From: Halorhabdus tiamatea SARL4B
GTDB lineage: Archaea; Halobacteriota; Halobacteria; Halobacteriales; Haloarculaceae
Length of the DNA: 64,000 bases
NCBI RefSeq assembly: GCF_000470655.1
Contig: NC_021921.1
Location: 310,001-374,000 of the forward strand
Reading direction: 5' to 3'
Positions 1 through 64,000 of this stretch are shown here, in pieces; positions within the stretch are counted from its first letter, which is position 1; each line of letters starts with the position of its first letter. The notes under the pieces were generated by a model that had not been told where the DNA came from, did not search any database, and saw only the letters and a list, made by a program, of their open reading frames with translations. Both the position numbers and the translations under genes were made by a program.

Positions 1-1
1 G

Positions 2-838
2 ACCGCGTTCTACCGGCAGTTCGGCTGGGCGAGCACGAACGAGATCACCCGGTATACCGTCCCACCGGAAGAGCTCCCGACAGGCTCGGAGCCCACTGGC
101 GAATTCCGCCCCGTGGATCCCGACGAGTGGCGAAGGCTCAGGAAGGTCCATCTGGCCGCAGGCCGTGCCGAGACACTCTCTGTGCGCCGTAGCGAGCAGT
201 GGTGGCGACGCCGGATCTTCCACGCCTGGGGCGACGACCGTCGCCACGTCTACGCCTACGTCCGGGAGGGGACGAAAGCGGGCTACGTCGTCTACGACGT
301 CGAGCAGGACGACGAGCGCGAACTCACCGTCGAATATCTCGGCGCGCGAGATCACGCGGCCTTCCGTGTGCTGCTCGGATTTCTCGGTGATCACGACTCC
401 CAGGTCGACCGGATCATCCTCGACCGACCCGGCGATGCAAGGCTGTTCGACGTTCTCGAAGCCCCCCAGGAGGCAGACGCCGAACTCCGGCCGGGTCCGA
501 TGGTTCGGCTCACCGACGTCACGCGGGCGCTCGAAGCCGTCCCGTATCCCGATGACGTCGACGAGCAGGTAACGGTCGAAGTGGTCGATCCGCTGATCGA
601 GGAGAACAGCGACACCTACCGGCTCCTCGTCGAGGACGGCGAGGGAATCTGCCGGTCGAAACCCGAGGCTTCGGCCGACGTCACTCTCGACGTCGGAGCG
701 CTGTCGCGGCTGCTGATCGGCGCGCGGTCGGCCGACGCTCTCGCGACGGTGGGCGATCTCTCGGCCAGTGCGGACGCGCGTGAGAGGCTCGCTCGACTGT
801 TCCCGCCGGAGCGGGTGTTTCTTCGGGAGTTCTTCTAG
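2..838 (+). CDS. Eis-like GNAT acetyltransferase with SCP2-like tail (5' end outside window)
   Basis: Only the last 278 codons are present; the frame is open from base 2 and ends at TAG 836-838. The first visible residues include FYRQFGW, a typical end of a GNAT acetyltransferase fold. A second acetyltransferase-like region follows, and the last ~100 residues look like the sterol-carrier-type domain that closes proteins of the Eis family (multi-acetylating N-acetyltransferases with tandem GNAT domains and an SCP2-like tail). The GTG at 113 is an internal codon, not the start. The substrate cannot be inferred. The stop codon lies directly against a tandem repeat array. Confidence 0.7.
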   Translation, partial: TAFYRQFGWASTNEITRYTVPPEELPTGSEPTGEFRPVDPDEWRRLRKVHLAAGRAETLSVRRSEQWWRRRIFHAWGDDRRHVYAYVREGTKAGYVVYDVEQDDERELTVEYLGARDHAAFRVLLGFLGDHDSQVDRIILDRPGDARLFDVLEAPQEADAELRPGPMVRLTDVTRALEAVPYPDDVDEQVTVEVVDPLIEENSDTYRLLVEDGEGICRSKPEASADVTLDVGALSRLLIGARSADALATVGDLSASADARERLARLFPPERVFLREFF

Positions 839-840
839 TA

Positions 841-1205
841 GCGAGACCCGACCGAAGGGAGGGTCTCGAAGAACGCGAACGGTGAGCAGAGCGAACCGTG
901 AGCAGCGAGGTCGACCGAAGGGAGGGTCTCGAAGAACGCGAACGGTGAGCAGAGCGAACCGTGAGCAGCGAGGTCGACCGAAGGGAGGGTCTCGAAGAAC
1001 GCGAACGGTGAGCAGAGCGAACCGTGAGCAGCGAGACCCGACCGAAGAGAGACCTCGGAACGACCGAAGAGAGACCTCGGAACGACCAATGGGAGGCCTC
1101 GAAAGGGCGAGCGGGGAACAGGAGTGACCCGCGAGAAGCGAGATCGACCGAAGGGAGACCTCGGAACGAGCGAAGGGAGGCCTCGACGCGCGGAGCGGTG
1201 GGCTT
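841..1205. repeat. Tandem repeat array (63-bp x3, 22-bp x2, degenerate copies)
   Basis: Three near-perfect 63-bp units start at 851, 914 and 977. Each opens with ACCGAAGGGAGGGTCTCGAA and carries two variants of a 16-nt subunit (GCGAACGGTGAGCAGA and GCGAACCGTGAGCAGC). Two identical 22-bp units (ACCGAAGAGAGACCTCGGAA plus CG) follow at 1041 and 1063, then looser copies up to about 1195. The array fills the gap between the acetyltransferase and purM. The 63-bp period is a multiple of three, so every frame stays open through it, but the resulting Arg-rich peptides look non-coding. The 3' edge abuts the purM promoter. Confidence 0.85.
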
Positions 1206-1232
1206 TTGCCCTCACCGGTCGGCGACACGCGT

Positions 1233-2258
1233 ATGACAGAACACGACGCGGACGACGATACCCAGTCCTCGGACACGGCAGCGGAATCCGAGGAGGGACT
1301 AACCTACGCAGCGGCGGGCGTCGACATCGCGGACAGCGAGGCGGCGACCGAGTCACTGCTCGACGCGGCGGGGGAGTTCGCGGGTGACTTCGCCGGGCTG
1401 GTCGACATCGGCGACCGATACCTCGCGCTGGCGACCGACGGCGTCGGGACCAAACTCCTCGTCGCGGAGGCGCTCGAGGATTACTCGACGGTCGGCATCG
1501 ACTGCATCGCGATGAACGTCAACGACCTGATCGCGGCGGGGATCGAACCCGTGGCCTTCGTCGACTATCTCGCCATCGAAGCACCTGACAGCGAGACGAC
1601 CGGCCAGATCGGGGAGGGCTTGCAAGTCGGTGCGGAACTCGCAGATATCGCCCTCATCGGCGGCGAAACGGCGGTCATGCCCGACGTCATCGACGGCCTC
1701 GACATCGCGGGGACGGCGGCCGGGCTCGCGCCGAAAGACGCGCTCTTCGCGGGCGAAGCCGAAGTCGGCGACGCCATCGTCGGCTGGCCCTCCAGCGGCA
1801 TCCACTCGAACGGGTTGACTCTCGCTCGGGAGGCGGTCACGCGCGAGCACGCCTACGACGACCCGTTCCCGCCGGACCCCGGACGGACGATCGGTGAGGA
1901 ACTCCTCACACCGACGCGGATCTACGCGGAGGTGCTCGCCCCGCTTCGCGAACATGGCGCACACGCGGCAGCCCACATCACGGGTGGTGGCTGGAATAAC
2001 CTCACGCGGATGGGGCCCCATCGCTACGAAATCGAGGAACCGTTCGATGCCCAGCCGGTCTTCGAGTTCGTCCAGACGGAGGGGGCCATCGACGACGCAG
2101 AGATGCATCGCACGTTCAACATGGGGACAGGGTTCGTTGCGACGCTGGACCCGGGCGACGCGATGAGCGTCGTCGAAGCGACGACGGATGGCCGGATCGT
2201 CGGTCGGGTCGTCGACAGCGAAGAAGCCGTCTCGATTCGCGGCCTAGAACTGGCCTGA
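1233..2258 (+). CDS. purM: Phosphoribosylformylglycinamidine cyclo-ligase (AIR synthetase)
   Basis: Catalyses the ATP-dependent ring closure of FGAM to AIR, the fifth step of de novo purine synthesis. The 341-residue product has the PurM signatures: DGVGTK at 69-74, NVNDLI near 95-100 and GGETAVMP at 143-150, in an otherwise full-length fold. ATG 1233 is chosen because a T-rich box (CTTTTGCC, 1203-1210) lies about 27 bases upstream, fitting a leaderless haloarchaeal transcript; a TTG in frame at 1206 overlaps that box. The first ~22 residues are an acidic, Thr/Ser-rich extension. The gene is monocistronic here; the C-terminal end of purL appears at the far end of the window. Confidence 0.95.
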   Translation: MTEHDADDDTQSSDTAAESEEGLTYAAAGVDIADSEAATESLLDAAGEFAGDFAGLVDIGDRYLALATDGVGTKLLVAEALEDYSTVGIDCIAMNVNDLIAAGIEPVAFVDYLAIEAPDSETTGQIGEGLQVGAELADIALIGGETAVMPDVIDGLDIAGTAAGLAPKDALFAGEAEVGDAIVGWPSSGIHSNGLTLAREAVTREHAYDDPFPPDPGRTIGEELLTPTRIYAEVLAPLREHGAHAAAHITGGGWNNLTRMGPHRYEIEEPFDAQPVFEFVQTEGAIDDAEMHRTFNMGTGFVATLDPGDAMSVVEATTDGRIVGRVVDSEEAVSIRGLELA

Positions 2259-2288
2259 GGAGAAGCGGGGCGTCCCCGAATACCTGGC

Positions 2289-2723
2289 TCAGCTCTCGAT
2301 GTCGATGACGAGGACGGGAATGTCGGCATTTTCGATGACGCGCTGGGTCACGCTTCCCAGGTTAGCGAGACGATCCCGTCCCGTTCGACCGTGGGTCCCC
2401 ATCACGATCAGATCGGCCCCGATGTCGTCTGCGTGGGAGAGAATGCTCCGGTGTGGAATCCCCTCGATCAGATCCGTTTTGACGGGAACGTCCGCTGCTT
2501 CGACCTGATTACGCAGGCGAGTCAGGGCTTTCTCGCCGTCTGACTCCAGGGACTCCATGACCTCGTCCTGGGCGTCGTCGTCGGCAGCGAGGTACATCCG
2601 GCGATCGAGGACGTACAGCCCGTGGATCGTCGCGTCGTTGTCCTCGGCGATCGAGATTGCGTGTTCTAAGGTTTTCCGCGTCCCGCTGCTGCCGTCCGTC
2701 GGCGCGAGAATTGTCTCGTACAT
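2289..2723 (-). CDS. Universal stress protein, UspA family
   Basis: A 144-residue single-domain Usp protein. The nucleotide-binding signature G-2x-G-9x-G(S/T) is present as GTHGRTGRDRLANLGS at residues 109-124, so it is an ATP-binding type, and the N-terminal strand MYETILAPTDGS is characteristic. Start ATG 2723 fits this N-terminus; a longer frame from 2753 would add ten unrelated residues. It is transcribed convergently with purM and lies beyond the 3' end of thrS on the same strand. Usp proteins bind ATP and accumulate under stress; the specific role here is unknown. Confidence 0.9.
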   Translation of the reverse strand: MYETILAPTDGSSGTRKTLEHAISIAEDNDATIHGLYVLDRRMYLAADDDAQDEVMESLESDGEKALTRLRNQVEAADVPVKTDLIEGIPHRSILSHADDIGADLIVMGTHGRTGRDRLANLGSVTQRVIENADIPVLVIDIES

Positions 2724-2799
2724 GCTCCGTATAAAGGTAGGTCCGCCAGACAAATAGTTGTATGTGCCAGCCTACCACACCGACAGCATCAGCTGCCGA

Positions 2800-4662
2800 T
2801 CACCGACCGGTGAAGTTCGGATGGTTGCTGACGTGCCGTGGGAGATACCGGTTCTTCTGGGGGAGCCCCTCGACATCGTCGAGGACCGATTCTCGGAGCT
2901 CTTCCGGTGTCATGTCGCGCTCTTCGTCGTCGGCGCGGACGTTGACCCCGATCGTCTCGCCGTCGATCTCGCGATCACCGACGACGACGTAGTAGGGCAC
3001 CCAGTCGGTCTCGGCTTTGGCGATGCGTTTGCCGACCGACTCGTCGCGGTCGTCGACGTCCGCCCGGACGTCTGCGTCTTCGAGATCGTCGACCAGGCCC
3101 TCGCAGTATTCGAGGTGAGCGTCGGGGTTGACCGGGATGAACCGGACCTGCGTCGGCGAGAGCCACGTCGGCAACTGGGGGGTGTCCATCGAGGCAGTGT
3201 CCTCCAGGAGAGCGGCCAGCACGCGCTCGATGCCGCCGGAGGGCGAGTAGTGCAGGATCGGCGGGTGGTGGCTGTCGGTGCCGTCGGTGTACTCGATGTC
3301 GAAGCGTTCGGCGCTCTCGACGTCGATCTGGACCGTCGGATTCTCGATGGGGCGGCCCAAGCCGTCGATGGCGGCGAAGTCGATCTTCGCCGACCAGTAG
3401 TGGTGGCGCTCGGGGATGATCTCGATGAGGGAGGGCTTGCCGAGTTCGGCGACCACGTCTTCGACCCACTCCTCGTTGTCCTCGTAGAACTCGCGAGTCA
3501 TCCGGATCGCCGGTTCGTAGTTGAGGTCGAGGTCTTCGGAGGTCTGGAGTGCGAGTTCGGCCTGTTTGCGGAGCTCCTCACGTGCTCCCTCCATACTCTC
3601 GGTGGCGGTGTGCATGTCCGGCATCGTGAACGCGCGCAGGCGCTTGAGGCCGGTCACCTCACCACGCTGTTCACGCCGGAAGGAGTACGTCGACATCTCG
3701 TAGATCCGCAACGGGAGGTCGTTGACCGAGATGTGCATGTCCCGCATGATCGAGAACTGGCCGAAGCAGGCGGCAAACCGCAGCATCATCCGGCGATCGC
3801 CCGACTCGAAGCGGTACTGGCGCTCGCCGAACTTCCCGGCGTGTTCGTCGATCGCCCGCGCGCCGAGGTCGTACATGATCGGCGTCTCGACGGGCATTCC
3901 GCCGTACTCGACGACGAGATTGTTGACGTACTCCATGAGGGCGTCCCGGACGAGTTTGCCCCGGGGATACCACCGGAGGTTTCCGACGTCGCTCAGTTCG
4001 TCGTAGCCGACCAGCCCTTTCTCCTGCATGAGGTCGACGTGGGGTGGCTCCTCGCCCTCGTTGCTGGTGATCCCCTCGACTTCGTCCTCGATGAACGCGA
4101 CGAGATCCTCGCCAACCGACTCCTTGGCGGCGACGGCGTCAGTCAGATCGCCGTCGGGCGTCATGACCTTCCACTCGCTGGGTTCGCGGTCGGGCTCGCC
4201 GTCGGTGTCAGCGTCGTTGTCGTCCTCGTCGCGGTGGGCGGCGACGTGGCGGGAAAGCTCAGAGAGCGGGTGACCCTTACACGAAACCTCGAAGGACTTG
4301 TACCAGCCGAAGGGTGCCCGGAGGATCTCGTAGCCAGCCGATTCCATCTCGGCTTCGAGCCGGCGCATGACTTCCTTTGCGGCGTCCGGCCCGGCGAGAT
4401 CCTCGCTGAGGTGGGCGTAGGGATAGAGGACGACGTCGTTGGTATTGAGCTGGCCGGCGACGTCCTCGAGCTCCGTCAGGGCGTTCTCGACGACGCCGTC
4501 GAGGTCCGCCTCGTCGTCGCTCTCGACGGTGATGAACACCGTCACGCAGTCCTCCATGCGCCCTTCCATCGGAACGCCTTCGGTCTCGGCGAGACCGTCG
4601 GGACCCGCCTTGTCAGTCGTCTCGAACTCCAGATGGTCCGAGTGGACGAACAGCAGTCTCAT
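2800..4662 (-). CDS. thrS: Threonyl-tRNA synthetase, archaeal type with D-aminoacyl deacylase-like editing domain
   Basis: Charges tRNA-Thr. The 620-residue protein starts with the archaeal editing domain (residues 1-~145, opening MRLLFVHSDHLEFE), related to D-Tyr-tRNA deacylases and distinct from the bacterial N2 domain. An acidic linker follows, then the class II core with motif 2 (FRREQRGEV, ~328-336) and motif 3 (GGIERV). The zinc ligands C299, H351 (PDMH) and the His of LHYSPSG align with the Cys-His-His set of bacterial ThrRS. ATG 4662 is supported by a TTTTTACC box about 27 bases upstream. A long frame on the other strand is an antisense shadow. Confidence 0.97.
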   Translation of the reverse strand: MRLLFVHSDHLEFETTDKAGPDGLAETEGVPMEGRMEDCVTVFITVESDDEADLDGVVENALTELEDVAGQLNTNDVVLYPYAHLSEDLAGPDAAKEVMRRLEAEMESAGYEILRAPFGWYKSFEVSCKGHPLSELSRHVAAHRDEDDNDADTDGEPDREPSEWKVMTPDGDLTDAVAAKESVGEDLVAFIEDEVEGITSNEGEEPPHVDLMQEKGLVGYDELSDVGNLRWYPRGKLVRDALMEYVNNLVVEYGGMPVETPIMYDLGARAIDEHAGKFGERQYRFESGDRRMMLRFAACFGQFSIMRDMHISVNDLPLRIYEMSTYSFRREQRGEVTGLKRLRAFTMPDMHTATESMEGAREELRKQAELALQTSEDLDLNYEPAIRMTREFYEDNEEWVEDVVAELGKPSLIEIIPERHHYWSAKIDFAAIDGLGRPIENPTVQIDVESAERFDIEYTDGTDSHHPPILHYSPSGGIERVLAALLEDTASMDTPQLPTWLSPTQVRFIPVNPDAHLEYCEGLVDDLEDADVRADVDDRDESVGKRIAKAETDWVPYYVVVGDREIDGETIGVNVRADDEERDMTPEELRESVLDDVEGLPQKNRYLPRHVSNHPNFTGR

Positions 4663-4683
4663 AGCAAAACTCTCCCGGTCGCC

Positions 4684-4692
4684 GGTAAAAAG
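4684..4692 (-). promoter_or_regulatory. thrS promoter TATA-like box
   Basis: Read on the minus strand, CCTTTTTACC lies with its centre about 26-28 bases before ATG 4662. This is the spacing expected between a haloarchaeal TATA element and the start of a leaderless mRNA, and it decides the thrS start. Confidence 0.55.
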
Positions 4693-4794
4693 GGTGCCGA
4701 ATGCAGTTACGGAACGGTTCCTCTCGAGGGACACTCTCGAACGACCTCTCGCCTGCCAGCGAGTCACATCCCATTGAGACACGTCAACAAGCAC

Positions 4795-4842
4795 CAATTT
4801 ATAAGTAGACAGCCAGAGAACCCAATATCTGGAGGGATACAG
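4795..4842 (+). promoter_or_regulatory. Promoter plus Shine-Dalgarno leader for the DUF2892 gene
   Basis: AATTTATAAG at 4795-4804 is a good TATA element. GGAGG at 4831-4835 sits 7 bases before ATG 4843. This gene therefore appears to have a short leader with a ribosome binding site, unlike most neighbours, whose starts fit leaderless transcription. Confidence 0.55.
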
Positions 4843-5067
4843 ATGCAAACAAACGTCGGTGAAACGGATAGAATCGTCCGACTCGTGGTTGGAATCGTCG
4901 TGCTTGCGGTGGCAGTGGCGGGCTTCGCCGAGGTGTTCACGTACGAGCCGATCACTTCGACAGTCGGCCTGGCGATCCTCGCCGTAATCGGCCTGATACT
5001 GGTCGCGACGGGCGCACTCAGACAGTGTGCTCTCTATGAACTGTTGGGGATCGACACACGGACCTGA
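4843..5067 (+). CDS. DUF2892 (YgaP-like) small membrane protein
   Basis: A 74-residue protein with two predicted membrane helices (about 14-30 and 42-58) and a Cys in the following RQCALYELLGI segment, the layout of the DUF2892 domain also found at the C-terminus of YgaP rhodaneses. The function of stand-alone members is not established. The start is fixed by GGAGG at 4831-4835 and a TATA element near 4797. It is divergent from thrS and convergent with pspA. Confidence 0.8.
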   Translation: MQTNVGETDRIVRLVVGIVVLAVAVAGFAEVFTYEPITSTVGLAILAVIGLILVATGALRQCALYELLGIDTRT

Positions 5068-5117
5068 TTCGACTGTCCGGACGCCAGCTTAGAAGTGATC
5101 TCGTCCGGTGACGCCTG

Positions 5118-5942
5118 TCACTGTTCGTCGTCTTTGAGCGCCTCGAGTTCGTCTTCGACGGCCGAGTCCTCGAGTTCGTCGAGGTCGGCGTCGGTGCTCT
5201 CACCGGCTCGTTCGGGCGTCTCTTCGGCCGTCTCGCTCGTCGATTCCGCGCCCATTTCGGCTTTGAGCGTATCGAGTTCGGCGTCGACCTCGCCCGAGGT
5301 GCGGACTTCTTCGAGCTCACGATCGAGTTGATCCTGATCGCTGATAGCGTCCTCGATCGCCCCGGTATCGCGAAGTTCGTCCATCGCCGCCGACCGCGCT
5401 TCCATCTCCTCGGTCTGTTCCTGGGCTCGCTCGATCGCTCGCCCGACGTCTTCGAACTGATCACCCGCGCCGGTCATCGCCTCCGAAACGCGCGAGGACG
5501 CTTCGGCCGCCTGATACCGGGCTTTCATCGTCTCCTTTTTCGTTCGGAACTGCTCGACCTGACTCTGGAGTTCGTTCTTCTGCTCGATCAGTCGATCCTG
5601 TTGGCCCTGGAGGTCGGCGATCTGGGTCTCTAAGTCCTCGATCTGGTTCATCTTCTGCTTTTTCTTCTCGAGGGCGCGACGGGCGAGGTCGTCTCGGCCC
5701 TGTTCGACTGCCTCGCGGGCCTGATCGTTGTGCTTCTCGACGTTCTCTTCGAGTCGGCGCTTCTGGATTTCGAGGCGCTTTTTCTGGGTCGTCAGGTCGG
5801 CGATGCCCTGTTTGACGTCCTGGAGTTCGTCTCTGAGTTGTTCATAGGAGTAATCCAGCGACTCGGAGGGGTTCTCCGCCCGGTTCAGCAGCGAGTTGAC
5901 CTTCGAGCGGATGACGTATGAGGCGCGTGAAATGATTCCCAT
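5118..5942 (-). CDS. pspA: PspA/IM30 (ESCRT-III-like) membrane-stress protein
   Basis: The 274-residue protein opens with an amphipathic stretch (MGIISRASYVIRSKVNSLL) followed by long Glu/Lys/Gln-rich coiled coils to about residue 170, the layout of PspA/Vipp1 proteins that coat and stabilise damaged membranes. The last ~80 residues are a very acidic tail typical of haloarchaeal versions. ATG 5942 has a CTTTTAAG box about 28 bases upstream; an ATG at 5963 lies nearer the box and is less likely. A small DUF2892 membrane protein lies convergently downstream; a functional link is only a guess. Confidence 0.88.
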   Translation of the reverse strand: MGIISRASYVIRSKVNSLLNRAENPSESLDYSYEQLRDELQDVKQGIADLTTQKKRLEIQKRRLEENVEKHNDQAREAVEQGRDDLARRALEKKKQKMNQIEDLETQIADLQGQQDRLIEQKNELQSQVEQFRTKKETMKARYQAAEASSRVSEAMTGAGDQFEDVGRAIERAQEQTEEMEARSAAMDELRDTGAIEDAISDQDQLDRELEEVRTSGEVDAELDTLKAEMGAESTSETAEETPERAGESTDADLDELEDSAVEDELEALKDDEQ

Positions 5943-6070
5943 GGGCGTCTGTATGGCAGGCATGCTCTTAAAAGCCGTTCCCATCTTCTCGAGACCCACT
6001 GGGCGTGATACCGACTCGCGCAGCCAAACGCTCCCGAAACGGTTTAGGTCCGGGCCCGCCCACCGTCGGT

Positions 6071-7723
6071 ATGCCGAACGAGCCCGAAACCGACTACGAC
6101 CCTGAGCTGGGTCGGAAGTTCATTTTCGTCACCGGCGGCGTGATGTCCGGACTGGGGAAGGGGATCACCGCCGCGAGTACCGGTCGCTTACTCGCCAACG
6201 CCGGCTTCGACGTGACCGCGGTCAAGATCGACCCGTATCTCAACGTCGACGCCGGGACGATGAACCCCTATCAGCACGGCGAGGTGTACGTCCTCAAGGA
6301 CGGCGGGGAAGTCGACCTCGACCTGGGGAACTACGAGCGCTTCCTCGACATCGACATGACCTCGGACCACAACGTCACCACCGGGAAGGTCTATCGGGAG
6401 GTCATCGAGAAGGAACGCGCCGGCGACTACCTCGGCCGGACGGTCCAGATCATCCCGCACATCACCGACGACATCAAGCGTCGGATCCGGGAGGTCGCAG
6501 AGGGAAGCGACGTCTGTATCATCGAGGTCGGTGGGACTGTCGGCGACATCGAGGGGATGCCCTATCTGGAAGCCCTCCGGCAGTTCGCCCACGAGGAAGA
6601 CGACGATGACATTCTCTTCACCCACGTCACGCTCGTCCCCTACTCGAAGAACGGCGAACAGAAGACCAAGCCGACCCAGCACAGCGTCAAGGAGCTCCGC
6701 TCGATCGGGCTGCAGCCGGACATTCTCGTCGGCCGGTGTGACGACAGACTCGACCCCGACGTCAAGGAGAAGATCGCCCTGTTCTGTGACGTCCCAACCG
6801 AGGCCGTCTTCTCGAATCCCGACGTCGACGACATCTACAAAGTCCCGCTCGTCGTCGAGGACGAGGGGCTCGATCAGTACGTGATGGACGCCCTCGATCT
6901 GACCGAGGAGGCGCTCCCCGAGAGCGAGCGCGAGAACGAGTGGCGTGATCTCGTCACCCAGGACACCACAGGCTCGATCAACGTTGCACTGGTTGGCAAG
7001 TACGGTCTCGAAGACGCCTACCTCTCGATCTACGAGGCGCTGAAACACGCCGGCCTGGAGACGAACGTCGAGGTGGAGACGACCTGGGTCCACTCAGAGA
7101 ACCTCGCTGACGGACACGACGGGCAACTCGACGGCGTCGACGCCGTCGTCGTGCCGGGCGGATTCGGCTCCCGGGGAACGGAGGGCAAGATCGAGGCGAC
7201 GCGGTACGCCCGCGAGAACGACGTCCCATTCCTCGGACTCTGTCTCGGCTTCCAGATGGCGGTCGTCGAGTACGCCCGCAACGTGCTCGACCTCGAAGGG
7301 GCACACTCCGCCGAGATGGAACCGGACACGCCCTATCCCGTCATCGACATTCTTCCCGAACAGGAAGGCGTCGAGGACATGGGCGGGACGATGCGACTGG
7401 GGGCACAGGACACCGAGATCGAGCCCGGCACGCTGGCTCAGGACCTCTATGACGACACCACCTGTCGGGAGCGCCATCGCCATCGCTACGAAGTCAATCC
7501 CGAATACATCGAGGACATCGAGGACGCCGGAATGACGTTCTCGGGCGTCTCCGGGCGACGGATGGAGATTCTCGAACTCGATCGGGACGTCCATCCGTAC
7601 TTCGTCGGCACGCAGTTCCACCCCGAGTTCAGATCCCGGCCGACGCGGGCCTCGCCACCGTTCGTCGGCCTCGTGGAGGCGGTACTTGGTGATCGCGACG
7701 TCAACGACGAACTCACCATCTGA
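6071..7723 (+). CDS. pyrG: CTP synthase
   Basis: Makes CTP from UTP, ATP and glutamine. The 550-residue protein has the N-terminal synthetase domain with its P-loop-like motif ([10 protein letters not shown], 22-31) and conserved [10 protein letters not shown], followed by a class I glutaminase domain with nucleophile Cys391 in GLCLGFQ and a downstream FHPEF carrying the catalytic His-x-Glu. ATG 6071 has a GGTTTAGG box about 28 bases upstream. The end faces a PQQ-propeller gene across a 153-bp gap that holds a palindromic element. Confidence 0.97.
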
Positions 7724-7759
7724 GCGCCTCTCGAATCGTCTCTGCAACCGATCCGATTC

Positions 7760-7839
7760 ATACTGCCGGCTGTACGTTCGTAAAGATATACGCCACACCG
7801 GGATGGCGAATTCCTTCAGTCTGTTACAGCCGGCAGTAT
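7760..7839. repeat. Palindromic intergenic element with 15-bp perfect inverted repeats
   Basis: ATACTGCCGGCTGTA (7760-7774) and its exact reverse complement (7825-7839) enclose 50 bases. Within that loop CGCCA (7791-7795) pairs with TGGCG (7804-7808). A second pair, CGCCACACCG (7791-7800) and CGGTGTGCG (about 7847-7855), interleaves with the first. It sits between two convergent genes, so it could be a bidirectional terminator or a dispersed palindromic element; no target-site duplication or transposase is seen. Confidence 0.7.
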
Positions 7840-7876
7840 CAGCCTGCGGTGTGCGTTTGAACCGCTCGTTCGCGCT

Positions 7877-9133
7877 TTACGGACTCGTCAACGCCACAAT
7901 CCGGTCTGCATTCCAGTCTTCCATGTAATACAGTGTGTCTTCGAGAATCTGCGGCGGGAATCCGGATTCGCCGGTGTACGTCCAACGTATCTCGCCCGTC
8001 GTCCCGTCGATGGCCGAAAGCGTACCGTTGATGTCACTGGCTGGTGCCCATCCGTATACCGTGTCCCCGGCAACGCTCGGGCGACCGGATATTGGCCCGA
8101 CGTCGGTCGAAAACCCGGGCAACTGCTCCCCAGTCTCAGCGTCGAGAGCCAGCAAACCGGGACTCTCCGCTCGGGACGCATATACCCGACCGTTGGCGAC
8201 GCTCATGGTCGAGGAGAGCTGGGCGTCCTCGTACGTCCACAGCGTCTCGTCAGCCCCCCATCGGTATGCCTCAATCGCCGACGTGCCCGCATCCGACGTC
8301 GTCAAGAGGTACGCGACATCACCCGCAACTGCCATCTCCGGACTCACATTGTCGCCATGGTCACGAATCCATTGTGCCTCCCCGGTCGCGGCGTCGAACG
8401 CACCGATAGCGTTGTCTCCTGGAACGAGCAGCGTATCGTCCGAGGCCAGAAGGAGACCCCCGAACGTACCTATCTCACCCGTCGTTTCGTAGCCCGCGGT
8501 CCAGCGGAACTCCTGTGATTCGAGATCGATCGCCCCGAATTCCGAGCCACTGACGTACATCACACCGTCATGAGGGACCATTCTAACGGCTGTCGTATCG
8601 AATTTCCAGCTCACTTCCCCTGTGTCCGCTTCGATTGCCATCAAGCCACCGTAACTGCCAACATAAAACATCCCATCGTGATATGTCGGACTGCCGTACG
8701 GTTTTGGCTGTTCCACCGACCACAGTTTTTCACCAGTCCGCGCGTCTAAGGCAGTCGGGGTTGCCCGTCCCTCACTTGCCTCGACGCCGAGGAACACGAC
8801 GCCGTCCGCGACAATTGGCTCGTAGATGTTCCCGCGAAACGAGTGGTCCCACCCTTTTGTGATGCCGTCTGCGGGCCCGTTCCAGTTCGCTGTGCTCCCG
8901 CTGTTGGCCGGATTGACGCCGTCCATCGGCCAGGATCCTGTCGCCGGAACGCTATTGGTGGCCGCTGTCGTCGGTTGGTCGCTCGGTGTCGTCGTCTCGG
9001 CTGAACTATCGTCGTCTACCACCGTCGTCGACTCGACTTGTCTGTCAGATCCCACACACCCGGTCATCACCCCAGCCACTCCTGCAACCGTCGCTATCCA
9101 CTGACGACGTGTTGATTTTCGGCCATTTTCCAT
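7877..9133 (-). CDS. PQQ-like beta-propeller Tat lipoprotein
   Basis: The 418-residue protein has a twin-arginine signal (RR at 9-10) and a lipobox ending at Cys26, so it is probably exported folded by Tat and lipid-anchored outside the cell. A Thr/Ser/Asp-rich linker (27-70) precedes repeated PQQ-like propeller blades, with recurring LDA-TGE-W and VYG patterns. No dehydrogenase catalytic motif is recognisable, so the role is unknown (scaffold or binding protein). ATG 9133 gives the signal peptide directly. It is wedged between pyrG and guaAb, and its sequence reads less GC-rich than its neighbours. A related protein is encoded at 23326. Confidence 0.75.
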   Translation of the reverse strand: MENGRKSTRRQWIATVAGVAGVMTGCVGSDRQVESTTVVDDDSSAETTTPSDQPTTAATNSVPATGSWPMDGVNPANSGSTANWNGPADGITKGWDHSFRGNIYEPIVADGVVFLGVEASEGRATPTALDARTGEKLWSVEQPKPYGSPTYHDGMFYVGSYGGLMAIEADTGEVSWKFDTTAVRMVPHDGVMYVSGSEFGAIDLESQEFRWTAGYETTGEIGTFGGLLLASDDTLLVPGDNAIGAFDAATGEAQWIRDHGDNVSPEMAVAGDVAYLLTTSDAGTSAIEAYRWGADETLWTYEDAQLSSTMSVANGRVYASRAESPGLLALDAETGEQLPGFSTDVGPISGRPSVAGDTVYGWAPASDINGTLSAIDGTTGEIRWTYTGESGFPPQILEDTLYYMEDWNADRIVALTSP

Positions 9134-9233
9134 AATCAACACGACTGGCATTCAGTTTATAATCCTTTTCGTTTGTCGTACGTTCCTGCGCGGACAGTCC
9201 GGATCGACGGTCTCGAACGTGAGGAGCCAGTTC

Positions 9234-9337
9234 AAAACGGTTTTGACTGCTCCACTTTGAGAGGAGGTATGCACGGAACCCGTTCGATTTTTCCGAGTGA
9301 GTCCATCTCACCGTCGTCCGGCGGGGGGGCCGAGTGA
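9234..9337 (+). promoter_or_regulatory. guaAb leader with possible 22-codon upstream ORF
   Basis: AAAACGGTTTT at 9235-9245 could serve as a TATA element; about 27 bases later an ATG (9269) opens a 22-codon frame whose TGA (9335-9337) overlaps the guaAb ATG (9337) as TGATG. GGAGGT immediately precedes this ATG, too close to act on it as a ribosome binding site. A second T-rich box (GATTTTTCC, about 9288) could drive guaAb directly. Translational coupling is possible but unproven. Confidence 0.35.
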
Positions 9338-10254
9338 TGGTCGACGTCGAGACGTTCATCCCTGAGGCGAAAGCCGAGATAGCCGAGGCGATCGGTGACG
9401 ACAACGCCGTCATCGCCCTCTCGGGTGGCGTCGACTCCTCGACGGCCGCCGCGCTGGCCTACGACGCGATCGGCGACCAGCTCACGCCCGTCTACGTCGA
9501 CACCGGATTGATGCGCAAAGGCGAGACTGAGCAGATCCGCGAGACCTTCGAGTACATGGACAGTCTCAGGATCGTCGACGCCAAAGAGCGGTTCCTCGAC
9601 GAACTCGAAGGGATCACCGATCCCGAGGAGAAGCGCCACGCCATCGGCGAACAGTTCATCCGGGAGTTCGAGACGGTCGCCCGCGAGGTCGAGGCCGATT
9701 ATCTCGTCCAGGGGACGATCTACCCCGACCGCATCGAGAGCGAGGGGACGATCAAGTCCCACCACAACGTCGGCGGCCTGCCCGACGTCGTCGACTTCGA
9801 GGGGATCGTCGAACCCATGCGGGACCTCTACAAGGACGAGGTCCGGGAGGTCGCTCGCGAACTCGACCTGGAAGAGATCATTTCTGAACGGATGCCCTTC
9901 CCCGGCCCCGGTCTCGCGGTCCGGATCATCGGCGAGGTGACCGCGGAGAAACTCGACGTGGCCCGGGAGGCCAACCACGTCGTCGAGGAGGAACTCGAGG
10001 AATACGAGCCCTGGCAGGCCCTGGCGGCCGTCATCGGCAAGGCAACCGGTGTGAAAGGGGATAATCGCGTCCACGGGTGGGTCGTCGCCGTCCGGTCGGT
10101 CGAGTCCCGTGACGGGATGACTGCCCGCGCCCAGGAGATCGACTGGGAGACCCTCCAGCGCATCCAGAGTCGCATCACCGGCGAGAACGAGACTGTCTCG
10201 CGGGTCGTCTACGACGTGACCCACAAACCGCCCGCGACCATCGAGTACGAGTGA
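9337..10254 (+). CDS. guaAb: GMP synthase, ATP pyrophosphatase (subunit B)
   Basis: Converts XMP to GMP using ammonia from a separate glutaminase subunit, the two-subunit arrangement usual in archaea. The 305-residue protein has the PP-loop SGGVDSS at 29-35, LVQGTIYPD, the [10 protein letters not shown] segment and the GMP-synthase dimerisation region to the end (KPPATIEYE). ATG 9337 is preferred over the adjacent GTG 9334. Its stop overlaps the start of the next gene (ATGA at 10254), implying co-translation. The glutaminase subunit gene is not in the window. Confidence 0.95.
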
Positions 10255-10568
10255 TGAACGTCGTCATTGCTGGGGCTGACGAGAGCGAACTCGCCGACGC
10301 GATCGCCGCGGAGGGACACGACGTCACCGCGATCGACGTGGCCGACGGGGAATCGCTGGAAGCGGCCGGGATCGGGGACGCCGACGTCTACGTGCTGACC
10401 GAGATGGCTCAGGCGACGTCGATCGCCGTCGCCAAGGATCTCAACCGGGACGTGCGCGTGGTCGTCTACGCCGGGGGGTCACTGCCGGAGTTCGCCACCC
10501 GACAGACCGATCTCATGGTCGATCCCGCGCTGCTCGATCCCGACACTGTCGCCGAAGAACTGGCGTAA
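10254..10568 (+). CDS. Small conserved haloarchaeal protein coupled to guaAb (DUF7126-like)
   Basis: A 104-residue acidic protein beginning [20 protein letters not shown], with alternating strands and helices like half of a Rossmann or TrkA-N fold (VVIAGAD, VTAIDVADGE, ADVYVLTEM, VVVYAGG). From memory, similar haloarchaeal proteins are placed in DUF7126 and sometimes mislabelled CTP synthetase; it has none of the PyrG motifs. Its start overlaps the guaAb stop by ATGA, so the two are probably translated together and a role in purine metabolism is plausible but unproven. Confidence 0.7.
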   Translation: MNVVIAGADESELADAIAAEGHDVTAIDVADGESLEAAGIGDADVYVLTEMAQATSIAVAKDLNRDVRVVVYAGGSLPEFATRQTDLMVDPALLDPDTVAEELA

Positions 10569-10596
10569 TCGTCGGCAGCCGCGATTCCCTCCTTGC

Positions 10597-11268
10597 TCAC
10601 AGTCGTCCGGCGAGGTCGTCCAGGTACGTAGCCCCACGCTTGCGGAACGGCGTCCCGTGACCCATCGCCAGCACCTCGACGTCGAGGTCCAGCCCCGCGA
10701 GCCGTCGGATACTCGAGTCGACGGCGTCGGTGTCCTGACTCAACGCCCACGGCGAGGGTTCGAGTCGGCCGTCGCTCTCTCGAACGAGGTCGCCGACGAA
10801 CGCGACCGAGCGCGCCTCGCTGACGAACGCCAGATGGCCGGCCGTGTGGCCTGGCGTCTCGTAGACAGTGAGGTCGCCGATCCGGTCACCGTCGCCGACT
10901 GTCTCGATCGACTGCGCGGGTTCTGACACTACTAGTCCGGTGGCTCGCTGGAACGCTGTCTTCCGGTTATTCCAGGGTAGACGGCGGTCTCCCCTGAGAA
11001 TATCGGCGTCTGGCTCCCCCGCGTACACCGGCCTCTCGGCTTCGAACCGACCTAGGGCCCCGACGTGATCGAGGTCGTAGTGAGTGAGTGCGATCCGGGT
11101 CACGTCACGAGGTCTGAAACCTGCATCGTCCAGCTGATCGAGCAACGCCCCCCGCGTCCAGGGCGCGCCAGCGTCGACGAGTGTCACCCCCTCGCTGTCC
11201 TCGAACAGGTAGGCGTTGACGCCTCGAAGGTCGAACCACCAGACGCCCTCGGCAAGTTCAGTGACCAT
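10597..11268 (-). CDS. MBL-fold metallo-hydrolase
   Basis: A 223-residue metallo-beta-lactamase-fold protein. The metal motif is THYDLDHVG (62-70), an HxDxDH variant of the common HxHxDH, followed by GHTAGHLAF, a GDLV loop and a terminal MGHGTP, all expected metal ligands. Glyoxalase-II-like or other thioester/lactone hydrolysis is possible; the substrate cannot be told. ATG 11268 fits the family N-terminus (MVTELAEGVWWFD). It is convergent with the guaAb unit. Confidence 0.85.
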   Translation of the reverse strand: MVTELAEGVWWFDLRGVNAYLFEDSEGVTLVDAGAPWTRGALLDQLDDAGFRPRDVTRIALTHYDLDHVGALGRFEAERPVYAGEPDADILRGDRRLPWNNRKTAFQRATGLVVSEPAQSIETVGDGDRIGDLTVYETPGHTAGHLAFVSEARSVAFVGDLVRESDGRLEPSPWALSQDTDAVDSSIRRLAGLDLDVEVLAMGHGTPFRKRGATYLDDLAGRL

Positions 11269-11422
11269 AGTCCAGTATTCGGAGCGCACCGAGAAAAAGT
11301 CACGCGTGTTCGTCACCGTCACCGCTGATCGAGGTGTCGATCCGAGTTTCGTCACGTTGCCCTCACGGGGCCGCTGGTTGCGTGCCATTCGCTCGATGGC
11401 GAATACCGTCGAAAACATAATC

Positions 11423-11434
11423 TTTTTTTTTTTT
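11423..11434 (+). promoter_or_regulatory. Twelve-T tract upstream of the DUF5789-like gene
   Basis: Twelve consecutive T at 11423-11434 lie 28 bases before ATG 11462. The position matches a TATA element for a leaderless transcript of the downstream gene rather than a terminator, because no plus-strand gene ends just upstream. Confidence 0.45.
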
Positions 11435-11461
11435 CATGATGGTCTCGTAGATCCGGCACAG

Positions 11462-11758
11462 ATGCGCCATTCAGAAACGCGACAGTTGTTCGAACAGACC
11501 TTCGAGTTCCCGACCGAACACGAGACGGTCGTCGAACAGCTAGGTGACGTCGAGTTGACGTCCCCGGTCGGCGATGTCGTCACGATTCGGAGTATCTTAG
11601 AGCGAACCAACGAGGCGTCCTACGAGTCGGCGGACGGTCTCTATACGACACTTCTGGGCGGCCTGGAGGACGGTTTCATCGGCCGGAAGTACTACGACGA
11701 CCGCGGCGGGACAGCCATGGATTCGGACACGTTCGGCCCGGAGACCGAGTCGTTCTGA
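11462..11758 (+). CDS. DUF5789-like small haloarchaeal protein
   Basis: A 98-residue acidic protein beginning MRHSETRQLFEQTFEFP, with a central VGDVVTIRSILERTNEASYES segment and a conserved-looking VGRKYYDDRGG-like end (here IGRKYYDDRGG). This pattern resembles the haloarchaeal DUF5789 family, whose function is unknown. ATG 11462 is chosen by its distance from the poly-T tract at 11423-11434. It ends facing the MoaB-like gene. Confidence 0.65.
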   Translation: MRHSETRQLFEQTFEFPTEHETVVEQLGDVELTSPVGDVVTIRSILERTNEASYESADGLYTTLLGGLEDGFIGRKYYDDRGGTAMDSDTFGPETESF

Positions 11759-11809
11759 CCCGCGGAGAGGGTCATGCCGGGGGTCGAATCGCTCGATCGA
11801 CGTCACGGC

Positions 11810-12436
11810 TCAGTTGTGGGCCTCTTCACCACTGGCCGCGGCCACGAGAGAATCGAGCGTCTCGGCGAGGACCTTCTCGACGGCGAATCGTGCCGTGTCT
11901 GCTTTGCCAGGCAGACAGAACACGGGGACGCCGTCGCTTACGCCCGCAATGGGTCGCATGCCGACGACGGCCGGGCCGACCTGCTCGAAATATTGCAGCC
12001 TGAACAGTTCGCCAAAGCCCGGCAGTCGCTTCTCGAGGAGTGGCTCGACCGCCTCGACGGTGGCGTCCGCGGGGCCGATGCCGATCCCGCCCACAGTGAC
12101 GATGGCCGAGACCCCTCGACGGCGAAATAGCCGATCGACAGTTCCCTGTACGGCATCGTAGGTCGCCTCGGCCGTCTCCCGTGTGACGACCTTCTTCTCG
12201 GCACGCTCGATCGAACTGACGACCGCGTCACCCGCCGGGTCGCCGCCTTCGGCATCGTCGGTACCACCGACTGAAATCACCGCGACCCCGCGATTCACCT
12301 CGGCTTCCGCAGCCTCCCGCGTATCGCTTTCGTCTCCGGGTTCCGCCGTCTGATCTCCGTCCGTCTGCTCCTCGTCGTCCGATTCGTCGTCCGTTTGTGA
12401 GCCACGTCTGGTCTCGCGTGACTGGAAATCGACCAT
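11810..12436 (-). CDS. MoaB/MogA-type molybdenum cofactor protein with acidic N-terminal extension
   Basis: A 208-residue protein. Residues 1-~45 are an acidic, Asp/Glu/Thr-rich extension; the rest is the MoCF-binding fold, with TVGGIGIGPADATVEA, the PGFGELFR segment and a GVPVFCLPGK loop. MoaB/MogA proteins bind or adenylate molybdopterin during molybdenum cofactor synthesis. The usual GGTG of the family reads GGIG here, so catalytic competence is uncertain. ATG 12436 is the start consistent with the Q-S-R-rich N-terminus; a longer frame to 12505 looks non-coding. No other moa/moe genes are nearby. Confidence 0.8.
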   Translation of the reverse strand: MVDFQSRETRRGSQTDDESDDEEQTDGDQTAEPGDESDTREAAEAEVNRGVAVISVGGTDDAEGGDPAGDAVVSSIERAEKKVVTRETAEATYDAVQGTVDRLFRRRGVSAIVTVGGIGIGPADATVEAVEPLLEKRLPGFGELFRLQYFEQVGPAVVGMRPIAGVSDGVPVFCLPGKADTARFAVEKVLAETLDSLVAAASGEEAHN

Positions 12437-12554
12437 AGGGGAACCCGGTCGGCCTGGCTGAAAAGTCTCCCGGGCACAGCCGTTGAATGACCACCAGGAC
12501 GCCATATCGGCCCCGATCCAGGGGTTTTTGTCGGGGCAACTCCGATAGCAGGCT

Positions 12555-12803
12555 ATGTCTCATTCGCCGACGCAGTCCGAATCCGGGACGTCGTCCCGTG
12601 ACGGGTGGCTGGTGATCGGCGCACTCGCGATCGCCCTGGTCGTGATCCCGTGGGCGTTGATCGTCCTGCCGGAGGCACGTGGAATCGTCGGGGCCATCGG
12701 GTTCAGTATGCGAGATGCGTATCTCGTGGTCCCGCTCGTCCCGGCGATCGGGCTGGGTGTCGTCGGAGTCTGGACGGCGATCCGTGCCCGTCGCTCGCAG
12801 TAG
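12555..12803 (+). CDS. Small two-helix membrane protein
   Basis: An 82-residue unrecognised protein with a Ser/Thr-rich hydrophilic start (1-17) and two hydrophobic segments (about 18-38 and 55-75) ending in a basic RARRSQ tail. GTTTTTG about 28 bases before ATG 12555 supports a leaderless start. It ends 48 bases before the sensor kinase on the same strand, so the two could be co-transcribed. No function can be assigned. Confidence 0.6.
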   Translation: MSHSPTQSESGTSSRDGWLVIGALAIALVVIPWALIVLPEARGIVGAIGFSMRDAYLVVPLVPAIGLGVVGVWTAIRARRSQ

Positions 12804-12851
12804 TCGCGGTCGCCAACCCTTTTGTATTCCCCTGGTTAGAGTCAGTCCGTG

Positions 12852-14564
12852 ATGGCGGCCACCTATCTGGGCCTCGTGTTGTTCGCGGGCATACTCGGGA
12901 CCGCCGTCGCGATGTACGCTTTGTTGCATCGGGACACCCCCGGAAGCGGCCCGCTCGCGCTCCTGTTGCTCGCGGCCGCGATGTGGTCGTTCACCGAGGG
13001 ACTCACTCTCGCCGCCGACGGGAGGACGACGACGGCATTCTGGGCGAAGTTGCGGCTCTCGATTTCGACGATTGTCCCGCTGGCCTGGTTGCTGTTGACG
13101 GTCGAGTACACGGGCCGGGACCGCCACCTCACGTCCGGCCATCTCCTGGGCCTTCTGGTCGAACCGATCGCCTTCATCACACTCGTCTGGACGAACGCCA
13201 CGCATGGATTAGTCTGGGAATCGACGGCACTCGTCTTCGTCGGCGGCGAGTCGGGCGTGGTTGCCACCAGAGGGTTGGCCTTCTGGGCGCACGTGAGCTA
13301 CTCGTATCTGCTGGTTGCTCTCGGTGCGTTCTTGCTCGTCCGGCTGTCGCTGCGGACCGACCGGCTCTTCCGGACCCAGAGCACTGCGTTGCTCGCGGCG
13401 ATCACGATTCCGCTGGCCGCCAACGCAGCCTTTCTGTTCGGGTTCGTGCCGGGGGGGATCGACCCGACGGGCGTCGCCTTTGTCGCGACGGGAGCGATCC
13501 TCACCGGCGCAATCCTCCGCAGACAGTTGCTCGACGTCACCGCCGGCACGCGCGAATACGGCCGCGACGAAATCCTCGCCGAACTCGAGGACCTGGTCTT
13601 CATCGTCGACGAGGCCGACGTCGTCGTCGATTGCAACCGGGCCACCGTCGAGACACTAGGAACCACGACCGAGGACGTCATCGGGCAGGAACTGGACACG
13701 GTCGCTCCGTCGCTGGCGGAGACGCTGCCCGACGACGATCGGGAGTGCCATCGCGTCATGGCGCTCGAACTAGACGGCTCTGTCCGGAAGTTCGACGTCC
13801 AGCAGTCGCTGGTCGAACGCCCCTTCGGCGAGGGGGCGACCCGTCTGCTGAGCCTCCGTGACGTCACCGACCAGACCCGCCGCGAACAGCAACTCGACGT
13901 CCTCAATCGCCTGCTGCGACACAACCTCCGCAACGAGATGAACGTCGTCAGGGGCCACGCCGAGTTGCTCGCCGAGACCGTCGAAGATCCGGACGCCGAC
14001 CGCCACTTCGATCGCATCTTCGAGACGGTCGATACGGTCACCGAACGCAGCGACAAAGTCGGGACGCTGACCCGCGCCTTCGAGGGGGCCGAGACGCAGT
14101 CGGTCGATCTCGAACTCACGCTGCGGGACGCAATCGAGACAGTCCGGACCGAACGCCCAGCGGCGTCGATCAAGCTCGATCTGGCGGACGCACGTGGACT
14201 TCGAATCGCAAGCGGCGCGTCGGTCGGACTGGCGTTCGAGGAACTGCTGACCAACGCTATCGAACACAACGACGACGATCCGACCGTGTGGGTCACCGTC
14301 GAGACGGGCGACAGTGACGCCGGCGTGACGGTTCGTATTTCCGACGACGGCCCCGGAATCGGCGACCAGGAGCGGACAGTGATCGAGGAAGGGCGAGAGA
14401 CGCCACTCGAACACAGCAGCGGGATCGGTCTCTGGCTGGTCGCCTGGATCGTCCGGACCATCGGCGGGACGATTCACTTCGAGACTGACGGCGACGGGAC
14501 GACTGTCGTCGTGCAGTTACCGGTCGCCGAAGCGTCACCGGAAAACGACGTCGAAACAGCCTAA
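12852..14564 (+). CDS. Membrane sensor histidine kinase (7TM-PAS-HATPase)
   Basis: A 570-residue two-component sensor. The N-terminal third (1-~225) holds about seven hydrophobic segments of the 7TM histidine-kinase sensor type. A PAS domain (~240-335, ILAELEDLVFIVDEADVVV) follows, then a haloarchaeal H-box with the phospho-acceptor His357 in RHNLRNEMN, and a C-terminal ATPase with N box (ELLTNAIEHN), G1 (DDGPGIG) and G2 (SSGIGLWL). No response regulator is adjacent, as is common for orphan haloarchaeal kinases. ATG 12852 is chosen over the overlapping GTG 12849. The signal sensed is unknown. Confidence 0.9.
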   Translation: MAATYLGLVLFAGILGTAVAMYALLHRDTPGSGPLALLLLAAAMWSFTEGLTLAADGRTTTAFWAKLRLSISTIVPLAWLLLTVEYTGRDRHLTSGHLLGLLVEPIAFITLVWTNATHGLVWESTALVFVGGESGVVATRGLAFWAHVSYSYLLVALGAFLLVRLSLRTDRLFRTQSTALLAAITIPLAANAAFLFGFVPGGIDPTGVAFVATGAILTGAILRRQLLDVTAGTREYGRDEILAELEDLVFIVDEADVVVDCNRATVETLGTTTEDVIGQELDTVAPSLAETLPDDDRECHRVMALELDGSVRKFDVQQSLVERPFGEGATRLLSLRDVTDQTRREQQLDVLNRLLRHNLRNEMNVVRGHAELLAETVEDPDADRHFDRIFETVDTVTERSDKVGTLTRAFEGAETQSVDLELTLRDAIETVRTERPAASIKLDLADARGLRIASGASVGLAFEELLTNAIEHNDDDPTVWVTVETGDSDAGVTVRISDDGPGIGDQERTVIEEGRETPLEHSSGIGLWLVAWIVRTIGGTIHFETDGDGTTVVVQLPVAEASPENDVETA

Positions 14565-14589
14565 CTCTCTCGTGGAATGCCGCGAAGCC

Positions 14590-15153
14590 TCACTCCAGAT
14601 CGCGGCGCATCGCAATCTCGAACCAGGGACACAGTCGAAGCTGGCGGTACCACCGCGGATTCTCGTAGAGGCGCTCGTAGGGAACCCACAGCAGCCCGCC
14701 GACCTCTGCGGGGTCGGGATCGAGCGACCGGTCGGTGAGCGTGGTCTGCAGCACCGAACAGACCTCCCATTCGAGGCCTTCGTCCATGTAGTAGCGCTTG
14801 TACTCGAAAGCGTCTGTCACCTCCAGCCCGTCGTATTGCTCCGGGGTAATACCGAGTTCTTCCTCTAAGCGCTGGCGGGTCGCTTCGACCTGCGTCTGAC
14901 CTTCGACGGGGTGGGACGCGACGGTCCCGTCCCAGTAGGTGTCCCAGAGGCGCTTCTCGGGCGAGCGCTGGGCGAGCAAGATGTTGTCGTCCTCGTCGAA
15001 CAGCAGGGCCGTGAACGCCCGATGGCGAATCCCATCGCCGGTATGGGCGTCGAGACGGTTGACCAGCCCTTCCGGGTTGTCCTCGGCGTCGACCGCGATG
15101 ACGTCTTCGCCTGCGTTCTCGTGTGTCACCGTCGAGTCAGCGTCCGTACTCAT
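14590..15153 (-). CDS. idi: Type I isopentenyl-diphosphate isomerase-like NUDIX protein, catalytic Cys replaced
   Basis: Type I IDI interconverts IPP and DMAPP. The 187-residue protein has the family layout: RHRAF (44-48), ILLAQRS, the WDTYWDGTVASHP segment, a NUDIX-type helix (VEATRQRLEEELGI) and EWEVCSVL with E128 and E130 matching the metal and acid glutamates of E. coli IDI. The essential Cys of bacterial IDI (NSVCGHP) is Ala79 here (GTVASHP). It may still isomerise by another mechanism or act as a different NUDIX enzyme. ATG 15153 fits the N-terminus. It converges with the kinase gene. Confidence 0.75.
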   Translation of the reverse strand: MSTDADSTVTHENAGEDVIAVDAEDNPEGLVNRLDAHTGDGIRHRAFTALLFDEDDNILLAQRSPEKRLWDTYWDGTVASHPVEGQTQVEATRQRLEEELGITPEQYDGLEVTDAFEYKRYYMDEGLEWEVCSVLQTTLTDRSLDPDPAEVGGLLWVPYERLYENPRWYRQLRLCPWFEIAMRRDLE

Positions 15154-15236
15154 ATAGCTATCACGTAGGAAGGGTGGTTCAAACAGTCTTCGCTTCCGAC
15201 ACCGTCCAGGTCGTCTTTCCAAAATATCGACGGTCC

Positions 15237-15650
15237 TTATCCGACCCGTTCTTCCAAAATGAGACGCGTCTTCGTCCCCATAACTTCATCGCGTTCCCGC
15301 GCTCTCGTGATCAACTCGTTGACCTCGCTGGTGTCGGCGCAGTCGACGATCAACACGACGTCGTCCTCCCCGCTGACCTCCCAGACGAAGTCGACTTCGG
15401 CCCACTCGACGAAGGTGTCCGCGAGGGCGTTGTGGTCGACGTCCACGTCGACGGCGATCTCGATCATCGCCTTGACGTTGCCCGTCCGGGTCGCGACGGT
15501 GAACCGCTCGATGGTCCCGTCCTCGATTAGCTGTTCGACCCGATTGCGGACGGTCCCCTCGGACGTGCCCACCTCGTCGGCGATCTCCGTGTAGGGCGTG
15601 CGGGCGTCCCGCCGGAGGAGACTCAGTATCTCGCGGTCCAGATCGTCCAT
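15237..15650 (-). CDS. Lrp/AsnC-family transcriptional regulator
   Basis: A 137-residue regulator with an N-terminal winged helix (MDDLDREILSLLRRDARTPY; recognition helix around TSEGTVRNRV, ~30-39) and a C-terminal RAM/ASNC ligand-binding domain (about 65-130). Such proteins sense amino acids or related metabolites and bind short palindromes as dimers and octamers. It is divergent from carA with 102 bases between starts, and that gap contains two matching palindromes, so carA and its own promoter are likely targets. Confidence 0.9.
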   Translation of the reverse strand: MDDLDREILSLLRRDARTPYTEIADEVGTSEGTVRNRVEQLIEDGTIERFTVATRTGNVKAMIEIAVDVDVDHNALADTFVEWAEVDFVWEVSGEDDVVLIVDCADTSEVNELITRARERDEVMGTKTRLILEERVG

Positions 15651-15686
15651 CGAGATGCGAACCTACCGCGGGTCGACACTTGAGGA

Positions 15687-15701
15687 TTACGAATTTCGTA
15701 A
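15687..15701. promoter_or_regulatory. Operator-like palindrome 1 (Lrp-carA intergenic)
   Basis: TTACGAATTTCGTAA is a perfect 7-bp inverted repeat around one base. It lies 36 bases upstream of the lrp start and upstream of the carA TATA box. Together with palindrome 2 it suggests an Lrp-type operator. Confidence 0.6.
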
Positions 15702-15718
15702 CGATTCTTCGAAAGCAA

Positions 15719-15727
15719 CGCTTATCA
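15719..15727 (+). promoter_or_regulatory. carA TATA-like box
   Basis: CGCTTATCA is centred about 30 bases before the carA ATG at 15753, fitting a leaderless carA transcript. It lies between the two palindromes, so a protein bound to both could occlude it. Confidence 0.5.
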
Positions 15728-15738
15728 CCCGACCTTTC

Positions 15739-15753
15739 ATACGGATCTCGTAA
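15739..15753. promoter_or_regulatory. Operator-like palindrome 2 overlapping the carA start
   Basis: ATACGGATCTCGTAA matches palindrome 1 at 12 of 15 bases and keeps TACG-N5-CGTA. Its centre is 52 bases from that of palindrome 1, about five helical turns, and it overlaps the A of the carA ATG. Binding here would block transcription start. Confidence 0.55.
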
Positions 15754-16796
15754 TGACGGACGCCTACGTGGCCCTGGAAGGTGAGCGCGTGGTCGAGGCG
15801 CGCGCCCGCTCACCGGGGACGACACGCGGGGAACTGGTCTTTACGACTGCCTACACCGGCTACGAGGAGAGCCTGACGGATCCCTCCTACGAGGAGCAGA
15901 TTCTCACCTTCTCGTACCCGCTGATCGGTAACTACGGGGTCCGAGAGGAACGTTTCGAGTCCGACCGCGTCCACCCGAAAGGCGTCGTCGCCCGCGAGCT
16001 GACCGACGACGTCGCCGAGTGGCTCCGCGAAGAGGGTCGGCCCGCCGTCGATCACATCGACACGCGCGAACTCGTCACCGAGATCCGGGACGAAGGGGCG
16101 ATGAAGTGTGGGATCGCCGCTGGCGAGGACGTCACCGAGGAGGACGCCCTGGCCGAACTCCGCCAGTGCAAGCACATGAGCGACCACACGGACATCGGCA
16201 GTCAGGTCAGCGTGAGCGAACCTGTCGTGTACAACGCCGAGGGCGACGGCCCCGACGTCGCGCTGATCGACTGCGGCGCGAAGGGGTCGATCACCGAGTC
16301 GCTGGTCGAACGCGGCGCGGTCGTCCACGTCCTGCCCTACGACACGACGCCCGAAGAGATCGAGGCCCTCGATCCCGACGTCCTGTTCATCTCGAACGGC
16401 CCTGGCGATCCCGAGAACTTCGAGGCGACGGCCGACCTCGTCGACGAGTACGTCGGCGACGTGCCGCTGGCCGGTATCTGTCTGGGTCAGCAGGTCGTCG
16501 CCAACGCCCTCGGCGGCGAGACCGAGAAGATGGAGTTCGGGCACCGCGGCGTCAACCAGCCCGTCCGCGACCTCCGGACCGATCAGGTCGTCATGACGAC
16601 CCAGAACCACGGCTACACGGTGGCCGAACCCGGCGACACGCTCGAAGTAACCCAGATCAACGTCAACGACGACACGCCGGAAGGCTTAGAGAACGACGAC
16701 CTGGATATCATCACACGCCAGTACCACCCCGAGGCCAACCCCGGCCCGAACGATTCACTCTCGTTTTTCGACGACGTGCTCGAACTCGCCGAGTAG
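15753..16796 (+). CDS. carA: Carbamoyl-phosphate synthase, small (glutaminase) subunit
   Basis: Supplies ammonia from glutamine for carbamoyl phosphate, the precursor of pyrimidines and arginine. The 347-residue protein has the CarA N-terminal domain (VVEARARSPGTTRGELVFTT) and a class I amidotransferase domain with nucleophile Cys243 in GICLGQQ and a C-terminal QYHPEANPGP carrying the catalytic His-Glu. The large subunit carB is not in the window. The start overlaps a palindromic operator-like site, and the divergent neighbour is an Lrp regulator, suggesting feedback control. Confidence 0.97.
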   Translation: MTDAYVALEGERVVEARARSPGTTRGELVFTTAYTGYEESLTDPSYEEQILTFSYPLIGNYGVREERFESDRVHPKGVVARELTDDVAEWLREEGRPAVDHIDTRELVTEIRDEGAMKCGIAAGEDVTEEDALAELRQCKHMSDHTDIGSQVSVSEPVVYNAEGDGPDVALIDCGAKGSITESLVERGAVVHVLPYDTTPEEIEALDPDVLFISNGPGDPENFEATADLVDEYVGDVPLAGICLGQQVVANALGGETEKMEFGHRGVNQPVRDLRTDQVVMTTQNHGYTVAEPGDTLEVTQINVNDDTPEGLENDDLDIITRQYHPEANPGPNDSLSFFDDVLELAE

Positions 16797-16811
16797 CTGT
16801 TCTGGTTGTTT

Positions 16812-17148
16812 CTACCGGGTTCCACGCGCCGTCTGCATCGCCTCGCTGTTGTACGAACTTCCTGCGTTTCCCTCGGTGTCCAGGACGATGACGCCCGCAG
16901 TGCCAACAGCGTCTTCGGCGAACGAACTAATCGCCGCTTTGGCTGCAGTTTGCGGGGGTTGCCCGGATTCCAGTCGTTCGACCGCCGCCCGCGCGAGCGC
17001 CTCGCGGGCAATGTCCTCGCCGGCCCCTGTCGCGCTCGCGCCGCCAGCCGGGGAGGCGTAGAAGCCCGCCCCGACCTGGGGGACGTCGCCGACCCGTCCC
17101 GCGAGTGCGCCCCAGCGCCCGCCAGTCGACGTTCCGGCAGCGAGGCGT
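16812..17148 (-). pseudogene. Remnant of isoaspartyl peptidase / L-asparaginase (Ntn hydrolase), C-terminal part only
   Basis: The frame encodes about 105 residues that read as the beta-subunit of plant-type asparaginases: LAAGTSTGGRWGALAGRVGD, VGAGFYAS, GGASATGAGE, and a C-terminal TAGVIVLDTEGNAG. Intact enzymes have about 280-320 residues and self-cleave before a Thr located roughly a dozen residues upstream of the TSTGG motif. Here the alpha-subunit and that nucleophile are missing; the sequence immediately upstream is the 3' end of the UPF0179 gene. The open frame extends into that gene out of phase, so no plausible start exists. It is a decayed gene. Confidence 0.75.
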
Positions 17149-17601
17149 TCACTCCCCTTCGGGCGGCGCGAGTTCGACTTTCGTGAGGTCCCGATCCAGC
17201 ATGCAGTAGTCGTGTGGCGGTTCGCCGAGCACACTGTCGATCCGGTAGGTCGTCTCGAAGTCGGCCCCTGCCGGTTCACAGAGGTCGTGGCTCGGGCACT
17301 CCTCGTGGGGACACGCTCCCTCGAGTTCGACCTTGCTACCGGCGAAGGCGTTCTGGCTCGAGACGTTTGCCCGGATCGGGGCGGGTTCGACCTCGACGGC
17401 AGTGACGCCGTCGTCGTGGACGGCACACTCGAGCGTACTCGCTCCCTCGCGGATGGACGTCACCCGATACCGCCGACCTACGTCGAGATTGAGACACTGG
17501 TCGCGATAGGGACACCCCTCGCAGGCAGGTGATTCACCCTGATAGACGAACTCCGTGTCGGGTTCCGCGAGGCGAGTTCCGAGAAGCGTGATCTGAGTCA
17601 T
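17149..17601 (-). CDS. UPF0179 family protein
   Basis: A 150-residue member of the archaeal UPF0179 family, function unknown. It contains two Cys-rich clusters, ACEGCPYRDQC near residues 25-35 and CPHEECPSHDLC in the second half, that probably bind metal (zinc or an iron-sulfur cluster). ATG 17601 gives the family start MTQITLLGTRLAE. Its 3' end abuts the asparaginase remnant, and the DUF5820-like gene lies 26 bases upstream on the same strand. Confidence 0.88.
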   Translation of the reverse strand: MTQITLLGTRLAEPDTEFVYQGESPACEGCPYRDQCLNLDVGRRYRVTSIREGASTLECAVHDDGVTAVEVEPAPIRANVSSQNAFAGSKVELEGACPHEECPSHDLCEPAGADFETTYRIDSVLGEPPHDYCMLDRDLTKVELAPPEGE

Positions 17602-17627
17602 TACGCCAGGGTAGGACGCCACGTCGA

Positions 17628-18047
17628 TTAAGTCCCTCGACCGGTGAGTTCGTCGAGGCGATCGAGATACGCCGGCCGGGGCACCTGATACCACGAGCGA
17701 TAGTCGAACTCGCCCGCCGCAAAGTCCCGCGCCAGGTCGAGCGCGCCCCCGAGCGCGGCGTCCCGATCGTCGTAAACCGCTGTGACTCCCTCGATTTCGG
17801 GTTCGAGGTAGAGTGTCACGTGCCAGGGGTCGTCGGCGTCGGGGTCCGGGCGACCGGGGCGGCGGTCACGCGAACCCTTGGTCACGTACAGCGTCGGCAG
17901 ACACGGGGCCGGAAACTCGCCGGCGTCGAAGACGTCCGGGCGATAGACGAGGACGAGTCTGGTCGGCTCTTCGCTCCAGGCGTCCCATCCCGACGGCAAC
18001 TCGTCGCTCACAGTGTAGCGTTGGGCTGGCTCCGAAATGAGTGCCAC
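17628..18047 (-). CDS. Conserved haloarchaeal protein (DUF5820-like)
   Basis: A roughly 139-residue protein with the segment LPSGWDAWSEEPTRLVLVYRPDVFD, a FPAPCLPTLYVTKG stretch, a basic RDRRPGRPDPDADD linker and a C-terminal helix-rich part (ALDLARDFAAGEFD). It resembles a haloarchaeal family of unknown function, from memory DUF5820. No ATG is in frame; GTG 18047 is chosen, with GTG 18080 as the alternative. It is divergent from the YjbQ gene and upstream of UPF0179 on the same strand. Confidence 0.6.
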   Translation of the reverse strand: MALISEPAQRYTVSDELPSGWDAWSEEPTRLVLVYRPDVFDAGEFPAPCLPTLYVTKGSRDRRPGRPDPDADDPWHVTLYLEPEIEGVTAVYDDRDAALGGALDLARDFAAGEFDYRSWYQVPRPAYLDRLDELTGRGT

Positions 18048-18124
18048 GCTCGCGGCACGCGAGGGGCGGGCCGTCGCCACCAGCGGCAGAAAGCATTTTT
18101 GTCGTCTCCGGACGACGCTCGGGT

Positions 18125-18511
18125 ATGGCAGAAACGCTCTCGATCAGCACCGACGAGCGACTGTCCGTCCTCGACGTGACCGATCGCGTGGCTGCTGCCC
18201 TGCCCGCCGACGCGGACGGCACGGCGACGGTGTTCGTCCCGCATACGACGGCCGCCGTCACAGTCAACGAAGGCGAGCCCCGGCTCGTCGACGACCTCGA
18301 GACGGCGTTCGCCGAACTGGTCGACGACGACGGCTGGGCACACGATCAGATCGACAACAACGCCGATTCCCACATTCGCGCGTCGTTGATCGGCCCGAGT
18401 GTGACGGTTCCCGTCAGCGACGGCAGCCTCGATCTGGGTACCTGGCAGTCGATCCTCTTCGTGGAGTGTGACGGCCCGCGAACCCGGTCGCTGGAAGTCC
18501 GGACGGGGTAA
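18125..18511 (+). CDS. YjbQ / UPF0047 family protein
   Basis: A 128-residue member of the widespread YjbQ (UPF0047) family, some of which show weak thiamin-phosphate-synthase activity. Family hallmarks are present: VFVPHTTAAVTVNE in the first half, a WAHDQIDNNADSHIRASLIGPS core with conserved His and Asn/Asp, and LGTWQSILFVECDGPR near the end. ATG 18125 has an ATTTTTGTC box about 28 bases upstream. The physiological role is uncertain. Confidence 0.88.
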   Translation: MAETLSISTDERLSVLDVTDRVAAALPADADGTATVFVPHTTAAVTVNEGEPRLVDDLETAFAELVDDDGWAHDQIDNNADSHIRASLIGPSVTVPVSDGSLDLGTWQSILFVECDGPRTRSLEVRTG

Positions 18512-18568
18512 CAGAGTGGTTGCAACGCCAGTCGCGTGCTTTTTCGCCCTGGGAGTGAAACGACGACT

Positions 18569-19408
18569 ATGACCACCGAAGACGCCTGGTTTCACGCCCT
18601 CCCGCCCGACGACGAGTCGGCCGCGCAGGCCCGAATCACCGACGGGACGGCCGAGGAACCGGCCGACTGGCCACAGCTTGCCGTCGAGACAGGGTACGCT
18701 GAGAACGCCGAGGCGTATTACGACGTGTTACGTTCGACTACGCTTGCGGCAGCCGAAGCAGCCGTCAAAGAGCGCGAGCGGGCCGACGACCAGCAGTTGA
18801 AACACGCGATCCGGGCGATGGACGACTGTGAGCGGACGGCCAACGAACTCGCCGAGCGCGTCGCCGAGTGGGCCGGGACGCGACTGTCGGATGCCGGCAC
18901 GGGCGTCGAGTACGCTCGCGAGTTGATCGACGGGGAGACCGCCGATCCCGCCGATGCGGACCTCCGCTCGCTGGCCCAGCGCGTCGTCGAACTCGCCGAG
19001 GAGGCAGCCGAGCTTCGACGGACAATCGAGACGACCGCGCCCGACGTCGCACCGAACCTCTCGGCGCTCGCGGGACCGGTGCTTGCAGCGCGACTCGTCT
19101 CACTCGCCGGCGGGCTCGAAGCGCTGGCGAAAAAGCCCAGCGGGACGGTACAGGTTCTGGGCGCGGAGGACGCGCTGTTCGCCCACCTCCAGGGCTCGGC
19201 CCCGTCGCCGAAACACGGGATCATCTACACTCACGAGTACGTCAGTGGGACTGATCCGGCCCAGCGCGGTTCGGCAGCACGGGCCCTGGCCGGCAAACTC
19301 ACGATCGCCGCCCGGATCGACCACTACAGTGGCGACCGCCGACCCGAACTCGACGCGGAACTCGACGAACGCATCGAGACGATCCGATCGCGAGGTGAAT
19401 CGGCATGA
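18569..19408 (+). CDS. nop5: Nop5 (Nop56/58) C/D-box RNP core protein
   Basis: Scaffold of the archaeal C/D-box guide-RNA methylation particle, bridging L7Ae-bound RNA and fibrillarin. The 279-residue protein has an N-terminal fibrillarin-binding part, a Glu/Ala-rich coiled-coil middle (about 90-165) and the Nop domain (APNLSALAGPVLAARLVSLAGG) with GAEDALFAHLQG and PKHGIIYTHEYV. The basic tail of eukaryal homologues is absent. Its stop overlaps the flpA start by ATGA, as expected for partners made together. Confidence 0.93.
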   Translation: MTTEDAWFHALPPDDESAAQARITDGTAEEPADWPQLAVETGYAENAEAYYDVLRSTTLAAAEAAVKERERADDQQLKHAIRAMDDCERTANELAERVAEWAGTRLSDAGTGVEYARELIDGETADPADADLRSLAQRVVELAEEAAELRRTIETTAPDVAPNLSALAGPVLAARLVSLAGGLEALAKKPSGTVQVLGAEDALFAHLQGSAPSPKHGIIYTHEYVSGTDPAQRGSAARALAGKLTIAARIDHYSGDRRPELDAELDERIETIRSRGESA

Positions 19409-20031
19409 CTCTGCCCGATGGCGTCGAGCGGCGACGTTTCGACGGGGCGGAATCGCTGGCGACGCAGGGTGAACCTGTCTACGGCGAATCTGTCGAAGAC
19501 GGGTGGCGACGGTGGGTTCCCGAACGGTCGAAACTCGGCGCGATGCTCGAACTCGGCGTCGATACCGGACTGACGGGCGGTGAGACAGTCCTCTATCTCG
19601 GTGCGGCGAGCGGGACGACCGTGAGTCACGTGGCCGACTTCGCCGGGCCGACCTACGCGGTCGAGTTCGCCGCGCGGCCGACGCGGGATCTGCTCGACGT
19701 GGCTGGCGATCGCGATCGGCTCTTCCCGCTGTTGAAGGACGCCCGCGCTCCCGAGACGTACGCCCACGTCGTCGAGCCGGTCGATGCGATCGTTCAAGAC
19801 GTCGCCACGCGCGGCCAGGCGGACGTGGCGCTGGCGAACCGGCGATTTCTGAAAGACGACGGGCGACTCAGTATGGCAGTGAAGGCTCGAAGCGAGGACG
19901 TCACTCGGGATCCGGAGGACGTCTTCGATGACGTTCTTGAGACTCTCGAGGCGGGCTACGAGATTCTCGAACGGCGTCGGCTCGAGCCGTATCACGACGA
20001 TCACCTCGCCGTGATTGCCCGGCCACGATAG
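19405..20031 (+). CDS. flpA: Fibrillarin-like 2'-O-methyltransferase
   Basis: The methyltransferase of the C/D-box RNP, transferring methyl from SAM to ribose 2'-OH on rRNA and tRNA. The 208-residue protein shows the fibrillarin SAM site ([17 protein letters not shown]), [13 protein letters not shown], and [13 protein letters not shown] with the conserved Asp. ATG 19405 overlaps the nop5 stop, giving a tight two-gene operon. Confidence 0.95.
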
Positions 20032-20111
20032 CCGGCGACAGACCGATTCGATACGGGGTCACTGTGGGGGAACAGAACCCTTTAGCCGGGCCGAATCCTA
20101 CGCTCGTATCG

Positions 20112-21194
20112 ATGGAGACGGCTTCGGAGAGTCCGTTTACGGAGCTGGGAACGCTGGGTATCGAAGAGGAATTCTTCGTCGTCGACGAGTACGGCCGGCC
20201 GACCTCCGGTACCGACACGCTCGTCTACGACGCCGACCCGCCGGCGATCCTCGAGGGCCACCTCGACCACGAGCTGTTCAAATTCGTGATCGAGTCACAG
20301 ACGCCGCTCATCGAGGACCCGGCGAACGCGGAAGCGAAACTCGCTGCAGTCCGCGGGGCGCTGGTCGAACACGCTCGCGACCACGATTTCGAGATCGCCT
20401 CGGCCGGATTGCATCCCGGGGCCAAGTGGCGCGAACTCGAACACGCCCAAAAGCCCCGCTATCAGTCCCAACTCGACCGGATTCAGTATCCCCAGCACCG
20501 CAACACGACCGCCGGGCTCCACGTCCACGTCGGCGTCGACGACGCCGAGAAGGCGATCTGGATCGCCAATCGAATCCGCTGGCATCTCCCGATCGTGCTC
20601 GCGCTATCGGTCAACTCGCCGTACTGGAACGGCTTTGACACCGGGCTGGCCTCGGCGCGTGCGAAGCTCTTCGAGGGGCTGCCCAACACCGGGATGCCGA
20701 CGGCTTTCGATTCGTTCGAATCGTTCCAGCGCTTCGAGCGACGGATGATCGAGACGGACTCGATCAGCGACCGTGGGGAACTCTGGTTCGACGTCCGGCC
20801 ACACACCGAATACGGGACCGTCGAGGTCCGGACGGCTGACGCTCAGGCCGACATCGACCGCGTCCTGGCGCTGGTGGAGTACGTCCACGAACTCGTCCTC
20901 GATTTCGCCGCGCGCTACGAGGACGGCGAGGCCGTCCAGCCAGTCCGGCGGGAACTCCTCGACGAGAACAAGTGGCGCGCGATCCGACACGGCCGCGACG
21001 CGTCGTTTATCACCAGGGACGGCGAGGGGACGATCGACGTAGAGAGCGTTCTCGAACGCGACGAGCGTCGACTCGATCTGGACCGGGTAATATCGCTGCT
21101 CGCCGCGGAGAGCGGCGCAGTCCGTCAACGACGACTGCGCGAAGACAGTGTGGATGTCCTGTACGAATCGTTGCTGGTCGCCGATCCACGCTGA
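20112..21194 (+). CDS. gshA: Glutamate-cysteine ligase (haloarchaeal GshA type)
   Basis: Forms gamma-glutamylcysteine, the main low-molecular-weight thiol of haloarchaea. The 360-residue protein begins [20 protein letters not shown]; the GIEEEFF motif is the signature of the ATP-dependent carboxylate-amine ligase (GCS2/YbdK) family. [12 protein letters not shown] and a later [12 protein letters not shown] are the other active-site segments. ATG 20112 is preferred over a longer frame from 20064, whose region contains an ACCCTTTAGCC box about 27 bases upstream of the chosen start. YbdK-type activity on other amines is the alternative. Confidence 0.88.
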
Positions 21195-21256
21195 GAGATC
21201 CTTCGAGCCGAGGGCTTTTGCCCGACCGCCCCTTTCGTCCTCGTAGGGCCAACAGT

Positions 21257-21751
21257 ATGACCGAAGACACAGACGAGGCCGACGCCGAGCGTGACGTTCG
21301 TTCGCGCATCGAGGAAGGGACTGACCGGGCGATCGAGGAGTTCGACGAGCGATTGATCGACGTGTTGTCATGGGTACTCGACACCGAAACGCGGGCGCGG
21401 ATCTACGTCTATCTCCGGGCGAACCCGGAGCGGACGAGCGAGGAGGTCGCTGACGGGACCGGGCTGTACCCGAGTACGATTCGAGAAGCACTCGCGGAAC
21501 TCCACGATGACGGCGTCCTCACCCGCGAGAAGCGTGAACACGAGGGGACCGGGAACAACCCCTACGAGTACAGCGCGATCGCACCGAGCGAGCTGGTTTC
21601 GGACATCGTCGAGGACGTCCAATCGGAGTTGAACGCGGTCGTCAATCTGGACGCGTATCTGAGCGACGAGAAAGAAGAAACGACCGAACCCATCACGATC
21701 ACGGTCTCTGAACCAGACGACGATGTCGAGGACGGCGACTCGCCCGAGTGA
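21257..21751 (+). CDS. Winged-helix transcriptional regulator
   Basis: A 164-residue protein with an acidic N-terminus (1-~30), a winged helix-turn-helix (TETRARIYVYLRANPERTSEEVADGT..., recognition helix around LYPSTIREALAEL) and an acidic C-terminal tail. The ArsR/PadR-like arrangement is common among haloarchaeal regulators. It lies 62 bases after gshA on the same strand, with its own T-rich region (GGCTTTTGCC) about 30 bases upstream. The target is unknown; regulation of thiol metabolism would be a guess. Confidence 0.8.
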   Translation: MTEDTDEADAERDVRSRIEEGTDRAIEEFDERLIDVLSWVLDTETRARIYVYLRANPERTSEEVADGTGLYPSTIREALAELHDDGVLTREKREHEGTGNNPYEYSAIAPSELVSDIVEDVQSELNAVVNLDAYLSDEKEETTEPITITVSEPDDDVEDGDSPE

Positions 21752-21832
21752 GCGGAGTCAACATGGGCGAGACGCGTCGAAGAGGGTCGCCGCATCGTAG
21801 AAGCTAAATCGCGCGACGCCATGGCCGAAGGT

Positions 21833-22321
21833 ATGAAGGTCGCGCTGGGGGGCACGTTCGATCCGATCCACGACGGTCACCGGGCGCTGTTCGAGCGTGC
21901 GTTCGAACTCGGTGACGTCACCGTTGGACTCACGAGTGACGACCTCGCCCCGACGACTCGAGACGAAGGACGGTACGTCGAGCCCTACGACGAGCGCCTG
22001 GACGCCCTCGAGGACGAACTGTCGGCGTTCGCCGCGGAGTACGACCGCGACTACGAACTCCGGAAATTACAGCGACCGACCGGGATTGCGACCGAAGAGC
22101 AGTTCGACGTCCTGGTGGTCTCACCGGAGACGGAGACGGGTGGTACTCGGATCAACGAGATCCGCGAGGAGCACGGCCGAGAACCACTCGAGATTGAAGT
22201 CGTCGATCACGTGCTGGCAGACGACGGCGAGCCGATCTCGAGTACGCGGATCGTCCGCGGCGAGATCGACGAACACGGGAATTTGACCCCGGACCGCGAC
22301 GGCCGTGAACCGGTGGAGTAG
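21833..22321 (+). CDS. coaD: Phosphopantetheine adenylyltransferase, archaeal type
   Basis: Transfers AMP to 4'-phosphopantetheine to give dephospho-CoA. The 162-residue protein has the nucleotidyltransferase motif GGTFDPIHDGH (6-16, HxGH at 13-16) and the C-terminal ISSTRI that binds ATP phosphates. ATG 21833 is chosen because a CTAAATC box (21803-21809) lies about 27 bases upstream; an ATG at 21821 in frame would add four residues. It converges with the TFB-like gene, with the two stops back to back. Confidence 0.92.
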   Translation: MKVALGGTFDPIHDGHRALFERAFELGDVTVGLTSDDLAPTTRDEGRYVEPYDERLDALEDELSAFAAEYDRDYELRKLQRPTGIATEEQFDVLVVSPETETGGTRINEIREEHGREPLEIEVVDHVLADDGEPISSTRIVRGEIDEHGNLTPDRDGREPVE

Positions 22322-22630
22322 TCACCACTCGGGAGCGTCGAATCCGGTTTCTTCGAGGAGTTCTTTCCAGCGTTGCTGGACAGTTAGCCGTGAGACGTCG
22401 GCTGCCTCGGCGACTGCCGACTGCGAGCGGCGTTCGCCAGCGACGAGGGCACCGACGTAGACGCTCGCGGCGAGGACGGCCTGTTTGGATCGCTTCTCGT
22501 CCGGCAGGTTCGAGAGAAAGACGTCCGTCGCGCGCGAGCGAGCGGTCTCGCCGAGATCGAGCCGGTCAGCAACAGCTTCGATGGCCTCGATCCACTCCTC
22601 GTTGGCCAGTTGGTCGCCTGCGCGATACAC
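22322..22630 (-). CDS. Single-cyclin-repeat TFIIB-like protein
   Basis: A 102-residue protein resembling only the second cyclin repeat of archaeal TFB: helices to about residue 50, then RSKQAVLAASVYVGALVAGE and a helix-turn-helix-like VAEAADVSRLTVQQRWKELLEE. Full TFB has about 310 residues with an N-terminal zinc ribbon and two cyclin repeats; both the ribbon and first repeat are absent. Initiation is at GTG 22630, supported by an ATTATATACG box (22651-22660) about 27 bases upstream. It may act as a regulator or TFB competitor. A small zinc protein is encoded divergently. Confidence 0.7.
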   Translation of the reverse strand: MYRAGDQLANEEWIEAIEAVADRLDLGETARSRATDVFLSNLPDEKRSKQAVLAASVYVGALVAGERRSQSAVAEAADVSRLTVQQRWKELLEETGFDAPEW

Positions 22631-22650
22631 ACAGTGATGCTGGGGTCGTG

Positions 22651-22660
22651 CGTATATAAT
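22651..22660 (-). promoter_or_regulatory. TATA box of the TFB-like gene
   Basis: CGTATATAAT on the plus strand reads ATTATATACG on the minus strand, one of the best TATA elements in the window. Its spacing selects GTG 22630 as a leaderless start. Confidence 0.6.
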
Positions 22661-22762
22661 TTCTCGGACGCCAGACTCGTGGCAATACCCGAACCCTCAC
22701 CACTCGCAATACCTATCCGAAGAGTAATCTTTTTGTGCGTTATTCAATGACACACATGTACC

Positions 22763-22897
22763 ATGTCCAGTGAGAGGCAAACGTGTCCGGACTGTGGGGG
22801 TTCAGGGAGGCAAGACGGAGAGGTGTGTCGGACGTGTGGTGGGATGGGACGGAAACCGGCGATGGCACCCAACGAGAAGCCGCTTTATATCTCGTGA
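22763..22897 (+). CDS. 44-residue DnaJ-type double CxxC zinc protein
   Basis: The frame ATG 22763 to TGA 22895-22897 encodes a 44-residue protein with two CxxC-G pairs, CPDCGGSG (8-15) and CRTCGGMG (22-29), the CxxCxGxG repeat of the DnaJ cysteine-rich domain. Four cysteines can bind one zinc. A CTTTTTGTG box lies about 30 bases upstream. It has no J domain, so it is a free-standing zinc microprotein of unknown function, possibly an RNA- or protein-binding adaptor. It is divergent from the TFB-like gene and precedes tRNA-Leu. Confidence 0.7.
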   Translation: MSSERQTCPDCGGSGRQDGEVCRTCGGMGRKPAMAPNEKPLYIS

Positions 22898-22956
22898 GTG
22901 GCGCGTCCGACTCGAAGCGTTAGCTTCTTGCCGACCTGTTTGATATCCACGGGTAA

Positions 22957-23040
22957 GCGCGGGTAGCCAAGCCAGGAAAAGGCGTAGCGCTTAGGACGCT
23001 ATCCCGTAGGGGTCCGCCGGTTCAAATCCGGTCCCGCGCA
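22957..23040 (+). tRNA. tRNA-Leu (anticodon UAG)
   Basis: Folds as a class II tRNA: acceptor GCGCGGG (22957-22963) with CCCGCGC (23033-23039) and discriminator A23040; anticodon stem TAGCG/CGCTA with loop CTTAGGA, anticodon UAG reading CUA; a long variable arm (TCCCGTAGGGG); T-arm CCGG-TTCAAAT-CCGG. CCA is not encoded. No intron is seen. The TTTGATATCC region about 20 bases upstream could be its promoter. Its 3' tail is repeated downstream. Confidence 0.95.
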
Positions 23041-23325
23041 TTTTGCGGCGAACAACTCGTGAGCCGCACATGCCGCACGAGGATTTGAACGTCGTCACGA
23101 GCGAAGCGAAGTGTCGGAAGTTCACAATCCGGTCCCGCGCATTGCTGTCGCTCGCAAACTCGCGAGTGACTGCAATCACCATGAGGATTTCAACGAGAGA
23201 AGACGCGCGCAGCGAAGCGAGCACGTCTTCGCGTAGTTCACAATCCGGTCCCATGCACTTCTCCGCGAACAAACCTGGGCCGCAAATCCGGCCACTCGTG
23301 CGACAGGGCTGCGAGTGGCGTCGAT
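23041..23325 (+). repeat. Tail-echo region behind tRNA-Leu
   Basis: This 285-bp gap holds two copies of the tRNA 3' tail with one inserted C: GTTCACAATCCGGTCCCGCG plus CA (23120-23141), and a diverged copy ending CCCATGCA (23236-23257). Each is preceded by the reverse complement of the T-loop region: GGATTTGAAC (23081-23090) and GGATTTCAAC (23185-23194). The first spacer contains GCGGC/GCCGC and GCGAACAACTCGTGAGC. No protein frame is credible. Confidence 0.8.
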
Positions 23326-24744
23326 TCAGTCTTCGACCAGGCAGTAGGCGTGGCCAGGTTCGACGAGGTCGAATTCGCCGTCGTCGTAGTAGCCGTCGAC
23401 GACAGCGCGTTCGGCGTAGTAGACCCGGCCGTCGAGTGGGACAGGGGCGCTCGTGACGTGGCCGCGATTTTCGACGCGCCACCGTGGATCGCCCGTGTGC
23501 TTCTCGAGGGCGTAGACGTACGAGCCGGAGGAGCCGACGAGTACGGTGTCGTCGGTGACTGTCAGCGAGCCGATGACGCGACCGCCGACGTTCGTCGACC
23601 ACTGCTCCTCGCCGGTCTCGGCGTCGAGTGCGTAGACGTAGTGGTCCGAGCTTCCAACGTAGACGACTCCCTCGTTCGGATCGGCGGCGGGGTTCGACAT
23701 CACGATGGCACCCGTCTCGAAGGACCACAGTTCCTCGCCGTCTTCGACGTCGAGACAGTAGACGTGGTCGTCCCAGGAGCCGACGAAGACGCGACCGTCG
23801 AAGGTCGGGGCGGTGCCTTTGACCTGCGCGCCGTGGTTGAACTCGCCGTCGGCTTTGGTCTTGCCGTCGGGGCCGCCTTCGGGGCCGGTCTGGAACTTCC
23901 ACTCGAATTCGAGACACGGGAACTGCCAGCAGTAGACGGCCCCGTCGTTCGAGCCGGCAATGAGTCGCTCTTCTTCGAGGTCGATCGTCGCCGAGGGATG
24001 GGGCTGGCCCCACATACGGTCGTCGACGTGGATCGGCTCGCCGGTCTCGGCGTCGATCGCCCAGAGCGCGCCGGAGGAGGGGTCCCAGTACTCGGCGACG
24101 ACGTAGAGGACGCCCTCGTAGTACGCCGGACTGGAGCCGATCGCGAGCGCACCGGCGAGATCTTCAGACGTGGTGTGCCACACCATTTCGCCCGACTCCA
24201 CGCCGATCGCGTAGAGATCGCCGTTGTACCCGCCGATGTAGGCGACGCCGTCGACGATCGCCGCCGAGCCGTGGAACCCCTTCTCCGTCGCGTTCGTCTG
24301 GGTCGACCAGTCGTTCCGCCCCGATGGTGCGTACGATTCGACGCGACCGGTATCGCCGGCGAAGAGGATCTGCTCACGATCGGGGGTCGGCACGGGGCTG
24401 GATTTGGCGGCCGTGTGGCCGACGTAGTTGATCGGGAACGACCAGTTGACCGAGACGGACTCGGGGACGGTCTCCTCGGGATAGTAGCCGAGCCGACGGA
24501 GGCCGCCACGCCACATTCGCACGTCGTCGTTGGGATGAGTCCGATACGTTTCGGGGGACTCCTCGACGTCGATCGGACAGGACGGTAACGTCGCCGTGTC
24601 GCCGTCTGCGGAGCCTCCACCCGGCAGTGTACAACCGGCCAGGCCCGCCGCCACGGCAGTCCCCCCGGCTTCCAGCAAATGGCGTCGCGATAGTGTCGCC
24701 GTCTCGATCGGTTGGTCCTCTCTGTGGGAGTCCACGGAAGTCAT
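23326..24744 (-). CDS. PQQ-like beta-propeller Tat lipoprotein
   Basis: A 472-residue protein with a twin-arginine signal (SRRHLLEAG, RR at 20-21) and lipobox LAGC (Cys38), so it is probably Tat-exported and lipid-anchored. The mature part carries repeated PQQ-type propeller blades (VYIGGYNGDLYAI, VYVGSSDHYVYALDAETGEEQW, VLVGSSGSYVYALEKHTGDPRW). No quinoprotein catalytic residues are recognisable; a binding or scaffolding role outside the membrane is likely. ATG 24744 fits a GCTTTTGG box about 28 bases upstream. It resembles the propeller protein at 7877 in architecture. Confidence 0.85.
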   Translation of the reverse strand: MTSVDSHREDQPIETATLSRRHLLEAGGTAVAAGLAGCTLPGGGSADGDTATLPSCPIDVEESPETYRTHPNDDVRMWRGGLRRLGYYPEETVPESVSVNWSFPINYVGHTAAKSSPVPTPDREQILFAGDTGRVESYAPSGRNDWSTQTNATEKGFHGSAAIVDGVAYIGGYNGDLYAIGVESGEMVWHTTSEDLAGALAIGSSPAYYEGVLYVVAEYWDPSSGALWAIDAETGEPIHVDDRMWGQPHPSATIDLEEERLIAGSNDGAVYCWQFPCLEFEWKFQTGPEGGPDGKTKADGEFNHGAQVKGTAPTFDGRVFVGSWDDHVYCLDVEDGEELWSFETGAIVMSNPAADPNEGVVYVGSSDHYVYALDAETGEEQWSTNVGGRVIGSLTVTDDTVLVGSSGSYVYALEKHTGDPRWRVENRGHVTSAPVPLDGRVYYAERAVVDGYYDDGEFDLVEPGHAYCLVED

Positions 24745-24769
24745 CGATGTCCAAAGCCGATGGGGACAG

Positions 24770-24780
24770 ACCAAAAGCAT
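24770..24780 (-). promoter_or_regulatory. TATA-like box of the propeller gene
   Basis: GCTTTTGGTC on the minus strand is centred about 30 bases before ATG 24744. It occupies the interval that an ATG at 24747 would use as coding sequence for the divergent gene, which argues for a later start of that gene (24825). Confidence 0.45.
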
Positions 24781-24824
24781 CACGGATCCCAACAGCCAAG
24801 AGGAGGTACGAACTATCGCTGGTC

Positions 24825-25580
24825 GTGCAGATCGTGGGGTACCGGCCACGCGTCGACGAGCCGGCCAGGCTGCTGGTGAGCCACGATGGCGACATCCAGG
24901 CGGAACCGCTGGAACCCGGCGTCGAACTCACCTACACGCTGGAGGACCGCCACTGTGCGGGGACGATCGACGACGGGACACACATCTCCTGTGATGAGCC
25001 GACGGCCCCATACTGTTCCACTCACACCGACCGCTGGCCGTGTGCTCGCTGCCAGGGCGAGTGTGACCTCCCGCTTGCGTCCTGTCGTGAGGAACACGCG
25101 ATCTATCTCGCGGCGTTCGCCCCCGCCGAGTTCAAGGTCGGCGTCACCCGTTCGTGGCGACTCGACACCCGTCTCCGCGAACAGGGGGCCGACCTGGCGG
25201 CGCACATCCGAATCGTCGAAAACGGTCGCATCGCCCGCCAGATCGAAGCCGACATCGCCACATCGATCGGCGACAGCGTCCGCGTGGACCGAAAGCGCCG
25301 GGGCCTTCACCGGACCGTGGACACTGACGCCTGGGAAACGCTGCTCGATGACTTCGAGGTGCTCGACCGTTTCGACTTCGAGTACGGCCTCGACCTGGCC
25401 GACCGACCGGTCCCCGAGACGTTGCTTTCGGGTACAGTCCGAGGGACCAAAGGCCGGATGCTCGTCGTCGAGCGGAATAAGACGGCCTACGGGGTCGACA
25501 TGCGCGACCTCGTCGGGTACGAGATTTCTCAGCGCGAGACGGATCGAAACCTCCAGGCCAGCCTCGGATCGTTCGATTGA
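24825..25580 (+). CDS. DUF2797 domain protein
   Basis: A roughly 251-residue DUF2797 protein. It has a Cys/His-rich middle (CAGTIDDG, CDEPTAPYCSTH, PCARCQGECDLPLASC) that probably binds zinc, followed by HAIYLAAFAPAEFKVGVTR, the family's GIY-YIG-like core with a conserved Lys-Val-Gly-Val-Thr-Arg. Function is unknown; nucleic-acid binding or cleavage is conceivable from the GIY-YIG resemblance. GTG 24825 (VQIVGYRPRVDE) matches the expected family start; ATG 24747 would overlap the divergent promoter. Confidence 0.78.
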   Translation: MQIVGYRPRVDEPARLLVSHDGDIQAEPLEPGVELTYTLEDRHCAGTIDDGTHISCDEPTAPYCSTHTDRWPCARCQGECDLPLASCREEHAIYLAAFAPAEFKVGVTRSWRLDTRLREQGADLAAHIRIVENGRIARQIEADIATSIGDSVRVDRKRRGLHRTVDTDAWETLLDDFEVLDRFDFEYGLDLADRPVPETLLSGTVRGTKGRMLVVERNKTAYGVDMRDLVGYEISQRETDRNLQASLGSFD

Positions 25581-25665
25581 GGCACTCTCACTACCTGTTG
25601 GTGAGTATTTCAACTCGAACGTTCACAGCAGAAAATACTTACCGGGGCCAAGAGAGTCACCAGGC

Positions 25666-26655
25666 ATGCGACGTGAGACGTACCTCGGGGTTGGGGTCGG
25701 AATCCTGTGTCTGCTCTCCGTAATCGCACTGTTGGTCGTACCTGGGGCCGTCGCCAGCCAGGAGAGCGACGTTTCGAGCAGGCTTTCCGTCGAAACGGTG
25801 ACTGTCGCACCCGGAGCAGTCGCCGGGAATGCAGCCACCCTCGAGTTCGGAGTCGCAATCACGCACCGTGGAGGGGCGTCCGAGAACGCCTCGCTTTCGG
25901 TCCGGGCGATGGACAACGAATCTGGGCTTCTCGCCGAGAAGTCGACAACCGTGCTCGGTCAGATTACCGGAGACCGTGAGCACCATGCGAGGGCGAACCT
26001 CACAGTCGAACGCGAAGGTGGATACGACCTCGTCGTCGTCCTTTACGAGGACGGACGCCGGGTGGACTCCGAACGCGGCTCGGTCCGCGGCGTCGAGGGG
26101 CTCTCGCCGACCTCGGTCGAGTTCAAACGTTTCGAGACGGGCATTCCGACGATCGACTACACCATCCAGAAAACGGACGACAATCGGACGACGTTGTCGG
26201 TTCGGACCCACCTCTGGAACAGCGGTGTCAACGACGCCGAAGGGGCAACCCTGGAGCTGGCTGCCCGCCAGTCGGAGTCGAATGTCGTCGCCGGTCGGGC
26301 GAGTGTCGATGTCGGTCAAGTCGCATCCGGGGAGTCAGTCACGCCGACGGCACGGCTGACGGTCCCCAGTGGCTACGGGTATCACCTCGACGCAGTGCTG
26401 TCACACGATGGGGTGATCGTGAGTTCGGCGTCCTCGGTCGCAGACCTCGACCCGGAGCGGAAGATCGAGGCGGACACGACCTTCGAGAGCGTGCCGTTCG
26501 AAGCGGCAGACTTCACGCAGGCGGAGGACGTGACTGATCCGGACGATACGCGCCCAACCACGGCAGCGTCCGGGCCAGGACTGGGACCGTTGACGGCCCT
26601 ACTGGCGGTCAGTTCGCTTGCGGTTGCGATGCGAATCTACAGAGGGAAGCCATGA
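25666..26655 (+). CDS. Exported glycoprotein-like surface protein (DUF7490-like) with C-terminal membrane anchor
   Basis: A 329-residue protein with an N-terminal hydrophobic signal (about 6-28), an extracellular region rich in beta-sandwich-like repeats and N-x-S/T sequons, and a C-terminal GPGLGPLTALLAVSSLAVA helix ending in basic residues. That tail resembles PGF-CTERM sorting signals, so archaeosortase processing is possible. Proteins of this shape are labelled DUF7490 in haloarchaea (from memory). ATG 25666 fits a GAAAATACTT box about 30 bases upstream. It overlaps the next gene by ATGA. Confidence 0.7.
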   Translation: MRRETYLGVGVGILCLLSVIALLVVPGAVASQESDVSSRLSVETVTVAPGAVAGNAATLEFGVAITHRGGASENASLSVRAMDNESGLLAEKSTTVLGQITGDREHHARANLTVEREGGYDLVVVLYEDGRRVDSERGSVRGVEGLSPTSVEFKRFETGIPTIDYTIQKTDDNRTTLSVRTHLWNSGVNDAEGATLELAARQSESNVVAGRASVDVGQVASGESVTPTARLTVPSGYGYHLDAVLSHDGVIVSSASSVADLDPERKIEADTTFESVPFEAADFTQAEDVTDPDDTRPTTAASGPGLGPLTALLAVSSLAVAMRIYRGKP

Positions 26656-26978
26656 CGAACCAAACAGCTACCGAATCGGGCGGGGACGCACAGACTTCCG
26701 AAACAAGTCACGAGGATACCCGAGACATCGAGCGGACTGGATCGAGCGTAACGCGGAAAGGACGGGTCGTCGAGTACGTCGAACTCGGTGCGCTTGCAGT
26801 ACTGGCGTTGCTCGGTGTCGTCGCCGTATTCGGGGCCTACGCGAGCGGGCTTTCAGCTGTGGACACGTGGGTCGCCGACGAGTACCGGTCGGTATTCAGA
26901 ACGGTGTTCAACCTCGTCGTCCTCGGAGTCGTCGGTATCGGGATGTCGATACTGCTCCGTCGCCGATTCGGCTACTGA
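26652..26978 (+). CDS. Small membrane partner of the DUF7490-like protein
   Basis: A 108-residue protein with a hydrophilic Thr/Glu/Asp-rich N-terminus (1-~40) and two membrane helices (about 43-65 and 85-102) ending in RRRFGY. From memory similar proteins are DUF8060. Its ATG overlaps the stop of the surface protein by ATGA, so the two are almost certainly co-translated and probably work together in the cell envelope. Function unknown. Confidence 0.68.
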   Translation: MTNQTATESGGDAQTSETSHEDTRDIERTGSSVTRKGRVVEYVELGALAVLALLGVVAVFGAYASGLSAVDTWVADEYRSVFRTVFNLVVLGVVGIGMSILLRRRFGY

Positions 26979-27103
26979 TTAGCTCGAACGTTCTCGGCGA
27001 CGGCTTCAACGCGGTTATCGGCTGGGCCATCAAGCGTCTGAGATCGGTTGAGTGGCGTCGTCGGACGGCAACCCTTTTCCGACGGCATCGCAAACCCAGA
27101 TCC

Positions 27104-27496
27104 ATGACGGACGAACCCGATACCACGGACGAATCGGACGCAGAATCGGGCGACGACGAGAAGTCTTTCCGCGAACGCGTCGAGGAGATCCGCCAGGAAC
27201 GCGCCGAGGAAGGCGGCGAAGACATGGACATGGAAGACCGACGCGAACGTATGGAGGAGGCGATGGGTGGTGGCCCCGGCGGCATGGGTGGCGGCAACCC
27301 CTTCGCCCAGATGATGAGCGGCATGATGGGCGGCGGCCCGGGCGGCCCCGGTGGTCGTGGTCCCGGGCAGATGGGTCCGGAAGACGCAGGCGAAGAGGGC
27401 GGCAACGAAGAACTCGCCCGAGAGGTTCGTAAGCTCCGGGACGAAGTCCACGACGTGCGCCGCGAACTCGAGCGGATCGCCGACGCGCTCGAATAG
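27104..27496 (+). CDS. Gly/Met-rich acidic protein with C-terminal coiled coil
   Basis: A 130-residue protein in three parts: an acidic Glu/Asp/Arg helix (1-~55), a low-complexity Gly/Met/Pro block (~56-95, GGGPGGMGGGNPF and MMSGMMGGGPGG), and a C-terminal amphipathic helix (LAREVRKLRDEVHDVRRELERI) likely to form a coiled coil. No family is recognised with confidence. ACCCTTTTCC about 30 bases before ATG 27104 supports the start. It is followed by the tail-echo region of tRNA-Arg on the other strand. Confidence 0.65.
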   Translation: MTDEPDTTDESDAESGDDEKSFRERVEEIRQERAEEGGEDMDMEDRRERMEEAMGGGPGGMGGGNPFAQMMSGMMGGGPGGPGGRGPGQMGPEDAGEEGGNEELAREVRKLRDEVHDVRRELERIADALE

Positions 27497-27501
27497 CTGC
27501 G

Positions 27502-27629
27502 AAAAAACGGGCGCGAAGGGATTTGAACTACGCGAACACGGTCGCCTCGTTTCACTCGGCGCTGCGTGTTCTCTACTTCAAATCCCTTCGATACCGCTGA
27601 CAGTGCTCACTGTCGTTCGCACAGAACAG
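27502..27629 (-). repeat. Tail-echo region behind tRNA-Arg, ending in a T6 tract
   Basis: Read on the minus strand from the tRNA 3' end: a 39-base spacer containing GCGAACGACAGTGAGC and a GACAGT/ACTGTC hairpin; then CGAAGGGATTTGAA (27590-27577), the inverted T-arm; a 48-base spacer; then a perfect 21-base copy of the tRNA tail (27528-27508); then TTTTTT (27507-27502). The inverted and direct pieces can pair over 14 bases, making a hairpin plus T-run that could terminate the tRNA transcript. Confidence 0.8.
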
Positions 27630-27702
27630 CGGGCGCGAAGGGATTTGAACCCTCGACATCTTGGTCCGGAACCAAGAACTCTGTCCACTGAGCTACGCGC
27701 CC
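27630..27702 (-). tRNA. tRNA-Arg (anticodon CCG)
   Basis: Folds as a 73-nt class I tRNA: acceptor GGGCGCG/CGCGCCC with discriminator G (27630), D-arm GCTC...GAGT-like, anticodon stem CTTGG/CCAAG with loop TTCCGGA (anticodon CCG, reads CGG), T-arm AGGG-TTCAAAT-CCCT. CCA is not encoded and no intron is visible. Its 3' tail is echoed downstream. Confidence 0.95.
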
Positions 27703-27798
27703 TCACTGGATCGTTTCGGATAGACCGATAAAACGGTTGTGAACTGGTTCCGCGAGGTGACCCTCGACAACGGACCCTGGGTCGAACAAAGACTGCCC

Positions 27799-28380
27799 TC
27801 AGGGCGTCTCGCCGGTCTCGATGGTAAAGTCCGTCGTCGGGTGGGCCGTACAGGTCAGGCAATAGCCGTTCTCCATCTCCTCGTCGCTCAGCGTGTCGTT
27901 GTTCGAGTGCTTCACGAAGTCTTCGGCCGGCCCGTCCGCGATGTGACCCGAACACGACAGACACTGCCCCTGCCGACAGGAATAGGGCAGGTCCCAGTCC
28001 TCGTCCTCGCCGGCCTCCAGGATCGTCTCGTTGTTGGCCACCTCGATCGTCTCGCCCTCCTTCCCGAACTCGATTTCGTAGTGTTCGACCTCCTCGTCGG
28101 GGATCGCCTCGGGATCGAATCCGGTCTCAGCCTCCTCGGCGTCGCCGGCAAGTTCGCCCTCAGCGTCGGCCGTTCCGGCGGGAATCGCGGCACCACCGCC
28201 GCCGATCGACCGGTTCATCGGCTCCGCGAAGTCAGTCTCCGGAACGGCGGCCGCACGCCGTTCCAGCAACGTGGTGGAGACGTCTTCGGCAGGCTCCCAA
28301 CCTGTGCCCTTCGCATAGTGTAGTAGCACCGCGGTGAGCGTGAATCCGACCCCAAGAGCGATGCCCAGTACCTCGACCAT
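27799..28380 (-). CDS. Membrane-anchored plant-type 2Fe-2S ferredoxin-like protein
   Basis: A 193-residue protein with one N-terminal membrane helix (about 2-22), an acidic linker (~40-100) and a C-terminal 2Fe-2S domain with CRQGQCLSC (CX4CX2C) and a fourth Cys in GYCLTCTAHP. This is the plant/haloarchaeal ferredoxin fold. The anchor suggests electron transfer at the membrane rather than the soluble role of the main haloarchaeal ferredoxin. The redox partner is unknown. It is the next gene after tRNA-Arg on the opposite side. Confidence 0.88.
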   Translation of the reverse strand: MVEVLGIALGVGFTLTAVLLHYAKGTGWEPAEDVSTTLLERRAAAVPETDFAEPMNRSIGGGGAAIPAGTADAEGELAGDAEEAETGFDPEAIPDEEVEHYEIEFGKEGETIEVANNETILEAGEDEDWDLPYSCRQGQCLSCSGHIADGPAEDFVKHSNNDTLSDEEMENGYCLTCTAHPTTDFTIETGETP

Positions 28381-28649
28381 TGTGATGTACGGCGGTACGG
28401 AACAGGGGTTTAATTAGCTGTTGTTAGTCCCAATTTGGCCCGGTACAGTCACAGGAGACGTGGCTCGGCGTCCGGGTTCAGTGACCGGCTACACGAATCA
28501 TCGCTGTGTCGCTGACGGTGATCACTTGACCGATCGACGCCGAATCCCGACCGGAAGACGAACCGATCCCGAGCGTGTTTCGCTCCATCCCGCGAGATTT
28601 CGACAACTGTCGCACTCAAAATATATCACCGAGAAGTCCGACAGTCCGA

Positions 28650-28667
28650 ACGGAGGCTATCACGTAC
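28650..28667 (+). promoter_or_regulatory. Shine-Dalgarno leader of the thiolase gene
   Basis: CGGAGG at 28651-28656 sits 11 bases before ATG 28668, and AAAATATATC (28617-28626) is a strong TATA element 40-50 bases upstream. The transcript therefore has a short leader, which supports ATG 28668 over the longer frame from 28575. Confidence 0.5.
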
Positions 28668-29831
28668 ATGTCCACACCGATCGTAGGGGTCGGAATGACG
28701 AAGTTCGGCGAAATGGCCGACCGGACGGGTCGGGATCTGTTCGCCGAAGCCGGCGAGACCGCTATCGAAGACGCCGGCATCGACCGCGCGGAGATCGACG
28801 CGCTCTATCTCGGGAATTTCATGGGCGAACTCTCCGAGCGCCAGGGCCACATGGGTCCGTTGATGGCCAAGATGCTGGGGCTCGACGTCCCCGCGACGCG
28901 CGTCGAAAGCGCCTGTGCCTCGGGCGGCATGGCCGTCCGGCAGGGGATCCATGCCATCCGTGCCGGCTCGGCCGACGTCGTCCTGGTCGGCGGCGTCGAA
29001 CGGATGCACAACATGGGGACGACCGGCGCGACCGGCGGACTGTCGGTGGCTGCCGACGATCTCTGGGAGATCAAACACGGGATCACGTTCCCTGGCGCGT
29101 ACGCCCTGATGGCGAAACGATACTTCGCGACCCACGGCGGCGACCGGGAAGATCTCGCCGAGGTCGCGGTCAAGAACCACGCTAACGCATCGAACAACCC
29201 GCTCGCACAATATCAGACTGAGATCACCGTCGAGAAGGTCCTCGACGCGTTCCCGGTCGCCGACCCACTGGGGCTGTTCGACGCGAGCCCGATCACCGAC
29301 GGTGCGGCCGCGGCGATCCTCGTCAGCGAGGGGTACGCCGCCGAACACGACCTCGACGCGCCGGTGGCGATCACCGGGACCGGCCAGGGGACCGACGACC
29401 TCGCACTCCAGCACCGTGACTCGATCACCTGGACGCCCGCGACGGCCGACGCCGCCGAGGAAGCCTACGCCGACGCCGGCATCGACGCCGACGATATCGA
29501 CTTCCTGGAGGTCCACGACTGCTTTACGATCGCCGAAGTCCTCGCCCTGGAGGGGTTGGGACTGTACGACGAAGGCGAAGCCATCGACGCCGCCCGCAAG
29601 GGCGAAACGACCGCCGACGGCGAGTTGCCAGTCAACCTCTCGGGCGGCCTCAAGGCCAAAGGCCATCCGGTCGGCGCGACCGGCCTCGCCCAGATCAGCG
29701 AGATGACCAAGCTGTTCCGCGGCGATCACGTCAACAGCGACGCCGTTTCCGACGCCGAAGTCGGACTGACCCACAATGCCGGTGGCACCGTGGCCTCTGC
29801 CGTTGTCCACGTCCTGGAGGTGGAACAATGA
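28668..29831 (+). CDS. Thiolase (acetyl-CoA C-acyltransferase family), archaeal type
   Basis: A 387-residue thiolase. Cys83 in ESACASGG is the acyl-accepting residue; HDCFT and the C-terminal GGLKAKGHPVGATG supply the other active-site His residues. Archaeal members of this group pair with a DUF35 zinc-ribbon/OB-fold protein, encoded here by the next gene with an ATGA overlap. In many archaea the pair also joins HMG-CoA synthase to feed the mevalonate pathway; no HMG-CoA synthase gene is in the window, so a role in beta-oxidation or another acyl-CoA route is equally possible. Confidence 0.9.
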   Translation: MSTPIVGVGMTKFGEMADRTGRDLFAEAGETAIEDAGIDRAEIDALYLGNFMGELSERQGHMGPLMAKMLGLDVPATRVESACASGGMAVRQGIHAIRAGSADVVLVGGVERMHNMGTTGATGGLSVAADDLWEIKHGITFPGAYALMAKRYFATHGGDREDLAEVAVKNHANASNNPLAQYQTEITVEKVLDAFPVADPLGLFDASPITDGAAAAILVSEGYAAEHDLDAPVAITGTGQGTDDLALQHRDSITWTPATADAAEEAYADAGIDADDIDFLEVHDCFTIAEVLALEGLGLYDEGEAIDAARKGETTADGELPVNLSGGLKAKGHPVGATGLAQISEMTKLFRGDHVNSDAVSDAEVGLTHNAGGTVASAVVHVLEVEQ

Positions 29832-30214
29832 GTGACGACGAAGTCCGTGACGATGGGTACGACGACTTCATGGACGCCCTCGAGGACGGCGAGCCCTACT
29901 ACGTCGAGTGCGCGAACGGGCACGCTTCCCTGCCGCCGCGGCGGCTCTGTCCCGAGTGCGCGAGCGAGGATTTGAGCGAGGAACCCCTCGCCGAGACCGG
30001 CGAAATCCTGACGTACAACGTCACCCACGTCCCGACGCCGGAGTTCGCCGACGACGTGCCCTTCGTGCTCGGGATCGCCGAGTTCGGCGACGTCCGCCTG
30101 ACCGGCCAGGTGCGCGCCGACAGCGAGGACGTCGAGGTCGGCGACACCGTTACGATCGGCACCGACGTCAGCGAGACCGACGGCGAACGCTACATCGCGT
30201 TCGATCTCGCCTGA
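29828..30214 (+). CDS. DUF35 zinc-ribbon / OB-fold protein (thiolase partner)
   Basis: A 128-residue protein with an N-terminal helix, a zinc-ribbon (ECANGH and LCPECASEDL, ligands Cys-His-Cys-Cys or similar) and a C-terminal OB fold (TGQVRADSEDVEVGDTVTIG). In archaeal thiolase/HMG-CoA synthase complexes this protein holds the enzymes together and channels CoA intermediates. The start overlaps the thiolase stop by ATGA, indicating stoichiometric co-translation. Confidence 0.9.
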   Translation: MSDDEVRDDGYDDFMDALEDGEPYYVECANGHASLPPRRLCPECASEDLSEEPLAETGEILTYNVTHVPTPEFADDVPFVLGIAEFGDVRLTGQVRADSEDVEVGDTVTIGTDVSETDGERYIAFDLA

Positions 30215-30314
30215 CGCAGTCACCGATCGGTCTCGGCGATCCCGACCGCCGTCGAGAAATCGACGACTCGGCCGTTCCGCAACTACTTTGCTCGCGGCCG
30301 TCCCCTCCCCGCAC

Positions 30315-31895
30315 ATGAAGGTAGCCGGAATGGCCTCGAACAGAGGTCGCAACCTCGTGAACATCGCCGACCGCTCGCCGGGTGGGGCCGAGCTGTCGGT
30401 CGTGCTGACGAACGACGCCGACGCACCCGTTCTGGAAAAAGCCGCCGAGCGCGGCATTCCGACCGAAGTCGTCGAACACGAGGCGGGCGAGTCACGTGAC
30501 GCACACGAACAGCGCGTCCTCGATGCACTCGCCGACTACGAGTTCGATCTTGTTGCGCTCGATGGATACATGCGCATCCTGACGGAGACGTTCCTCGACG
30601 CCGCGCCGACGACGCTGAACGTCCATCCCGCGCTCCTGCCCGCATTTAAAGGGATGAACGTCCACGAGGACGTCCTCGATGCGGGGGTCAGAATGACGGG
30701 CTGTACCGTCCACGTCATAGACGAGACGGTCGATGACGGACCGATCGTCACCCAGGAACCGGTTCCCGTCCGCGAGGGCGACAGTGTCGAGGACCTCAAA
30801 GAGCGTGTTCTCTACGAGGGCGAGTTCAAAGCCTACCCACGGGCGATCCAGTGGTTCGCCGAGGACCGCGTCGAGATCGACTGGGCGGACGGAACGGTTT
30901 CAGTCGAAGGAGACGACGGTGGGGCCTACCCCGAACGCCGGCTCGCGAGCGACGACCGCGTCCAGGAGTTGCGCTATGGCGAGAACCCCCACCAAGACGC
31001 CGCGCTGTACGCAGACCGGACGTGCGAGGAAGCCACCGTCGTCGACGCCCCCCAACTGAACGAGGGCGCGAAGGGGATGGGCTACAACAACTACAACGAC
31101 ACCGACGCCGCACTCAATCTCGTCAAGGAGTTCGACGATCCCGCTTGCGCAGTCATCAAGCACACCAACCCGGCGGGCTGTGCGGTCGCCGACTCGATCA
31201 GCGAGGCCTACGCCGACGCCCTGGCGACCGACCCCAAGAGTGCCTTCGGCGGGATCGTCGCCCTGAATCGTGAGTGTGACGCCGCGACGGCAGAGCAAAT
31301 CATCGAGTCGTTCAAGGAGGTCGTCGTCGCGCCGGGCTACACCGACGACGCGCTTGACGCCCTCTTCGAGAAGGACAATCTCCGCGTGTTGGATGTCACC
31401 AACCAGTACGATCCCACGGAACCCCTGATCGAGAAGCCGATCGTCGGCGGTCGATTGGTTCAGGATCGAGATCTCCAGGCCGTCACCGACGAGGATCTGG
31501 AGGTCGTGACCGAGCGAGAACCGACCGACGAGCAGCTCGAATCGATGCGCTTCGCCTGGCAGACCATCAAACACGTCAAGTCCAACGCGATCGTCTTCGC
31601 GAAGGGCACGGAGACCGTCGGCGTCGGTGCCGGGCAAGTCTCCCGTGTCGATGCAGTCGAGATCGCGAAGATGAAAGCCGACAGCGACGCCGAGGGGAAG
31701 GATGCCGAGGGGGCCGTGATGGCCAGCGACGCCTTCTTCCCGTTCCCGGACGGGATCGACGCGGCCGACGAGGCCGGTATCGAGGCCGTCATCCAGCCCG
31801 GCGGCAGCGTCAACGACGACGACGTGATCGAGCGGGCCGACGAACTCGACATCGCGATGGTGTTCACCGGCTCACGTGCGTTCCGGCACGACTGA
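30315..31895 (+). CDS. purH: PurN-PurH fusion: GAR formyltransferase + AICAR formyltransferase
   Basis: One 526-residue protein joins two formyl-transfer steps of purine synthesis. Residues 1-~190 are a PurN domain (N-terminal KVAGMASNRGRNL, NVHPALLPAFKGMNVH, and HVIDETVDDGPIV). Residues ~205-526 are the AICAR transformylase part of PurH (RYGENPHQ, KHTNPAGC with the catalytic Lys-His, SNAIVFAKG, GAGQVSRVDA). The IMP cyclohydrolase domain of bacterial PurH is absent; archaea use PurO for that step. Such fusions occur in haloarchaea. ATG 30315 gives the normal PurN start. Confidence 0.93.
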   Translation: MKVAGMASNRGRNLVNIADRSPGGAELSVVLTNDADAPVLEKAAERGIPTEVVEHEAGESRDAHEQRVLDALADYEFDLVALDGYMRILTETFLDAAPTTLNVHPALLPAFKGMNVHEDVLDAGVRMTGCTVHVIDETVDDGPIVTQEPVPVREGDSVEDLKERVLYEGEFKAYPRAIQWFAEDRVEIDWADGTVSVEGDDGGAYPERRLASDDRVQELRYGENPHQDAALYADRTCEEATVVDAPQLNEGAKGMGYNNYNDTDAALNLVKEFDDPACAVIKHTNPAGCAVADSISEAYADALATDPKSAFGGIVALNRECDAATAEQIIESFKEVVVAPGYTDDALDALFEKDNLRVLDVTNQYDPTEPLIEKPIVGGRLVQDRDLQAVTDEDLEVVTEREPTDEQLESMRFAWQTIKHVKSNAIVFAKGTETVGVGAGQVSRVDAVEIAKMKADSDAEGKDAEGAVMASDAFFPFPDGIDAADEAGIEAVIQPGGSVNDDDVIERADELDIAMVFTGSRAFRHD

Positions 31896-32034
31896 CAGGC
31901 ATTTTCAAAGCGTTCGTCACCAGTGTCGAAGTTGGGAGACAGGTATCGCCGGATTGCGGACCGTTCGGCGGCAGTTCTGATCGGTGGAAATGCGATCCTT
32001 TTTAGGTATTTGACGGTGAGGAACGGATAGACAC

Positions 32035-32952
32035 ATGCGAAAGCGAACGCTCGCCCTGCTCGCCCTCGCCGGCCTCGTGGTCCTCGCCGGTTGTAGTGGG
32101 GAGACGACGGAGACGACGATCGAAACAGACGGCAGCGATACGCCGACTGAGACAGAGACACAGACCCCAGACAAGACGACGTCCAAGCCGGCGGAAACGA
32201 CGAGCGACTCGGGAGAGACGAGCACGCCTGTCCAGATCGATACGGCGACCCTACAGGCGGACACGATCGAGGCGATGAGCGACGTCGTCTCCTATCGAAT
32301 GGCCCAGAACGTCACCACGGTACAGATGACGAACAACCAGGAGGTGACGACGAACATCGAGATCGAATACGCGGCAAATCGAGACGCGAAAGCACTGGAA
32401 TCCCATCGGACAGTGACGCAGTTGGGCACGGAAACGGTGATCGATACGTACCTCTCCGACGAGCGTCTCTATCAGCGAAGCGATCAGTACGTCCAGCGGT
32501 ACGGCTCCGAATGGGTCACGGAGAACGTTTCGGAGAACTTTACGCAACAGTTCAACTTGCGCGATCAACTCTGGCGGTACGAATTTACGCTCGACAGTGC
32601 CTCACTCTCTTCGGTCGAGGCGACAACCGTCGACGGGACCGAGACCTATCGCGTCGCGGCCGACGTCAACACCACCAAGTTAAACGACGCGATTCGATCC
32701 AGCCTCAACCTGTCGGCCAACGCCTCCCAGGCTGTCTCTGCAGGGACCAACGTGACGTCGACATTCTGGATCGATACCGAGACGAAACGCCCGCTCCGTG
32801 TCGATCGGACGGTCATCGGCACGCAGACGATCCAGGGCCAGCCCGTCGACTTCGAGCGGACGATCACGACCGAGTTATCGTATGAGGAAGTGACTGTAAC
32901 ACTCCCAGACGGAGCTAACTCAGCCGTGTCGTTGAACAGCACCGCCAGCTGA
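32035..32952 (+). CDS. Haloarchaeal lipoprotein (DUF7537-like)
   Basis: A 305-residue lipoprotein with a Sec-type signal and lipobox LAGC (Cys20), a long Thr/Glu/Asp/Ser spacer (21-~70) and a beta-rich domain with many N-x-S/T sequons. The layout recalls LolA/LppX-like lipid-binding folds and haloarchaeal DUF7537, but no catalytic residues are visible. CCTTTTTAGG about 35 bases before ATG 32035 may be its promoter. It is followed after 14 bases by another lipoprotein gene and may share its transcript. Confidence 0.68.
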   Translation: MRKRTLALLALAGLVVLAGCSGETTETTIETDGSDTPTETETQTPDKTTSKPAETTSDSGETSTPVQIDTATLQADTIEAMSDVVSYRMAQNVTTVQMTNNQEVTTNIEIEYAANRDAKALESHRTVTQLGTETVIDTYLSDERLYQRSDQYVQRYGSEWVTENVSENFTQQFNLRDQLWRYEFTLDSASLSSVEATTVDGTETYRVAADVNTTKLNDAIRSSLNLSANASQAVSAGTNVTSTFWIDTETKRPLRVDRTVIGTQTIQGQPVDFERTITTELSYEEVTVTLPDGANSAVSLNSTAS

Positions 32953-32966
32953 GAGAGCGAGAAAAC

Positions 32967-34394
32967 ATGCCTCGGTCAGCGATGTCCCCGCGACGGGGAA
33001 AACGAACGGTCGTCCTCGCCGTGGTGACTGCACTCGTCGCCCTCGCCGGCTGTCAGGCCCCCGTGATCGGTCCCGACGGAACCGGGACCGGAAACCCGAA
33101 CGTATCGCCGTCGGACACTCACGCCGACACTGCCGAACCAGAGCCCACAGAGACACACACAGCCGATACCGACCGAACGAAGCCGACAGACTCCGCGTCA
33201 CCGACATCGACGCCTGCCGAAACAACAGAATCTCCACCGCCGGACGAGACTGACGGGAACAACTCCATCGCCGTTGCGGGTGGGAACCTGTCGCTGTCCG
33301 CCGATCGTATTTTCGCTGACGTCCGGGACGTCATGGCTGGCGACGTAACCGCGCCCGAACAGGTGACCGTCCTCGAAAACGAGAGCGAGCTTGCGGACGT
33401 CCTCGGCGGCGGTACCGCCGGAGTGCCCCGGTTCTACGAGCTTCTGGGTCTCGAGCCGGGCGAGGGACTGAACGGGACTGCGTTCGAGCGCATGGAGAAC
33501 GGCCTCACGTTCAACAGCGGGTTCATCTACATCCTGAAACGCCCGGACGGCGATCCGGGAAGTACCGAGTGGGTCCTCGCTCACGAGTTCGGCCACTACG
33601 TCAACCTCCGGGTGGATCGCGTGACGGCGCTTCGGTCGAAGCTTGGCCGGACCACCGACGATAGCTACATCGTGCGGGCGGTCCGCGAGGGAGCGACGAT
33701 TCTGACTACGGACGCCTATCTCGCCCGTCACGGCAACCGAACCGCGCCGACGGCCCCGCTGTACGATCGGCTCCTTGCGGCAGTGTCACCCGGTGAGATC
33801 GACCGATACGGCTTCAGTCAGTACGCCTTTGGCCACCGGTACGTGGCTGACCGCGTCGACGATCCGGCCGACCTCGATGGTGTCTTCGAGAATCCGCCAC
33901 GGACGAGCGAACAGGTCATCCACGGATACGCGCCCGACGCTGAACCACCCGCGGAGCTGAACGTTACCGTCAATGCGAGCGGAGCCTGGCGGTCTGGCGG
34001 CTCCGATCGGCTCGGCGAGGCGTTCGTCCGGTACGCCCTGGAGAACGGCGTCTCCCCCGAGCGGGCGGCCGAGGCGGCCGCTGGCTGGGGGAGCGATCGA
34101 CTGTATTATCTCCGGCCGACCGCGGGTGGCAATTCGAGCTACGCCTGGACGTTCCGGTGGGACGACGCGGCGAACGCGAGTGAGTTCGAGCGAACACTCA
34201 GGGACTATCTCGACGAACGCGGCGAGCGCGGGGACGATAGTTGGTCACTCGGCGACGTGACGGCCGTCCTCCACAGCCCGACCGACCGGACCACCGTGCT
34301 CGTGGTTGGCAACGAGAGCGTCGTCGACGGGACGGTCGTGACTGCGCCGTCGTCCGAAGCGATCCGCCTGGAACTACCGGGATCGGACAGCTGA
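32967..34394 (+). CDS. Hvo_1808-family surface lipoprotein with HExxH-type metallopeptidase motif
   Basis: A 475-residue protein with lipobox LAGC (Cys29), a low-complexity Thr/Pro/Asp/Glu stalk (~30-95) and a globular domain holding HEFGH at 206-210, a zincin metallopeptidase motif. A downstream Glu (REGAT or GEIDR) could be the third ligand. This matches the haloarchaeal Hvo_1808-type surface proteins; peptidase activity is plausible but untested. ATG 32967 is taken; ATG 32982 is a possible alternative. It follows a lipoprotein gene by 14 bases. Confidence 0.72.
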   Translation: MPRSAMSPRRGKRTVVLAVVTALVALAGCQAPVIGPDGTGTGNPNVSPSDTHADTAEPEPTETHTADTDRTKPTDSASPTSTPAETTESPPPDETDGNNSIAVAGGNLSLSADRIFADVRDVMAGDVTAPEQVTVLENESELADVLGGGTAGVPRFYELLGLEPGEGLNGTAFERMENGLTFNSGFIYILKRPDGDPGSTEWVLAHEFGHYVNLRVDRVTALRSKLGRTTDDSYIVRAVREGATILTTDAYLARHGNRTAPTAPLYDRLLAAVSPGEIDRYGFSQYAFGHRYVADRVDDPADLDGVFENPPRTSEQVIHGYAPDAEPPAELNVTVNASGAWRSGGSDRLGEAFVRYALENGVSPERAAEAAAGWGSDRLYYLRPTAGGNSSYAWTFRWDDAANASEFERTLRDYLDERGERGDDSWSLGDVTAVLHSPTDRTTVLVVGNESVVDGTVVTAPSSEAIRLELPGSDS

Positions 34395-34473
34395 ACGGCT
34401 TCGACGCTCGACGTAAGCGCCCGCGGCGACGGACTCCGATAGCCTCAAACCCACCGGGCCGATTCCCACAGAT

Positions 34474-36915
34474 ATGCACTATCACGACGCCGCGAACTTT
34501 CTCTTCGATCTGCGGCGGTTCGACCCTCGACCGGGGACCGAAGCCACCCGTGAGTTGCTGGCCGCACTCGGCGATCCTCACGAGTCGCTGACGGCCGTCC
34601 AGATCGCCGGCTCGAACGGCAAAGGTTCGACCGCGCGAATGCTCGAAGCCGTGCTCAGAGAGGCTGGCCTCGACGTGGGGCTGTACACCTCGCCCCATCT
34701 CGACGACGTCCGCGAGCGCGTCCGGGTCAACGGACGCAAGATTTCGAAGGCGGCGCTCGTCGAATTCGTCGAGGAAGTCGAGCCCTACGCCACCGAGAAG
34801 GCCGCCGCCGGCGACTCGCCGACGTTCTTCGAGACGCTGACTGCCATGGCGTTCTGGGAGTTCGACCGCCAGGACGTCGATATCGCCATCCTCGAAGTGG
34901 GCATCGGCGGCCGCTACGACGCGACGAGCGTCGTCGATCCGGTCGCGAGCGCGGTCACGAGCGTGACGCTCGAACACACCGATCTCCTCGGCGATACTGT
35001 CGCCGAGATCGCCCGTGACAAGGCCGCCGTCGCCCCCGCGGACGCCCCGCTCGTGACGGCGACGACCGGCGACGCGCTGGCTGCCATCCACGACGAAGTC
35101 GGGGCCGTCGTTCGTGTCGGTGACCCGGACGAGGACGCTGACCTCACAGTCGAACACGGGGGACGCGACGGGATCGAGAGCTCGGTCACGCTGTCCGGAC
35201 AGGGGTTGGACGTCGAGACGCGACTCCCGCTGCTGGGCGAGCATCAGGCACGCAACGCCGGGGTCGCCGCCGCGCTCGCTCGACAGGTCGGCGACGTCAG
35301 CGAGGAGACGCTCGCTGCCGGCCTCCGTCGCGGCCACTGGCCCGGTCGATTCGAGGTGCTCGATCGCGAGCCGCTGGTCGTCCTCGACGGGGCACACAAC
35401 CCCGGCGGCTGTGCGCGGGTCGCCGAGACGCTGGAAACGTTCGAGTACGACGATCTCCACCTGGTCGTCGGCGCGATGTGTGACAAGGACCACCACGGCA
35501 TCGCCGCCGCGCTGCCGGAAGCCGATCACGTCACCGCCACCCATCCCGACGTCGACCGCGCCGAGGACGAGCAGGTCGTCGCCCACGCCTTCGAGGCCGA
35601 GACGGACGCGGACATTCGGACGCGCTCGGACGTCGCCGGCGCGCTCGCCGATGCGCTCGAGGCGGCCGACCCGGACGACGCCGTACTCGTCTCGGGGTCG
35701 CTGTACGCCGTCCGGGAGGCCCGGACGCGCTGGACGCGGCCGAACGTTCCCAAGCGCGTCGAGTCGATCCCCGACGCCGAGGGGGTCCTCGAAACGGCCC
35801 ACGTCACCGAGGCCGGCACCTGGCGGATGCGTGGCAAGGGCGTCCACCGCGTGCTCAAGACCCGCGTCCAGCCCAGACAGGCCCAGTATCTCAAAGAGGA
35901 GCTGCTCTCGCTCGGCGGGGAGTGTGCCGTCTCCGGCCTCGGGGATCAGGACCGCGAGCACGTCGACGCCGTCATGATGGGCACGCTCGCACAGTTCAAG
36001 CGCCTCGCCGGGAAACTCGACGGCCAGCCCTACGGCCTCTCGCCCTTCGCCGACGAGATCAGGGAGGCCCTCGAAATCGGCGTCGCGCCTGACGAGCGGG
36101 GCTACCCCTGGGAGGACGGCACCGCAGTCATGGGCATTCTGAACGTCACGCCCGACAGCTTCCACGACGGCGGCGAGCACAATGCCGTCGAGGAGGCGAT
36201 CGGGCGCGCCGAGGAAATGATCGAAGCCGGCGTCGACATCGTCGACGTCGGCGGCGAGAGCACCCGCCCCGGGGCCGATCCGGTCCCCGTCGAGGAGGAA
36301 CGCAATCGAGTGATTCCCGTGATCGAGCGCCTCGCAAGCGAGGACGTGACTATCTCGATCGACACGCGGAAGGTTCCCGTCGCCGAGGCTGCCCTGGAAG
36401 CCGGCGCGGACATCCTCAACGACGTCACCGGCCTCGACGACCCGGCGATGGCACACCTCGCCGCCGAGCACGACGTCCCCATCGTCGTCATGCACTCGAT
36501 CGACACGCCGGTCGATCCAGACCACGACGTCCACTACGACGACGTCGTCGAGGACGTCATCGAGGAATTGACCGAGCGCGTCCTGCTCGCCGAGAAGGCC
36601 GGTCTGGATCGCTCTCAGATTCTCGTCGATCCCGGCCTGGGCTTCGGGAAAACCGACGCCGAGAACTTCGAAGTTCTGGATCGCCTGGGGGAGTTCGAGG
36701 CACTCGGCTGTCCGCTGCTGGTCGGCCACTCACACAAGTCGATGTTCGGGCTGATCGATCGAGATGCTGACGAACGATACGAGCCGACAATCGCCGCGAC
36801 GGCGCTGGCGGCCGAGCGCGGCGCAGACGTGATCCGGGTCCACGACGTGGCCGCGAACGTCGCGGCGGTCGATGTCGTCGAGGCAGCCGACGATCCGGGT
36901 TCGTTCGAAGAGTGA
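34474..36915 (+). CDS. folP: FolC-FolP fusion: folylpolyglutamate synthase + dihydropteroate synthase
   Basis: An 813-residue bifunctional folate enzyme. Residues 1-~425 are FolC/dihydrofolate-synthase-like (P-loop IAGSNGKGSTARM, LYTSPHLDDVRER, HPGRFE-like GHWPGRFEVL, LDGAHNPGG). A ~110-residue linker domain follows (TWRMRGKGVHRVLKTRV...). From ~552 is dihydropteroate synthase (VMGILNVTPDSFHDGG, GGESTRPGADPV, DPGLGFGKT, VGHSHKS). It would build pteroate and glutamylate it. This fusion is typical of haloarchaea. ATG 34474 fits the FolC start. Confidence 0.93.
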   Translation: MHYHDAANFLFDLRRFDPRPGTEATRELLAALGDPHESLTAVQIAGSNGKGSTARMLEAVLREAGLDVGLYTSPHLDDVRERVRVNGRKISKAALVEFVEEVEPYATEKAAAGDSPTFFETLTAMAFWEFDRQDVDIAILEVGIGGRYDATSVVDPVASAVTSVTLEHTDLLGDTVAEIARDKAAVAPADAPLVTATTGDALAAIHDEVGAVVRVGDPDEDADLTVEHGGRDGIESSVTLSGQGLDVETRLPLLGEHQARNAGVAAALARQVGDVSEETLAAGLRRGHWPGRFEVLDREPLVVLDGAHNPGGCARVAETLETFEYDDLHLVVGAMCDKDHHGIAAALPEADHVTATHPDVDRAEDEQVVAHAFEAETDADIRTRSDVAGALADALEAADPDDAVLVSGSLYAVREARTRWTRPNVPKRVESIPDAEGVLETAHVTEAGTWRMRGKGVHRVLKTRVQPRQAQYLKEELLSLGGECAVSGLGDQDREHVDAVMMGTLAQFKRLAGKLDGQPYGLSPFADEIREALEIGVAPDERGYPWEDGTAVMGILNVTPDSFHDGGEHNAVEEAIGRAEEMIEAGVDIVDVGGESTRPGADPVPVEEERNRVIPVIERLASEDVTISIDTRKVPVAEAALEAGADILNDVTGLDDPAMAHLAAEHDVPIVVMHSIDTPVDPDHDVHYDDVVEDVIEELTERVLLAEKAGLDRSQILVDPGLGFGKTDAENFEVLDRLGEFEALGCPLLVGHSHKSMFGLIDRDADERYEPTIAATALAAERGADVIRVHDVAANVAAVDVVEAADDPGSFEE

Positions 36916-37001
36916 GCGGCCGACAATCGCCTGTCGCTCGAAGATCGAGATGGTCGAGTATCTGGAGAGAACACCCGATACATACGCCCTCAGGTTTTCG
37001 C

Positions 37002-37287
37002 TCAGTCGTCGTCAGCGGTGTACGCGCCGCCCCGACGCTTGATGCGTGCGACGACGAGCCGCTGGTCGTCCTGCCGGAAGCTCACAGAAAGCCGGAACTC
37101 CCCGATACGGATCTTCTTGTAGGGGCTGTTCTGGAGTGGTTCACCGTATTCCGGGGGGGTCACGCCACGGCGAGGCGACGATTTCATCGAGCTTGTCAAG
37201 TATCCGGTCCTGGTCGGCAGGGGATAGGCCGTCGAGGTCGTCTTCGCCCCTCAAGGAGAGTTCCCACGTCCAGCCGTCGTCACTCAT
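37002..37287 (-). pseudogene. RelE/ParE-type toxin interrupted by a one-base frameshift at a C7 run
   Basis: From ATG 37287 the frame reads MSDDGWTWELSLRGEDDLDG...LDEIVASPWRDPP and then hits a stop after GIR. Shifting by one base at a run of seven C on the minus strand (plus-strand G7 at 37153-37159) restores EYGEPLQNSPYKKIRIGEF...VVARIKRRGGAYT, a normal RelE-fold C-terminus with the basic patch, ending at 37002. With six C the protein would be about 94 residues and intact. The ATG overlaps the stop of the RHH antitoxin. It is either a real mutation, slippage-dependent expression, or a sequencing error. Confidence 0.75.
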
Positions 37288-37561
37288 CGCTCGTGCCGAA
37301 CCGCTCGCGGGCTTCCTCGGCACTCGTCGTCCGTCCCTCCTGGATGTCCTCCTCGGCTTCGAGCAGGGCGACGAGTTCGTCGCGGTCGAACGTCGGGAAC
37401 TCGATGGCGTCTCGAAGCGTGTACCGGATGAACTCGCTCCGACTGTTGAATCCGCGTCCCTGCCACGTGTCGTCTATCCGTTCGAGGAACGACTCGGTGA
37501 GTTTGAAGTTCACCGTGGCGATGTCGTCCTCGCCATCGTCGTTCGTAATTGCTTCGGACAT
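37280..37561 (-). CDS. Ribbon-helix-helix antitoxin
   Basis: A 93-residue protein with a DIATVNFKLTESFLERIDDTW segment and FNSRSEFIRYTLRDAI, the strand-helix-helix of CopG/RHH DNA-binding proteins, and an acidic C-terminal tail that would bind the toxin. The start ATG 37561 follows an AT-rich TTACGCTTATAT region. The stop overlaps the toxin ATG, the usual antitoxin-first arrangement, and the RHH domain probably represses the pair. It persists although the toxin frame is broken. Confidence 0.85.
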   Translation of the reverse strand: MSEAITNDDGEDDIATVNFKLTESFLERIDDTWQGRGFNSRSEFIRYTLRDAIEFPTFDRDELVALLEAEEDIQEGRTTSAEEARERFGTSDE

Positions 37562-37649
37562 ATAAGCGTAATACGTTAGTCTTACCAATAGTCGTTTCGG
37601 CGGAAAGCCAGTGCCAAATTTATTATCATTCAGTAGCTATTTTTGGAAT

Positions 37650-38102
37650 ATGGGACGAAAAAGTGTTGCTTTCGCAATGATAGTTGTTACCGTAGTAACG
37701 AGTGGTTGTGTGGGTTTCAATACGACGACGCCGGAAGAATCACCGGCAAGTGATGCATTCACGATGGCTGATGATCAGGTGAGAATTGATTCAGTCTGTC
37801 TGTTGAATGGGGACGATACTGCCCATTCAATCACGGTTGAGATCAATAACGGATCCGCAGAAGTGTACAACGATACCCATGACCTTACGGCATATGCAAA
37901 CGGCAGTACGGGCGACGAAACGTGCCTTCCCACCTCGTGGTCTTTATCGGATTCTTACCGGATACGTGCAACGGACGATACCAGTTCGGAATGGCGAACG
38001 AGAACACTCGAAAACGGCACCTACCAGGTGGCAATCTATCGTAATATCAACGGCGTGAAGGTAGTCGCGAACCCGCCGTGGGACAACGGTAACGCAACAT
38101 AG
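37650..38102 (+). CDS. AT-rich small lipoprotein
   Basis: A 150-residue protein with a signal peptide and lipobox SGC (Cys20), a short TTTPEESP spacer and a beta-rich domain (about 45-140) with several N-x-S/T sites and a pair of Cys (VCLLN, ETCLP) that could form a disulfide. No family is recognised. The gene and its flanks use far more A/T and A/T-ending codons than neighbours, pointing to recent acquisition. It lies directly behind the toxin-antitoxin promoter. An AAATTTATTATC region precedes ATG 37650. Confidence 0.68.
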   Translation: MGRKSVAFAMIVVTVVTSGCVGFNTTTPEESPASDAFTMADDQVRIDSVCLLNGDDTAHSITVEINNGSAEVYNDTHDLTAYANGSTGDETCLPTSWSLSDSYRIRATDDTSSEWRTRTLENGTYQVAIYRNINGVKVVANPPWDNGNAT

Positions 38103-38188
38103 AGCGGACACATATTTCTCTGAAACAAGTAGTTCGACCGTTCTCAACGATCGGTGTCGGACCTGCTCACCACCAATCGCGACCGACG

Positions 38189-39247
38189 TCAGAACAACCC
38201 GTGAGACTCCTGCACCCGGCGATAGAGATCGAGATATGACTCCAGGATCGCGTCGTTGTCGTAGGATTCGAAGGCGTCGTCGATCGTCCGCCGCTCGATG
38301 TCGCCCGCCGAGACGATCGCGTCGGCGAGTTCCTGCGGATCGGTCACGTGGAAGCTTCGCGCGTGGTTCTCGATCAACTCGTGGGCACTCGATTCAGCCT
38401 GGTATTCCACGATGCCGACGCACCCCGCCGCGAGCGCCCAGAGCAACTCGCGGGCGAAGTGTTCGCGATAGGCGGTCTGGACGGAGGTGTGGGCACCACG
38501 ATAGATCGCGAGGCGCTCGGCCCGCGAGCACTCACCGGCGAAGGTGATCCGGTCGTCGATCCGGAGGTCAGCCGCCTGGCGTTCGTAGTCGGCTCGAAGC
38601 GGTCCGTCGCCGATGATCGTCGCCGTCCACTCGCGGTCGCGCAATTCAGCGAGCGCGAGCAACAGACTCTCGACGTTGGCCGAGTCGTCGAGAGGGTGGG
38701 CGAAGGCGACATCGGTCTCCGCGGCCGGTTCGGTCTCGGAAACGAGCGAGAAGTCGATCGCGTCCGGAATCACCGTCGTCCGCTCGTCAGGAATGCCCTG
38801 CTCCCGGACGCGAGTCCGGACGAGCTCTGAGGGAGTTATCACCGTTGCCGCTTCGGAGAGCGCCTGTGTGAGGAGCCGAGAATCCGAAAGCCCCTCGTCG
38901 CCGTAATAGTCGATCACCAGCGGGGCGCGGCCGAGCGTCCCGCCGGTGCTGGCGGCGAAGACGCCCGCGAGCGGATACAGCCGGGCGTGGATGACGTCCG
39001 GGCGATATCGTGCGAGCAAGAGCGGGAGTCGCGCCGCGAAGGAGGCCCGGGCGGGCGCGACGGTGACCGCGCGGAAGGTGACGCCGTCTACCTCCCGGCG
39101 GTCGGCCGGATCGTCCCACCAGGCCGCACAGAAGACGGTCACGTCGTGGCCGCGGTCGGCGAGGCTGTGAGCCAGCCGTTCCAGCCGACGATTCCCGTCC
39201 GTGTCCCGATGACGGGCGGTTCGCATCGAGACGAAGGCGACCCGCAT
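38189..39247 (-). CDS. Glycosyltransferase family 4
   Basis: A 352-residue GT-B glycosyltransferase. The N-terminal lobe starts MRVAFVSMRTARHRD and has RGHDVTVFC; the C-terminal lobe has ATIIGDGPLR, a sugar-nucleotide binding region around ELLWALAAGCVGIVEYQ with the conserved EX7E-like glutamates. Family 4 members add sugars to lipids, glycans or exopolysaccharide. ATG 39247 fits the start. It follows egsA downstream, so a role in glycolipid or surface glycan synthesis is reasonable but unproven. Confidence 0.85.
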   Translation of the reverse strand: MRVAFVSMRTARHRDTDGNRRLERLAHSLADRGHDVTVFCAAWWDDPADRREVDGVTFRAVTVAPARASFAARLPLLLARYRPDVIHARLYPLAGVFAASTGGTLGRAPLVIDYYGDEGLSDSRLLTQALSEAATVITPSELVRTRVREQGIPDERTTVIPDAIDFSLVSETEPAAETDVAFAHPLDDSANVESLLLALAELRDREWTATIIGDGPLRADYERQAADLRIDDRITFAGECSRAERLAIYRGAHTSVQTAYREHFARELLWALAAGCVGIVEYQAESSAHELIENHARSFHVTDPQELADAIVSAGDIERRTIDDAFESYDNDAILESYLDLYRRVQESHGLF

Positions 39248-39296
39248 ACCCGCGATGAACACGCGGTGTGTCAAAAAGGCCCCGTCTTTCTCGCCG

Positions 39297-40355
39297 TCAG
39301 ATGACGCCGGTGAACTCGGCGGCCTCACGGGCCGCCGGCTCACTCATCCCGTTGCCGAGGATCGTATATCGGTCGCGGATCTCGTGAGCTGTGGTCAGTG
39401 CCTCGAGCACGGTCGCCTCGTCGATACCGAGCTCGGCGGCGGTCGTCGGCGCGCCGATCGCCGCGAGGGCATCTCGAATGTCGCGCCACTCGCCATGCTC
39501 GCCACTGTGGAGGTACTCGACCATGATCGAGCCGACGCCGACCTGGTGGCCGTGCAGCGCAGCGTCCGGAGCCAGCCGATCGAGCTGGTGCGAGAAGAGG
39601 TGTTCGGCACCCGACGCCGGTCGGGAGGTCCCGGCGATCGACATGGCGACACCCGAGGAAACGAGGGCCTTGACGACGATCCAGGCCGACTCCTCGAGAC
39701 CCTGCTTGATCGAACCCGCGTGATCGACGAGGAGTTCGGCAGTCATCCGCGAGAGTGCGCCGCCGTACTCCGAATAGGTGACGTCCTGCAGGCGACGCGC
39801 GAGTTCCCAGTCCTTGACGGCAGTGTAATTCGAGATGATGTCCGCACACCCAGCCGTCGTGAGTCGCCAGGGTGCGTCGGCGATGATGCCCGTGTCGGCG
39901 ATGACCGCGACCGGCGGGTTGGCGGCGACGCTGTGGCGCGTGGTTCCTTCGGGGACCGACGCGCGACCGCTGACGATACCGTCGTGGCTCGCGGCCGTCG
40001 GGACCGAGACGAAGCCCACGCCGCGCTCGTCGGCAGCCATCTTCGTGATGTCGATGGGCTTGCCGCCGCCGACGCCGATCAGGTAGTCCGCGTCGGCCGC
40101 CTCGGCCGCGTCGATCACGCGCTGGACCGCCGCGAAACTCGCCTCCTCGACGAGGACCTCCGCGGGGTCGTGGCCGCGGTCCTCGAACTGCTTGCGGACG
40201 GCGTTACCGGCCACTTCCCGTGGAATCTCACCGGTCACGATCAGTGGCCTGCCCGTCAGATGGAGTTCCTCGACCGCGTCGACAGTCTTCTCGAGGACCT
40301 CGTGCCCGACGAGGACGTTCCGTGGTAATCGGATCCACGTCGACTTCTCGAACAT
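39297..40355 (-). CDS. egsA: sn-Glycerol-1-phosphate dehydrogenase
   Basis: Reduces dihydroxyacetone phosphate to sn-glycerol-1-phosphate, setting the stereochemistry of archaeal membrane lipids. The 352-residue protein has the NAD(P)-binding VGGGKPID motif (~100), the VPTAASHDG segment and metal-binding His residues in GAEHLFSHQLD and HGHQVGVG. ATG 40355 gives the family start MFEKSTWIRLPRN. It is upstream of a glycosyltransferase and separated by 71 bases from the convergent-side MATE gene on the same strand. Confidence 0.96.
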   Translation of the reverse strand: MFEKSTWIRLPRNVLVGHEVLEKTVDAVEELHLTGRPLIVTGEIPREVAGNAVRKQFEDRGHDPAEVLVEEASFAAVQRVIDAAEAADADYLIGVGGGKPIDITKMAADERGVGFVSVPTAASHDGIVSGRASVPEGTTRHSVAANPPVAVIADTGIIADAPWRLTTAGCADIISNYTAVKDWELARRLQDVTYSEYGGALSRMTAELLVDHAGSIKQGLEESAWIVVKALVSSGVAMSIAGTSRPASGAEHLFSHQLDRLAPDAALHGHQVGVGSIMVEYLHSGEHGEWRDIRDALAAIGAPTTAAELGIDEATVLEALTTAHEIRDRYTILGNGMSEPAAREAAEFTGVI

Positions 40356-40426
40356 GTCATCACCGTCGCCGGCGGCCCTGATAATCCTTTGCGGTTTCTC
40401 GGGGCCCACCCAGGACGGCAGTCCGC

Positions 40427-41797
40427 TCACTCAGCCACGTCTGCCCGTTCTTCCATCAGGCCGGCAGCCTTCTCGGCCCAGTCGCTCCAGAGGAATCCGG
40501 CAACGGCGACGACCGCCCAGCAGGCGTAGTTGGCAACCAATCCGACGTAGATGCCAGTCACGCCCCAGCCGAGGCCGACCGACAGTAGTGCCGAGAGGCC
40601 GAGCATGAAGACGAACGAGCCGATCGCCCGCGCGTAAAACGGGATGCGGGTCTCGCCGGCCCCACGAAGTCCGCCGGCGAAGGGGAAGAAGACCCCGAAG
40701 AACACCATCGAGACGCCAAAGACCTGCGTGAAGGGTATCGCGTAGCCCAGCGTCGCGGCGTCGTCGGTGAACACGCCGGCGATGGGAGCCGCTCCCGCCA
40801 CGAGCGCCGCCCCCATTACGCCCATCGTGACGATACTGAGTGCCGCCATCGCGAAGCCGATGTATCGCGCCTCGGCGGCGTCACCCTCGCCGAGCGCCTG
40901 GCCGACCAGGATACTGGTGACGGTGTTGATCGCCCGGTAGACCGGACCGGCGACCTGCTGGTAGATCCGCCGGCCGATGTGGAAGGCCGCATTGACTTCC
41001 GTCCCGAAGACCAACAACAAGGAGTTGAAGGGGAAGTTCGCCAGCGACGTGCTCATCCCCTCGGCGAAGTTGGGGGCGCTGATCCGCAATAACTGGCCGG
41101 TGATCGAAAGCGACCGCGGACGGGCAAAGGCGAGTTCGGTCCACCGGCTCGCGATCGCAGCGACGATGACACCCGCCTCGGCGATCCGGGCGAGCAGCGT
41201 CGCGAGGCCGATGCCGACGATGCCGAGTCTGGGTGCCGGACCGACGCCGAGCGCGAGTGTGACTGTCGCAAGGGCGTTCAACACACTCGCGCCGCCGTTG
41301 ACAACCATCGGCGTCACGGTATCGCCCGTCCCCTGTAACGATCGTGAGCCCACGAGACCGACGATCCGCATCGGCGCGGCGGCGAAGATCAACGCGAGGT
41401 AGGTACCCCCGAGTCGGACGACCTCACGTTCCGCCCCGAGGATCGCGATCGCAGCGTCCGACAACACCAGCCCGACCGCGACCATCGGCAGCCCGATCAG
41501 GAAGCCGATGAGCACGGCCTGGGTGATCCCCCGGTTGCGAGTCAGCTTCGCCCCGCGGCCAGTGTCCTGGCTCGACATGGCGATCGCCCCGGTTCCGAGG
41601 CTGAGACCGACCCGAAGCGGGATCTGGCCGTAGAGGTCGGCCAATCCGATCGCGGTGACGTAGGCCGGCGCGAAGAGTCCGGCGACCACGATGTCGACCG
41701 TCCGCATCAGCGTGGTGAAGGCGTGCTGGACAGCAACGGGCCAGGACAGCGACGCGGCCCGCCCCCAGAGTTCGAACAGTCGATCGCGGTCGACCAT
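40427..41797 (-). CDS. MATE-family efflux transporter
   Basis: A 456-residue multidrug and toxic-compound extrusion protein with about twelve hydrophobic segments in two similar halves. Family features include a QHAFTTLMRTVDIVVAGLF start, GTGAIAMSSQ in the loop after helix 2, GVFFPFAGGLRGAGETRIP in the second half. MATE pumps export organic cations or drugs in exchange for Na+ or H+; the Na+ gradient is the likely energy source in a halophile. The substrate is unknown. Confidence 0.9.
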   Translation of the reverse strand: MVDRDRLFELWGRAASLSWPVAVQHAFTTLMRTVDIVVAGLFAPAYVTAIGLADLYGQIPLRVGLSLGTGAIAMSSQDTGRGAKLTRNRGITQAVLIGFLIGLPMVAVGLVLSDAAIAILGAEREVVRLGGTYLALIFAAAPMRIVGLVGSRSLQGTGDTVTPMVVNGGASVLNALATVTLALGVGPAPRLGIVGIGLATLLARIAEAGVIVAAIASRWTELAFARPRSLSITGQLLRISAPNFAEGMSTSLANFPFNSLLLVFGTEVNAAFHIGRRIYQQVAGPVYRAINTVTSILVGQALGEGDAAEARYIGFAMAALSIVTMGVMGAALVAGAAPIAGVFTDDAATLGYAIPFTQVFGVSMVFFGVFFPFAGGLRGAGETRIPFYARAIGSFVFMLGLSALLSVGLGWGVTGIYVGLVANYACWAVVAVAGFLWSDWAEKAAGLMEERADVAE

Positions 41798-41906
41798 CTA
41801 CTCCTACTCGGGATTCCGGCTGAAAGACGATATCGATTCGCCGATCGGAGCCGTGACGGTCGTGGTCGTGACAGTCGCGTTCGTCAGATCGTGGCGGTCG
41901 TGGTCG

Positions 41907-42884
41907 TCACACTGCGTCCAGCAGGACGTCGGTCCGCTCGCGATCCGGCCCCTCGTCCGCGCCGGTGCGGTCGCTCGCCCGATGTTCCTCGACAGTGGCT
42001 TGCAGGGCTTCCTCCTGTGGCGTCGAATCCCACCCGAGATCGTGGAGTTTTGCCGTCGAGAGGAGATGCGGCTGGTCGCGATACAGTGGGAAGTCCTCGG
42101 GCGCGAGGACCGCCGCGGCGAGCTCGTTCGCGCTCGCCCCGACCGCATGGACTGGCCGATCCATCGCGTCGGCGATCAGTTCGACCCACTGTCCGAGCGT
42201 CGGTGCGTGACGGTCGCCGACGTTGTAGGCCTCCCCGGCCTCACCACGCTCGGCGACGATCCGCAACGCGCTCGCGACGTCCTCGACGTAGGCGAACTGC
42301 CAGAGGCTGAGGCCGTCGCCCGGGACGACGATCCGGTCGTAGGTATCGATCCGGGCGAGCCAGTAATCGAAGCGTTCGGTGTAGTCGTGTGGCCCGTAGA
42401 CTACCGTTGGCCGGACGGCCATTGCGTTGACACCGTCCTCGGCTGCGGCAAACACTGCTCTGTCGCCCTCGGCCTTGCGCTTGCCGTAGGTCTGGGCTGA
42501 CTCGTCGCTGTCATCACCCGGCCAGGGCTCTAACGGTGTCTCGCTTTCTCGCTTCGGAACCTCCTCTTTGCCGTAAGACGCGCCGCTGGAGACGTAGACG
42601 TAGGCATCAACGTCGGCGAAAATGTCGGTCGCGGCCCGGACATCTCGTGGATGATACGCCACGCAATCGATCACGACGTCGGGATCGACTGCATCGCGTG
42701 CTGCTTCGAGCGCGGCGTCGTCCGTCCGGTCGCCCTGAACGTGTTCGACGCGGTCGGTCGCGTCGAACGGATTCTCGTGGTTCCCGCGGTTGAATATCGC
42801 CACGTCGTAGTCGTGGTCGAGGAATTCCTCGACAGTGTGGCGGCCGATAAATCGCGTCCCGCCGATGACGAGTGCCTGGTCCAT
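41907..42884 (-). CDS. NAD-dependent epimerase/dehydratase (extended SDR)
   Basis: A 325-residue extended short-chain dehydrogenase. The N-terminal nucleotide site is GGTRFIGRHTVEEFL (GxxxxGxxG type), with VYVSSGASYGKEEVP and a QTYGKRKAE segment providing the Ser-Tyr-x3-Lys catalytic set (YGKRK). PTVVYGPHDYTERF is the substrate-side loop. The protein belongs to the NAD(P)H-binding epimerase group also seen as chloroplast stem-loop-binding-like proteins; the sugar substrate cannot be named. ATG 42884 is upstream of the MATE gene on the same strand. Confidence 0.85.
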   Translation of the reverse strand: MDQALVIGGTRFIGRHTVEEFLDHDYDVAIFNRGNHENPFDATDRVEHVQGDRTDDAALEAARDAVDPDVVIDCVAYHPRDVRAATDIFADVDAYVYVSSGASYGKEEVPKRESETPLEPWPGDDSDESAQTYGKRKAEGDRAVFAAAEDGVNAMAVRPTVVYGPHDYTERFDYWLARIDTYDRIVVPGDGLSLWQFAYVEDVASALRIVAERGEAGEAYNVGDRHAPTLGQWVELIADAMDRPVHAVGASANELAAAVLAPEDFPLYRDQPHLLSTAKLHDLGWDSTPQEEALQATVEEHRASDRTGADEGPDRERTDVLLDAV

Positions 42885-42998
42885 GGAGTCGCCTGGGGCG
42901 GCGCGGACAAACGCGTGTCGCTGGCGTTGGCGTCTCGGGAACGTGTCTCGGCTGGCGCTGTCGCCTCGCCAGCGAGAGTCGCGACAATCCACCCAATC

Positions 42999-43007
42999 GC
43001 TTTTTAT
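42999..43007 (+). promoter_or_regulatory. TATA-like box of the PPC gene
   Basis: GCTTTTTAT is centred 28 bases before ATG 43031 and only about 7 bases before ATG 43010. It therefore favours ATG 43031 as the leaderless start. Confidence 0.5.
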
Positions 43008-43030
43008 CGATGCCGACCAAGCGCCGGCTG

Positions 43031-43483
43031 ATGCGCACCTTCGAAGGCGACAACGGCGAAGTGGTCCTACAGCTCGAACCGGGCGAGAAGGCCCTGGAGT
43101 CGATCGAAGCGGCGATCGAGGAGCACGACATCGACACCGGCTACGTCGCCTCCGGGATCGGGTCGCTGACGCAGTTGCACGTCCACTACGTCTCGGGGTA
43201 CGACTCCTTCCCGGACTTCCCCGAAGAGGACGAGGAAATAGACGAGTACATCAAAGAGGAGGCGGCCTGGGAGGTCGGCTCGCTCCAGGGTGCGATCGCC
43301 GACGGCGAACCGCACCTCCACATCACGGCCTTCGACGCCGAGCGCGACAAAATGCTGGCGGGCCACCTCGAACCCGACTCGATCGTCCACGCGCTGATGG
43401 AGATCGTCGTCCAGCCGATCGAGGGGCTCGAGCTCGCTCGGCGGCCCGAGCAGATGGATATTCCGATGCTCCAGGAACGATAG
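43031..43483 (+). CDS. PPC (DUF296) domain protein
   Basis: A 150-residue PPC/DUF296 protein. Typical features are VVLQLEPGEKALESI near the start, DTGYVASGIGSLTQLHVHYV in the middle, and the metal-binding GEPHLHITAFDAERDKMLAGHL. In plants the domain joins AT-hook DNA-binding proteins; prokaryotic stand-alone members bind zinc as trimers and are of unknown function. The start is decided by the TATA box at 42999-43007. It is divergent from the SDR gene. Confidence 0.85.
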   Translation: MRTFEGDNGEVVLQLEPGEKALESIEAAIEEHDIDTGYVASGIGSLTQLHVHYVSGYDSFPDFPEEDEEIDEYIKEEAAWEVGSLQGAIADGEPHLHITAFDAERDKMLAGHLEPDSIVHALMEIVVQPIEGLELARRPEQMDIPMLQER

Positions 43484-43712
43484 GGGGGCCAGGAACCGAC
43501 CCGCAGGACGACACTGTCGAGAGAACGTCGTCGCGATCCGGCCAGGACGTCACTCGCTCCTGCAATCGGGAAGCCGGTCGTGTTCCGATCCTCGACAGCG
43601 TCCAGACTGCAGTAGGTCGCCGGTTCTGTGGGATTGTAGCGGCGCATCGCCCCGTCCCGCCACCTGGCAGATGAACAACTACTTATGCCGAGGGACCGAG
43701 CCCCGCACCTGT
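43484..43712. other. Intergenic region with a motif shared with 51992-52005
   Basis: This 229-bp gap has no credible gene. GGCCAGGACGTCAC at 43540-43553 recurs with one change at 51992-52005. AACTACTTATGCC near 43677-43688 is the likely promoter of the next gene. Confidence 0.4.
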
Positions 43713-44138
43713 ATGGATATCAAACGATATGTCTCCTCCGAGCAGCCGACCACCGTCGCCCTCCGAATCGCCCCGGATGTGCTGTTTTTCAGCGGTTGTC
43801 TCATTGGCTTGCTTTCAATCGTCCCAGTGTCGAATGTGGGCGGGATCGAGACCGGTCGTCTCGGGACCGGAGCGTTCGCGCTGGGGCTCGCTGTCGTCGC
43901 GGGCACCGGGGTCGCAAACGACCGGATTCTCCGTCCCGTGATCGCGGCGGCCCTCGCGATCGGCCTGGGTGCGATCACGGTCAGGTGGGTCACACTCGTC
44001 GATGCCGCGACTGTGACCCAGATCATGCTGGTTGTCTATCTCGTCTGGGTCGTCATCGAACAGCTGACGCAGGTCGGCATCCATATGGACGAGGATCCGG
44101 CCGTGGGCGATCATCCGAGGGAAGAGTGGTCGGAGTAA
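43713..44138 (+). CDS. Four-helix membrane protein of unknown function
   Basis: A 141-residue protein with about four hydrophobic segments (roughly 22-42, 48-68, 73-92, 98-118), a short hydrophilic N-terminus (MDIKRYVSSEQPTT) and an acidic cytoplasmic-type C-terminal tail (MDEDPAVGDHPREEWSE). No family is recognised. ACTACTTATGCC about 30 bases before ATG 43713 is a plausible promoter. It stands alone between the PPC and RraA-like genes. Confidence 0.65.
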   Translation: MDIKRYVSSEQPTTVALRIAPDVLFFSGCLIGLLSIVPVSNVGGIETGRLGTGAFALGLAVVAGTGVANDRILRPVIAAALAIGLGAITVRWVTLVDAATVTQIMLVVYLVWVVIEQLTQVGIHMDEDPAVGDHPREEWSE

Positions 44139-44267
44139 GTTCGGGAATTCGAACACCCCACGCCGGCGTTTGATCGCGGCAGAAGCAGCGGCGGCTATCC
44201 TGTCCGTCCACGTTCGACCGTGTCCCGGGCCGATGAGAGTCGATCGGTGCAACCCGGCAGCGGGCAG

Positions 44268-45023
44268 TCACTCGAGCGTGAAGTCGTGTTCGAGGCCGAC
44301 CTTGTCGTAGTATTCACGGCGGTTGTCCTGGTCGTTTTCGAGAACCTCCCAGGCCGTCTCGGCGACCGTGCGGGCGTGTTCGATCGGGACCGTGACGACA
44401 CCGTCTCCGTCGGCGACCACGACGTCGCCCGGCCGGATCTGACACCCGCTGATGTTGACCGGGACGCCCTCCTCGGCGAGTTCGGCCCGTCCCGGCGGGA
44501 TGGTCTTGTTGACTGCCTTGCTGTAAACGGGAATGCCCTCCTTGATCACCTCGTCAGTGTCCCGGGGACCGCCGTCGGTCACGAGCCCGCGGACGCCCTC
44601 GTTGACGAACGTCAGGAGGTTGAACGACCCGAAGATGCCGACTTCCATGTCGTGGGCCTCGGCGACGAGGATGTCCCCCTCGCGCATCGCGTCGGTGTCG
44701 GGGTCGGGGGATTTGTTGGTCCACCACTCGCCAGCCCACTCGTGGTGAGACGTCTCGAAGTCGAGTTCCTCGTAGTGGGGCAGGTCGCGGCGTTCGTTGG
44801 TCGGGAGATACCGGGCTGTGTAGGCGAACCCGGTGATCTGGTGGGAGAACTCCTCGACGTCGCGATACAGCGGGCCGATGTCGTTCGAGACGCGGTTCTG
44901 ATTGTGAAAGCCGTGGTAGTCCAGGCCGTCGGTGACGTCGGCGACGCGGAGGCCGTCGTACAACTCGAGGATCTCTTCGCGCTCGGCGTCGGTCATCACC
45001 TGCTGGGGGTTGTCGTCTCCCAT
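44268..45023 (-). CDS. RraA-like / HMG-type aldolase family protein
   Basis: A 251-residue protein of the RraA / 4-hydroxy-4-methyl-2-oxoglutarate aldolase family. The active-site segment VRGLVTDGGPRDTDEV contains the D-G-G-x-R-D motif that binds metal and pyruvate, and VNISGCQIRPGDVVVADGDGVVTVP is the conserved C-terminal strand region. The extra N-terminal ~80 residues (YHGFHNQNRV...GFAYTARYLP) distinguish it from RraA proper. Aldol cleavage to pyruvate or oxaloacetate decarboxylation is likely; RNase E inhibition is not expected in an archaeon. Often mis-annotated as demethylmenaquinone methyltransferase. Confidence 0.8.
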   Translation of the reverse strand: MGDDNPQQVMTDAEREEILELYDGLRVADVTDGLDYHGFHNQNRVSNDIGPLYRDVEEFSHQITGFAYTARYLPTNERRDLPHYEELDFETSHHEWAGEWWTNKSPDPDTDAMREGDILVAEAHDMEVGIFGSFNLLTFVNEGVRGLVTDGGPRDTDEVIKEGIPVYSKAVNKTIPPGRAELAEEGVPVNISGCQIRPGDVVVADGDGVVTVPIEHARTVAETAWEVLENDQDNRREYYDKVGLEHDFTLE

Positions 45024-45131
45024 GGCACTCCCTGACCACCAGACGAGGGTTAAGTGTTACTCCGGGTGTTTCGAATCCAGAACGGAACGGTCACGCTGGG
45101 GACTTCGTCGCCCCGCTCAGCCCACCGTCGG

Positions 45132-46610
45132 TCACTGCACCAGCGGTTCGTTCGGCGTCTCCAGGCTCGGCGGCAGGTCGGTTTCGCCGGTGAGATGCAA
45201 GTCGACGTGGCGAGCGACGTCCCGGCCGCTGCCGATGGCCCAGACGATCAGCGACGGACCGCGTTCGGCGTCCCCGGCGGCGAAGACGCCGTCAGCGGAC
45301 GTCATCATGCGATCGTCGGTCACGAGCGTCCCGTCGTCCTCCACTTCGACGCCGAGGGGCTCGAAGGGACTCGACTCGGGCGCTTCGAACCCGATCGCGA
45401 GGATCACGAGATCCGCCGGAATTTCCAGGTTCGACTCGCTGACTTTCTTCTCGGGCGGGCCCTCGCCACCGTCCTCCCAGATGACGCGGTCGGCTTCGAG
45501 GGTGTCGACGACCCCGTCGCCGTCGGTGTCGACGAAGGCGTTGGTGTCGACGTTGTACTCCTCGATCGCTCCTTCCTCCTGAGCGTAGGTCTTTTTGTAT
45601 GTCTGGGGCTGGTCGGGCCAGGGGTTGCCCGGCGGGCGCTCGACCGGGGGCTTGGGCAGGAGTTCGATCTGGACGACCTGGTCGGCCCCTTGCCGGTGGG
45701 CCGTTGCCACGCAGTCCGCGCCGGTGTCGCCGCCGCCCAGCACGACCACGTTTTTGCCCTCAGCGTCGATGTCAGGGCCGGGGACGTCCTTGCGGGCGTT
45801 GCGGCGGTTCTGCTGGGTCAGGTAGTCCATCGCGAAGTGGATGCCATCGAGGTCACGGCCCGGCAGCGGAAGGTCGATGGGCTTCTGTGACCCGACGGCG
45901 ATGACCGAGGCGTCAAAGTCCTCTTCGATCCGCTCGACCGGGACGTTGCCGCCGATTTCGGCGTTCGTCTCGAAGGTGATCCCCTCCTCGCGAAGCTGGT
46001 CGACCCGCCGCTCGACGCGGTGCTTGGCGAACTTCTGGTCGGGGATGCCATAGCGCATCAACCCGCCGACTTCGTCGTTGCGTTCGAAGACCGTCACGTG
46101 GTGGCCGGCGCGGTTGAGTTGCTGTGCTGCGGACAGCCCCGCCGGCCCGCTGCCGACGATCGCGACCTCGTAGTCGGTGCGCTCCTCGGGCGGTTCGGGC
46201 TGGATCCAGCCCTCTTCCCAGCCGCGGTCGGCGATGGCGCGCTCGATCGACTTGATCGTCACCGGGTCGTCGTTGTACGCGAGCACGCAGGAGTTCTCAC
46301 ACGGCGCGGGGCAGTTGTACCCCGTGAATTCCGGGAAGTTGTTGGTCGCGTGGAGGCGTTCGAGCGCACGCTTCCAGTCGCCACGATGGACCAGGTCGTT
46401 CCAGTCGGGGATGATGTTTCCGATCGGACACCCGCCCATGCAGGTCGGCGTCCCGCAGTCCATGCAGCGCTCGCCCTGCTCTGCCAGGTGCTCGTCGTCC
46501 CACTTCTCGGCCCAGACCTCGTCGTAATCGTCTTTCCGTTCGTCGGGATCGCGCTTGCCGATCGGGCGACGGCGGTGGCGTCGGTAGCCGCCGGGGTGGC
46601 GTTCGGTCAT
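45132..46610 (-). CDS. gltD: Glutamate synthase small subunit (NAD(P)H-dependent)
   Basis: Feeds electrons from NAD(P)H to GltB through FAD. The 492-residue protein has an N-terminal Fe-S domain (CMDCGTPTCMGGCPIGN and CPAPCENSCVL), a FAD-binding GSGPAGLSAA, an NAD(P)-binding VLGGGDTGADCV and a C-terminal GVFAAGDAERGPSL. The start overlaps the gltB stop by ATGA (46608-46612), giving a two-gene operon gltB-gltD. Close relatives exist in dihydropyrimidine dehydrogenases, but the gltB neighbour settles the role. Confidence 0.95.
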   Translation of the reverse strand: MTERHPGGYRRHRRRPIGKRDPDERKDDYDEVWAEKWDDEHLAEQGERCMDCGTPTCMGGCPIGNIIPDWNDLVHRGDWKRALERLHATNNFPEFTGYNCPAPCENSCVLAYNDDPVTIKSIERAIADRGWEEGWIQPEPPEERTDYEVAIVGSGPAGLSAAQQLNRAGHHVTVFERNDEVGGLMRYGIPDQKFAKHRVERRVDQLREEGITFETNAEIGGNVPVERIEEDFDASVIAVGSQKPIDLPLPGRDLDGIHFAMDYLTQQNRRNARKDVPGPDIDAEGKNVVVLGGGDTGADCVATAHRQGADQVVQIELLPKPPVERPPGNPWPDQPQTYKKTYAQEEGAIEEYNVDTNAFVDTDGDGVVDTLEADRVIWEDGGEGPPEKKVSESNLEIPADLVILAIGFEAPESSPFEPLGVEVEDDGTLVTDDRMMTSADGVFAAGDAERGPSLIVWAIGSGRDVARHVDLHLTGETDLPPSLETPNEPLVQ

Positions 46611-49600
46611 CAGTCGTCACCCTCCGTCGGGAACGTCGGGGTACTCGGCTGTGGCGGCGGCGAGGCCCGGATGTCCTCGCCCTCGGCCAGGCGCTGCTCG
46701 ACGACCGCGGCGTAGGCATCGGGCATCACCTTCACGAAGCGCTCGACGTAGGTGTCCCAGTCTTCAAGGATCTCGGCGGCTCGGTCGCTGTCGGTGTAGC
46801 GGGCGTGATTCTCGACCATCCGGCGAACGAGCCGACGGTCGCGCTCCGCTAACGTTTCGAGGTGGACCATCTCCGTGTTGACCCGCTCCTCGAAGTCCCC
46901 CGACTCGTCGAGGACGTACGCCTCGCCGCCGGACATGCCGGCCCCGAAGTTCTTGCCCGTCTCGCCGAGGATCACGGCGATGCCGCCGGTCATGTACTCA
47001 CACCCGTGGTCGCCGACGCCCTCGACGACGGCCTTGACGCCGGAGTTCCGGACCGCGAAGCGTTCGCCGGCACGGCCGTTGAAGTACGCCTCGCCGTCGG
47101 TCGCGCCGTACAGCGCGACGTTGCCGGTGACGACGTTCTCGCTCGCGTCGTAACCAGCTTCAGGCGGTGTCTCGACGATCAGCTTCCCGCCCGAGAGCCC
47201 CTTGCCGGCGTAATCGTTCGTGTCACCGGTCAACTCGAGGGTCACGCCGCTGGCGAGGAACGCACCGAGGCTCTGTCCCCCCGTCCCCGCCAGATCCAGC
47301 GTGATCGTGTCGTCCTCGAGTCCGTCCTCGCCGTGGGCCTTCGAAATCGCGGAACTCAAGATCGTGCCGACGGTCCGGTCCTCGTTGCCCACGCGGGCCT
47401 CGATTTCGACGTCCTCGCCGCGCTTGATGGCTGGCTCGGCCGCCTCGATGAACTCGTAGTCGGCCTTTTTCTCGAGTTTGTGGTTCTGCTCGCGGGTCTT
47501 GACCGGGTCATCGTCGGTGGCCGGTCGCCAGAGCAGTTCCGAGAGGTCCATGTGCTCTGCACGCGGATGGTCGACGTCCTTCTGGGCGAGCAGGTCGGTC
47601 CGACCGATCAGTTCGTCCATGGTCTCGACGCCGAGGTCGGCCATGATCTCCCGGACTTCCCGGGCGATAAAGCGCATGTAGTTGGCGACAAATTCGGGGT
47701 CGCCGGGGAACTTCTCGCGGAGGGCTTCGTCCTGGGTCGCGACGCCGACCGAGCAGGTGTTGGCGTGGCACTTCCGGAGCATCACGCACCCACAGGTGAT
47801 CAGCGGCGCGGTCCCGAAGCCGTACTCCTCGGCACCCAGCAGGGCGGCCATCGCGACGTCACGGCCGGTCTTGAGGCCGCCGTCGACCCGGACGCGAATG
47901 CGCGACCGAAGGCCATTTTCTAAGAGGACCTGATTGGCCTCCGCGATGCCGAGTTCCCACGGCAGGCCGGCGTGTTTGATCGACGTCTTCGGCGACGCGC
48001 CGGTCCCGCCGTCGTGGCCCGAAATGAGGACGGCGTCGGCCTTGGCCTTCGAGACACCGGCGGCGATGACGCCGACGCCGGCCTCGCTGACCAGCTTGAC
48101 GTGGACGTCTGCCTCGGTGTTCGAGCACTTGAGGTCGTGGATGAGCTGGGCGAGATCCTCGATGGAGTAGATGTCGTGGTGTGGCGGCGGGCTGATCAGC
48201 GGGACGCCGGGTGTCGTCGAGCGCGTCTCGGCGATCAACTCGTTGACCTTCTCGCCGGGGAGGTGCCCGCCCTCGCCGGGCTTCGAGCCCTGGGCCATCT
48301 TGATCTCGAGATGGTCGGCGTTGGCGAGGTAGTTTGACGTGACGCCGAAGCGGGCGGAGGCAACCTGCTTGTCCGCGCACTCACGAACGGTGCCGAAGCG
48401 CTCGGTCGGTTCACCACCCTCGCCAGTGCTGGCGAACCCGCCGACGCGGTTCATCCCCTCGGCCAGGGTCTCGTGTGCTTCTGGAGAGATCGACCCGAAG
48501 GACATCGAGGCGCTGAAAAAGCGCTGGGTGATCTCCTCGACGGGCTGGACGTCTTCGAGCGGGATCGAATCCCGCTGGTCGGTGTCGAATTCGAGCAGCC
48601 CCCGAAGCGTCTGGAGGCGCTCGGTCTGGTCGTTGATCATCTCGGCGAACGCCTCGTAGGCCTCGTAGTCGCCCTGGTTGGTGGCATACTGGAGCTTGCC
48701 GATCGTGTTCGGGTTCCACTGGTGGAACTCGCCGTCCCGCCGCCAGTAGAACTCCCCGCCCTGATCAAGGTCGAGGTTGCCCGCGACCGACTCCTCGAAG
48801 CCGTTGTCGTGGCGTTCGAGCACGTCGGCTTCGAGCTGTTCGAGACCGATCCCCTCGGTCCGGTTTTCCGTGCCTTCGAAGTACTCTGCGACGAACTCCG
48901 AGTCGAGGCCGACAGCCTCGAAGATCTGTGCACCCTTGTAACTCTCCAGGGTCGAGATCCCCATCTTGGCCATCACCTTCTGGAGGCCGTCCTCGACGGC
49001 GTGGCGGTACTGGGCGAGTGCGTCCTCCCGATCGACGTCGAGAATGCCCTCGTAGACCTGCTCCTCGATGGTCTCGTAGGCGAGATAGGGGGTGATCGCG
49101 TCGGCTCCGTACCCGACGAGCGTCGCGAAGTGATGGACGGCGTTGGGCTGGCCACTCTCGAGAACGATCCCGGCGTGGGTTCGGAGCCCCTCACGGACGA
49201 GATGGTGATGGACGCCGCCGACCGCGAGCAGACTCGGGATCGGGACCCGGTCGGGGCCCGTTGCCGTGTCCGAGAGCACCACGATCTCCGCGCCGTCCTC
49301 GATGGCGTCGACGACTTCCTGTCGAACCTGCTCGACCGCGGCCGCAAGCGACGTGGTCTCTGGATCGTACGTGATGTCGATGGTCGAGGAGGTGATGCCG
49401 TTCGTCTCGATCGCACTGATCTTGGCCTGTTGGGCGCGCGTGAGGATCGGCGAGTCGAGACCGAGCTGTCGGCAGTGCTCGGGCGTCTCCCCGAGAAGGT
49501 TGTGCTGGCGGCCGAGATGCTGATCGAGGGAGGTGACGGTCTCTTCGCGGATGTAGTCGATCGGCGGGTTCGACACCTGGGCGAACAGCTGTTTGAAGTA

Positions 49601-51142
49601 GGTAAACAGCGTCTTGTTCCGGCTTGAGAGGACCGACAGCGGCGTGTCGTTGCCCATCGCGCCGATGGGGTCTTTCCCCTCGTTGGCCATCGGCTCGATG
49701 AGGCGCTCGACGTGATCGAGGGTGTAGCCGAACGCCCGCTGATATGTCGAGAGATCGTCCTCGATGTACGTCGGCGTCTCGGTGACGGCCTCGTCGACGG
49801 CGTCGAGCGTCACTCGGTTCGCTGCGAGCCACTCGCCGTATTTTTCGTCAGTCAGCGAGTCGAAGATCTCGTCGTCGGGGACGATCCGGCCGTCCTCGCC
49901 GTCGACGTAGAACATCTGACCCGGTTCGAGTCGGTCAGTTCGTTTGATGTCCGCCGAATCGACCTCGAGCGCGCCGGTCTCGCTGGCCATGATCAGCCGG
50001 TCGTCCTCGGTGACGAGATACCGGGCCGGACGGAGGCCGTTGCGGTCGAGGATCGCCCCGACGTCAGTGCCGTCGGTGTAGGCGATCAGCGCCGGGCCGT
50101 CCCAGGGCTCGTTGATCGTCGAGTGGTACTGATAGAACTCCCGGCGGGCGTCTTCGAGTCGGTCGTTGCCCTCCCAGGCTTCGGGGACGAGCATCCGCAA
50201 CGCGTGGGGCAGCGATCGCCCGCCTTCGACGAGCAGTTCGAGGACGTTGTCCACAACGGCTGTGTCGCTCTGATCCTCCTCGGTGATCGGCTTGAGTTTC
50301 TCCAGATCGTCGCCGAAGACCGGGCTCTCGAGGTCGGCTTCCCTGGCGTGCATCCAGTTGAGGTTACCACGGAGTGTGTTGATCTCGCCGTTGTGGATCA
50401 TGTTGCGGTAGGGGTGGGCGAGATCCCACGCGCCGAGCGTGTTCGTCGAGAACCGCGAGTGGACGAACACCAGACTCGTCTCGACGCGGTCGTCGCCGAG
50501 GTCCTCGTAGTAGGTCCGGACCTGGCCGTTGGTGAGCAGGCCCTTGTAGACGACTTTCCGGCGGTCGAGCGAACAGACGTAGAACCGGTCGCTGCCGACC
50601 GGATGCTGCTCTTCGACGCGGTTCTCGATGACGTTCCGGAGCACGTACAGTGCCGTGTCGAGTTCGTCAGGCGCGAGATCGGATTGGGGTTCGACGAAGA
50701 ACTGCGCAACGTCCGGCTCTGTCGCCAGGGCCGTCTCTCCCAAGTCGTCGTTGTCGGTCGGAACGTCCCGCCACGCGACGACGTCGAAGCCTTCGTCGGC
50801 GGCGGCAGTCTCGACGAGTTCCCGGAGTTCCTCGGCCGGCCGGTCCCGCGGCAGGAAGACCTGGCCCACACCGTATTCATCGAACCCGCCCAGTCCGTCG
50901 ACCTCGTCGGCGAAGAAGTCGTGGGGCTTCTGGATGAGAATCCCTGCCCCGTCACCGGTGTTCTCTTCGGCTCCCCGCGCCCCTCGATGGTCCAAGTTCT
51001 CGAGCAGTGAGAGTCCGTCCTCGACGAGTTCGTGTCCGCCTCCGCCGTCGAGATCCACGAGGACGCCGACACCACAGTTCGCCTTCTGTCGCGACCGGCC
51101 ACGGAGACCCCGTTCCCGGTCGCTCTCGAATGTCTCGTTCAT
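46610..51142 (-). CDS. gltB: Glutamate synthase large subunit
   Basis: Transfers the glutamine amide to 2-oxoglutarate. The 1510-residue protein starts with a 22-residue propeptide that would be removed to expose Cys23 (ANCGVGVLVDL), the nucleophile of the class II amidotransferase domain (to ~420). Then follow a central domain, the FMN-binding synthase barrel (SMSFGSISPEAH, MAQGSKPGEGGHLPGEKV, GGTGASP, and a 3Fe-4S cluster at CGCVMLRKCHANTCSVGVA) and the C-terminal GXGXG beta-helix (GDTNDYAGKGLSGGK). ATG 51142 with CCTTCCTTATGC about 28 bases upstream fits a leaderless start. Full length for the family. Confidence 0.97.
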   Translation of the reverse strand: MNETFESDRERGLRGRSRQKANCGVGVLVDLDGGGGHELVEDGLSLLENLDHRGARGAEENTGDGAGILIQKPHDFFADEVDGLGGFDEYGVGQVFLPRDRPAEELRELVETAAADEGFDVVAWRDVPTDNDDLGETALATEPDVAQFFVEPQSDLAPDELDTALYVLRNVIENRVEEQHPVGSDRFYVCSLDRRKVVYKGLLTNGQVRTYYEDLGDDRVETSLVFVHSRFSTNTLGAWDLAHPYRNMIHNGEINTLRGNLNWMHAREADLESPVFGDDLEKLKPITEEDQSDTAVVDNVLELLVEGGRSLPHALRMLVPEAWEGNDRLEDARREFYQYHSTINEPWDGPALIAYTDGTDVGAILDRNGLRPARYLVTEDDRLIMASETGALEVDSADIKRTDRLEPGQMFYVDGEDGRIVPDDEIFDSLTDEKYGEWLAANRVTLDAVDEAVTETPTYIEDDLSTYQRAFGYTLDHVERLIEPMANEGKDPIGAMGNDTPLSVLSSRNKTLFTYFKQLFAQVSNPPIDYIREETVTSLDQHLGRQHNLLGETPEHCRQLGLDSPILTRAQQAKISAIETNGITSSTIDITYDPETTSLAAAVEQVRQEVVDAIEDGAEIVVLSDTATGPDRVPIPSLLAVGGVHHHLVREGLRTHAGIVLESGQPNAVHHFATLVGYGADAITPYLAYETIEEQVYEGILDVDREDALAQYRHAVEDGLQKVMAKMGISTLESYKGAQIFEAVGLDSEFVAEYFEGTENRTEGIGLEQLEADVLERHDNGFEESVAGNLDLDQGGEFYWRRDGEFHQWNPNTIGKLQYATNQGDYEAYEAFAEMINDQTERLQTLRGLLEFDTDQRDSIPLEDVQPVEEITQRFFSASMSFGSISPEAHETLAEGMNRVGGFASTGEGGEPTERFGTVRECADKQVASARFGVTSNYLANADHLEIKMAQGSKPGEGGHLPGEKVNELIAETRSTTPGVPLISPPPHHDIYSIEDLAQLIHDLKCSNTEADVHVKLVSEAGVGVIAAGVSKAKADAVLISGHDGGTGASPKTSIKHAGLPWELGIAEANQVLLENGLRSRIRVRVDGGLKTGRDVAMAALLGAEEYGFGTAPLITCGCVMLRKCHANTCSVGVATQDEALREKFPGDPEFVANYMRFIAREVREIMADLGVETMDELIGRTDLLAQKDVDHPRAEHMDLSELLWRPATDDDPVKTREQNHKLEKKADYEFIEAAEPAIKRGEDVEIEARVGNEDRTVGTILSSAISKAHGEDGLEDDTITLDLAGTGGQSLGAFLASGVTLELTGDTNDYAGKGLSGGKLIVETPPEAGYDASENVVTGNVALYGATDGEAYFNGRAGERFAVRNSGVKAVVEGVGDHGCEYMTGGIAVILGETGKNFGAGMSGGEAYVLDESGDFEERVNTEMVHLETLAERDRRLVRRMVENHARYTDSDRAAEILEDWDTYVERFVKVMPDAYAAVVEQRLAEGEDIRASPPPQPSTPTFPTEGDD

Positions 51143-51362
51143 CGTGTGAACTCTTCGCAGGGACACGCATAAGGAAGGGGTTGCGCGCAGGAATTGCACG
51201 CCCCCCGCTACCACCCGGACGCACGGAGTGGGTTTCGACCCAAAAGCGCGGGATCGTCACGGTTTCGGAGTGGGATCGAGTCGATCGTCCAGTCCTGACG
51301 CCTCGGGCTCGAATACATAACGATTGTTCCTGCCCGAACCGGGGGCGGAACTGACGATCGAG

Positions 51363-51821
51363 TCACGCCTCGATCGCCTTGCGGAGTGCCGTTCCGGGAA
51401 GCCCGTGCCACCTGGCGGACTCACGCGGCGTGAACCCCTGGGCTTCGAAGAACCCTACGGCGACCGAGGGGGCGACCGCCTCGAGTCGCGACCAGCCACG
51501 GTCTGTCGCCAGTCGCTCGACGTCCTCGAGGAGCGCGCTGGCGTGGCCCTCGTGCTGGTACTCCGGGCTCGTATACAGCGCCTCGATCGTCCCGTCCTCG
51601 ACGATAGCGAAGCTGACTGGTGTGATCGTGGTTTCGGCCAGCAGGACTGTCGCCGCGTCCGATTCGATGGCCGATGGGAGTCGGTCGTCGGGCGACGCCA
51701 CCAGGTCGGCGAAGCGCTCGCGGTCGTAGACGTCACTGCAGGCGTCCTCGATCGCCTGTCGGCGCAGTATCTCCAGGCTGGGGACGTCTTCGCCGGTCGC
51801 CTCGCGTATCGTGACGGGCAT
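51363..51821 (-). CDS. GNAT-family N-acetyltransferase
   Basis: A 152-residue single-domain GNAT protein. The acetyl-CoA-binding motif A is SPEYQHEGHASALLEDVERLA (Q/R-x2-G-x-A type), and the C-terminal FFEAQGFTPRESAR is the usual motif B. The N-terminus (MPVTIREATGEDVPSLEILRR) is typical. The substrate is unknown. It is downstream of gltB and on the same strand, separated by 220 bases with no clear shared transcript. Confidence 0.85.
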   Translation of the reverse strand: MPVTIREATGEDVPSLEILRRQAIEDACSDVYDRERFADLVASPDDRLPSAIESDAATVLLAETTITPVSFAIVEDGTIEALYTSPEYQHEGHASALLEDVERLATDRGWSRLEAVAPSVAVGFFEAQGFTPRESARWHGLPGTALRKAIEA

Positions 51822-52130
51822 CTCGCCTGAATGCTGGCGCTCGAGCCTTTTATGCCTCGCCGGACCAGCGACCAGTTCCGGTAGTAGCAGTGAGGGGGAC
51901 AGCGGCGGATAGTGACACTCTCCGTATACGATTCGACCGCAGTCTGCCGATCGTCCGACCCAAGTCTGACGGCGATTTATATGTATCCAGTGGCCAGGAT
52001 GTCACGGGGGCATGCGAAAGGTCACACGCTCCCTCCCCACTTTCGTCGACGGACTCGACTGGAGAGATACTGGACCGTCAGTGGTACTGCTCGCTCCCGA
52101 GATACGTCGGAAGCGGTAGCCACAGCGTGA
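51822..52130. other. Intergenic region, mostly unexplained
   Basis: This 309-bp gap separates the GNAT and AEC genes. It contains a good TATA element (GATTTATATG, 51974-51983), the motif GGCCAGGATGTCAC (51992-52005) shared with 43540-43553, and a short frame described separately. Nothing else is recognisable. Confidence 0.4.
52012..52119 (+). CDS. Possible 35-residue microprotein
   Basis: The frame from ATG 52012 to TAG 52117-52119 encodes 35 residues with a basic start (MRKVTRSLPT), a central DGLDWRD and a hydrophobic-then-basic end (VVLLAPEIRRKR). The ATG lies about 30-35 bases after a strong TATA element at 51974-51983, close to leaderless spacing. No family is recognised and the frame could be fortuitous. 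Confidence 0.25.
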   Translation: MRKVTRSLPTFVDGLDWRDTGPSVVLLAPEIRRKR

Positions 52131-53039
52131 TCACGGGACGACCGCGATCCAGGCCGATAGCGTAAACGCCGAGGCGACCGTCGAGAGGAAGACCAGGATC
52201 GACGCCAGCCGGCGGTCACCCCCCATCTCGGTGACGTAGACGAACGTCGAGACTGCTGCGGGCGCACCGAACATCACGACGGCCGTCCGGAGCGTCCAGA
52301 GGTCCGCGCCCAGGGCGGCGTAGACGCCCCAGGCGACCGCCGGCATCACGAGGAGTTTCATCGCGAGCACCGACCCGACGATAGAGCGATCGGCTTCGAG
52401 AGACTGTAGCTGGATGGAGCCCCCGACACACAGCAGCGCGACCGGCAGCGCTGCCTCGGCGATCAGCGCGACCGCGTCGGCGGGAACGCCCGTGACCGAT
52501 GCCGGTGACGTCGATACCCCCAGCCCGATGACCAGCGCGACCAGGACCGGATTGGTCAGGAGTCGCCGAGCCTCGCTCCGAAAATCCCGGCTGTTGCCAG
52601 TCACCGCGACGAGGATCGAGATGGTCAACGGGATCTGAACGAGCGCGCCCATCCCGAGGATGACGCTGCCGATGACGGCCGCGCGCTCGCCCAGCGCGCT
52701 CGCGACCACGGGGAGGCCGATGTAGCCGAGATTGGTGTGATAGGACTGGACTGTCGCGGCGGCACGGGCTCCGTCGTCGGCGATCCGGCAGTGGACGAGC
52801 CAGCCCACGCCGGCGGTGATTCCCAGGACACCGACCAGCCCGACCAGTAGTTTCGGCGTGATGATCTCGGCGAGGGCCTTGTCGTGTGTCGAGTTGAACA
52901 CCAGCGCCGGGAGGACGACGTAGAAGGCGACGCTGTTGAGCCAGCCAACCCGCGTTGCGTCGAGGACGCCGACCCGCCGGAGCCCGACCCCCACGGAGAG
53001 CCAGCCGATCATTGCGGCCAGCTGCGTCAATACGTCCAT
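52131..53039 (-). CDS. AEC (auxin efflux carrier-like) family transporter
   Basis: A 302-residue membrane protein with about ten hydrophobic segments and the family's two-half layout. Features include the N-terminal GWLSVGVGLRRVG, FYVVLPALVFN, SYHTNLGYIGLPVV in the first half and GAPAAVSTFVYVTEMGGD near the end. Prokaryotic AEC proteins export or import organic acids such as malate. The substrate is unknown. ATG 53039 is clear. It lies just downstream of ubiX on the same strand but 90 bases away. Confidence 0.85.
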   Translation of the reverse strand: MDVLTQLAAMIGWLSVGVGLRRVGVLDATRVGWLNSVAFYVVLPALVFNSTHDKALAEIITPKLLVGLVGVLGITAGVGWLVHCRIADDGARAAATVQSYHTNLGYIGLPVVASALGERAAVIGSVILGMGALVQIPLTISILVAVTGNSRDFRSEARRLLTNPVLVALVIGLGVSTSPASVTGVPADAVALIAEAALPVALLCVGGSIQLQSLEADRSIVGSVLAMKLLVMPAVAWGVYAALGADLWTLRTAVVMFGAPAAVSTFVYVTEMGGDRRLASILVFLSTVASAFTLSAWIAVVP

Positions 53040-53129
53040 GGACTCTCACTCGCCAGCCAGCCCGCTTGTGTCTTTCCTGTCGGTGCTGGTTTGCGAAAGC
53101 ACCACACTAGGGGTAGTCCCCAAGTGCAC

Positions 53130-53702
53130 TTACGACGGTTCCCACTCGTCGTACCGATCGTGATCGAGATCGAAGCGCTCGAGGATCTTCCCGACGACGT
53201 GATCGACGAAGTCGCCGGGTTCCTCGGGATCGAAGTAAAAGCCCAGCATCGGCGGCACCACGTCGACGCCCAGTTCGGCGAGTTTCGTCAGATTCTCCAG
53301 GTGGAGCTGACTCAGCGGCGATTCGCGGGGGACGACCACGAGACGCCGGCGTTCCTTGAGCGTGACGTCAGCGGCGCGAGTCACCAGCGAGTCCGACCGG
53401 CCGGTCGCGACGGCGGCGACGGTGTTCATCGACGCCGGGACGATCACCATCCCGTCGGTGTCGAACGACCCCGAGGCGACGGGGGCGTGGATCGCGTCCT
53501 CGGCGTAGACCTCGGTCGCGCCCTCGCAGATAGTCCCCATCGCCGCCTCCCTGGACCCTGACTCGTGGGCCATGACCGACTCGGCGGCGTCAGTCACGAC
53601 CGCGTACACGTCTGCGTGTTCAGCGAGTGCCTCGACCGTCCGGACGGCGATCGGGATGCCAGACGCGCCCGTGATGCCGACCACGATTCGATCGACGGTC
53701 AT
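53130..53702 (-). CDS. ubiX: UbiX-type flavin prenyltransferase
   Basis: Makes prenylated FMN, the cofactor needed by UbiD decarboxylases, from FMN and dimethylallyl phosphate. The 190-residue protein has the N-terminal FMN-binding VVGITGASGIPIAVR, a PASMNTVAAVATGRSDSLVTRAADVTLKE core and RRRLVVVPRESPL with the conserved arginine and glutamate. Its ATG overlaps the stop of the AcnX small subunit (ATGA, 53699-53702), and it is the last gene of the UbiD-AcnX-UbiX operon, so its cofactor most likely serves the UbiD enzyme encoded at 55336. Confidence 0.93.
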   Translation of the reverse strand: MTVDRIVVGITGASGIPIAVRTVEALAEHADVYAVVTDAAESVMAHESGSREAAMGTICEGATEVYAEDAIHAPVASGSFDTDGMVIVPASMNTVAAVATGRSDSLVTRAADVTLKERRRLVVVPRESPLSQLHLENLTKLAELGVDVVPPMLGFYFDPEEPGDFVDHVVGKILERFDLDHDRYDEWEPS

Positions 53703-54130
53703 CCTTCTCTGATGAGGCCCGCGTCGGCGTCAACCTCGACAGTCTCGCCGTCTTCGAGTGTCTCAAGTGGCGCGTCGGGCGAGTCCACACAGGGAATCTC
53801 CCCGAGGATCGCGCCCGTAGCGACGATGGTCTCTGTCTCCTCGTTGACGATCGCTGCCGGCGCACACCCGTTGTTCGCCAGCCCGTAGAGGACATACGAG
53901 CCCACGGTCGAGCCCTTTCCGCGCGGGAAGACCAGCACCTTGCCCGCGATGTTCTCGCCCTCCAGGGGGTGGCCGTCCTCGATGAACTCGCCGGTATCCG
54001 GCTCGACGGCCCCGTAGAAGCTGATCGGGACAGGTGAGCGAAGGACTTCCCCACGGCCCGTGCCTTCGGTGATCGCCTCGGCGCCGATCACGTCGTCACC
54101 GACGGCCGATTCGCTCGATTCGGACGCCAT
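53699..54130 (-). CDS. Aconitase-X small (swivel) subunit, likely phosphomevalonate dehydratase small subunit
   Basis: A 143-residue AcnX swivel-domain protein (former DUF126). The hallmark is the loop VLVFPRGKGSTVGSYVLYGL, whose Ser is a conserved active-site residue, followed by CAPAAIVNEETETIVATGAI and a C-terminal strand region. In archaea, stand-alone small and large AcnX subunits form phosphomevalonate 5-phosphate dehydratase, giving trans-anhydromevalonate 5-phosphate. ATG 54130 overlaps the large-subunit stop as TGATG. The alternative AcnX activity, cis-3-hydroxyproline dehydration, is less likely next to UbiD and UbiX. Confidence 0.85.
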   Translation of the reverse strand: MASESSESAVGDDVIGAEAITEGTGRGEVLRSPVPISFYGAVEPDTGEFIEDGHPLEGENIAGKVLVFPRGKGSTVGSYVLYGLANNGCAPAAIVNEETETIVATGAILGEIPCVDSPDAPLETLEDGETVEVDADAGLIREG

Positions 54131-55308
54131 CACTCGGTCACCTCCGCGAGCAGCGTCTCGGCGTCGTTGAACGCCACGTCCTGGTTACAGAACCCCGGCA
54201 GGTAGGTCGCGGCCTTCGCGGAGTTGGTGGCACTCGATTCGTAGCCCAGTTCCTCGATCGGCGAGACGACGTTGCAGGTGTCGGCCAGTACCATCCCACC
54301 GGCGTCCTCGATGGTGTCGGTGTAGCCGTTGCGATCGGCCCAGGTCTTGACCGCGCCACTCGTGGCGACCCAGAGGTCGCTCGTGAGAGTCTTGCCCTCA
54401 ACGGCGTCTGCGACGTCCTGGATCTCCTCGGGCGAGGTGTGTGGACACCCGATGACTACCAGCTCTGGATCGTCAGCGGTCGTGAGTTCCGCGTATTCGG
54501 CCTCCATCTCGGCTTCGCCGAACGTGGCCGTCTCGACGTCCTCGGGCGGTTCCATCTCCGTCGTGACACCCTCGACGAAGTACAGCGCGACCGCGCCGGT
54601 CGCGGCCATCGCCGCGCCGAGGGACTTCAAGTCGTCCGTCCCGCCCGAATCGATCCCCGTGAAGTAGGGCTTGCCGTCCTCGACGAGTCGCCCCGTCCAG
54701 GAGCCCAGCGCGGCGAAGTCGGCCTGGGTCTCGATGTCGGCCTCGACGTCGATCCGGTAGGTCGGCTGGCGATTTGCTTCCAGGTGGAGGCCGTACTTCG
54801 GCGTCCGACCGGTGATCGCCGCCGCGAGCGCCGAGGGACCGCCTTCGCGGTTGGTCCGTGCGCCGACGACGCTGTTGACGAACGAGACGGCCGAGGACTC
54901 TGCCCAGGCGACGTGCTGACCTCGCCGCGGGAGGTTGCCCGCGAGATAGGGCGTACAGGTAAACGAGAGGATGATGTCCATCTCCTCGAGGGCGTCCCGG
55001 ATGCGCTGCTGTTTCTCGGCGAAATCCGGGTCGACGCCCATCTCCGCCCAGCGATCGAAATCCATCCCCGCCGGGTTGGCGAACGTCGGGACCGACGCTT
55101 CCGCGCCTTCCTCCGCAAAGCCCTCCAGAAACTCGACGCCGGGGTCGCCGATCGACTTGTAGGAGATGCCCGACGCTTGGGCCGATTCGATCTCGATCAT
55201 CTCCTCGGCCCCGTAGATATCGCCGAGTTTCACGAGCAGTTCCATCGCCTTCCGGACGGCCGAATTGTCCGATTCGAGCAAGTCTTCCTCGTGCTGTGTC
55301 AGGTGCAT
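54130..55308 (-). CDS. Aconitase-X large catalytic subunit, likely phosphomevalonate dehydratase large subunit
   Basis: A 392-residue AcnX catalytic protein. Three cysteines suited to hold a [4Fe-4S] cluster are present: C118 (SFTCTPYL), C288 (VIGCPHTS) and C345 (ADTCNVVSP). Other family segments are GDIYGAEEMIEIESAQASG and WAESSAVSFVNSVVGARTNREGG. Read with the small subunit downstream (TGATG overlap) and UbiD upstream, it fits phosphomevalonate dehydratase of the modified archaeal mevalonate pathway. Substrate assignment rests on family and context, not on a residue test. Confidence 0.88.
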   Translation of the reverse strand: MHLTQHEEDLLESDNSAVRKAMELLVKLGDIYGAEEMIEIESAQASGISYKSIGDPGVEFLEGFAEEGAEASVPTFANPAGMDFDRWAEMGVDPDFAEKQQRIRDALEEMDIILSFTCTPYLAGNLPRRGQHVAWAESSAVSFVNSVVGARTNREGGPSALAAAITGRTPKYGLHLEANRQPTYRIDVEADIETQADFAALGSWTGRLVEDGKPYFTGIDSGGTDDLKSLGAAMAATGAVALYFVEGVTTEMEPPEDVETATFGEAEMEAEYAELTTADDPELVVIGCPHTSPEEIQDVADAVEGKTLTSDLWVATSGAVKTWADRNGYTDTIEDAGGMVLADTCNVVSPIEELGYESSATNSAKAATYLPGFCNQDVAFNDAETLLAEVTE

Positions 55309-55335
55309 GGGTGTGGTGACGTGGTCGTGGTGTCG

Positions 55336-56637
55336 TTATTGGTACTCCGCGAGGTCGATCTCCTCGGCACCGGGGACGGTTACTTCCGCGAAGTCATCGC
55401 GGTCCCGGTCACCGGGCACGGTCGCGTCGACGATCCACTTCGCGAGCGTCCCGCGATCGTAGTCCTGGGAGGGGTCGAGCGACGACCCCTTGGCGTTCTC
55501 GATGACGGTGATGTCCTCGTCGGGTTGCATCCGGGTCGCGGTCGCCCACTCGACTGCGTCCGAGTCGGCGGGGTCGACGTCGCTATCGACGACGGTGACC
55601 TTCTTCATCGACGGATGGCCCGCCAGCGCCGCCATCCCGGCGTTCTTGGGATCGCCCTCCGAGCGCTTCTCGAGCTGGACGACTCCGTGGAGCCACGAGC
55701 ACCCGCCCGGGGTCAACACGACGTTCTCGACCGTCGGGACGGTGTTCTCGACGATCCGGTAGATGCGGGGTTCCTGGGGAATGCCCATGAGGTGGGCGTG
55801 TTCGGTCCGGCCGGGGACGATGATCCGCGCGTAGGGATCCGGCCGCATGTAGAGATTCTCGACCGTCACCACGGGTTGCTGGCGCGTGCGATCCCAGGTG
55901 CGAGAGAGATCCACGAACGGCCCCTCCTCGGCCCGCTCGTCGGTGATCGTCGCTCGCATGACGATCTCGGCGTCTGCCGGAACCTCGATCCCGTCGACCG
56001 CGGCAGTCGCAAGGTCGCCGTCGAGGAGGCGATTCGCCAGCGCGAGTTCGTTCTGCTCGGGCGCAAAGGAGGTCGCGGCCGCCAACTCGACCGCCGGGTG
56101 GACGCCCATCACGATTGCCACGTCGAGTCCGCCCTCGGTCCGCGAGTAGATGTCGTGGAGATGGCGCTCGACGAGGCGCATCACGAGTCGATTGTCCGAC
56201 TCGAACATCATCCGGTGGAAGGAGGCGTTCTGGACGCCAGTCTCGGGATCCTCAGCGATCACGACCGAGGAGGCGAAGTACTGGCGTTCGTGCTCGTCGT
56301 AGAAGATCGGGATCGGGACGTACTCGTCGATCGTCGGTTCACTTGCAACGTGCTCGAACGCGGGGTCGGCCGTCTCCTCGACGGCCAGCGGATCGTCCAT
56401 CGCCGAGCCCATCCGATCGACGATGTCTTCGGCCTCGACGCCGAGCGCCCGGCCGATCAGCTCCCGGGAGCCGAGCGTGTTGGCGACCGCGCGGACGTCA
56501 GGGTAGGCCTCGACGCGCTCGAAGACGGTCGGCTGACTCTCGTCCTGGACGGCCAGCGCCGGGAGTTCGAATCGGGGATCGACTGGTTCAGTGAGCGTCG
56601 TCTGTGCTTCCTCCCGCAGAAAGTCTCGCAAGCCCAT
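55336..56637 (-). CDS. UbiD-family decarboxylase, likely anhydromevalonate phosphate decarboxylase
   Basis: A 433-residue UbiD-type enzyme, shorter than bacterial UbiD (about 490). The prFMN and catalytic regions are recognisable: SFHRMMFESDNRLVMRLVERH, the GVHPAVELAAATS strand, EGPFVDLSRTWD with the conserved Glu, and PREPRIYRIVEN-like plus LTPGGCSWLHGVVQ. In archaea this subgroup decarboxylates trans-anhydromevalonate 5-phosphate to isopentenyl phosphate. It heads the four-gene operon (27 bases before the AcnX large subunit). Aromatic-acid decarboxylation is the alternative but is poorly supported by context. Confidence 0.87.
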   Translation of the reverse strand: MGLRDFLREEAQTTLTEPVDPRFELPALAVQDESQPTVFERVEAYPDVRAVANTLGSRELIGRALGVEAEDIVDRMGSAMDDPLAVEETADPAFEHVASEPTIDEYVPIPIFYDEHERQYFASSVVIAEDPETGVQNASFHRMMFESDNRLVMRLVERHLHDIYSRTEGGLDVAIVMGVHPAVELAAATSFAPEQNELALANRLLDGDLATAAVDGIEVPADAEIVMRATITDERAEEGPFVDLSRTWDRTRQQPVVTVENLYMRPDPYARIIVPGRTEHAHLMGIPQEPRIYRIVENTVPTVENVVLTPGGCSWLHGVVQLEKRSEGDPKNAGMAALAGHPSMKKVTVVDSDVDPADSDAVEWATATRMQPDEDITVIENAKGSSLDPSQDYDRGTLAKWIVDATVPGDRDRDDFAEVTVPGAEEIDLAEYQ

Positions 56638-56776
56638 CGTTGGCGGTGATTGGACGCCATCCTATTCATGTTCCGGGGTTCGCTCCCGGGACGTGAGAAC
56701 GCAGCGTGGTCGTCCGCCGGTGTCTCGTCGACGCCCCCGGAGGACTTTGTATGTCCAGGCCCCAAGCGGAATCTGT

Positions 56777-57502
56777 ATGACTGATCTGCTGTACCTCCCG
56801 GACGAAGACGCCGTGACCGACTTCGAGGCGACGGTCGTCGAGGCGAGCGAGGATTCGATCGTGCTCGACGGAACGTACTTTTATCCCGAGGGCGGCGGTC
56901 AGCCGGCCGACCGCGGGACGATCGAATGGGACGGCGGTCAGGCATCTGTCGTCGACGTCCGAAAGGACCACGGCGAGATCCACCACGAGATCGACGACGT
57001 CGAGGGAGACCTCCCGGAAGACGGCGAAACCGCCACAGGACACGTCGACGCGGACCGTCGCGAGGCTCACCGGCGGATGCACACCGCCCAGCACGTCCTC
57101 TCACGGGTCGTCCTCGACGAATACGACGCGACGACGGCCGGCAACCAGATCCACGCGGACTTCTCACGGATCGACTTCGAGCCTGCTGACTTCGACGACG
57201 AGGACCTCGAACTGATCGAGGCGCGGACCAACGACGTGATCGAGCGCAACCTGCCGGTCACGAAAGACGAGCGACCGCGCGAGACCGTCGAGGCGAACGT
57301 CGCCGAGGGACGGTCGAACCTCGACCTGTTGCCCGATCACGTCGAGGAGTTACGGGTCGTCGAGATCGATAATTTCGACATGTGCCCCTGTGGCGGCACC
57401 CACGTCGATCGGACGGGCGAGATCGGCGGCATCGAGATCACCAACCGGCTCTCGAAGGGCGCTGACGTCGAACGCATCGAGTTCGAGTTGCGCGAGAACT
57501 GA
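56777..57502 (+). CDS. alaX: AlaX-type alanyl-tRNA editing protein
   Basis: A free-standing editing factor that hydrolyses mischarged Ser- or Gly-tRNA-Ala. The 241-residue protein matches the medium AlaX-M class: an N-terminal domain with the Gly-rich YPEGGGQPADRG (36-47), and the zinc-binding editing site HTAQH (H102, H106) plus CPCGGTH (C203 or C205, H209). ATG 56777 has ACTTTGTATG about 30 bases upstream. It is divergent from the UbiD operon. Confidence 0.93.
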   Translation: MTDLLYLPDEDAVTDFEATVVEASEDSIVLDGTYFYPEGGGQPADRGTIEWDGGQASVVDVRKDHGEIHHEIDDVEGDLPEDGETATGHVDADRREAHRRMHTAQHVLSRVVLDEYDATTAGNQIHADFSRIDFEPADFDDEDLELIEARTNDVIERNLPVTKDERPRETVEANVAEGRSNLDLLPDHVEELRVVEIDNFDMCPCGGTHVDRTGEIGGIEITNRLSKGADVERIEFELREN

Positions 57503-57512
57503 CGGCCACCAC

Positions 57513-58121
57513 TCATAATAACCGCAGCACGACCAGTCGCTCGAACGGAAAGGACTCCTCGGCGACGATCGACGAATCGAGCCCCTGGCTCCCTGCATAC
57601 TCCCGAACCGCTTTGATCCCGGTCAGGCTGCTGACCAGCAGGAACGCTCGACCGCCGTCTCGGAGTACCCGACTCAAGTCTTCCAGAAACGGATCGACGG
57701 CCGCGCGACCGTCCTCGCCGCCCGACAGCGCTGTCTCCATCCAGTCGCCCCACTCCGTTTCGGGAGCACTCGGGAGATACGGCGGATTGAATGCGACCAG
57801 ATCGACCGCACTCGCCTGGATCGGATCGAGGAGGTTCGCCCGCACGACCGGAATCCCGGCCTCGCGAGCTTCTCGACAGGCTGCCGGGTTCAGGTCCGTG
57901 CCGAGCACGTCGGCCCCCGCCTCGGCGAGGGAAGCGGCGACGTAGCCCGAGCCAGTCCCAACGTCGAGTGCACGCTCGCCCGGTTCGACGGCCTCGACGG
58001 CTGCCTCCGCGAGTAAGTGGGAGTCCTCGCTCGCGCCGTAGACGGTGTCGACACCTCGCTGGTCGGCGAGTGGCGGCCGATCGGTCGACTCGCGGTCGAC
58101 CGACTCTTCGTCGTCACCCAT
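57513..58121 (-). CDS. HemK2/Mtq2-type protein glutamine methyltransferase
   Basis: A 202-residue SAM methyltransferase with motif I LDVGTGSGYVAASLAE and the catalytic NPPY (FNPPYLPS) of N5-glutamine methyltransferases. The small size and lack of an N-terminal domain match archaeal/eukaryal Mtq2 (HemK2), which modifies the GGQ motif of release factor aRF1. Its start overlaps ksgA by 8 bases, in a translation-linked cluster, which supports that role. Confidence 0.9.
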   Translation of the reverse strand: MGDDEESVDRESTDRPPLADQRGVDTVYGASEDSHLLAEAAVEAVEPGERALDVGTGSGYVAASLAEAGADVLGTDLNPAACREAREAGIPVVRANLLDPIQASAVDLVAFNPPYLPSAPETEWGDWMETALSGGEDGRAAVDPFLEDLSRVLRDGGRAFLLVSSLTGIKAVREYAGSQGLDSSIVAEESFPFERLVVLRLL

Positions 58122-58992
58122 CGCTATCGAGTTCGACGTCGTAGGCCAGGCTCGCCAGTTCGGCGAACTCGGCGGGCGAAAGATCGCCTGCGCGCTTGCT
58201 CAGGAGTTCCTCGTCGGCCGCTGCGACGACGGCGTCCGGATCGTCGAGTCCCGAGATGTGAGCGGTGTTCCGAATGCCGTTTCTGACGGTCTTGCGCCGC
58301 TGAGTGAACACAGCTTTGACGAATCCCAGGAAGAAATCCTCGTCCGGGACCGTATAGTCCGGATCGCGCGCGAGCGCCCGAACCAGGGCGCTCTCGACGG
58401 CCGGCGGCGGCGAGAAAGCTTCGGGCGGGACAGGTTCGACGACCTCGACGTCGGCGTAGTGGCCTGCTGTCACCGACAGTCTGCCGTACTCGTCGGTTCC
58501 TGGATCGGCGGCCATCCGGTCGGCGAACTCGGCCTGGACCATCGCGAGCAAGGGTTTCTCGGCGGGGAGCAACCGAAAGAGGATCTCGCTCGACGCGCCG
58601 TAGGGCAGGTTCGAGATCGACGCCGTATAGTCGGGCAGGTCGACCTCGAGGGCGTCGCCCTCGATGATCGTGAGTCGGCCTGCTTCGATCGCATCCGCGA
58701 ATTCATCGCGGAGGAACGCTGCCAGATCGGGGTCGCGCTCGATGGCCGTCACCCTGTCTGCGACGGCGAGCAGCCGATCGGTCAAGGCCCCGTTGCCGGC
58801 CCCGATCTCCAGGACGTGAGTGAGGTCCATCTTCGCCTCGGTCGCATAGGTCGGAATCCGATCGAGGACGCGGTCGTCGACGAGGAAATGCTGATCCTGG
58901 TCGGGATTGCCGCTCGCGCCGGCGCGGGCCAGGAGAGCATCCGGATCACGACTTCCCGCCTTTGAATCGCCAGCGCTGTCTTCGCCGGCCAT
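58114..58992 (-). CDS. ksgA: 16S rRNA dimethyladenosine transferase
   Basis: Dimethylates two adjacent adenines near the 3' end of 16S rRNA during small-subunit assembly. The 292-residue protein has the SAM site VLEIGAGNGALTDRLL, a GDALEVDLPD region and the catalytic NLPY (SNLPYGASS), then a C-terminal RNA-binding domain. The first ~20 residues are an acidic, Ser-rich extension. Its ATG overlaps the DUF655 stop (ATGA at 58992), so it is co-translated in the rpl21e-rpoF-DUF655-ksgA-mtq2 operon common in archaea. Confidence 0.95.
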   Translation of the reverse strand: MAGEDSAGDSKAGSRDPDALLARAGASGNPDQDQHFLVDDRVLDRIPTYATEAKMDLTHVLEIGAGNGALTDRLLAVADRVTAIERDPDLAAFLRDEFADAIEAGRLTIIEGDALEVDLPDYTASISNLPYGASSEILFRLLPAEKPLLAMVQAEFADRMAADPGTDEYGRLSVTAGHYADVEVVEPVPPEAFSPPPAVESALVRALARDPDYTVPDEDFFLGFVKAVFTQRRKTVRNGIRNTAHISGLDDPDAVVAAADEELLSKRAGDLSPAEFAELASLAYDVELDSDG

Positions 58993-59558
58993 CAGTCGTC
59001 ACGACGGGCGAACGTCCGGTATTTGAGATCCTCCTCACGGATCTCCTCGAGGATTCGGTCGACGAGGACTTCTCTGGGGTTGTGAAGGCCGTCGACCCGC
59101 TCGGTGAGTTCCTCGAAGCTCTCGAAGGGCTTGCGCTTTCGCTCGTCGAGAATCCCGTTACGGAGTTTCTTCCCGATCCCTGGCAGGAGATTGAGGGAGT
59201 GCAGTCGGGTCGTGATCGGCTGGGCGTCGTTGAAGAAATCCACGAAGCGCCGTTCGTTGTCCTCGACGATGTCCTCGATCGCGTAGTCGAGTTCGGACTG
59301 ACCACCGCTTGAGAGATCCCCATAATCGACGGTACGCGTCGTCTCGATCACCGCACTATCGAGGTCGATAAGATCGCCGAAAGAGATGTCAGCGTCGTCC
59401 GTCAGCGTCATTTCCAGGAGCTGAAAGTCCGCAGTCGTCACGGCGTACGCCAAGGGCTCTTTTTCGTACTGTGGGCGGTCGTCGTCCGACCGGCCGCGGG
59501 GGAGATGATCGAGGACGACGGCTGTCGTCACGTCTGAATGGGACTCATCACTGCTCAT
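58992..59558 (-). CDS. DUF655 protein with helix-hairpin-helix region
   Basis: A 188-residue DUF655 protein. The N-terminal half has VVLDHLPRGRSDDDRP and an ADISFGDLIDLD strand region resembling an OB/S1-type RNA-binding fold; the C-terminal half has HSLNLLPGIGKKLRNGILDERKRKPFESFEEL, a helix-hairpin-helix nucleic-acid-binding motif. Function is unproven; its fixed place between rpoF and ksgA in archaea suggests a part in ribosome biogenesis or transcription-translation coupling. ATG 59558 is chosen over a longer frame from 59594. Confidence 0.88.
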   Translation of the reverse strand: MSSDESHSDVTTAVVLDHLPRGRSDDDRPQYEKEPLAYAVTTADFQLLEMTLTDDADISFGDLIDLDSAVIETTRTVDYGDLSSGGQSELDYAIEDIVEDNERRFVDFFNDAQPITTRLHSLNLLPGIGKKLRNGILDERKRKPFESFEELTERVDGLHNPREVLVDRILEEIREEDLKYRTFARRDD

Positions 59559-59618
59559 GTCAGTCGGGTACGGTAACCGGCTACTTAAAATCACGCAGGC
59601 CGGGACGGAGCGAGAAAG

Positions 59619-59975
59619 TCAGACGTACTTCGCGACGACGTCGAGAATGTCGTCGAGTTCCTCGCCAGAGAGCGTATATCGCTCCTGAGCGTAGATCGAG
59701 CGCAACTCGTCTCGATCTTCCGGGGTCAGGTTGGCAATCTTGTAAGCCGTGGGTTCGTCGACCTTCTCGAGGGCGAGGAGTTCCTCGACGAACTCCGCCG
59801 ACTCCTCGATATCGAGCGTCGCAAAGCGGTTGGCGTGCTCGATGGCCCGGGTGAGTTCGTATGGCATCTCCCGGTCCTCGTCGGCGGCCCGCTCGCGCTC
59901 GATGTCCGCGAGCAGCCCCTTCGCCTCGGCGAAGGTGAGGTACTCCTCTTCGAGTTTTTCCTTGAAGATGGTCAT
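59619..59975 (-). CDS. rpoF: RNA polymerase subunit F (Rpb4)
   Basis: Partner of RpoE in the stalk of archaeal RNA polymerase, where it helps open the promoter and guides the transcript. The 118-residue protein has EEEYLTFAEAKGLLADIERER and, after a helix-rich middle, a C-terminal HRDC-like domain (EPTAYKIANLTPEDRDELRSI, LSGEELDDILDVVAKY). It follows rpl21e by 6 bases and precedes DUF655, the usual archaeal order. Confidence 0.93.
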   Translation of the reverse strand: MTIFKEKLEEEYLTFAEAKGLLADIERERAADEDREMPYELTRAIEHANRFATLDIEESAEFVEELLALEKVDEPTAYKIANLTPEDRDELRSIYAQERYTLSGEELDDILDVVAKYV

Positions 59976-59981
59976 GGGCCG

Positions 59982-60278
59982 CTACTCCTCTGTCTGTTCG
60001 CGCAGGTGAGCCGGCTTGACGATGATCGTCTTGTCCTTGCCGCCGTCGTTGATCTGGACCTTGTAGGCCGTGCCCTGTTCCCCGATGACTTCGCCGGTGT
60101 GCCCGGAGAATCGGGGGTGGAACCGGCCGTCGGCGACACTGGGGTCGATGTCGAGGTGGACCGTCGTCCCGACGTCGAACTCCTGGATCGCACGCTGGGG
60201 CGGGGACGTGCCGCGGTCGCGCGGGTCGTTTTTGAGCTTGTTACGCGTACCTTCGAGGGGTCCGTTGGAACTAGGCAT
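59982..60278 (-). CDS. rpl21e: Ribosomal protein L21e
   Basis: A 98-residue large-subunit protein. It has the basic start [18 protein letters not shown], the SH3-like core [18 protein letters not shown], and [19 protein letters not shown], all diagnostic of L21e. It heads the operon with rpoF 6 bases downstream. ATG 60278 is clear. The 95-bp gap upstream should contain the promoter; no strong box stands out, though ATATAAAAC is present near 60305. Confidence 0.96.
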
Positions 60279-60373
60279 TCTTGGTGTGCGCTAATCCGGT
60301 GGGCCATATAAAACGTGCGTTCCGCACCTGTCAGGGCCGTCCCTGACGTGCGGAAATCACAACAACGCGTCGA

Positions 60374-60640
60374 TCAGAGACGGCCGACTTCTTCGACGGA
60401 GACGCTCTCCACGTCTTCGACCTCGCTGAAGGCCTCTTCGACGGCCTCGGTCCCGCCTGTGTCGTCAGGGACGATCACCGTCGGAAGGAGTGCGACGAGA
60501 CCGAACGCGACGTCATCGCGGTCGACGTTGTTGATCTTCGCGCCCTCGGGGAGCGACTGTTCGAGTCGCTCCTGGAGGTCGTCGAGATCGACTTCTGGGT
60601 TCTCCGGCATTACCTTGAGGTTGGCTGCTACTTTTCCCAT
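60374..60640 (-). CDS. aef1b: Elongation factor 1-beta
   Basis: Guanine nucleotide exchange factor for aEF-1A. The 88-residue protein has the archaeal EF-1beta start [18 protein letters not shown] and the central [16 protein letters not shown] strand, with the acidic C-terminal VEEVGRL. Length matches the family. It lies 59 bases after the zinc-finger microprotein on the same strand; this pair is conserved in haloarchaea and may be co-transcribed. Confidence 0.95.
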
Positions 60641-60699
60641 GTGTGTAGGTTGCGATAGTGAATTATGTGCCTGTCGTTACGATCCGACGCGCCCGGAGG

Positions 60700-60879
60700 T
60701 CAGGGACCGGTAAAGCCACACTCGGGACACTGATAGAGGTTGCTCTGCTTGCGGCAGGTCGGACACCGGTAGATCTGGTGACCACAGTCGGGGCATTTGA
60801 AAGCCGCGGCGTTCGTGCCGGTGATGTTGACGCCACAGGAGATGCACTTCTGCGTGCGTTTTTGTTGACTCTCGCTCAT
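60700..60879 (-). CDS. HVO_2753-type zinc-finger microprotein
   Basis: The 59-residue protein (ATG 60879 to TGA 60700-60702) has four Cys pairs: CISC (12-15), CPDC (29-32), CPTC (39-42) and CPEC (51-54), enough for two zinc sites. It closely matches the Haloferax volcanii HVO_2753 type, reported to bind zinc and to affect swarming and biofilm. It is upstream of aef1b on the same strand. The gene is small and easily missed. Confidence 0.88.
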   Translation of the reverse strand: MSESQQKRTQKCISCGVNITGTNAAAFKCPDCGHQIYRCPTCRKQSNLYQCPECGFTGP

Positions 60880-61028
60880 ACCGTCTGATTCCCGACCGGG
60901 ACGTTTAACCCTTATTACTCTCAGCTGTCGGCACTCGGTACATCCGGAGTCCGACGCGGTGGCGCGGGAACTCGCCGCTGGAGAACCCGGAACGTAACGT
61001 TCATGCGCCCGAGGCCGAACAATTCACT

Positions 61029-61316
61029 ATGGAACTGCAGGTCATCGAGAAAGACGAGACGTCCCTGTCTATCGAGATCTCCGGCGAGGATCACACGTTC
61101 ATGAACGTTCTCAAGGGGGCACTCTTAGAGACCGACGGCGTCGCCGCCGCGACCTACGACATGAACCCCGAGCAATCGGGCGGCCAGACTGATCCGATCC
61201 TCACGATCAAGACCGAGAGCGGGACCGACGCGCTCGACGCCCTCGAAGCCGGGGCACAACACGTCATCGAAAAGGCCGATTCGTTCGAGGCGGCCTACGA
61301 CGACGCAGCCGCCTGA
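61029..61316 (+). CDS. rpoL: RNA polymerase subunit L (Rpb11-like)
   Basis: Pairs with RpoD to nucleate archaeal RNA polymerase assembly. The 95-residue protein reads [35 protein letters not shown] and [19 protein letters not shown], the alpha-like dimerisation fold. ATG 61029 is clear. It is divergent from the zinc-finger/aef1b unit across a 149-bp gap carrying likely promoters for both. Confidence 0.94.
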
Positions 61317-61441
61317 TCCGACGGTTCTGCTCGCGAGTTCGGCCCCGACCCCTCAGCCATTCGATCCCCTTTCAGACGTCGATCTGGCTGCGACCAGCAA
61401 GAACAGAAAAGACTAAGCACTGTGACGTTCGAACCTCGAAT

Positions 61442-61660
61442 ATGGTCCCCGAAAGCGACGCAGACCGCGGCTGCCCGAAGTGTGGACACGAAGAAACCGA
61501 CGTCGGTGAAATCTCGACGACTGGCGGCGGCGTGAGTAAAATGTTCGACATCCAGACGAACAGCTTCACGGTGGTATCGTGTACCAACTGCGGGTACTCC
61601 GAACTCTACCGGGATACGACAAGCGGTGCCAGCGACTTCGTCGACGTGTTCCTCGGATGA
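61442..61660 (+). CDS. Zinc-ribbon protein
   Basis: A 72-residue protein with two Cys pairs, CPKCGHEET (11-19) and CTNCGYSELYR (47-57), separated by a GGGVSKMFDIQTNSFTVVS strand, the pattern of single-domain nucleic-acid-binding zinc ribbons. The partner is unknown. AAAAGACTAAGC about 35 bases before ATG 61442 could be the promoter. Its stop overlaps the start of the next small gene by ATGA. Confidence 0.75.
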   Translation: MVPESDADRGCPKCGHEETDVGEISTTGGGVSKMFDIQTNSFTVVSCTNCGYSELYRDTTSGASDFVDVFLG

Positions 61661-61827
61661 CCGCCGGCGGGGCAGTGGTTGTCGTCGTTTTGCTCATTGG
61701 CATCGGTTTCACCGTTGGCCTGTATGCCCTCGTCCGGTCCGAACACGATCACCGGGAGGAAATGAACCGTGACGAGGCTGAACGGGTCGCACGGCGAGAC
61801 ACGTCCGAGAGCCGGCGGCGCGGCTAG
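61657..61827 (+). CDS. 56-residue membrane microprotein coupled to the zinc ribbon
   Basis: A 56-residue protein with one N-terminal membrane helix (about 3-26, GAVVVVVLLIGIGFTVGLYAL) and a highly charged cytoplasmic-type tail (EHDHREEMNRDEAERVARRD). ATGA overlap with the zinc-ribbon gene implies co-translation. No family is recognised. Confidence 0.6.
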   Translation: MTAGGAVVVVVLLIGIGFTVGLYALVRSEHDHREEMNRDEAERVARRDTSESRRRG

Positions 61828-61833
61828 CTTTGA

Positions 61834-62649
61834 CTATAATCGGACCGGAACACCACGTTCGTCGAGGTACTCCTTCGTCTCGGCGATCGAATACTCGCCG
61901 AAGTGGAAGATCGACGCCGCGAGGCCGGCGTCGGCCCCCGCCTCGGTGAACACCTCGTACATGTCCTCGGGACCACCGCAGCCGGAGGAGGCGATGACGG
62001 GCGTGTCGACGTTCTCGGTGACGGCCCGCGTCAGCGGGATGTCGTAGCCGTCCTTGGTGCCGTCGGCGTCGATGGAGTTGACGAATAGCTCGCCCGCGCC
62101 ACGGTTCTCGGCCTCGCGAACCCACTCGACGACGTCCATGCCGGTCCCTTCGCGGCCGCCCTTGACCGTGGCCTCGAACCAGACCGATTCGCCGTCGATC
62201 TGCTCGTAGTACTCGCCGGCCTCGTCGTAGCGCCGGCGGGCGTCGACGGAGATGACGATGCACTGGTTGCCAAAGGCGGTCGCGCCTTCTTCGATGAGGC
62301 TGGGGTTCTCGATCGCACCGGTGTTGATCGAGACTTTGTCCGCGCCTGCCCGCAGCGTCTCCTTGATGTCCTCGCGGGTGCGAATCCCCCCGCCGACGGT
62401 CAGCGGGATGAACACCTCGTCGGCGACGCGCTCGACGGTGTCGAGCATCGTCTCTCGCCCCTCGGCGCTGGCGGTGATGTCCAGGAAGACGAACTCGTCC
62501 GCGCCGGCCTCGTTGTACTCCTTGGCCATCTCGACGGGATCGCCCGTGTACTCCAGATCCTCGAAGTTCACGCCCGTGTAGACGGCGGGGTTGCCCTCGT
62601 CGTCGAGATCCACGTCGATGCAAGGGATGATGCGTTTGGTGAGCGTCAT
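61834..62649 (-). CDS. hisF: Imidazole glycerol phosphate synthase cyclase subunit
   Basis: Closes the imidazole ring in histidine synthesis and releases AICAR, linking to purine metabolism. The 271-residue (beta/alpha)8 barrel has Asp12 (IPCIDVD) and the second catalytic Asp in VISVDARR, with phosphate-binding GGGIRT and SSGCGG loops. Length is normal for haloarchaea. hisH is not in the window. ATG 62649 is clear. It converges with the small membrane gene. Confidence 0.96.
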
Positions 62650-62828
62650 CGGTTCTATTGCTCACTCGGGGGCGGGCCATCAAAAGCGACCCGGAAATTC
62701 TAGCGGTCGCCCCGACCGTCAACGCGACGGTGACTGGATTCGTGGAGCCATCAATAAACGCTCAGAAAGCGTTCCCTCCATCAGAAAACAAAATGAAACA
62801 GCCAGTCGCTACATATGCGAACCAAGCG

Positions 62829-63080
62829 CTACAGGTTTTCACTGATCCACTGACACCAGGCATAGAAATCGTTTGCCCCAGACTGCTCGGCGATCGACTG
62901 GAGCGTCCCCGTTGGGATAGCATCCGCTGACTTCATTGGGACGGTGACAATACGGACTTCGTCGGTGTCGGGCGACTCGTAGCGGAGCTTCAAGTGACTG
63001 CCAACTCGACCTGTCCGGACGAATCCGTGGTCAATCAGCACAGAAGCGATTTCACGCCCGGAAAACTGTGTCCGCACCAT
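62829..63080 (-). CDS. hicA: HicA-type mRNA interferase toxin
   Basis: An 83-residue HicA protein with the double-stranded RNA-binding-like fold: SGREIASVLIDHGFVRTGR, then GSHLKLRY with the catalytic His29, and VTVPMKSADAIPTGTLQSI. It would cleave mRNA when free of HicB. ATG 63080 follows the hicB stop with no gap, so the antitoxin is translated first. Length and His are intact, so the toxin appears functional. Confidence 0.9.
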   Translation of the reverse strand: MVRTQFSGREIASVLIDHGFVRTGRVGSHLKLRYESPDTDEVRIVTVPMKSADAIPTGTLQSIAEQSGANDFYAWCQWISENL

Positions 63081-63341
63081 CTACTGCATGAACTCGGGAA
63101 GTTCCGTATCGCCCGACTCAACGTCGTCAAGTCCCCACTCTTCGAGGTCTTCGTCGGTGACTGGCTTTCCGGCACCCTCATGGCACGCAAGCGCCTCGGC
63201 AAGCATCTGGAGTGCTTCTGCTTTCGTCTCGCCGAAGGAGGCAACACCACTTTCCAGATCACGAGCGGTAATCCGCCCATCATCCTCGTGGATGAACTCC
63301 ACGCCTTCTTCGGGAGACTTGTCTCGTGTTGCACTCGCCAT
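63081..63341 (-). CDS. hicB: HicB-type antitoxin
   Basis: An 86-residue HicB protein. The partial RNase-H-like fold is visible in VEFIHEDDGRITARDLESGVASFGETKAEALQML, followed by an acidic, helix-rich end (VTDEDLEEWGLDDVESGDTEL). It would neutralise HicA and may repress the operon. ATG 63341 is preferred over a longer frame from 63467, whose extra residues look unrelated. The stop TAG (63081-63083) abuts the hicA start. Confidence 0.88.
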   Translation of the reverse strand: MASATRDKSPEEGVEFIHEDDGRITARDLESGVASFGETKAEALQMLAEALACHEGAGKPVTDEDLEEWGLDDVESGDTELPEFMQ

Positions 63342-63498
63342 ACGTTGTGTAGATGGACCGAAGAGATAAGTGTTCGGTTGATGGACTGTATTGACCGTCC
63401 ATCGATGATCCAAGGGCGTTTCCGACGCTTCTGTGACGCGGTATTCGTGTCCTGCTGGCACCGACAACTCGAAGTGCGACCCGCCGAAAGACGCTCGT

Positions 63499-63690
63499 AT
63501 GAGCGACGATCACGACACCGAGGACCGCCCCGAGTACGACCCGACTGATCCCGCGCCGCCGTCCCGCGAGCCGCCACTCCGCAGCACGGCTCCCCAGGGC
63601 GACTACACCATCGAACAGGTCGGCACTGGAATCGCCATCGCCGCCGTCGGCCTGCTGGCGACGTTCGGCCTCGCGCTGCTTCTCGCCTGA
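63499..63690 (+). CDS. Small single-helix membrane protein (DUF7312-like)
   Basis: A 63-residue protein with a Pro/Asp/Glu-rich hydrophilic start (1-~40) and one C-terminal membrane helix (about 42-62, VGTGIAIAAVGLLATFGLALLL). Similar haloarchaeal proteins are labelled DUF7312 (from memory); function unknown. It is divergent from hicBA and convergent with purL. Confidence 0.62.
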   Translation: MSDDHDTEDRPEYDPTDPAPPSREPPLRSTAPQGDYTIEQVGTGIAIAAVGLLATFGLALLLA

Positions 63691-63703
63691 GTCGGCCGTC
63701 GCG

Positions 63704-64000
63704 TCAGTCCAACTCGTCTTCGAGAACTGACCGCAGGTCGGCGATCGCCGCCGCGTCGTAGCTGACTGATTCTTCACTGACGCTGAGGTCGAGCGTCCCC
63801 GAGTCGTCGGCTTCCCCGATCTCGACGACCGGAGCGACGCCGTCGAAGGCGGCTTCGACAGCAGCGGGATCGGTCGTCTCGATGACCGCCCGGCCCGGCT
63901 GTTCGTGACAGAGCGCGCCGACCGGGTCGGCCGCGTCGATCGTCACATCCGCGCCGGCGTTGTCGTGGATCATCTCCGCGAGCGTGACCGCAAGTCCGCC
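63704..64000 (-). CDS. purL: FGAM synthase subunit PurL, C-terminal end (rest outside window)
   Basis: The last 98 codons of PurL. The frame is open to the window edge and reads GGLAVTLAEMIHD, the characteristic GGLA-x-LAEM segment of PurL, then ALCHEQPGRAVIETTDPAAVE and a strand-rich end. PurL makes FGAM from FGAR and supplies the substrate of PurM, encoded at the other end of the window. An internal ATG at 63973 is not the start. Confidence 0.88.
   Translation of the reverse strand, partial: GGLAVTLAEMIHDNAGADVTIDAADPVGALCHEQPGRAVIETTDPAAVEAAFDGVAPVVEIGEADDSGTLDLSVSEESVSYDAAAIADLRSVLEDELD

Follow-up and report, generated by a model that had tools for sequence, protein, structure and literature searches.

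Integron attC cores have the consensus RYYYAAC..GTTRRRY. In integron arrays each unit is bounded by a folded site that runs from an inverted core through an unpaired asymmetric spacer, a stem with unpaired bases, a variable tip and a second spacer to a direct core, and the unpaired central spacer, extra-helical bases and variable terminal structure of attC sites have been described (PMC2727003). New units adjoin the fixed end of the array (attI), units are gained and lost in modular fashion, and the cassettes carry genes. Archaeal integrons have been reported in MAGs of nine phyla (PMC9668308), in a text that has no mention of Halobacteri-. Other archaeal elements target tRNA genes. Integrative elements of the SSV, pT26-2 and SNJ2/pleolipovirus types insert near the 3' end of the gene, supply an end and leave the old one at their far boundary; their length is in the kilobase range, and they carry a gene for a tyrosine integrase. 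In archaea, tRNA tails often serve as att sites (PMC8371274); proviruses are known from haloarchaea (PMC7911831), and the conventional proviruses at tRNA ends restore the gene by the same principle. The haloarchaeal MITE-like PATEs and the SMRs of Haloquadratum (PMC3119063) are short, palindromic, protein-less and repeated in the genome, and they have not been described as specific to gene ends or as bearing gene ends that match the host.

Anatomy of the tRNA-Arg(CCG) and tRNA-Leu(TAG) loci

The window, that is, the whole stretch of 64,000 nucleotides of Halorhabdus tiamatea DNA that was analyzed, contains a tRNA-Arg(CCG) gene followed by a copy (echo) of its own 3' tail. The initial annotation had given the layout as tail, 39 nt, a 14-nt inverted T-arm, 48 nt, a 21-nt copy and T6; this was exact to the base, with all lengths right.

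27630-27702, minus strand: tRNA-Arg(CCG), the target gene (direct reading and ARAGORN, whose tRNA ends may be in error by one base)
27650-27630, minus strand: 21-nt tail gttcaaatcccttcgcgcccg of tRNA-Arg(CCG), from the GTTC core to the discriminator (direct reading)
27591-27629, minus strand: H1 segment of the unit (39-nt spacer), with a T-rich start and a hairpin with the GCGAAC/GTGAGC motif; type A
27577-27590, minus strand: inverted T-arm (inverted core) cgaagggatttgaa, 14 nt, complementary to the echo
27529-27576, minus strand: H2 structured hairpin (AACACGCAG...CGACCGTGTT), 48-nt spacer, covarying across haloarchaea
27508-27528, minus strand: perfect 21-nt tail echo (direct reading)
27502-27507, minus strand: T6 run (TTTTTT) behind the echo, a terminator-like flank (direct reading)

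A match to the R1 covariance model described below covers window positions 27517-27587, and the type A H1 is also present at tRNA-Arg(CCG) in three relatives (G001, G002 and G003). By extension from aspS, considered below, the tRNA-Arg(CCG) echo would be a displaced former gene end. At tRNA-Leu(TAG), where one echo had been annotated, the echo architecture was confirmed and the locus turned out to be richer, with two tandem units.

22957-23040, plus strand: tRNA-Leu(TAG), the second target gene of the window (ARAGORN and direct reading)
23041-23141, plus strand: unit 1, with H1 (23041-23078), inverted T-arm (23079-23090), hairpin and tail echo (23120-23141)
23142-23257, plus strand: unit 2, with H1, inverted T-arm (23183-23194), hairpin and tail echo (23236-23257)

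Unit 2 contains an R1 match at window positions 23183-23248. The common anatomy of a unit is a T-rich start, hairpin H1, the inverted T-arm, hairpin H2 and the tail copy, and arrays take the form (tail-H1-inverted core-H2)n-tail.

Compared with integron arrays, the haloarchaeal unit site follows the folded attC plan, a resemblance of plan only; proximal addition of new units and modular gain and loss are also shared. The family was not filed as an integron because its cores differ (GAAC..GTTC inside gene ends, not RYYYAAC..GTTRRRY), because the units carry no gene, and because no integron integrase (TIGR02249) scored above the curated cutoff in any of 59 genomes of the order, in which only general tyrosine-recombinase similarity was seen. 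The fixed end is the gene's own 3' end instead of attI. The unit family may work like an integron. As with tRNA-targeting integrative elements, the end of the target gene is duplicated and the gene is intact; unlike those elements and the large, integrase-encoding proviruses, the units are 100 to 160 bp long, which leaves no room for an integrase, are protein-less, share a conserved inverted-core hairpin and stack in tandem.

Distribution, structure and turnover of the units

The genome comprises 3,146,160 bp in two contigs, one of them 2,815,791 bp. All 42 tRNAs found by Rfam were surveyed over 400 nt on each side, with thresholds of at least 18/22 for the tail and at least 11/14 for the inverted T-arm. 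A copy of the gene's own tail was found downstream of 21 of the 42 tRNAs and upstream of none, so the echo is not due to chance, and inverted T-arms numbered 25 downstream versus 2 upstream. The echo layout, claimed at two tRNAs with the proposal that all tRNA downstream regions be aligned, is thus real and extends to half of the tRNAs. The R1 covariance model, built from a 14-sequence alignment whose consensus fold shows compensatory changes, matched 31 places in this genome. Two orphan units, L097 and L003 (the latter found by similarity search), were dropped as tRNA-less candidates after their tail sequences led to tRNA-Met, 62 kb away, and tRNA-Arg(TCG), 45 kb away, respectively; integrated DNA likely separates them from these genes. 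The stretches concerned lie outside the window (G000:C2:1745651-1807657 for tRNA-Met and 48852-94671 for tRNA-Arg(TCG)), and integrase genes are present at 1798-1802 kb in the first.

Across 97 echo-bearing tRNAs, with 1 kb searched at each, unit length was 87 to 264 nt, mostly 100 to 165, and many loci held two to five units. R1 matches, whose E values are rough, were found in 56 of 57 genomes and all 22 genera of the GTDB family and in 102 of 117 genomes and 41 of 48 genera of the order Halobacteriales, counts that are not independent, as the compared sequences are related to each other. Outside the order, the remaining genomes of the phylum gave one weak match (E about 0.001). An exact pattern for one H2 subtype matched 36 loci in 84,980 bacterial and archaeal species, all with haloarchaeal names; the genera include Natronorubrum, Natrinema, Haloarcula, Natronococcus, Halosimplex and Halovivax.

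Copies stood directly behind a tRNA on the same strand in 122 of 124 cases, in 18 of 20 of a mid-score sample and for 34 of 38 pattern matches, which is not the dispersed placement of MITE- or PATE-type repeats. The exceptions that were read were the apparently displaced tails (L097 and L003), two loci that resemble them (L206 and L217), two matches at aspS and a dispersed repeat in one genus. This last repeat (L167-L169, L191 and L192; genus g25) is about 380 bp long, carries the same H2 hairpin away from tRNAs and ends in ...GGGGCTTTGGTGGTGGTCACCGCGCCAGC; given its existence, a link between the units and PATE/SMR-type repeats is possible. Another repeat, CCACCTTTTTACTTCGTCGGG...CTCGCAAAAACTTGGG... 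and then a hairpin-rich stretch, follows the last echo in many arrays (L022, L029, L040, L050 and L172-L174) and is also found behind tRNAs that have no unit (L015, L051 and L067).

Known families were also considered. No Rfam family accounted for the units: six unit-bearing loci returned only tRNA matches, and three more loci returned none at E values up to 0.5. Phage records gave no meaningful match to a unit, and viral contigs contained neither a unit hairpin nor a relative of the L159 integrase (see below), their three aspS-tail pattern matches being chance matches in unrelated sequence; a phage or viral origin was rejected on these searches. A box C/D, H/ACA or kink-turn guide RNA aimed at the T-loop was also set aside, the boxes required of it not being seen by eye. 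A text search of open-licence papers found the units nowhere described.

The hairpin is supported by covariation. Among 104 distinct homologues, all 13 pairs showed double changes and 95% of cells paired, compared with 25 to 50% in slid controls; the observed covariation was reached by none of 500 shuffles, in a test that leans towards structure since the alignment was fitted to the model. G.U pairs on the sense strand outnumbered A.C mismatches by 96 to 26 in the stems, where one column supplies 43 of the G.U cells, and by 61 to 20 in the foot. One strand therefore seems to be favored, whether as RNA or as folded single-stranded DNA. In 86 scored units the spacers were asymmetric, and the conserved stem had an internal loop and a variable tip. 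Inverted cores were mostly TGAAC/TGAGC and direct cores GTTCA/GTTCG, with GTTCCCGCGAG in aspS. The tips of H1 and H2 were repeatedly GCGAAC/GTGAGC or GAGCGAAGCGAG; in such tips a GAA triloop would be flanked by tandem G.A pairs.

Echoes are matched to the host tRNA, as the initial annotation had held: the agreement was 18.4/20 with the gene's own tail and 12.9/20 with those of other isoacceptors. With the alignment anchored on the T-loop alone, identity was at least 81% through the acceptor strand and discriminator and was at background immediately beyond the gene end. The unit bodies behaved differently. A body's closest relative from another genome stood behind a tRNA with the same anticodon in no more than 26% of cases, compared with 5% by chance, and bodies are therefore common to different tRNAs. 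At the syntenic tRNA-Arg(TCT), where the upstream 900 nt are 76 to 79% identical, G004 has an empty site with TCCACCTTTTTA directly after the tail, while in G000 and G002 units that differ from each other, about 175 bp and about 104 bp long respectively, stand ahead of that flank. Their echoes share a T-loop change. In G001 the H1 is that of G000 and the H2 is of the G002 type. At tRNA-Arg(CCG), G000 has unit A, G006 has B, G005 has C-B and G003 has C-B-A, with the gene-proximal unit named first. In 58 multi-unit tRNA arrays the proximal echo was nearer than the distal one to the current tail in 34 and farther in 5, at a relaxed threshold of 14/20 that may let in chance distal matches. Units at L163, L164 and L165 were perfectly duplicated in tandem, and tail, echo and inverted T-arm had changed together in G002. 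H1 as part of a fixed target-site duplication was considered and dropped, as it was seen in only a few arrays (L127, L163, L117 and L110).

At L159 (G123:C1:3343800-3349500), a 3-kb integrative element lies between two near-identical copies of tail and unit behind tRNA-Gly(TCC) and encodes a tyrosine integrase (PF00589), a DUF7342 protein and one further ORF; integrative elements can thus carry a unit along. The inverted-core/H2 signature was absent at the att core of this element and of the 62-kb element at tRNA-Met, the two examined.

Echoes behind aspS

Two of the matches away from tRNAs stood directly after aspS, in Halopiger and Natribaculum. The 3' ends of aspS were compared at 33 loci: those of this genome, of Halopiger and of Natribaculum, and those of 30 genomes of the order. 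At 15 of the 33 loci the last 11 aspS codons were repeated downstream at full length, in one to three copies, and at 18 they were not. The order within a unit is gene end, inverted core (such as GAGCGGGAAC), hairpin and direct core (GTTCCCGCGAG...stop), and the hairpins GTCACGAG..GAAGTGAC are common to aspS units and a tRNA-Leu unit. An explanation confined to tRNAs, in which the echo is kept by tRNA function, was ruled out, since aspS shows the same arrangement. A second class of aspS echo (L244-L271) starts only at GATCG.. (DRQRLSP-stop), has a different inverted core, GAAGACGTTGAGAG, and is sometimes nested in the first class.

The aspS echoes encode FPRDRQRLSP-stop with different codons. 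Of 105 changed codons, 91 (87%) were synonymous, compared with a random expectation of 21% and at most 36% in 2000 simulations, and a serine TCN/AGY switch occurred in 11 of 20 comparisons. The flank of the last echo was clearly above background against the flank of another species' native aspS end at 6 of 15 occupied loci, although the matched flank can itself be part of an older unit; the aligned examples (G115 versus G108 and G029 versus G044) match through the gene end too. Synonymous echoes and the match to native ends of other species indicate that the aspS echoes are displaced gene ends that were once functional, and not copies of the resident end that have decayed. tRNA tails are too conserved to show displacement alone, and tRNAs by themselves cannot separate displacement from copying. 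Because anatomy and hairpins are shared, the tRNA echoes should be read like those of aspS, and they would have arisen in the same way.

Probable insertion, alternative readings and implications

We consider it probable, from the sequence comparisons above, that the tail-echo belongs to a family of integrative units, spread across the haloarchaea, that are about 100 to 160 bp long, encode no protein and replace gene ends. A unit would insert at the GTTC core near the 3' end of the target gene (the tRNA T-loop, or ..GTTCCCGCGAG.. in aspS) and restore that gene with a fresh core-to-end segment; the old end, displaced downstream, would become the echo. Arrays would be produced by repeated insertion next to the gene and by recombination between tails, with the newest unit adjoining the gene. 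The comparative evidence supports insertion near the gene end with replacement of that end, addition of units on the proximal side, exchange of modules and array growth that is in part due to tandem duplication. Entry would be by site-specific recombination at GTTC, through the folded structure of inverted core, hairpin and core, and by analogy with the integron integrase on attC the enzyme would most likely be a tyrosine recombinase to which the folded site is presented in trans. Several points count against insertion: no recombinase was identified, no circular or free form was seen, the conventional integrative elements examined at these tRNAs (L159 and tRNA-Met) have no inverted-core/H2 signature at the att core, a circle of about 130 bp would be very small, arrays have in some cases grown by plain tandem duplication (L163-L165), and the sense-strand G.U excess could also mean selection on RNA. 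Of the origins and roles first suggested for the echo, an unknown mobile element that targets tRNAs has the best support. The initial annotation had placed an integrated-element boundary outside its own account, and this comes close to the answer, the echo being probably the distal boundary of a very small unit.

The other suggested roles, a transcription terminator derived from the tRNA tail and a decoy for 3' processing enzymes, would explain neither aspS, in which the echoes are the last codons and stop, nor turnover, and many tRNAs as well as syntenic relatives have no unit. A broader version, in which the units are functional RNA trailers that act in termination, RNase Z processing or alternative-pairing regulation in the pre-tRNA, is unlikely. 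In such a trailer the inverted T-arm would pair either with the echo or with the T-arm of the tRNA itself, and the 5' acceptor strand with either tail; the strong covariation, the sense-strand G.U excess, the T6 run and a minimum-energy precursor fold that uses the acceptor strand of the echo agree with it. So does the T-rich start after each tail (T content, 0.34 to 0.36 versus 0.17), but the same start is found behind echo-less tRNAs (0.38). Moreover, half of the tRNAs have no unit, orthologous tRNAs are empty or have different units, and the same units stand at aspS, where the echoes are coding.

An origin of the echoes from ordinary proviruses or plasmids that had integrated with the tail as att site and later suffered internal deletion appears quite improbable. 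The frequent use of tRNA tails as att sites, the integrated DNA that in this genome lies between tRNA-Met or tRNA-Arg(TCG) and the respective unit, and the integrase element between tail-unit copies at L159 are in keeping with such an origin, yet deletions that occurred independently would not have left one and the same covarying hairpin behind scores of tRNAs across 41 genera, the two integrated elements examined have no such hairpin at their own att cores, and the phage records and viral contigs hold no relatives of it. A process with no insertion at all, in which tandem duplication copies tails and spacers, gene conversion in polyploid cells keeps them alike and template switching corrects the hairpins, is very improbable. 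It would account for the perfect duplications at L163 to L165 and for the concerted change in G002, and it may explain array expansion; however, bodies are common to unrelated genes, and since the aspS echoes differ by many synonymous changes and serine TCN/AGY switches, they are not copies of the resident end.

Should insertion of protein-less units be correct, an attC-like architecture would be added that has no integron integrase. More tentatively, the analogy suggests that haloarchaea could have an integron-like system of their own, in which a resident recombinase stacks gene-less cassettes by means of folded inverted-core hairpins and keeps exchanging ends of essential genes, those of tRNAs and aminoacyl-tRNA synthetases, between species. 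Genomic-island finders that use tRNA fragments as boundaries would be confused by such units, and a ready assay would be at hand, since several haloarchaea are amenable to genetic work. Essential genes (tRNAs and aspS) would have had their endings replaced horizontally without loss of function, and roughly half of this genome's tRNA genes, together with many in most haloarchaea, would record the repeated insertion of exceptionally small integrative units.
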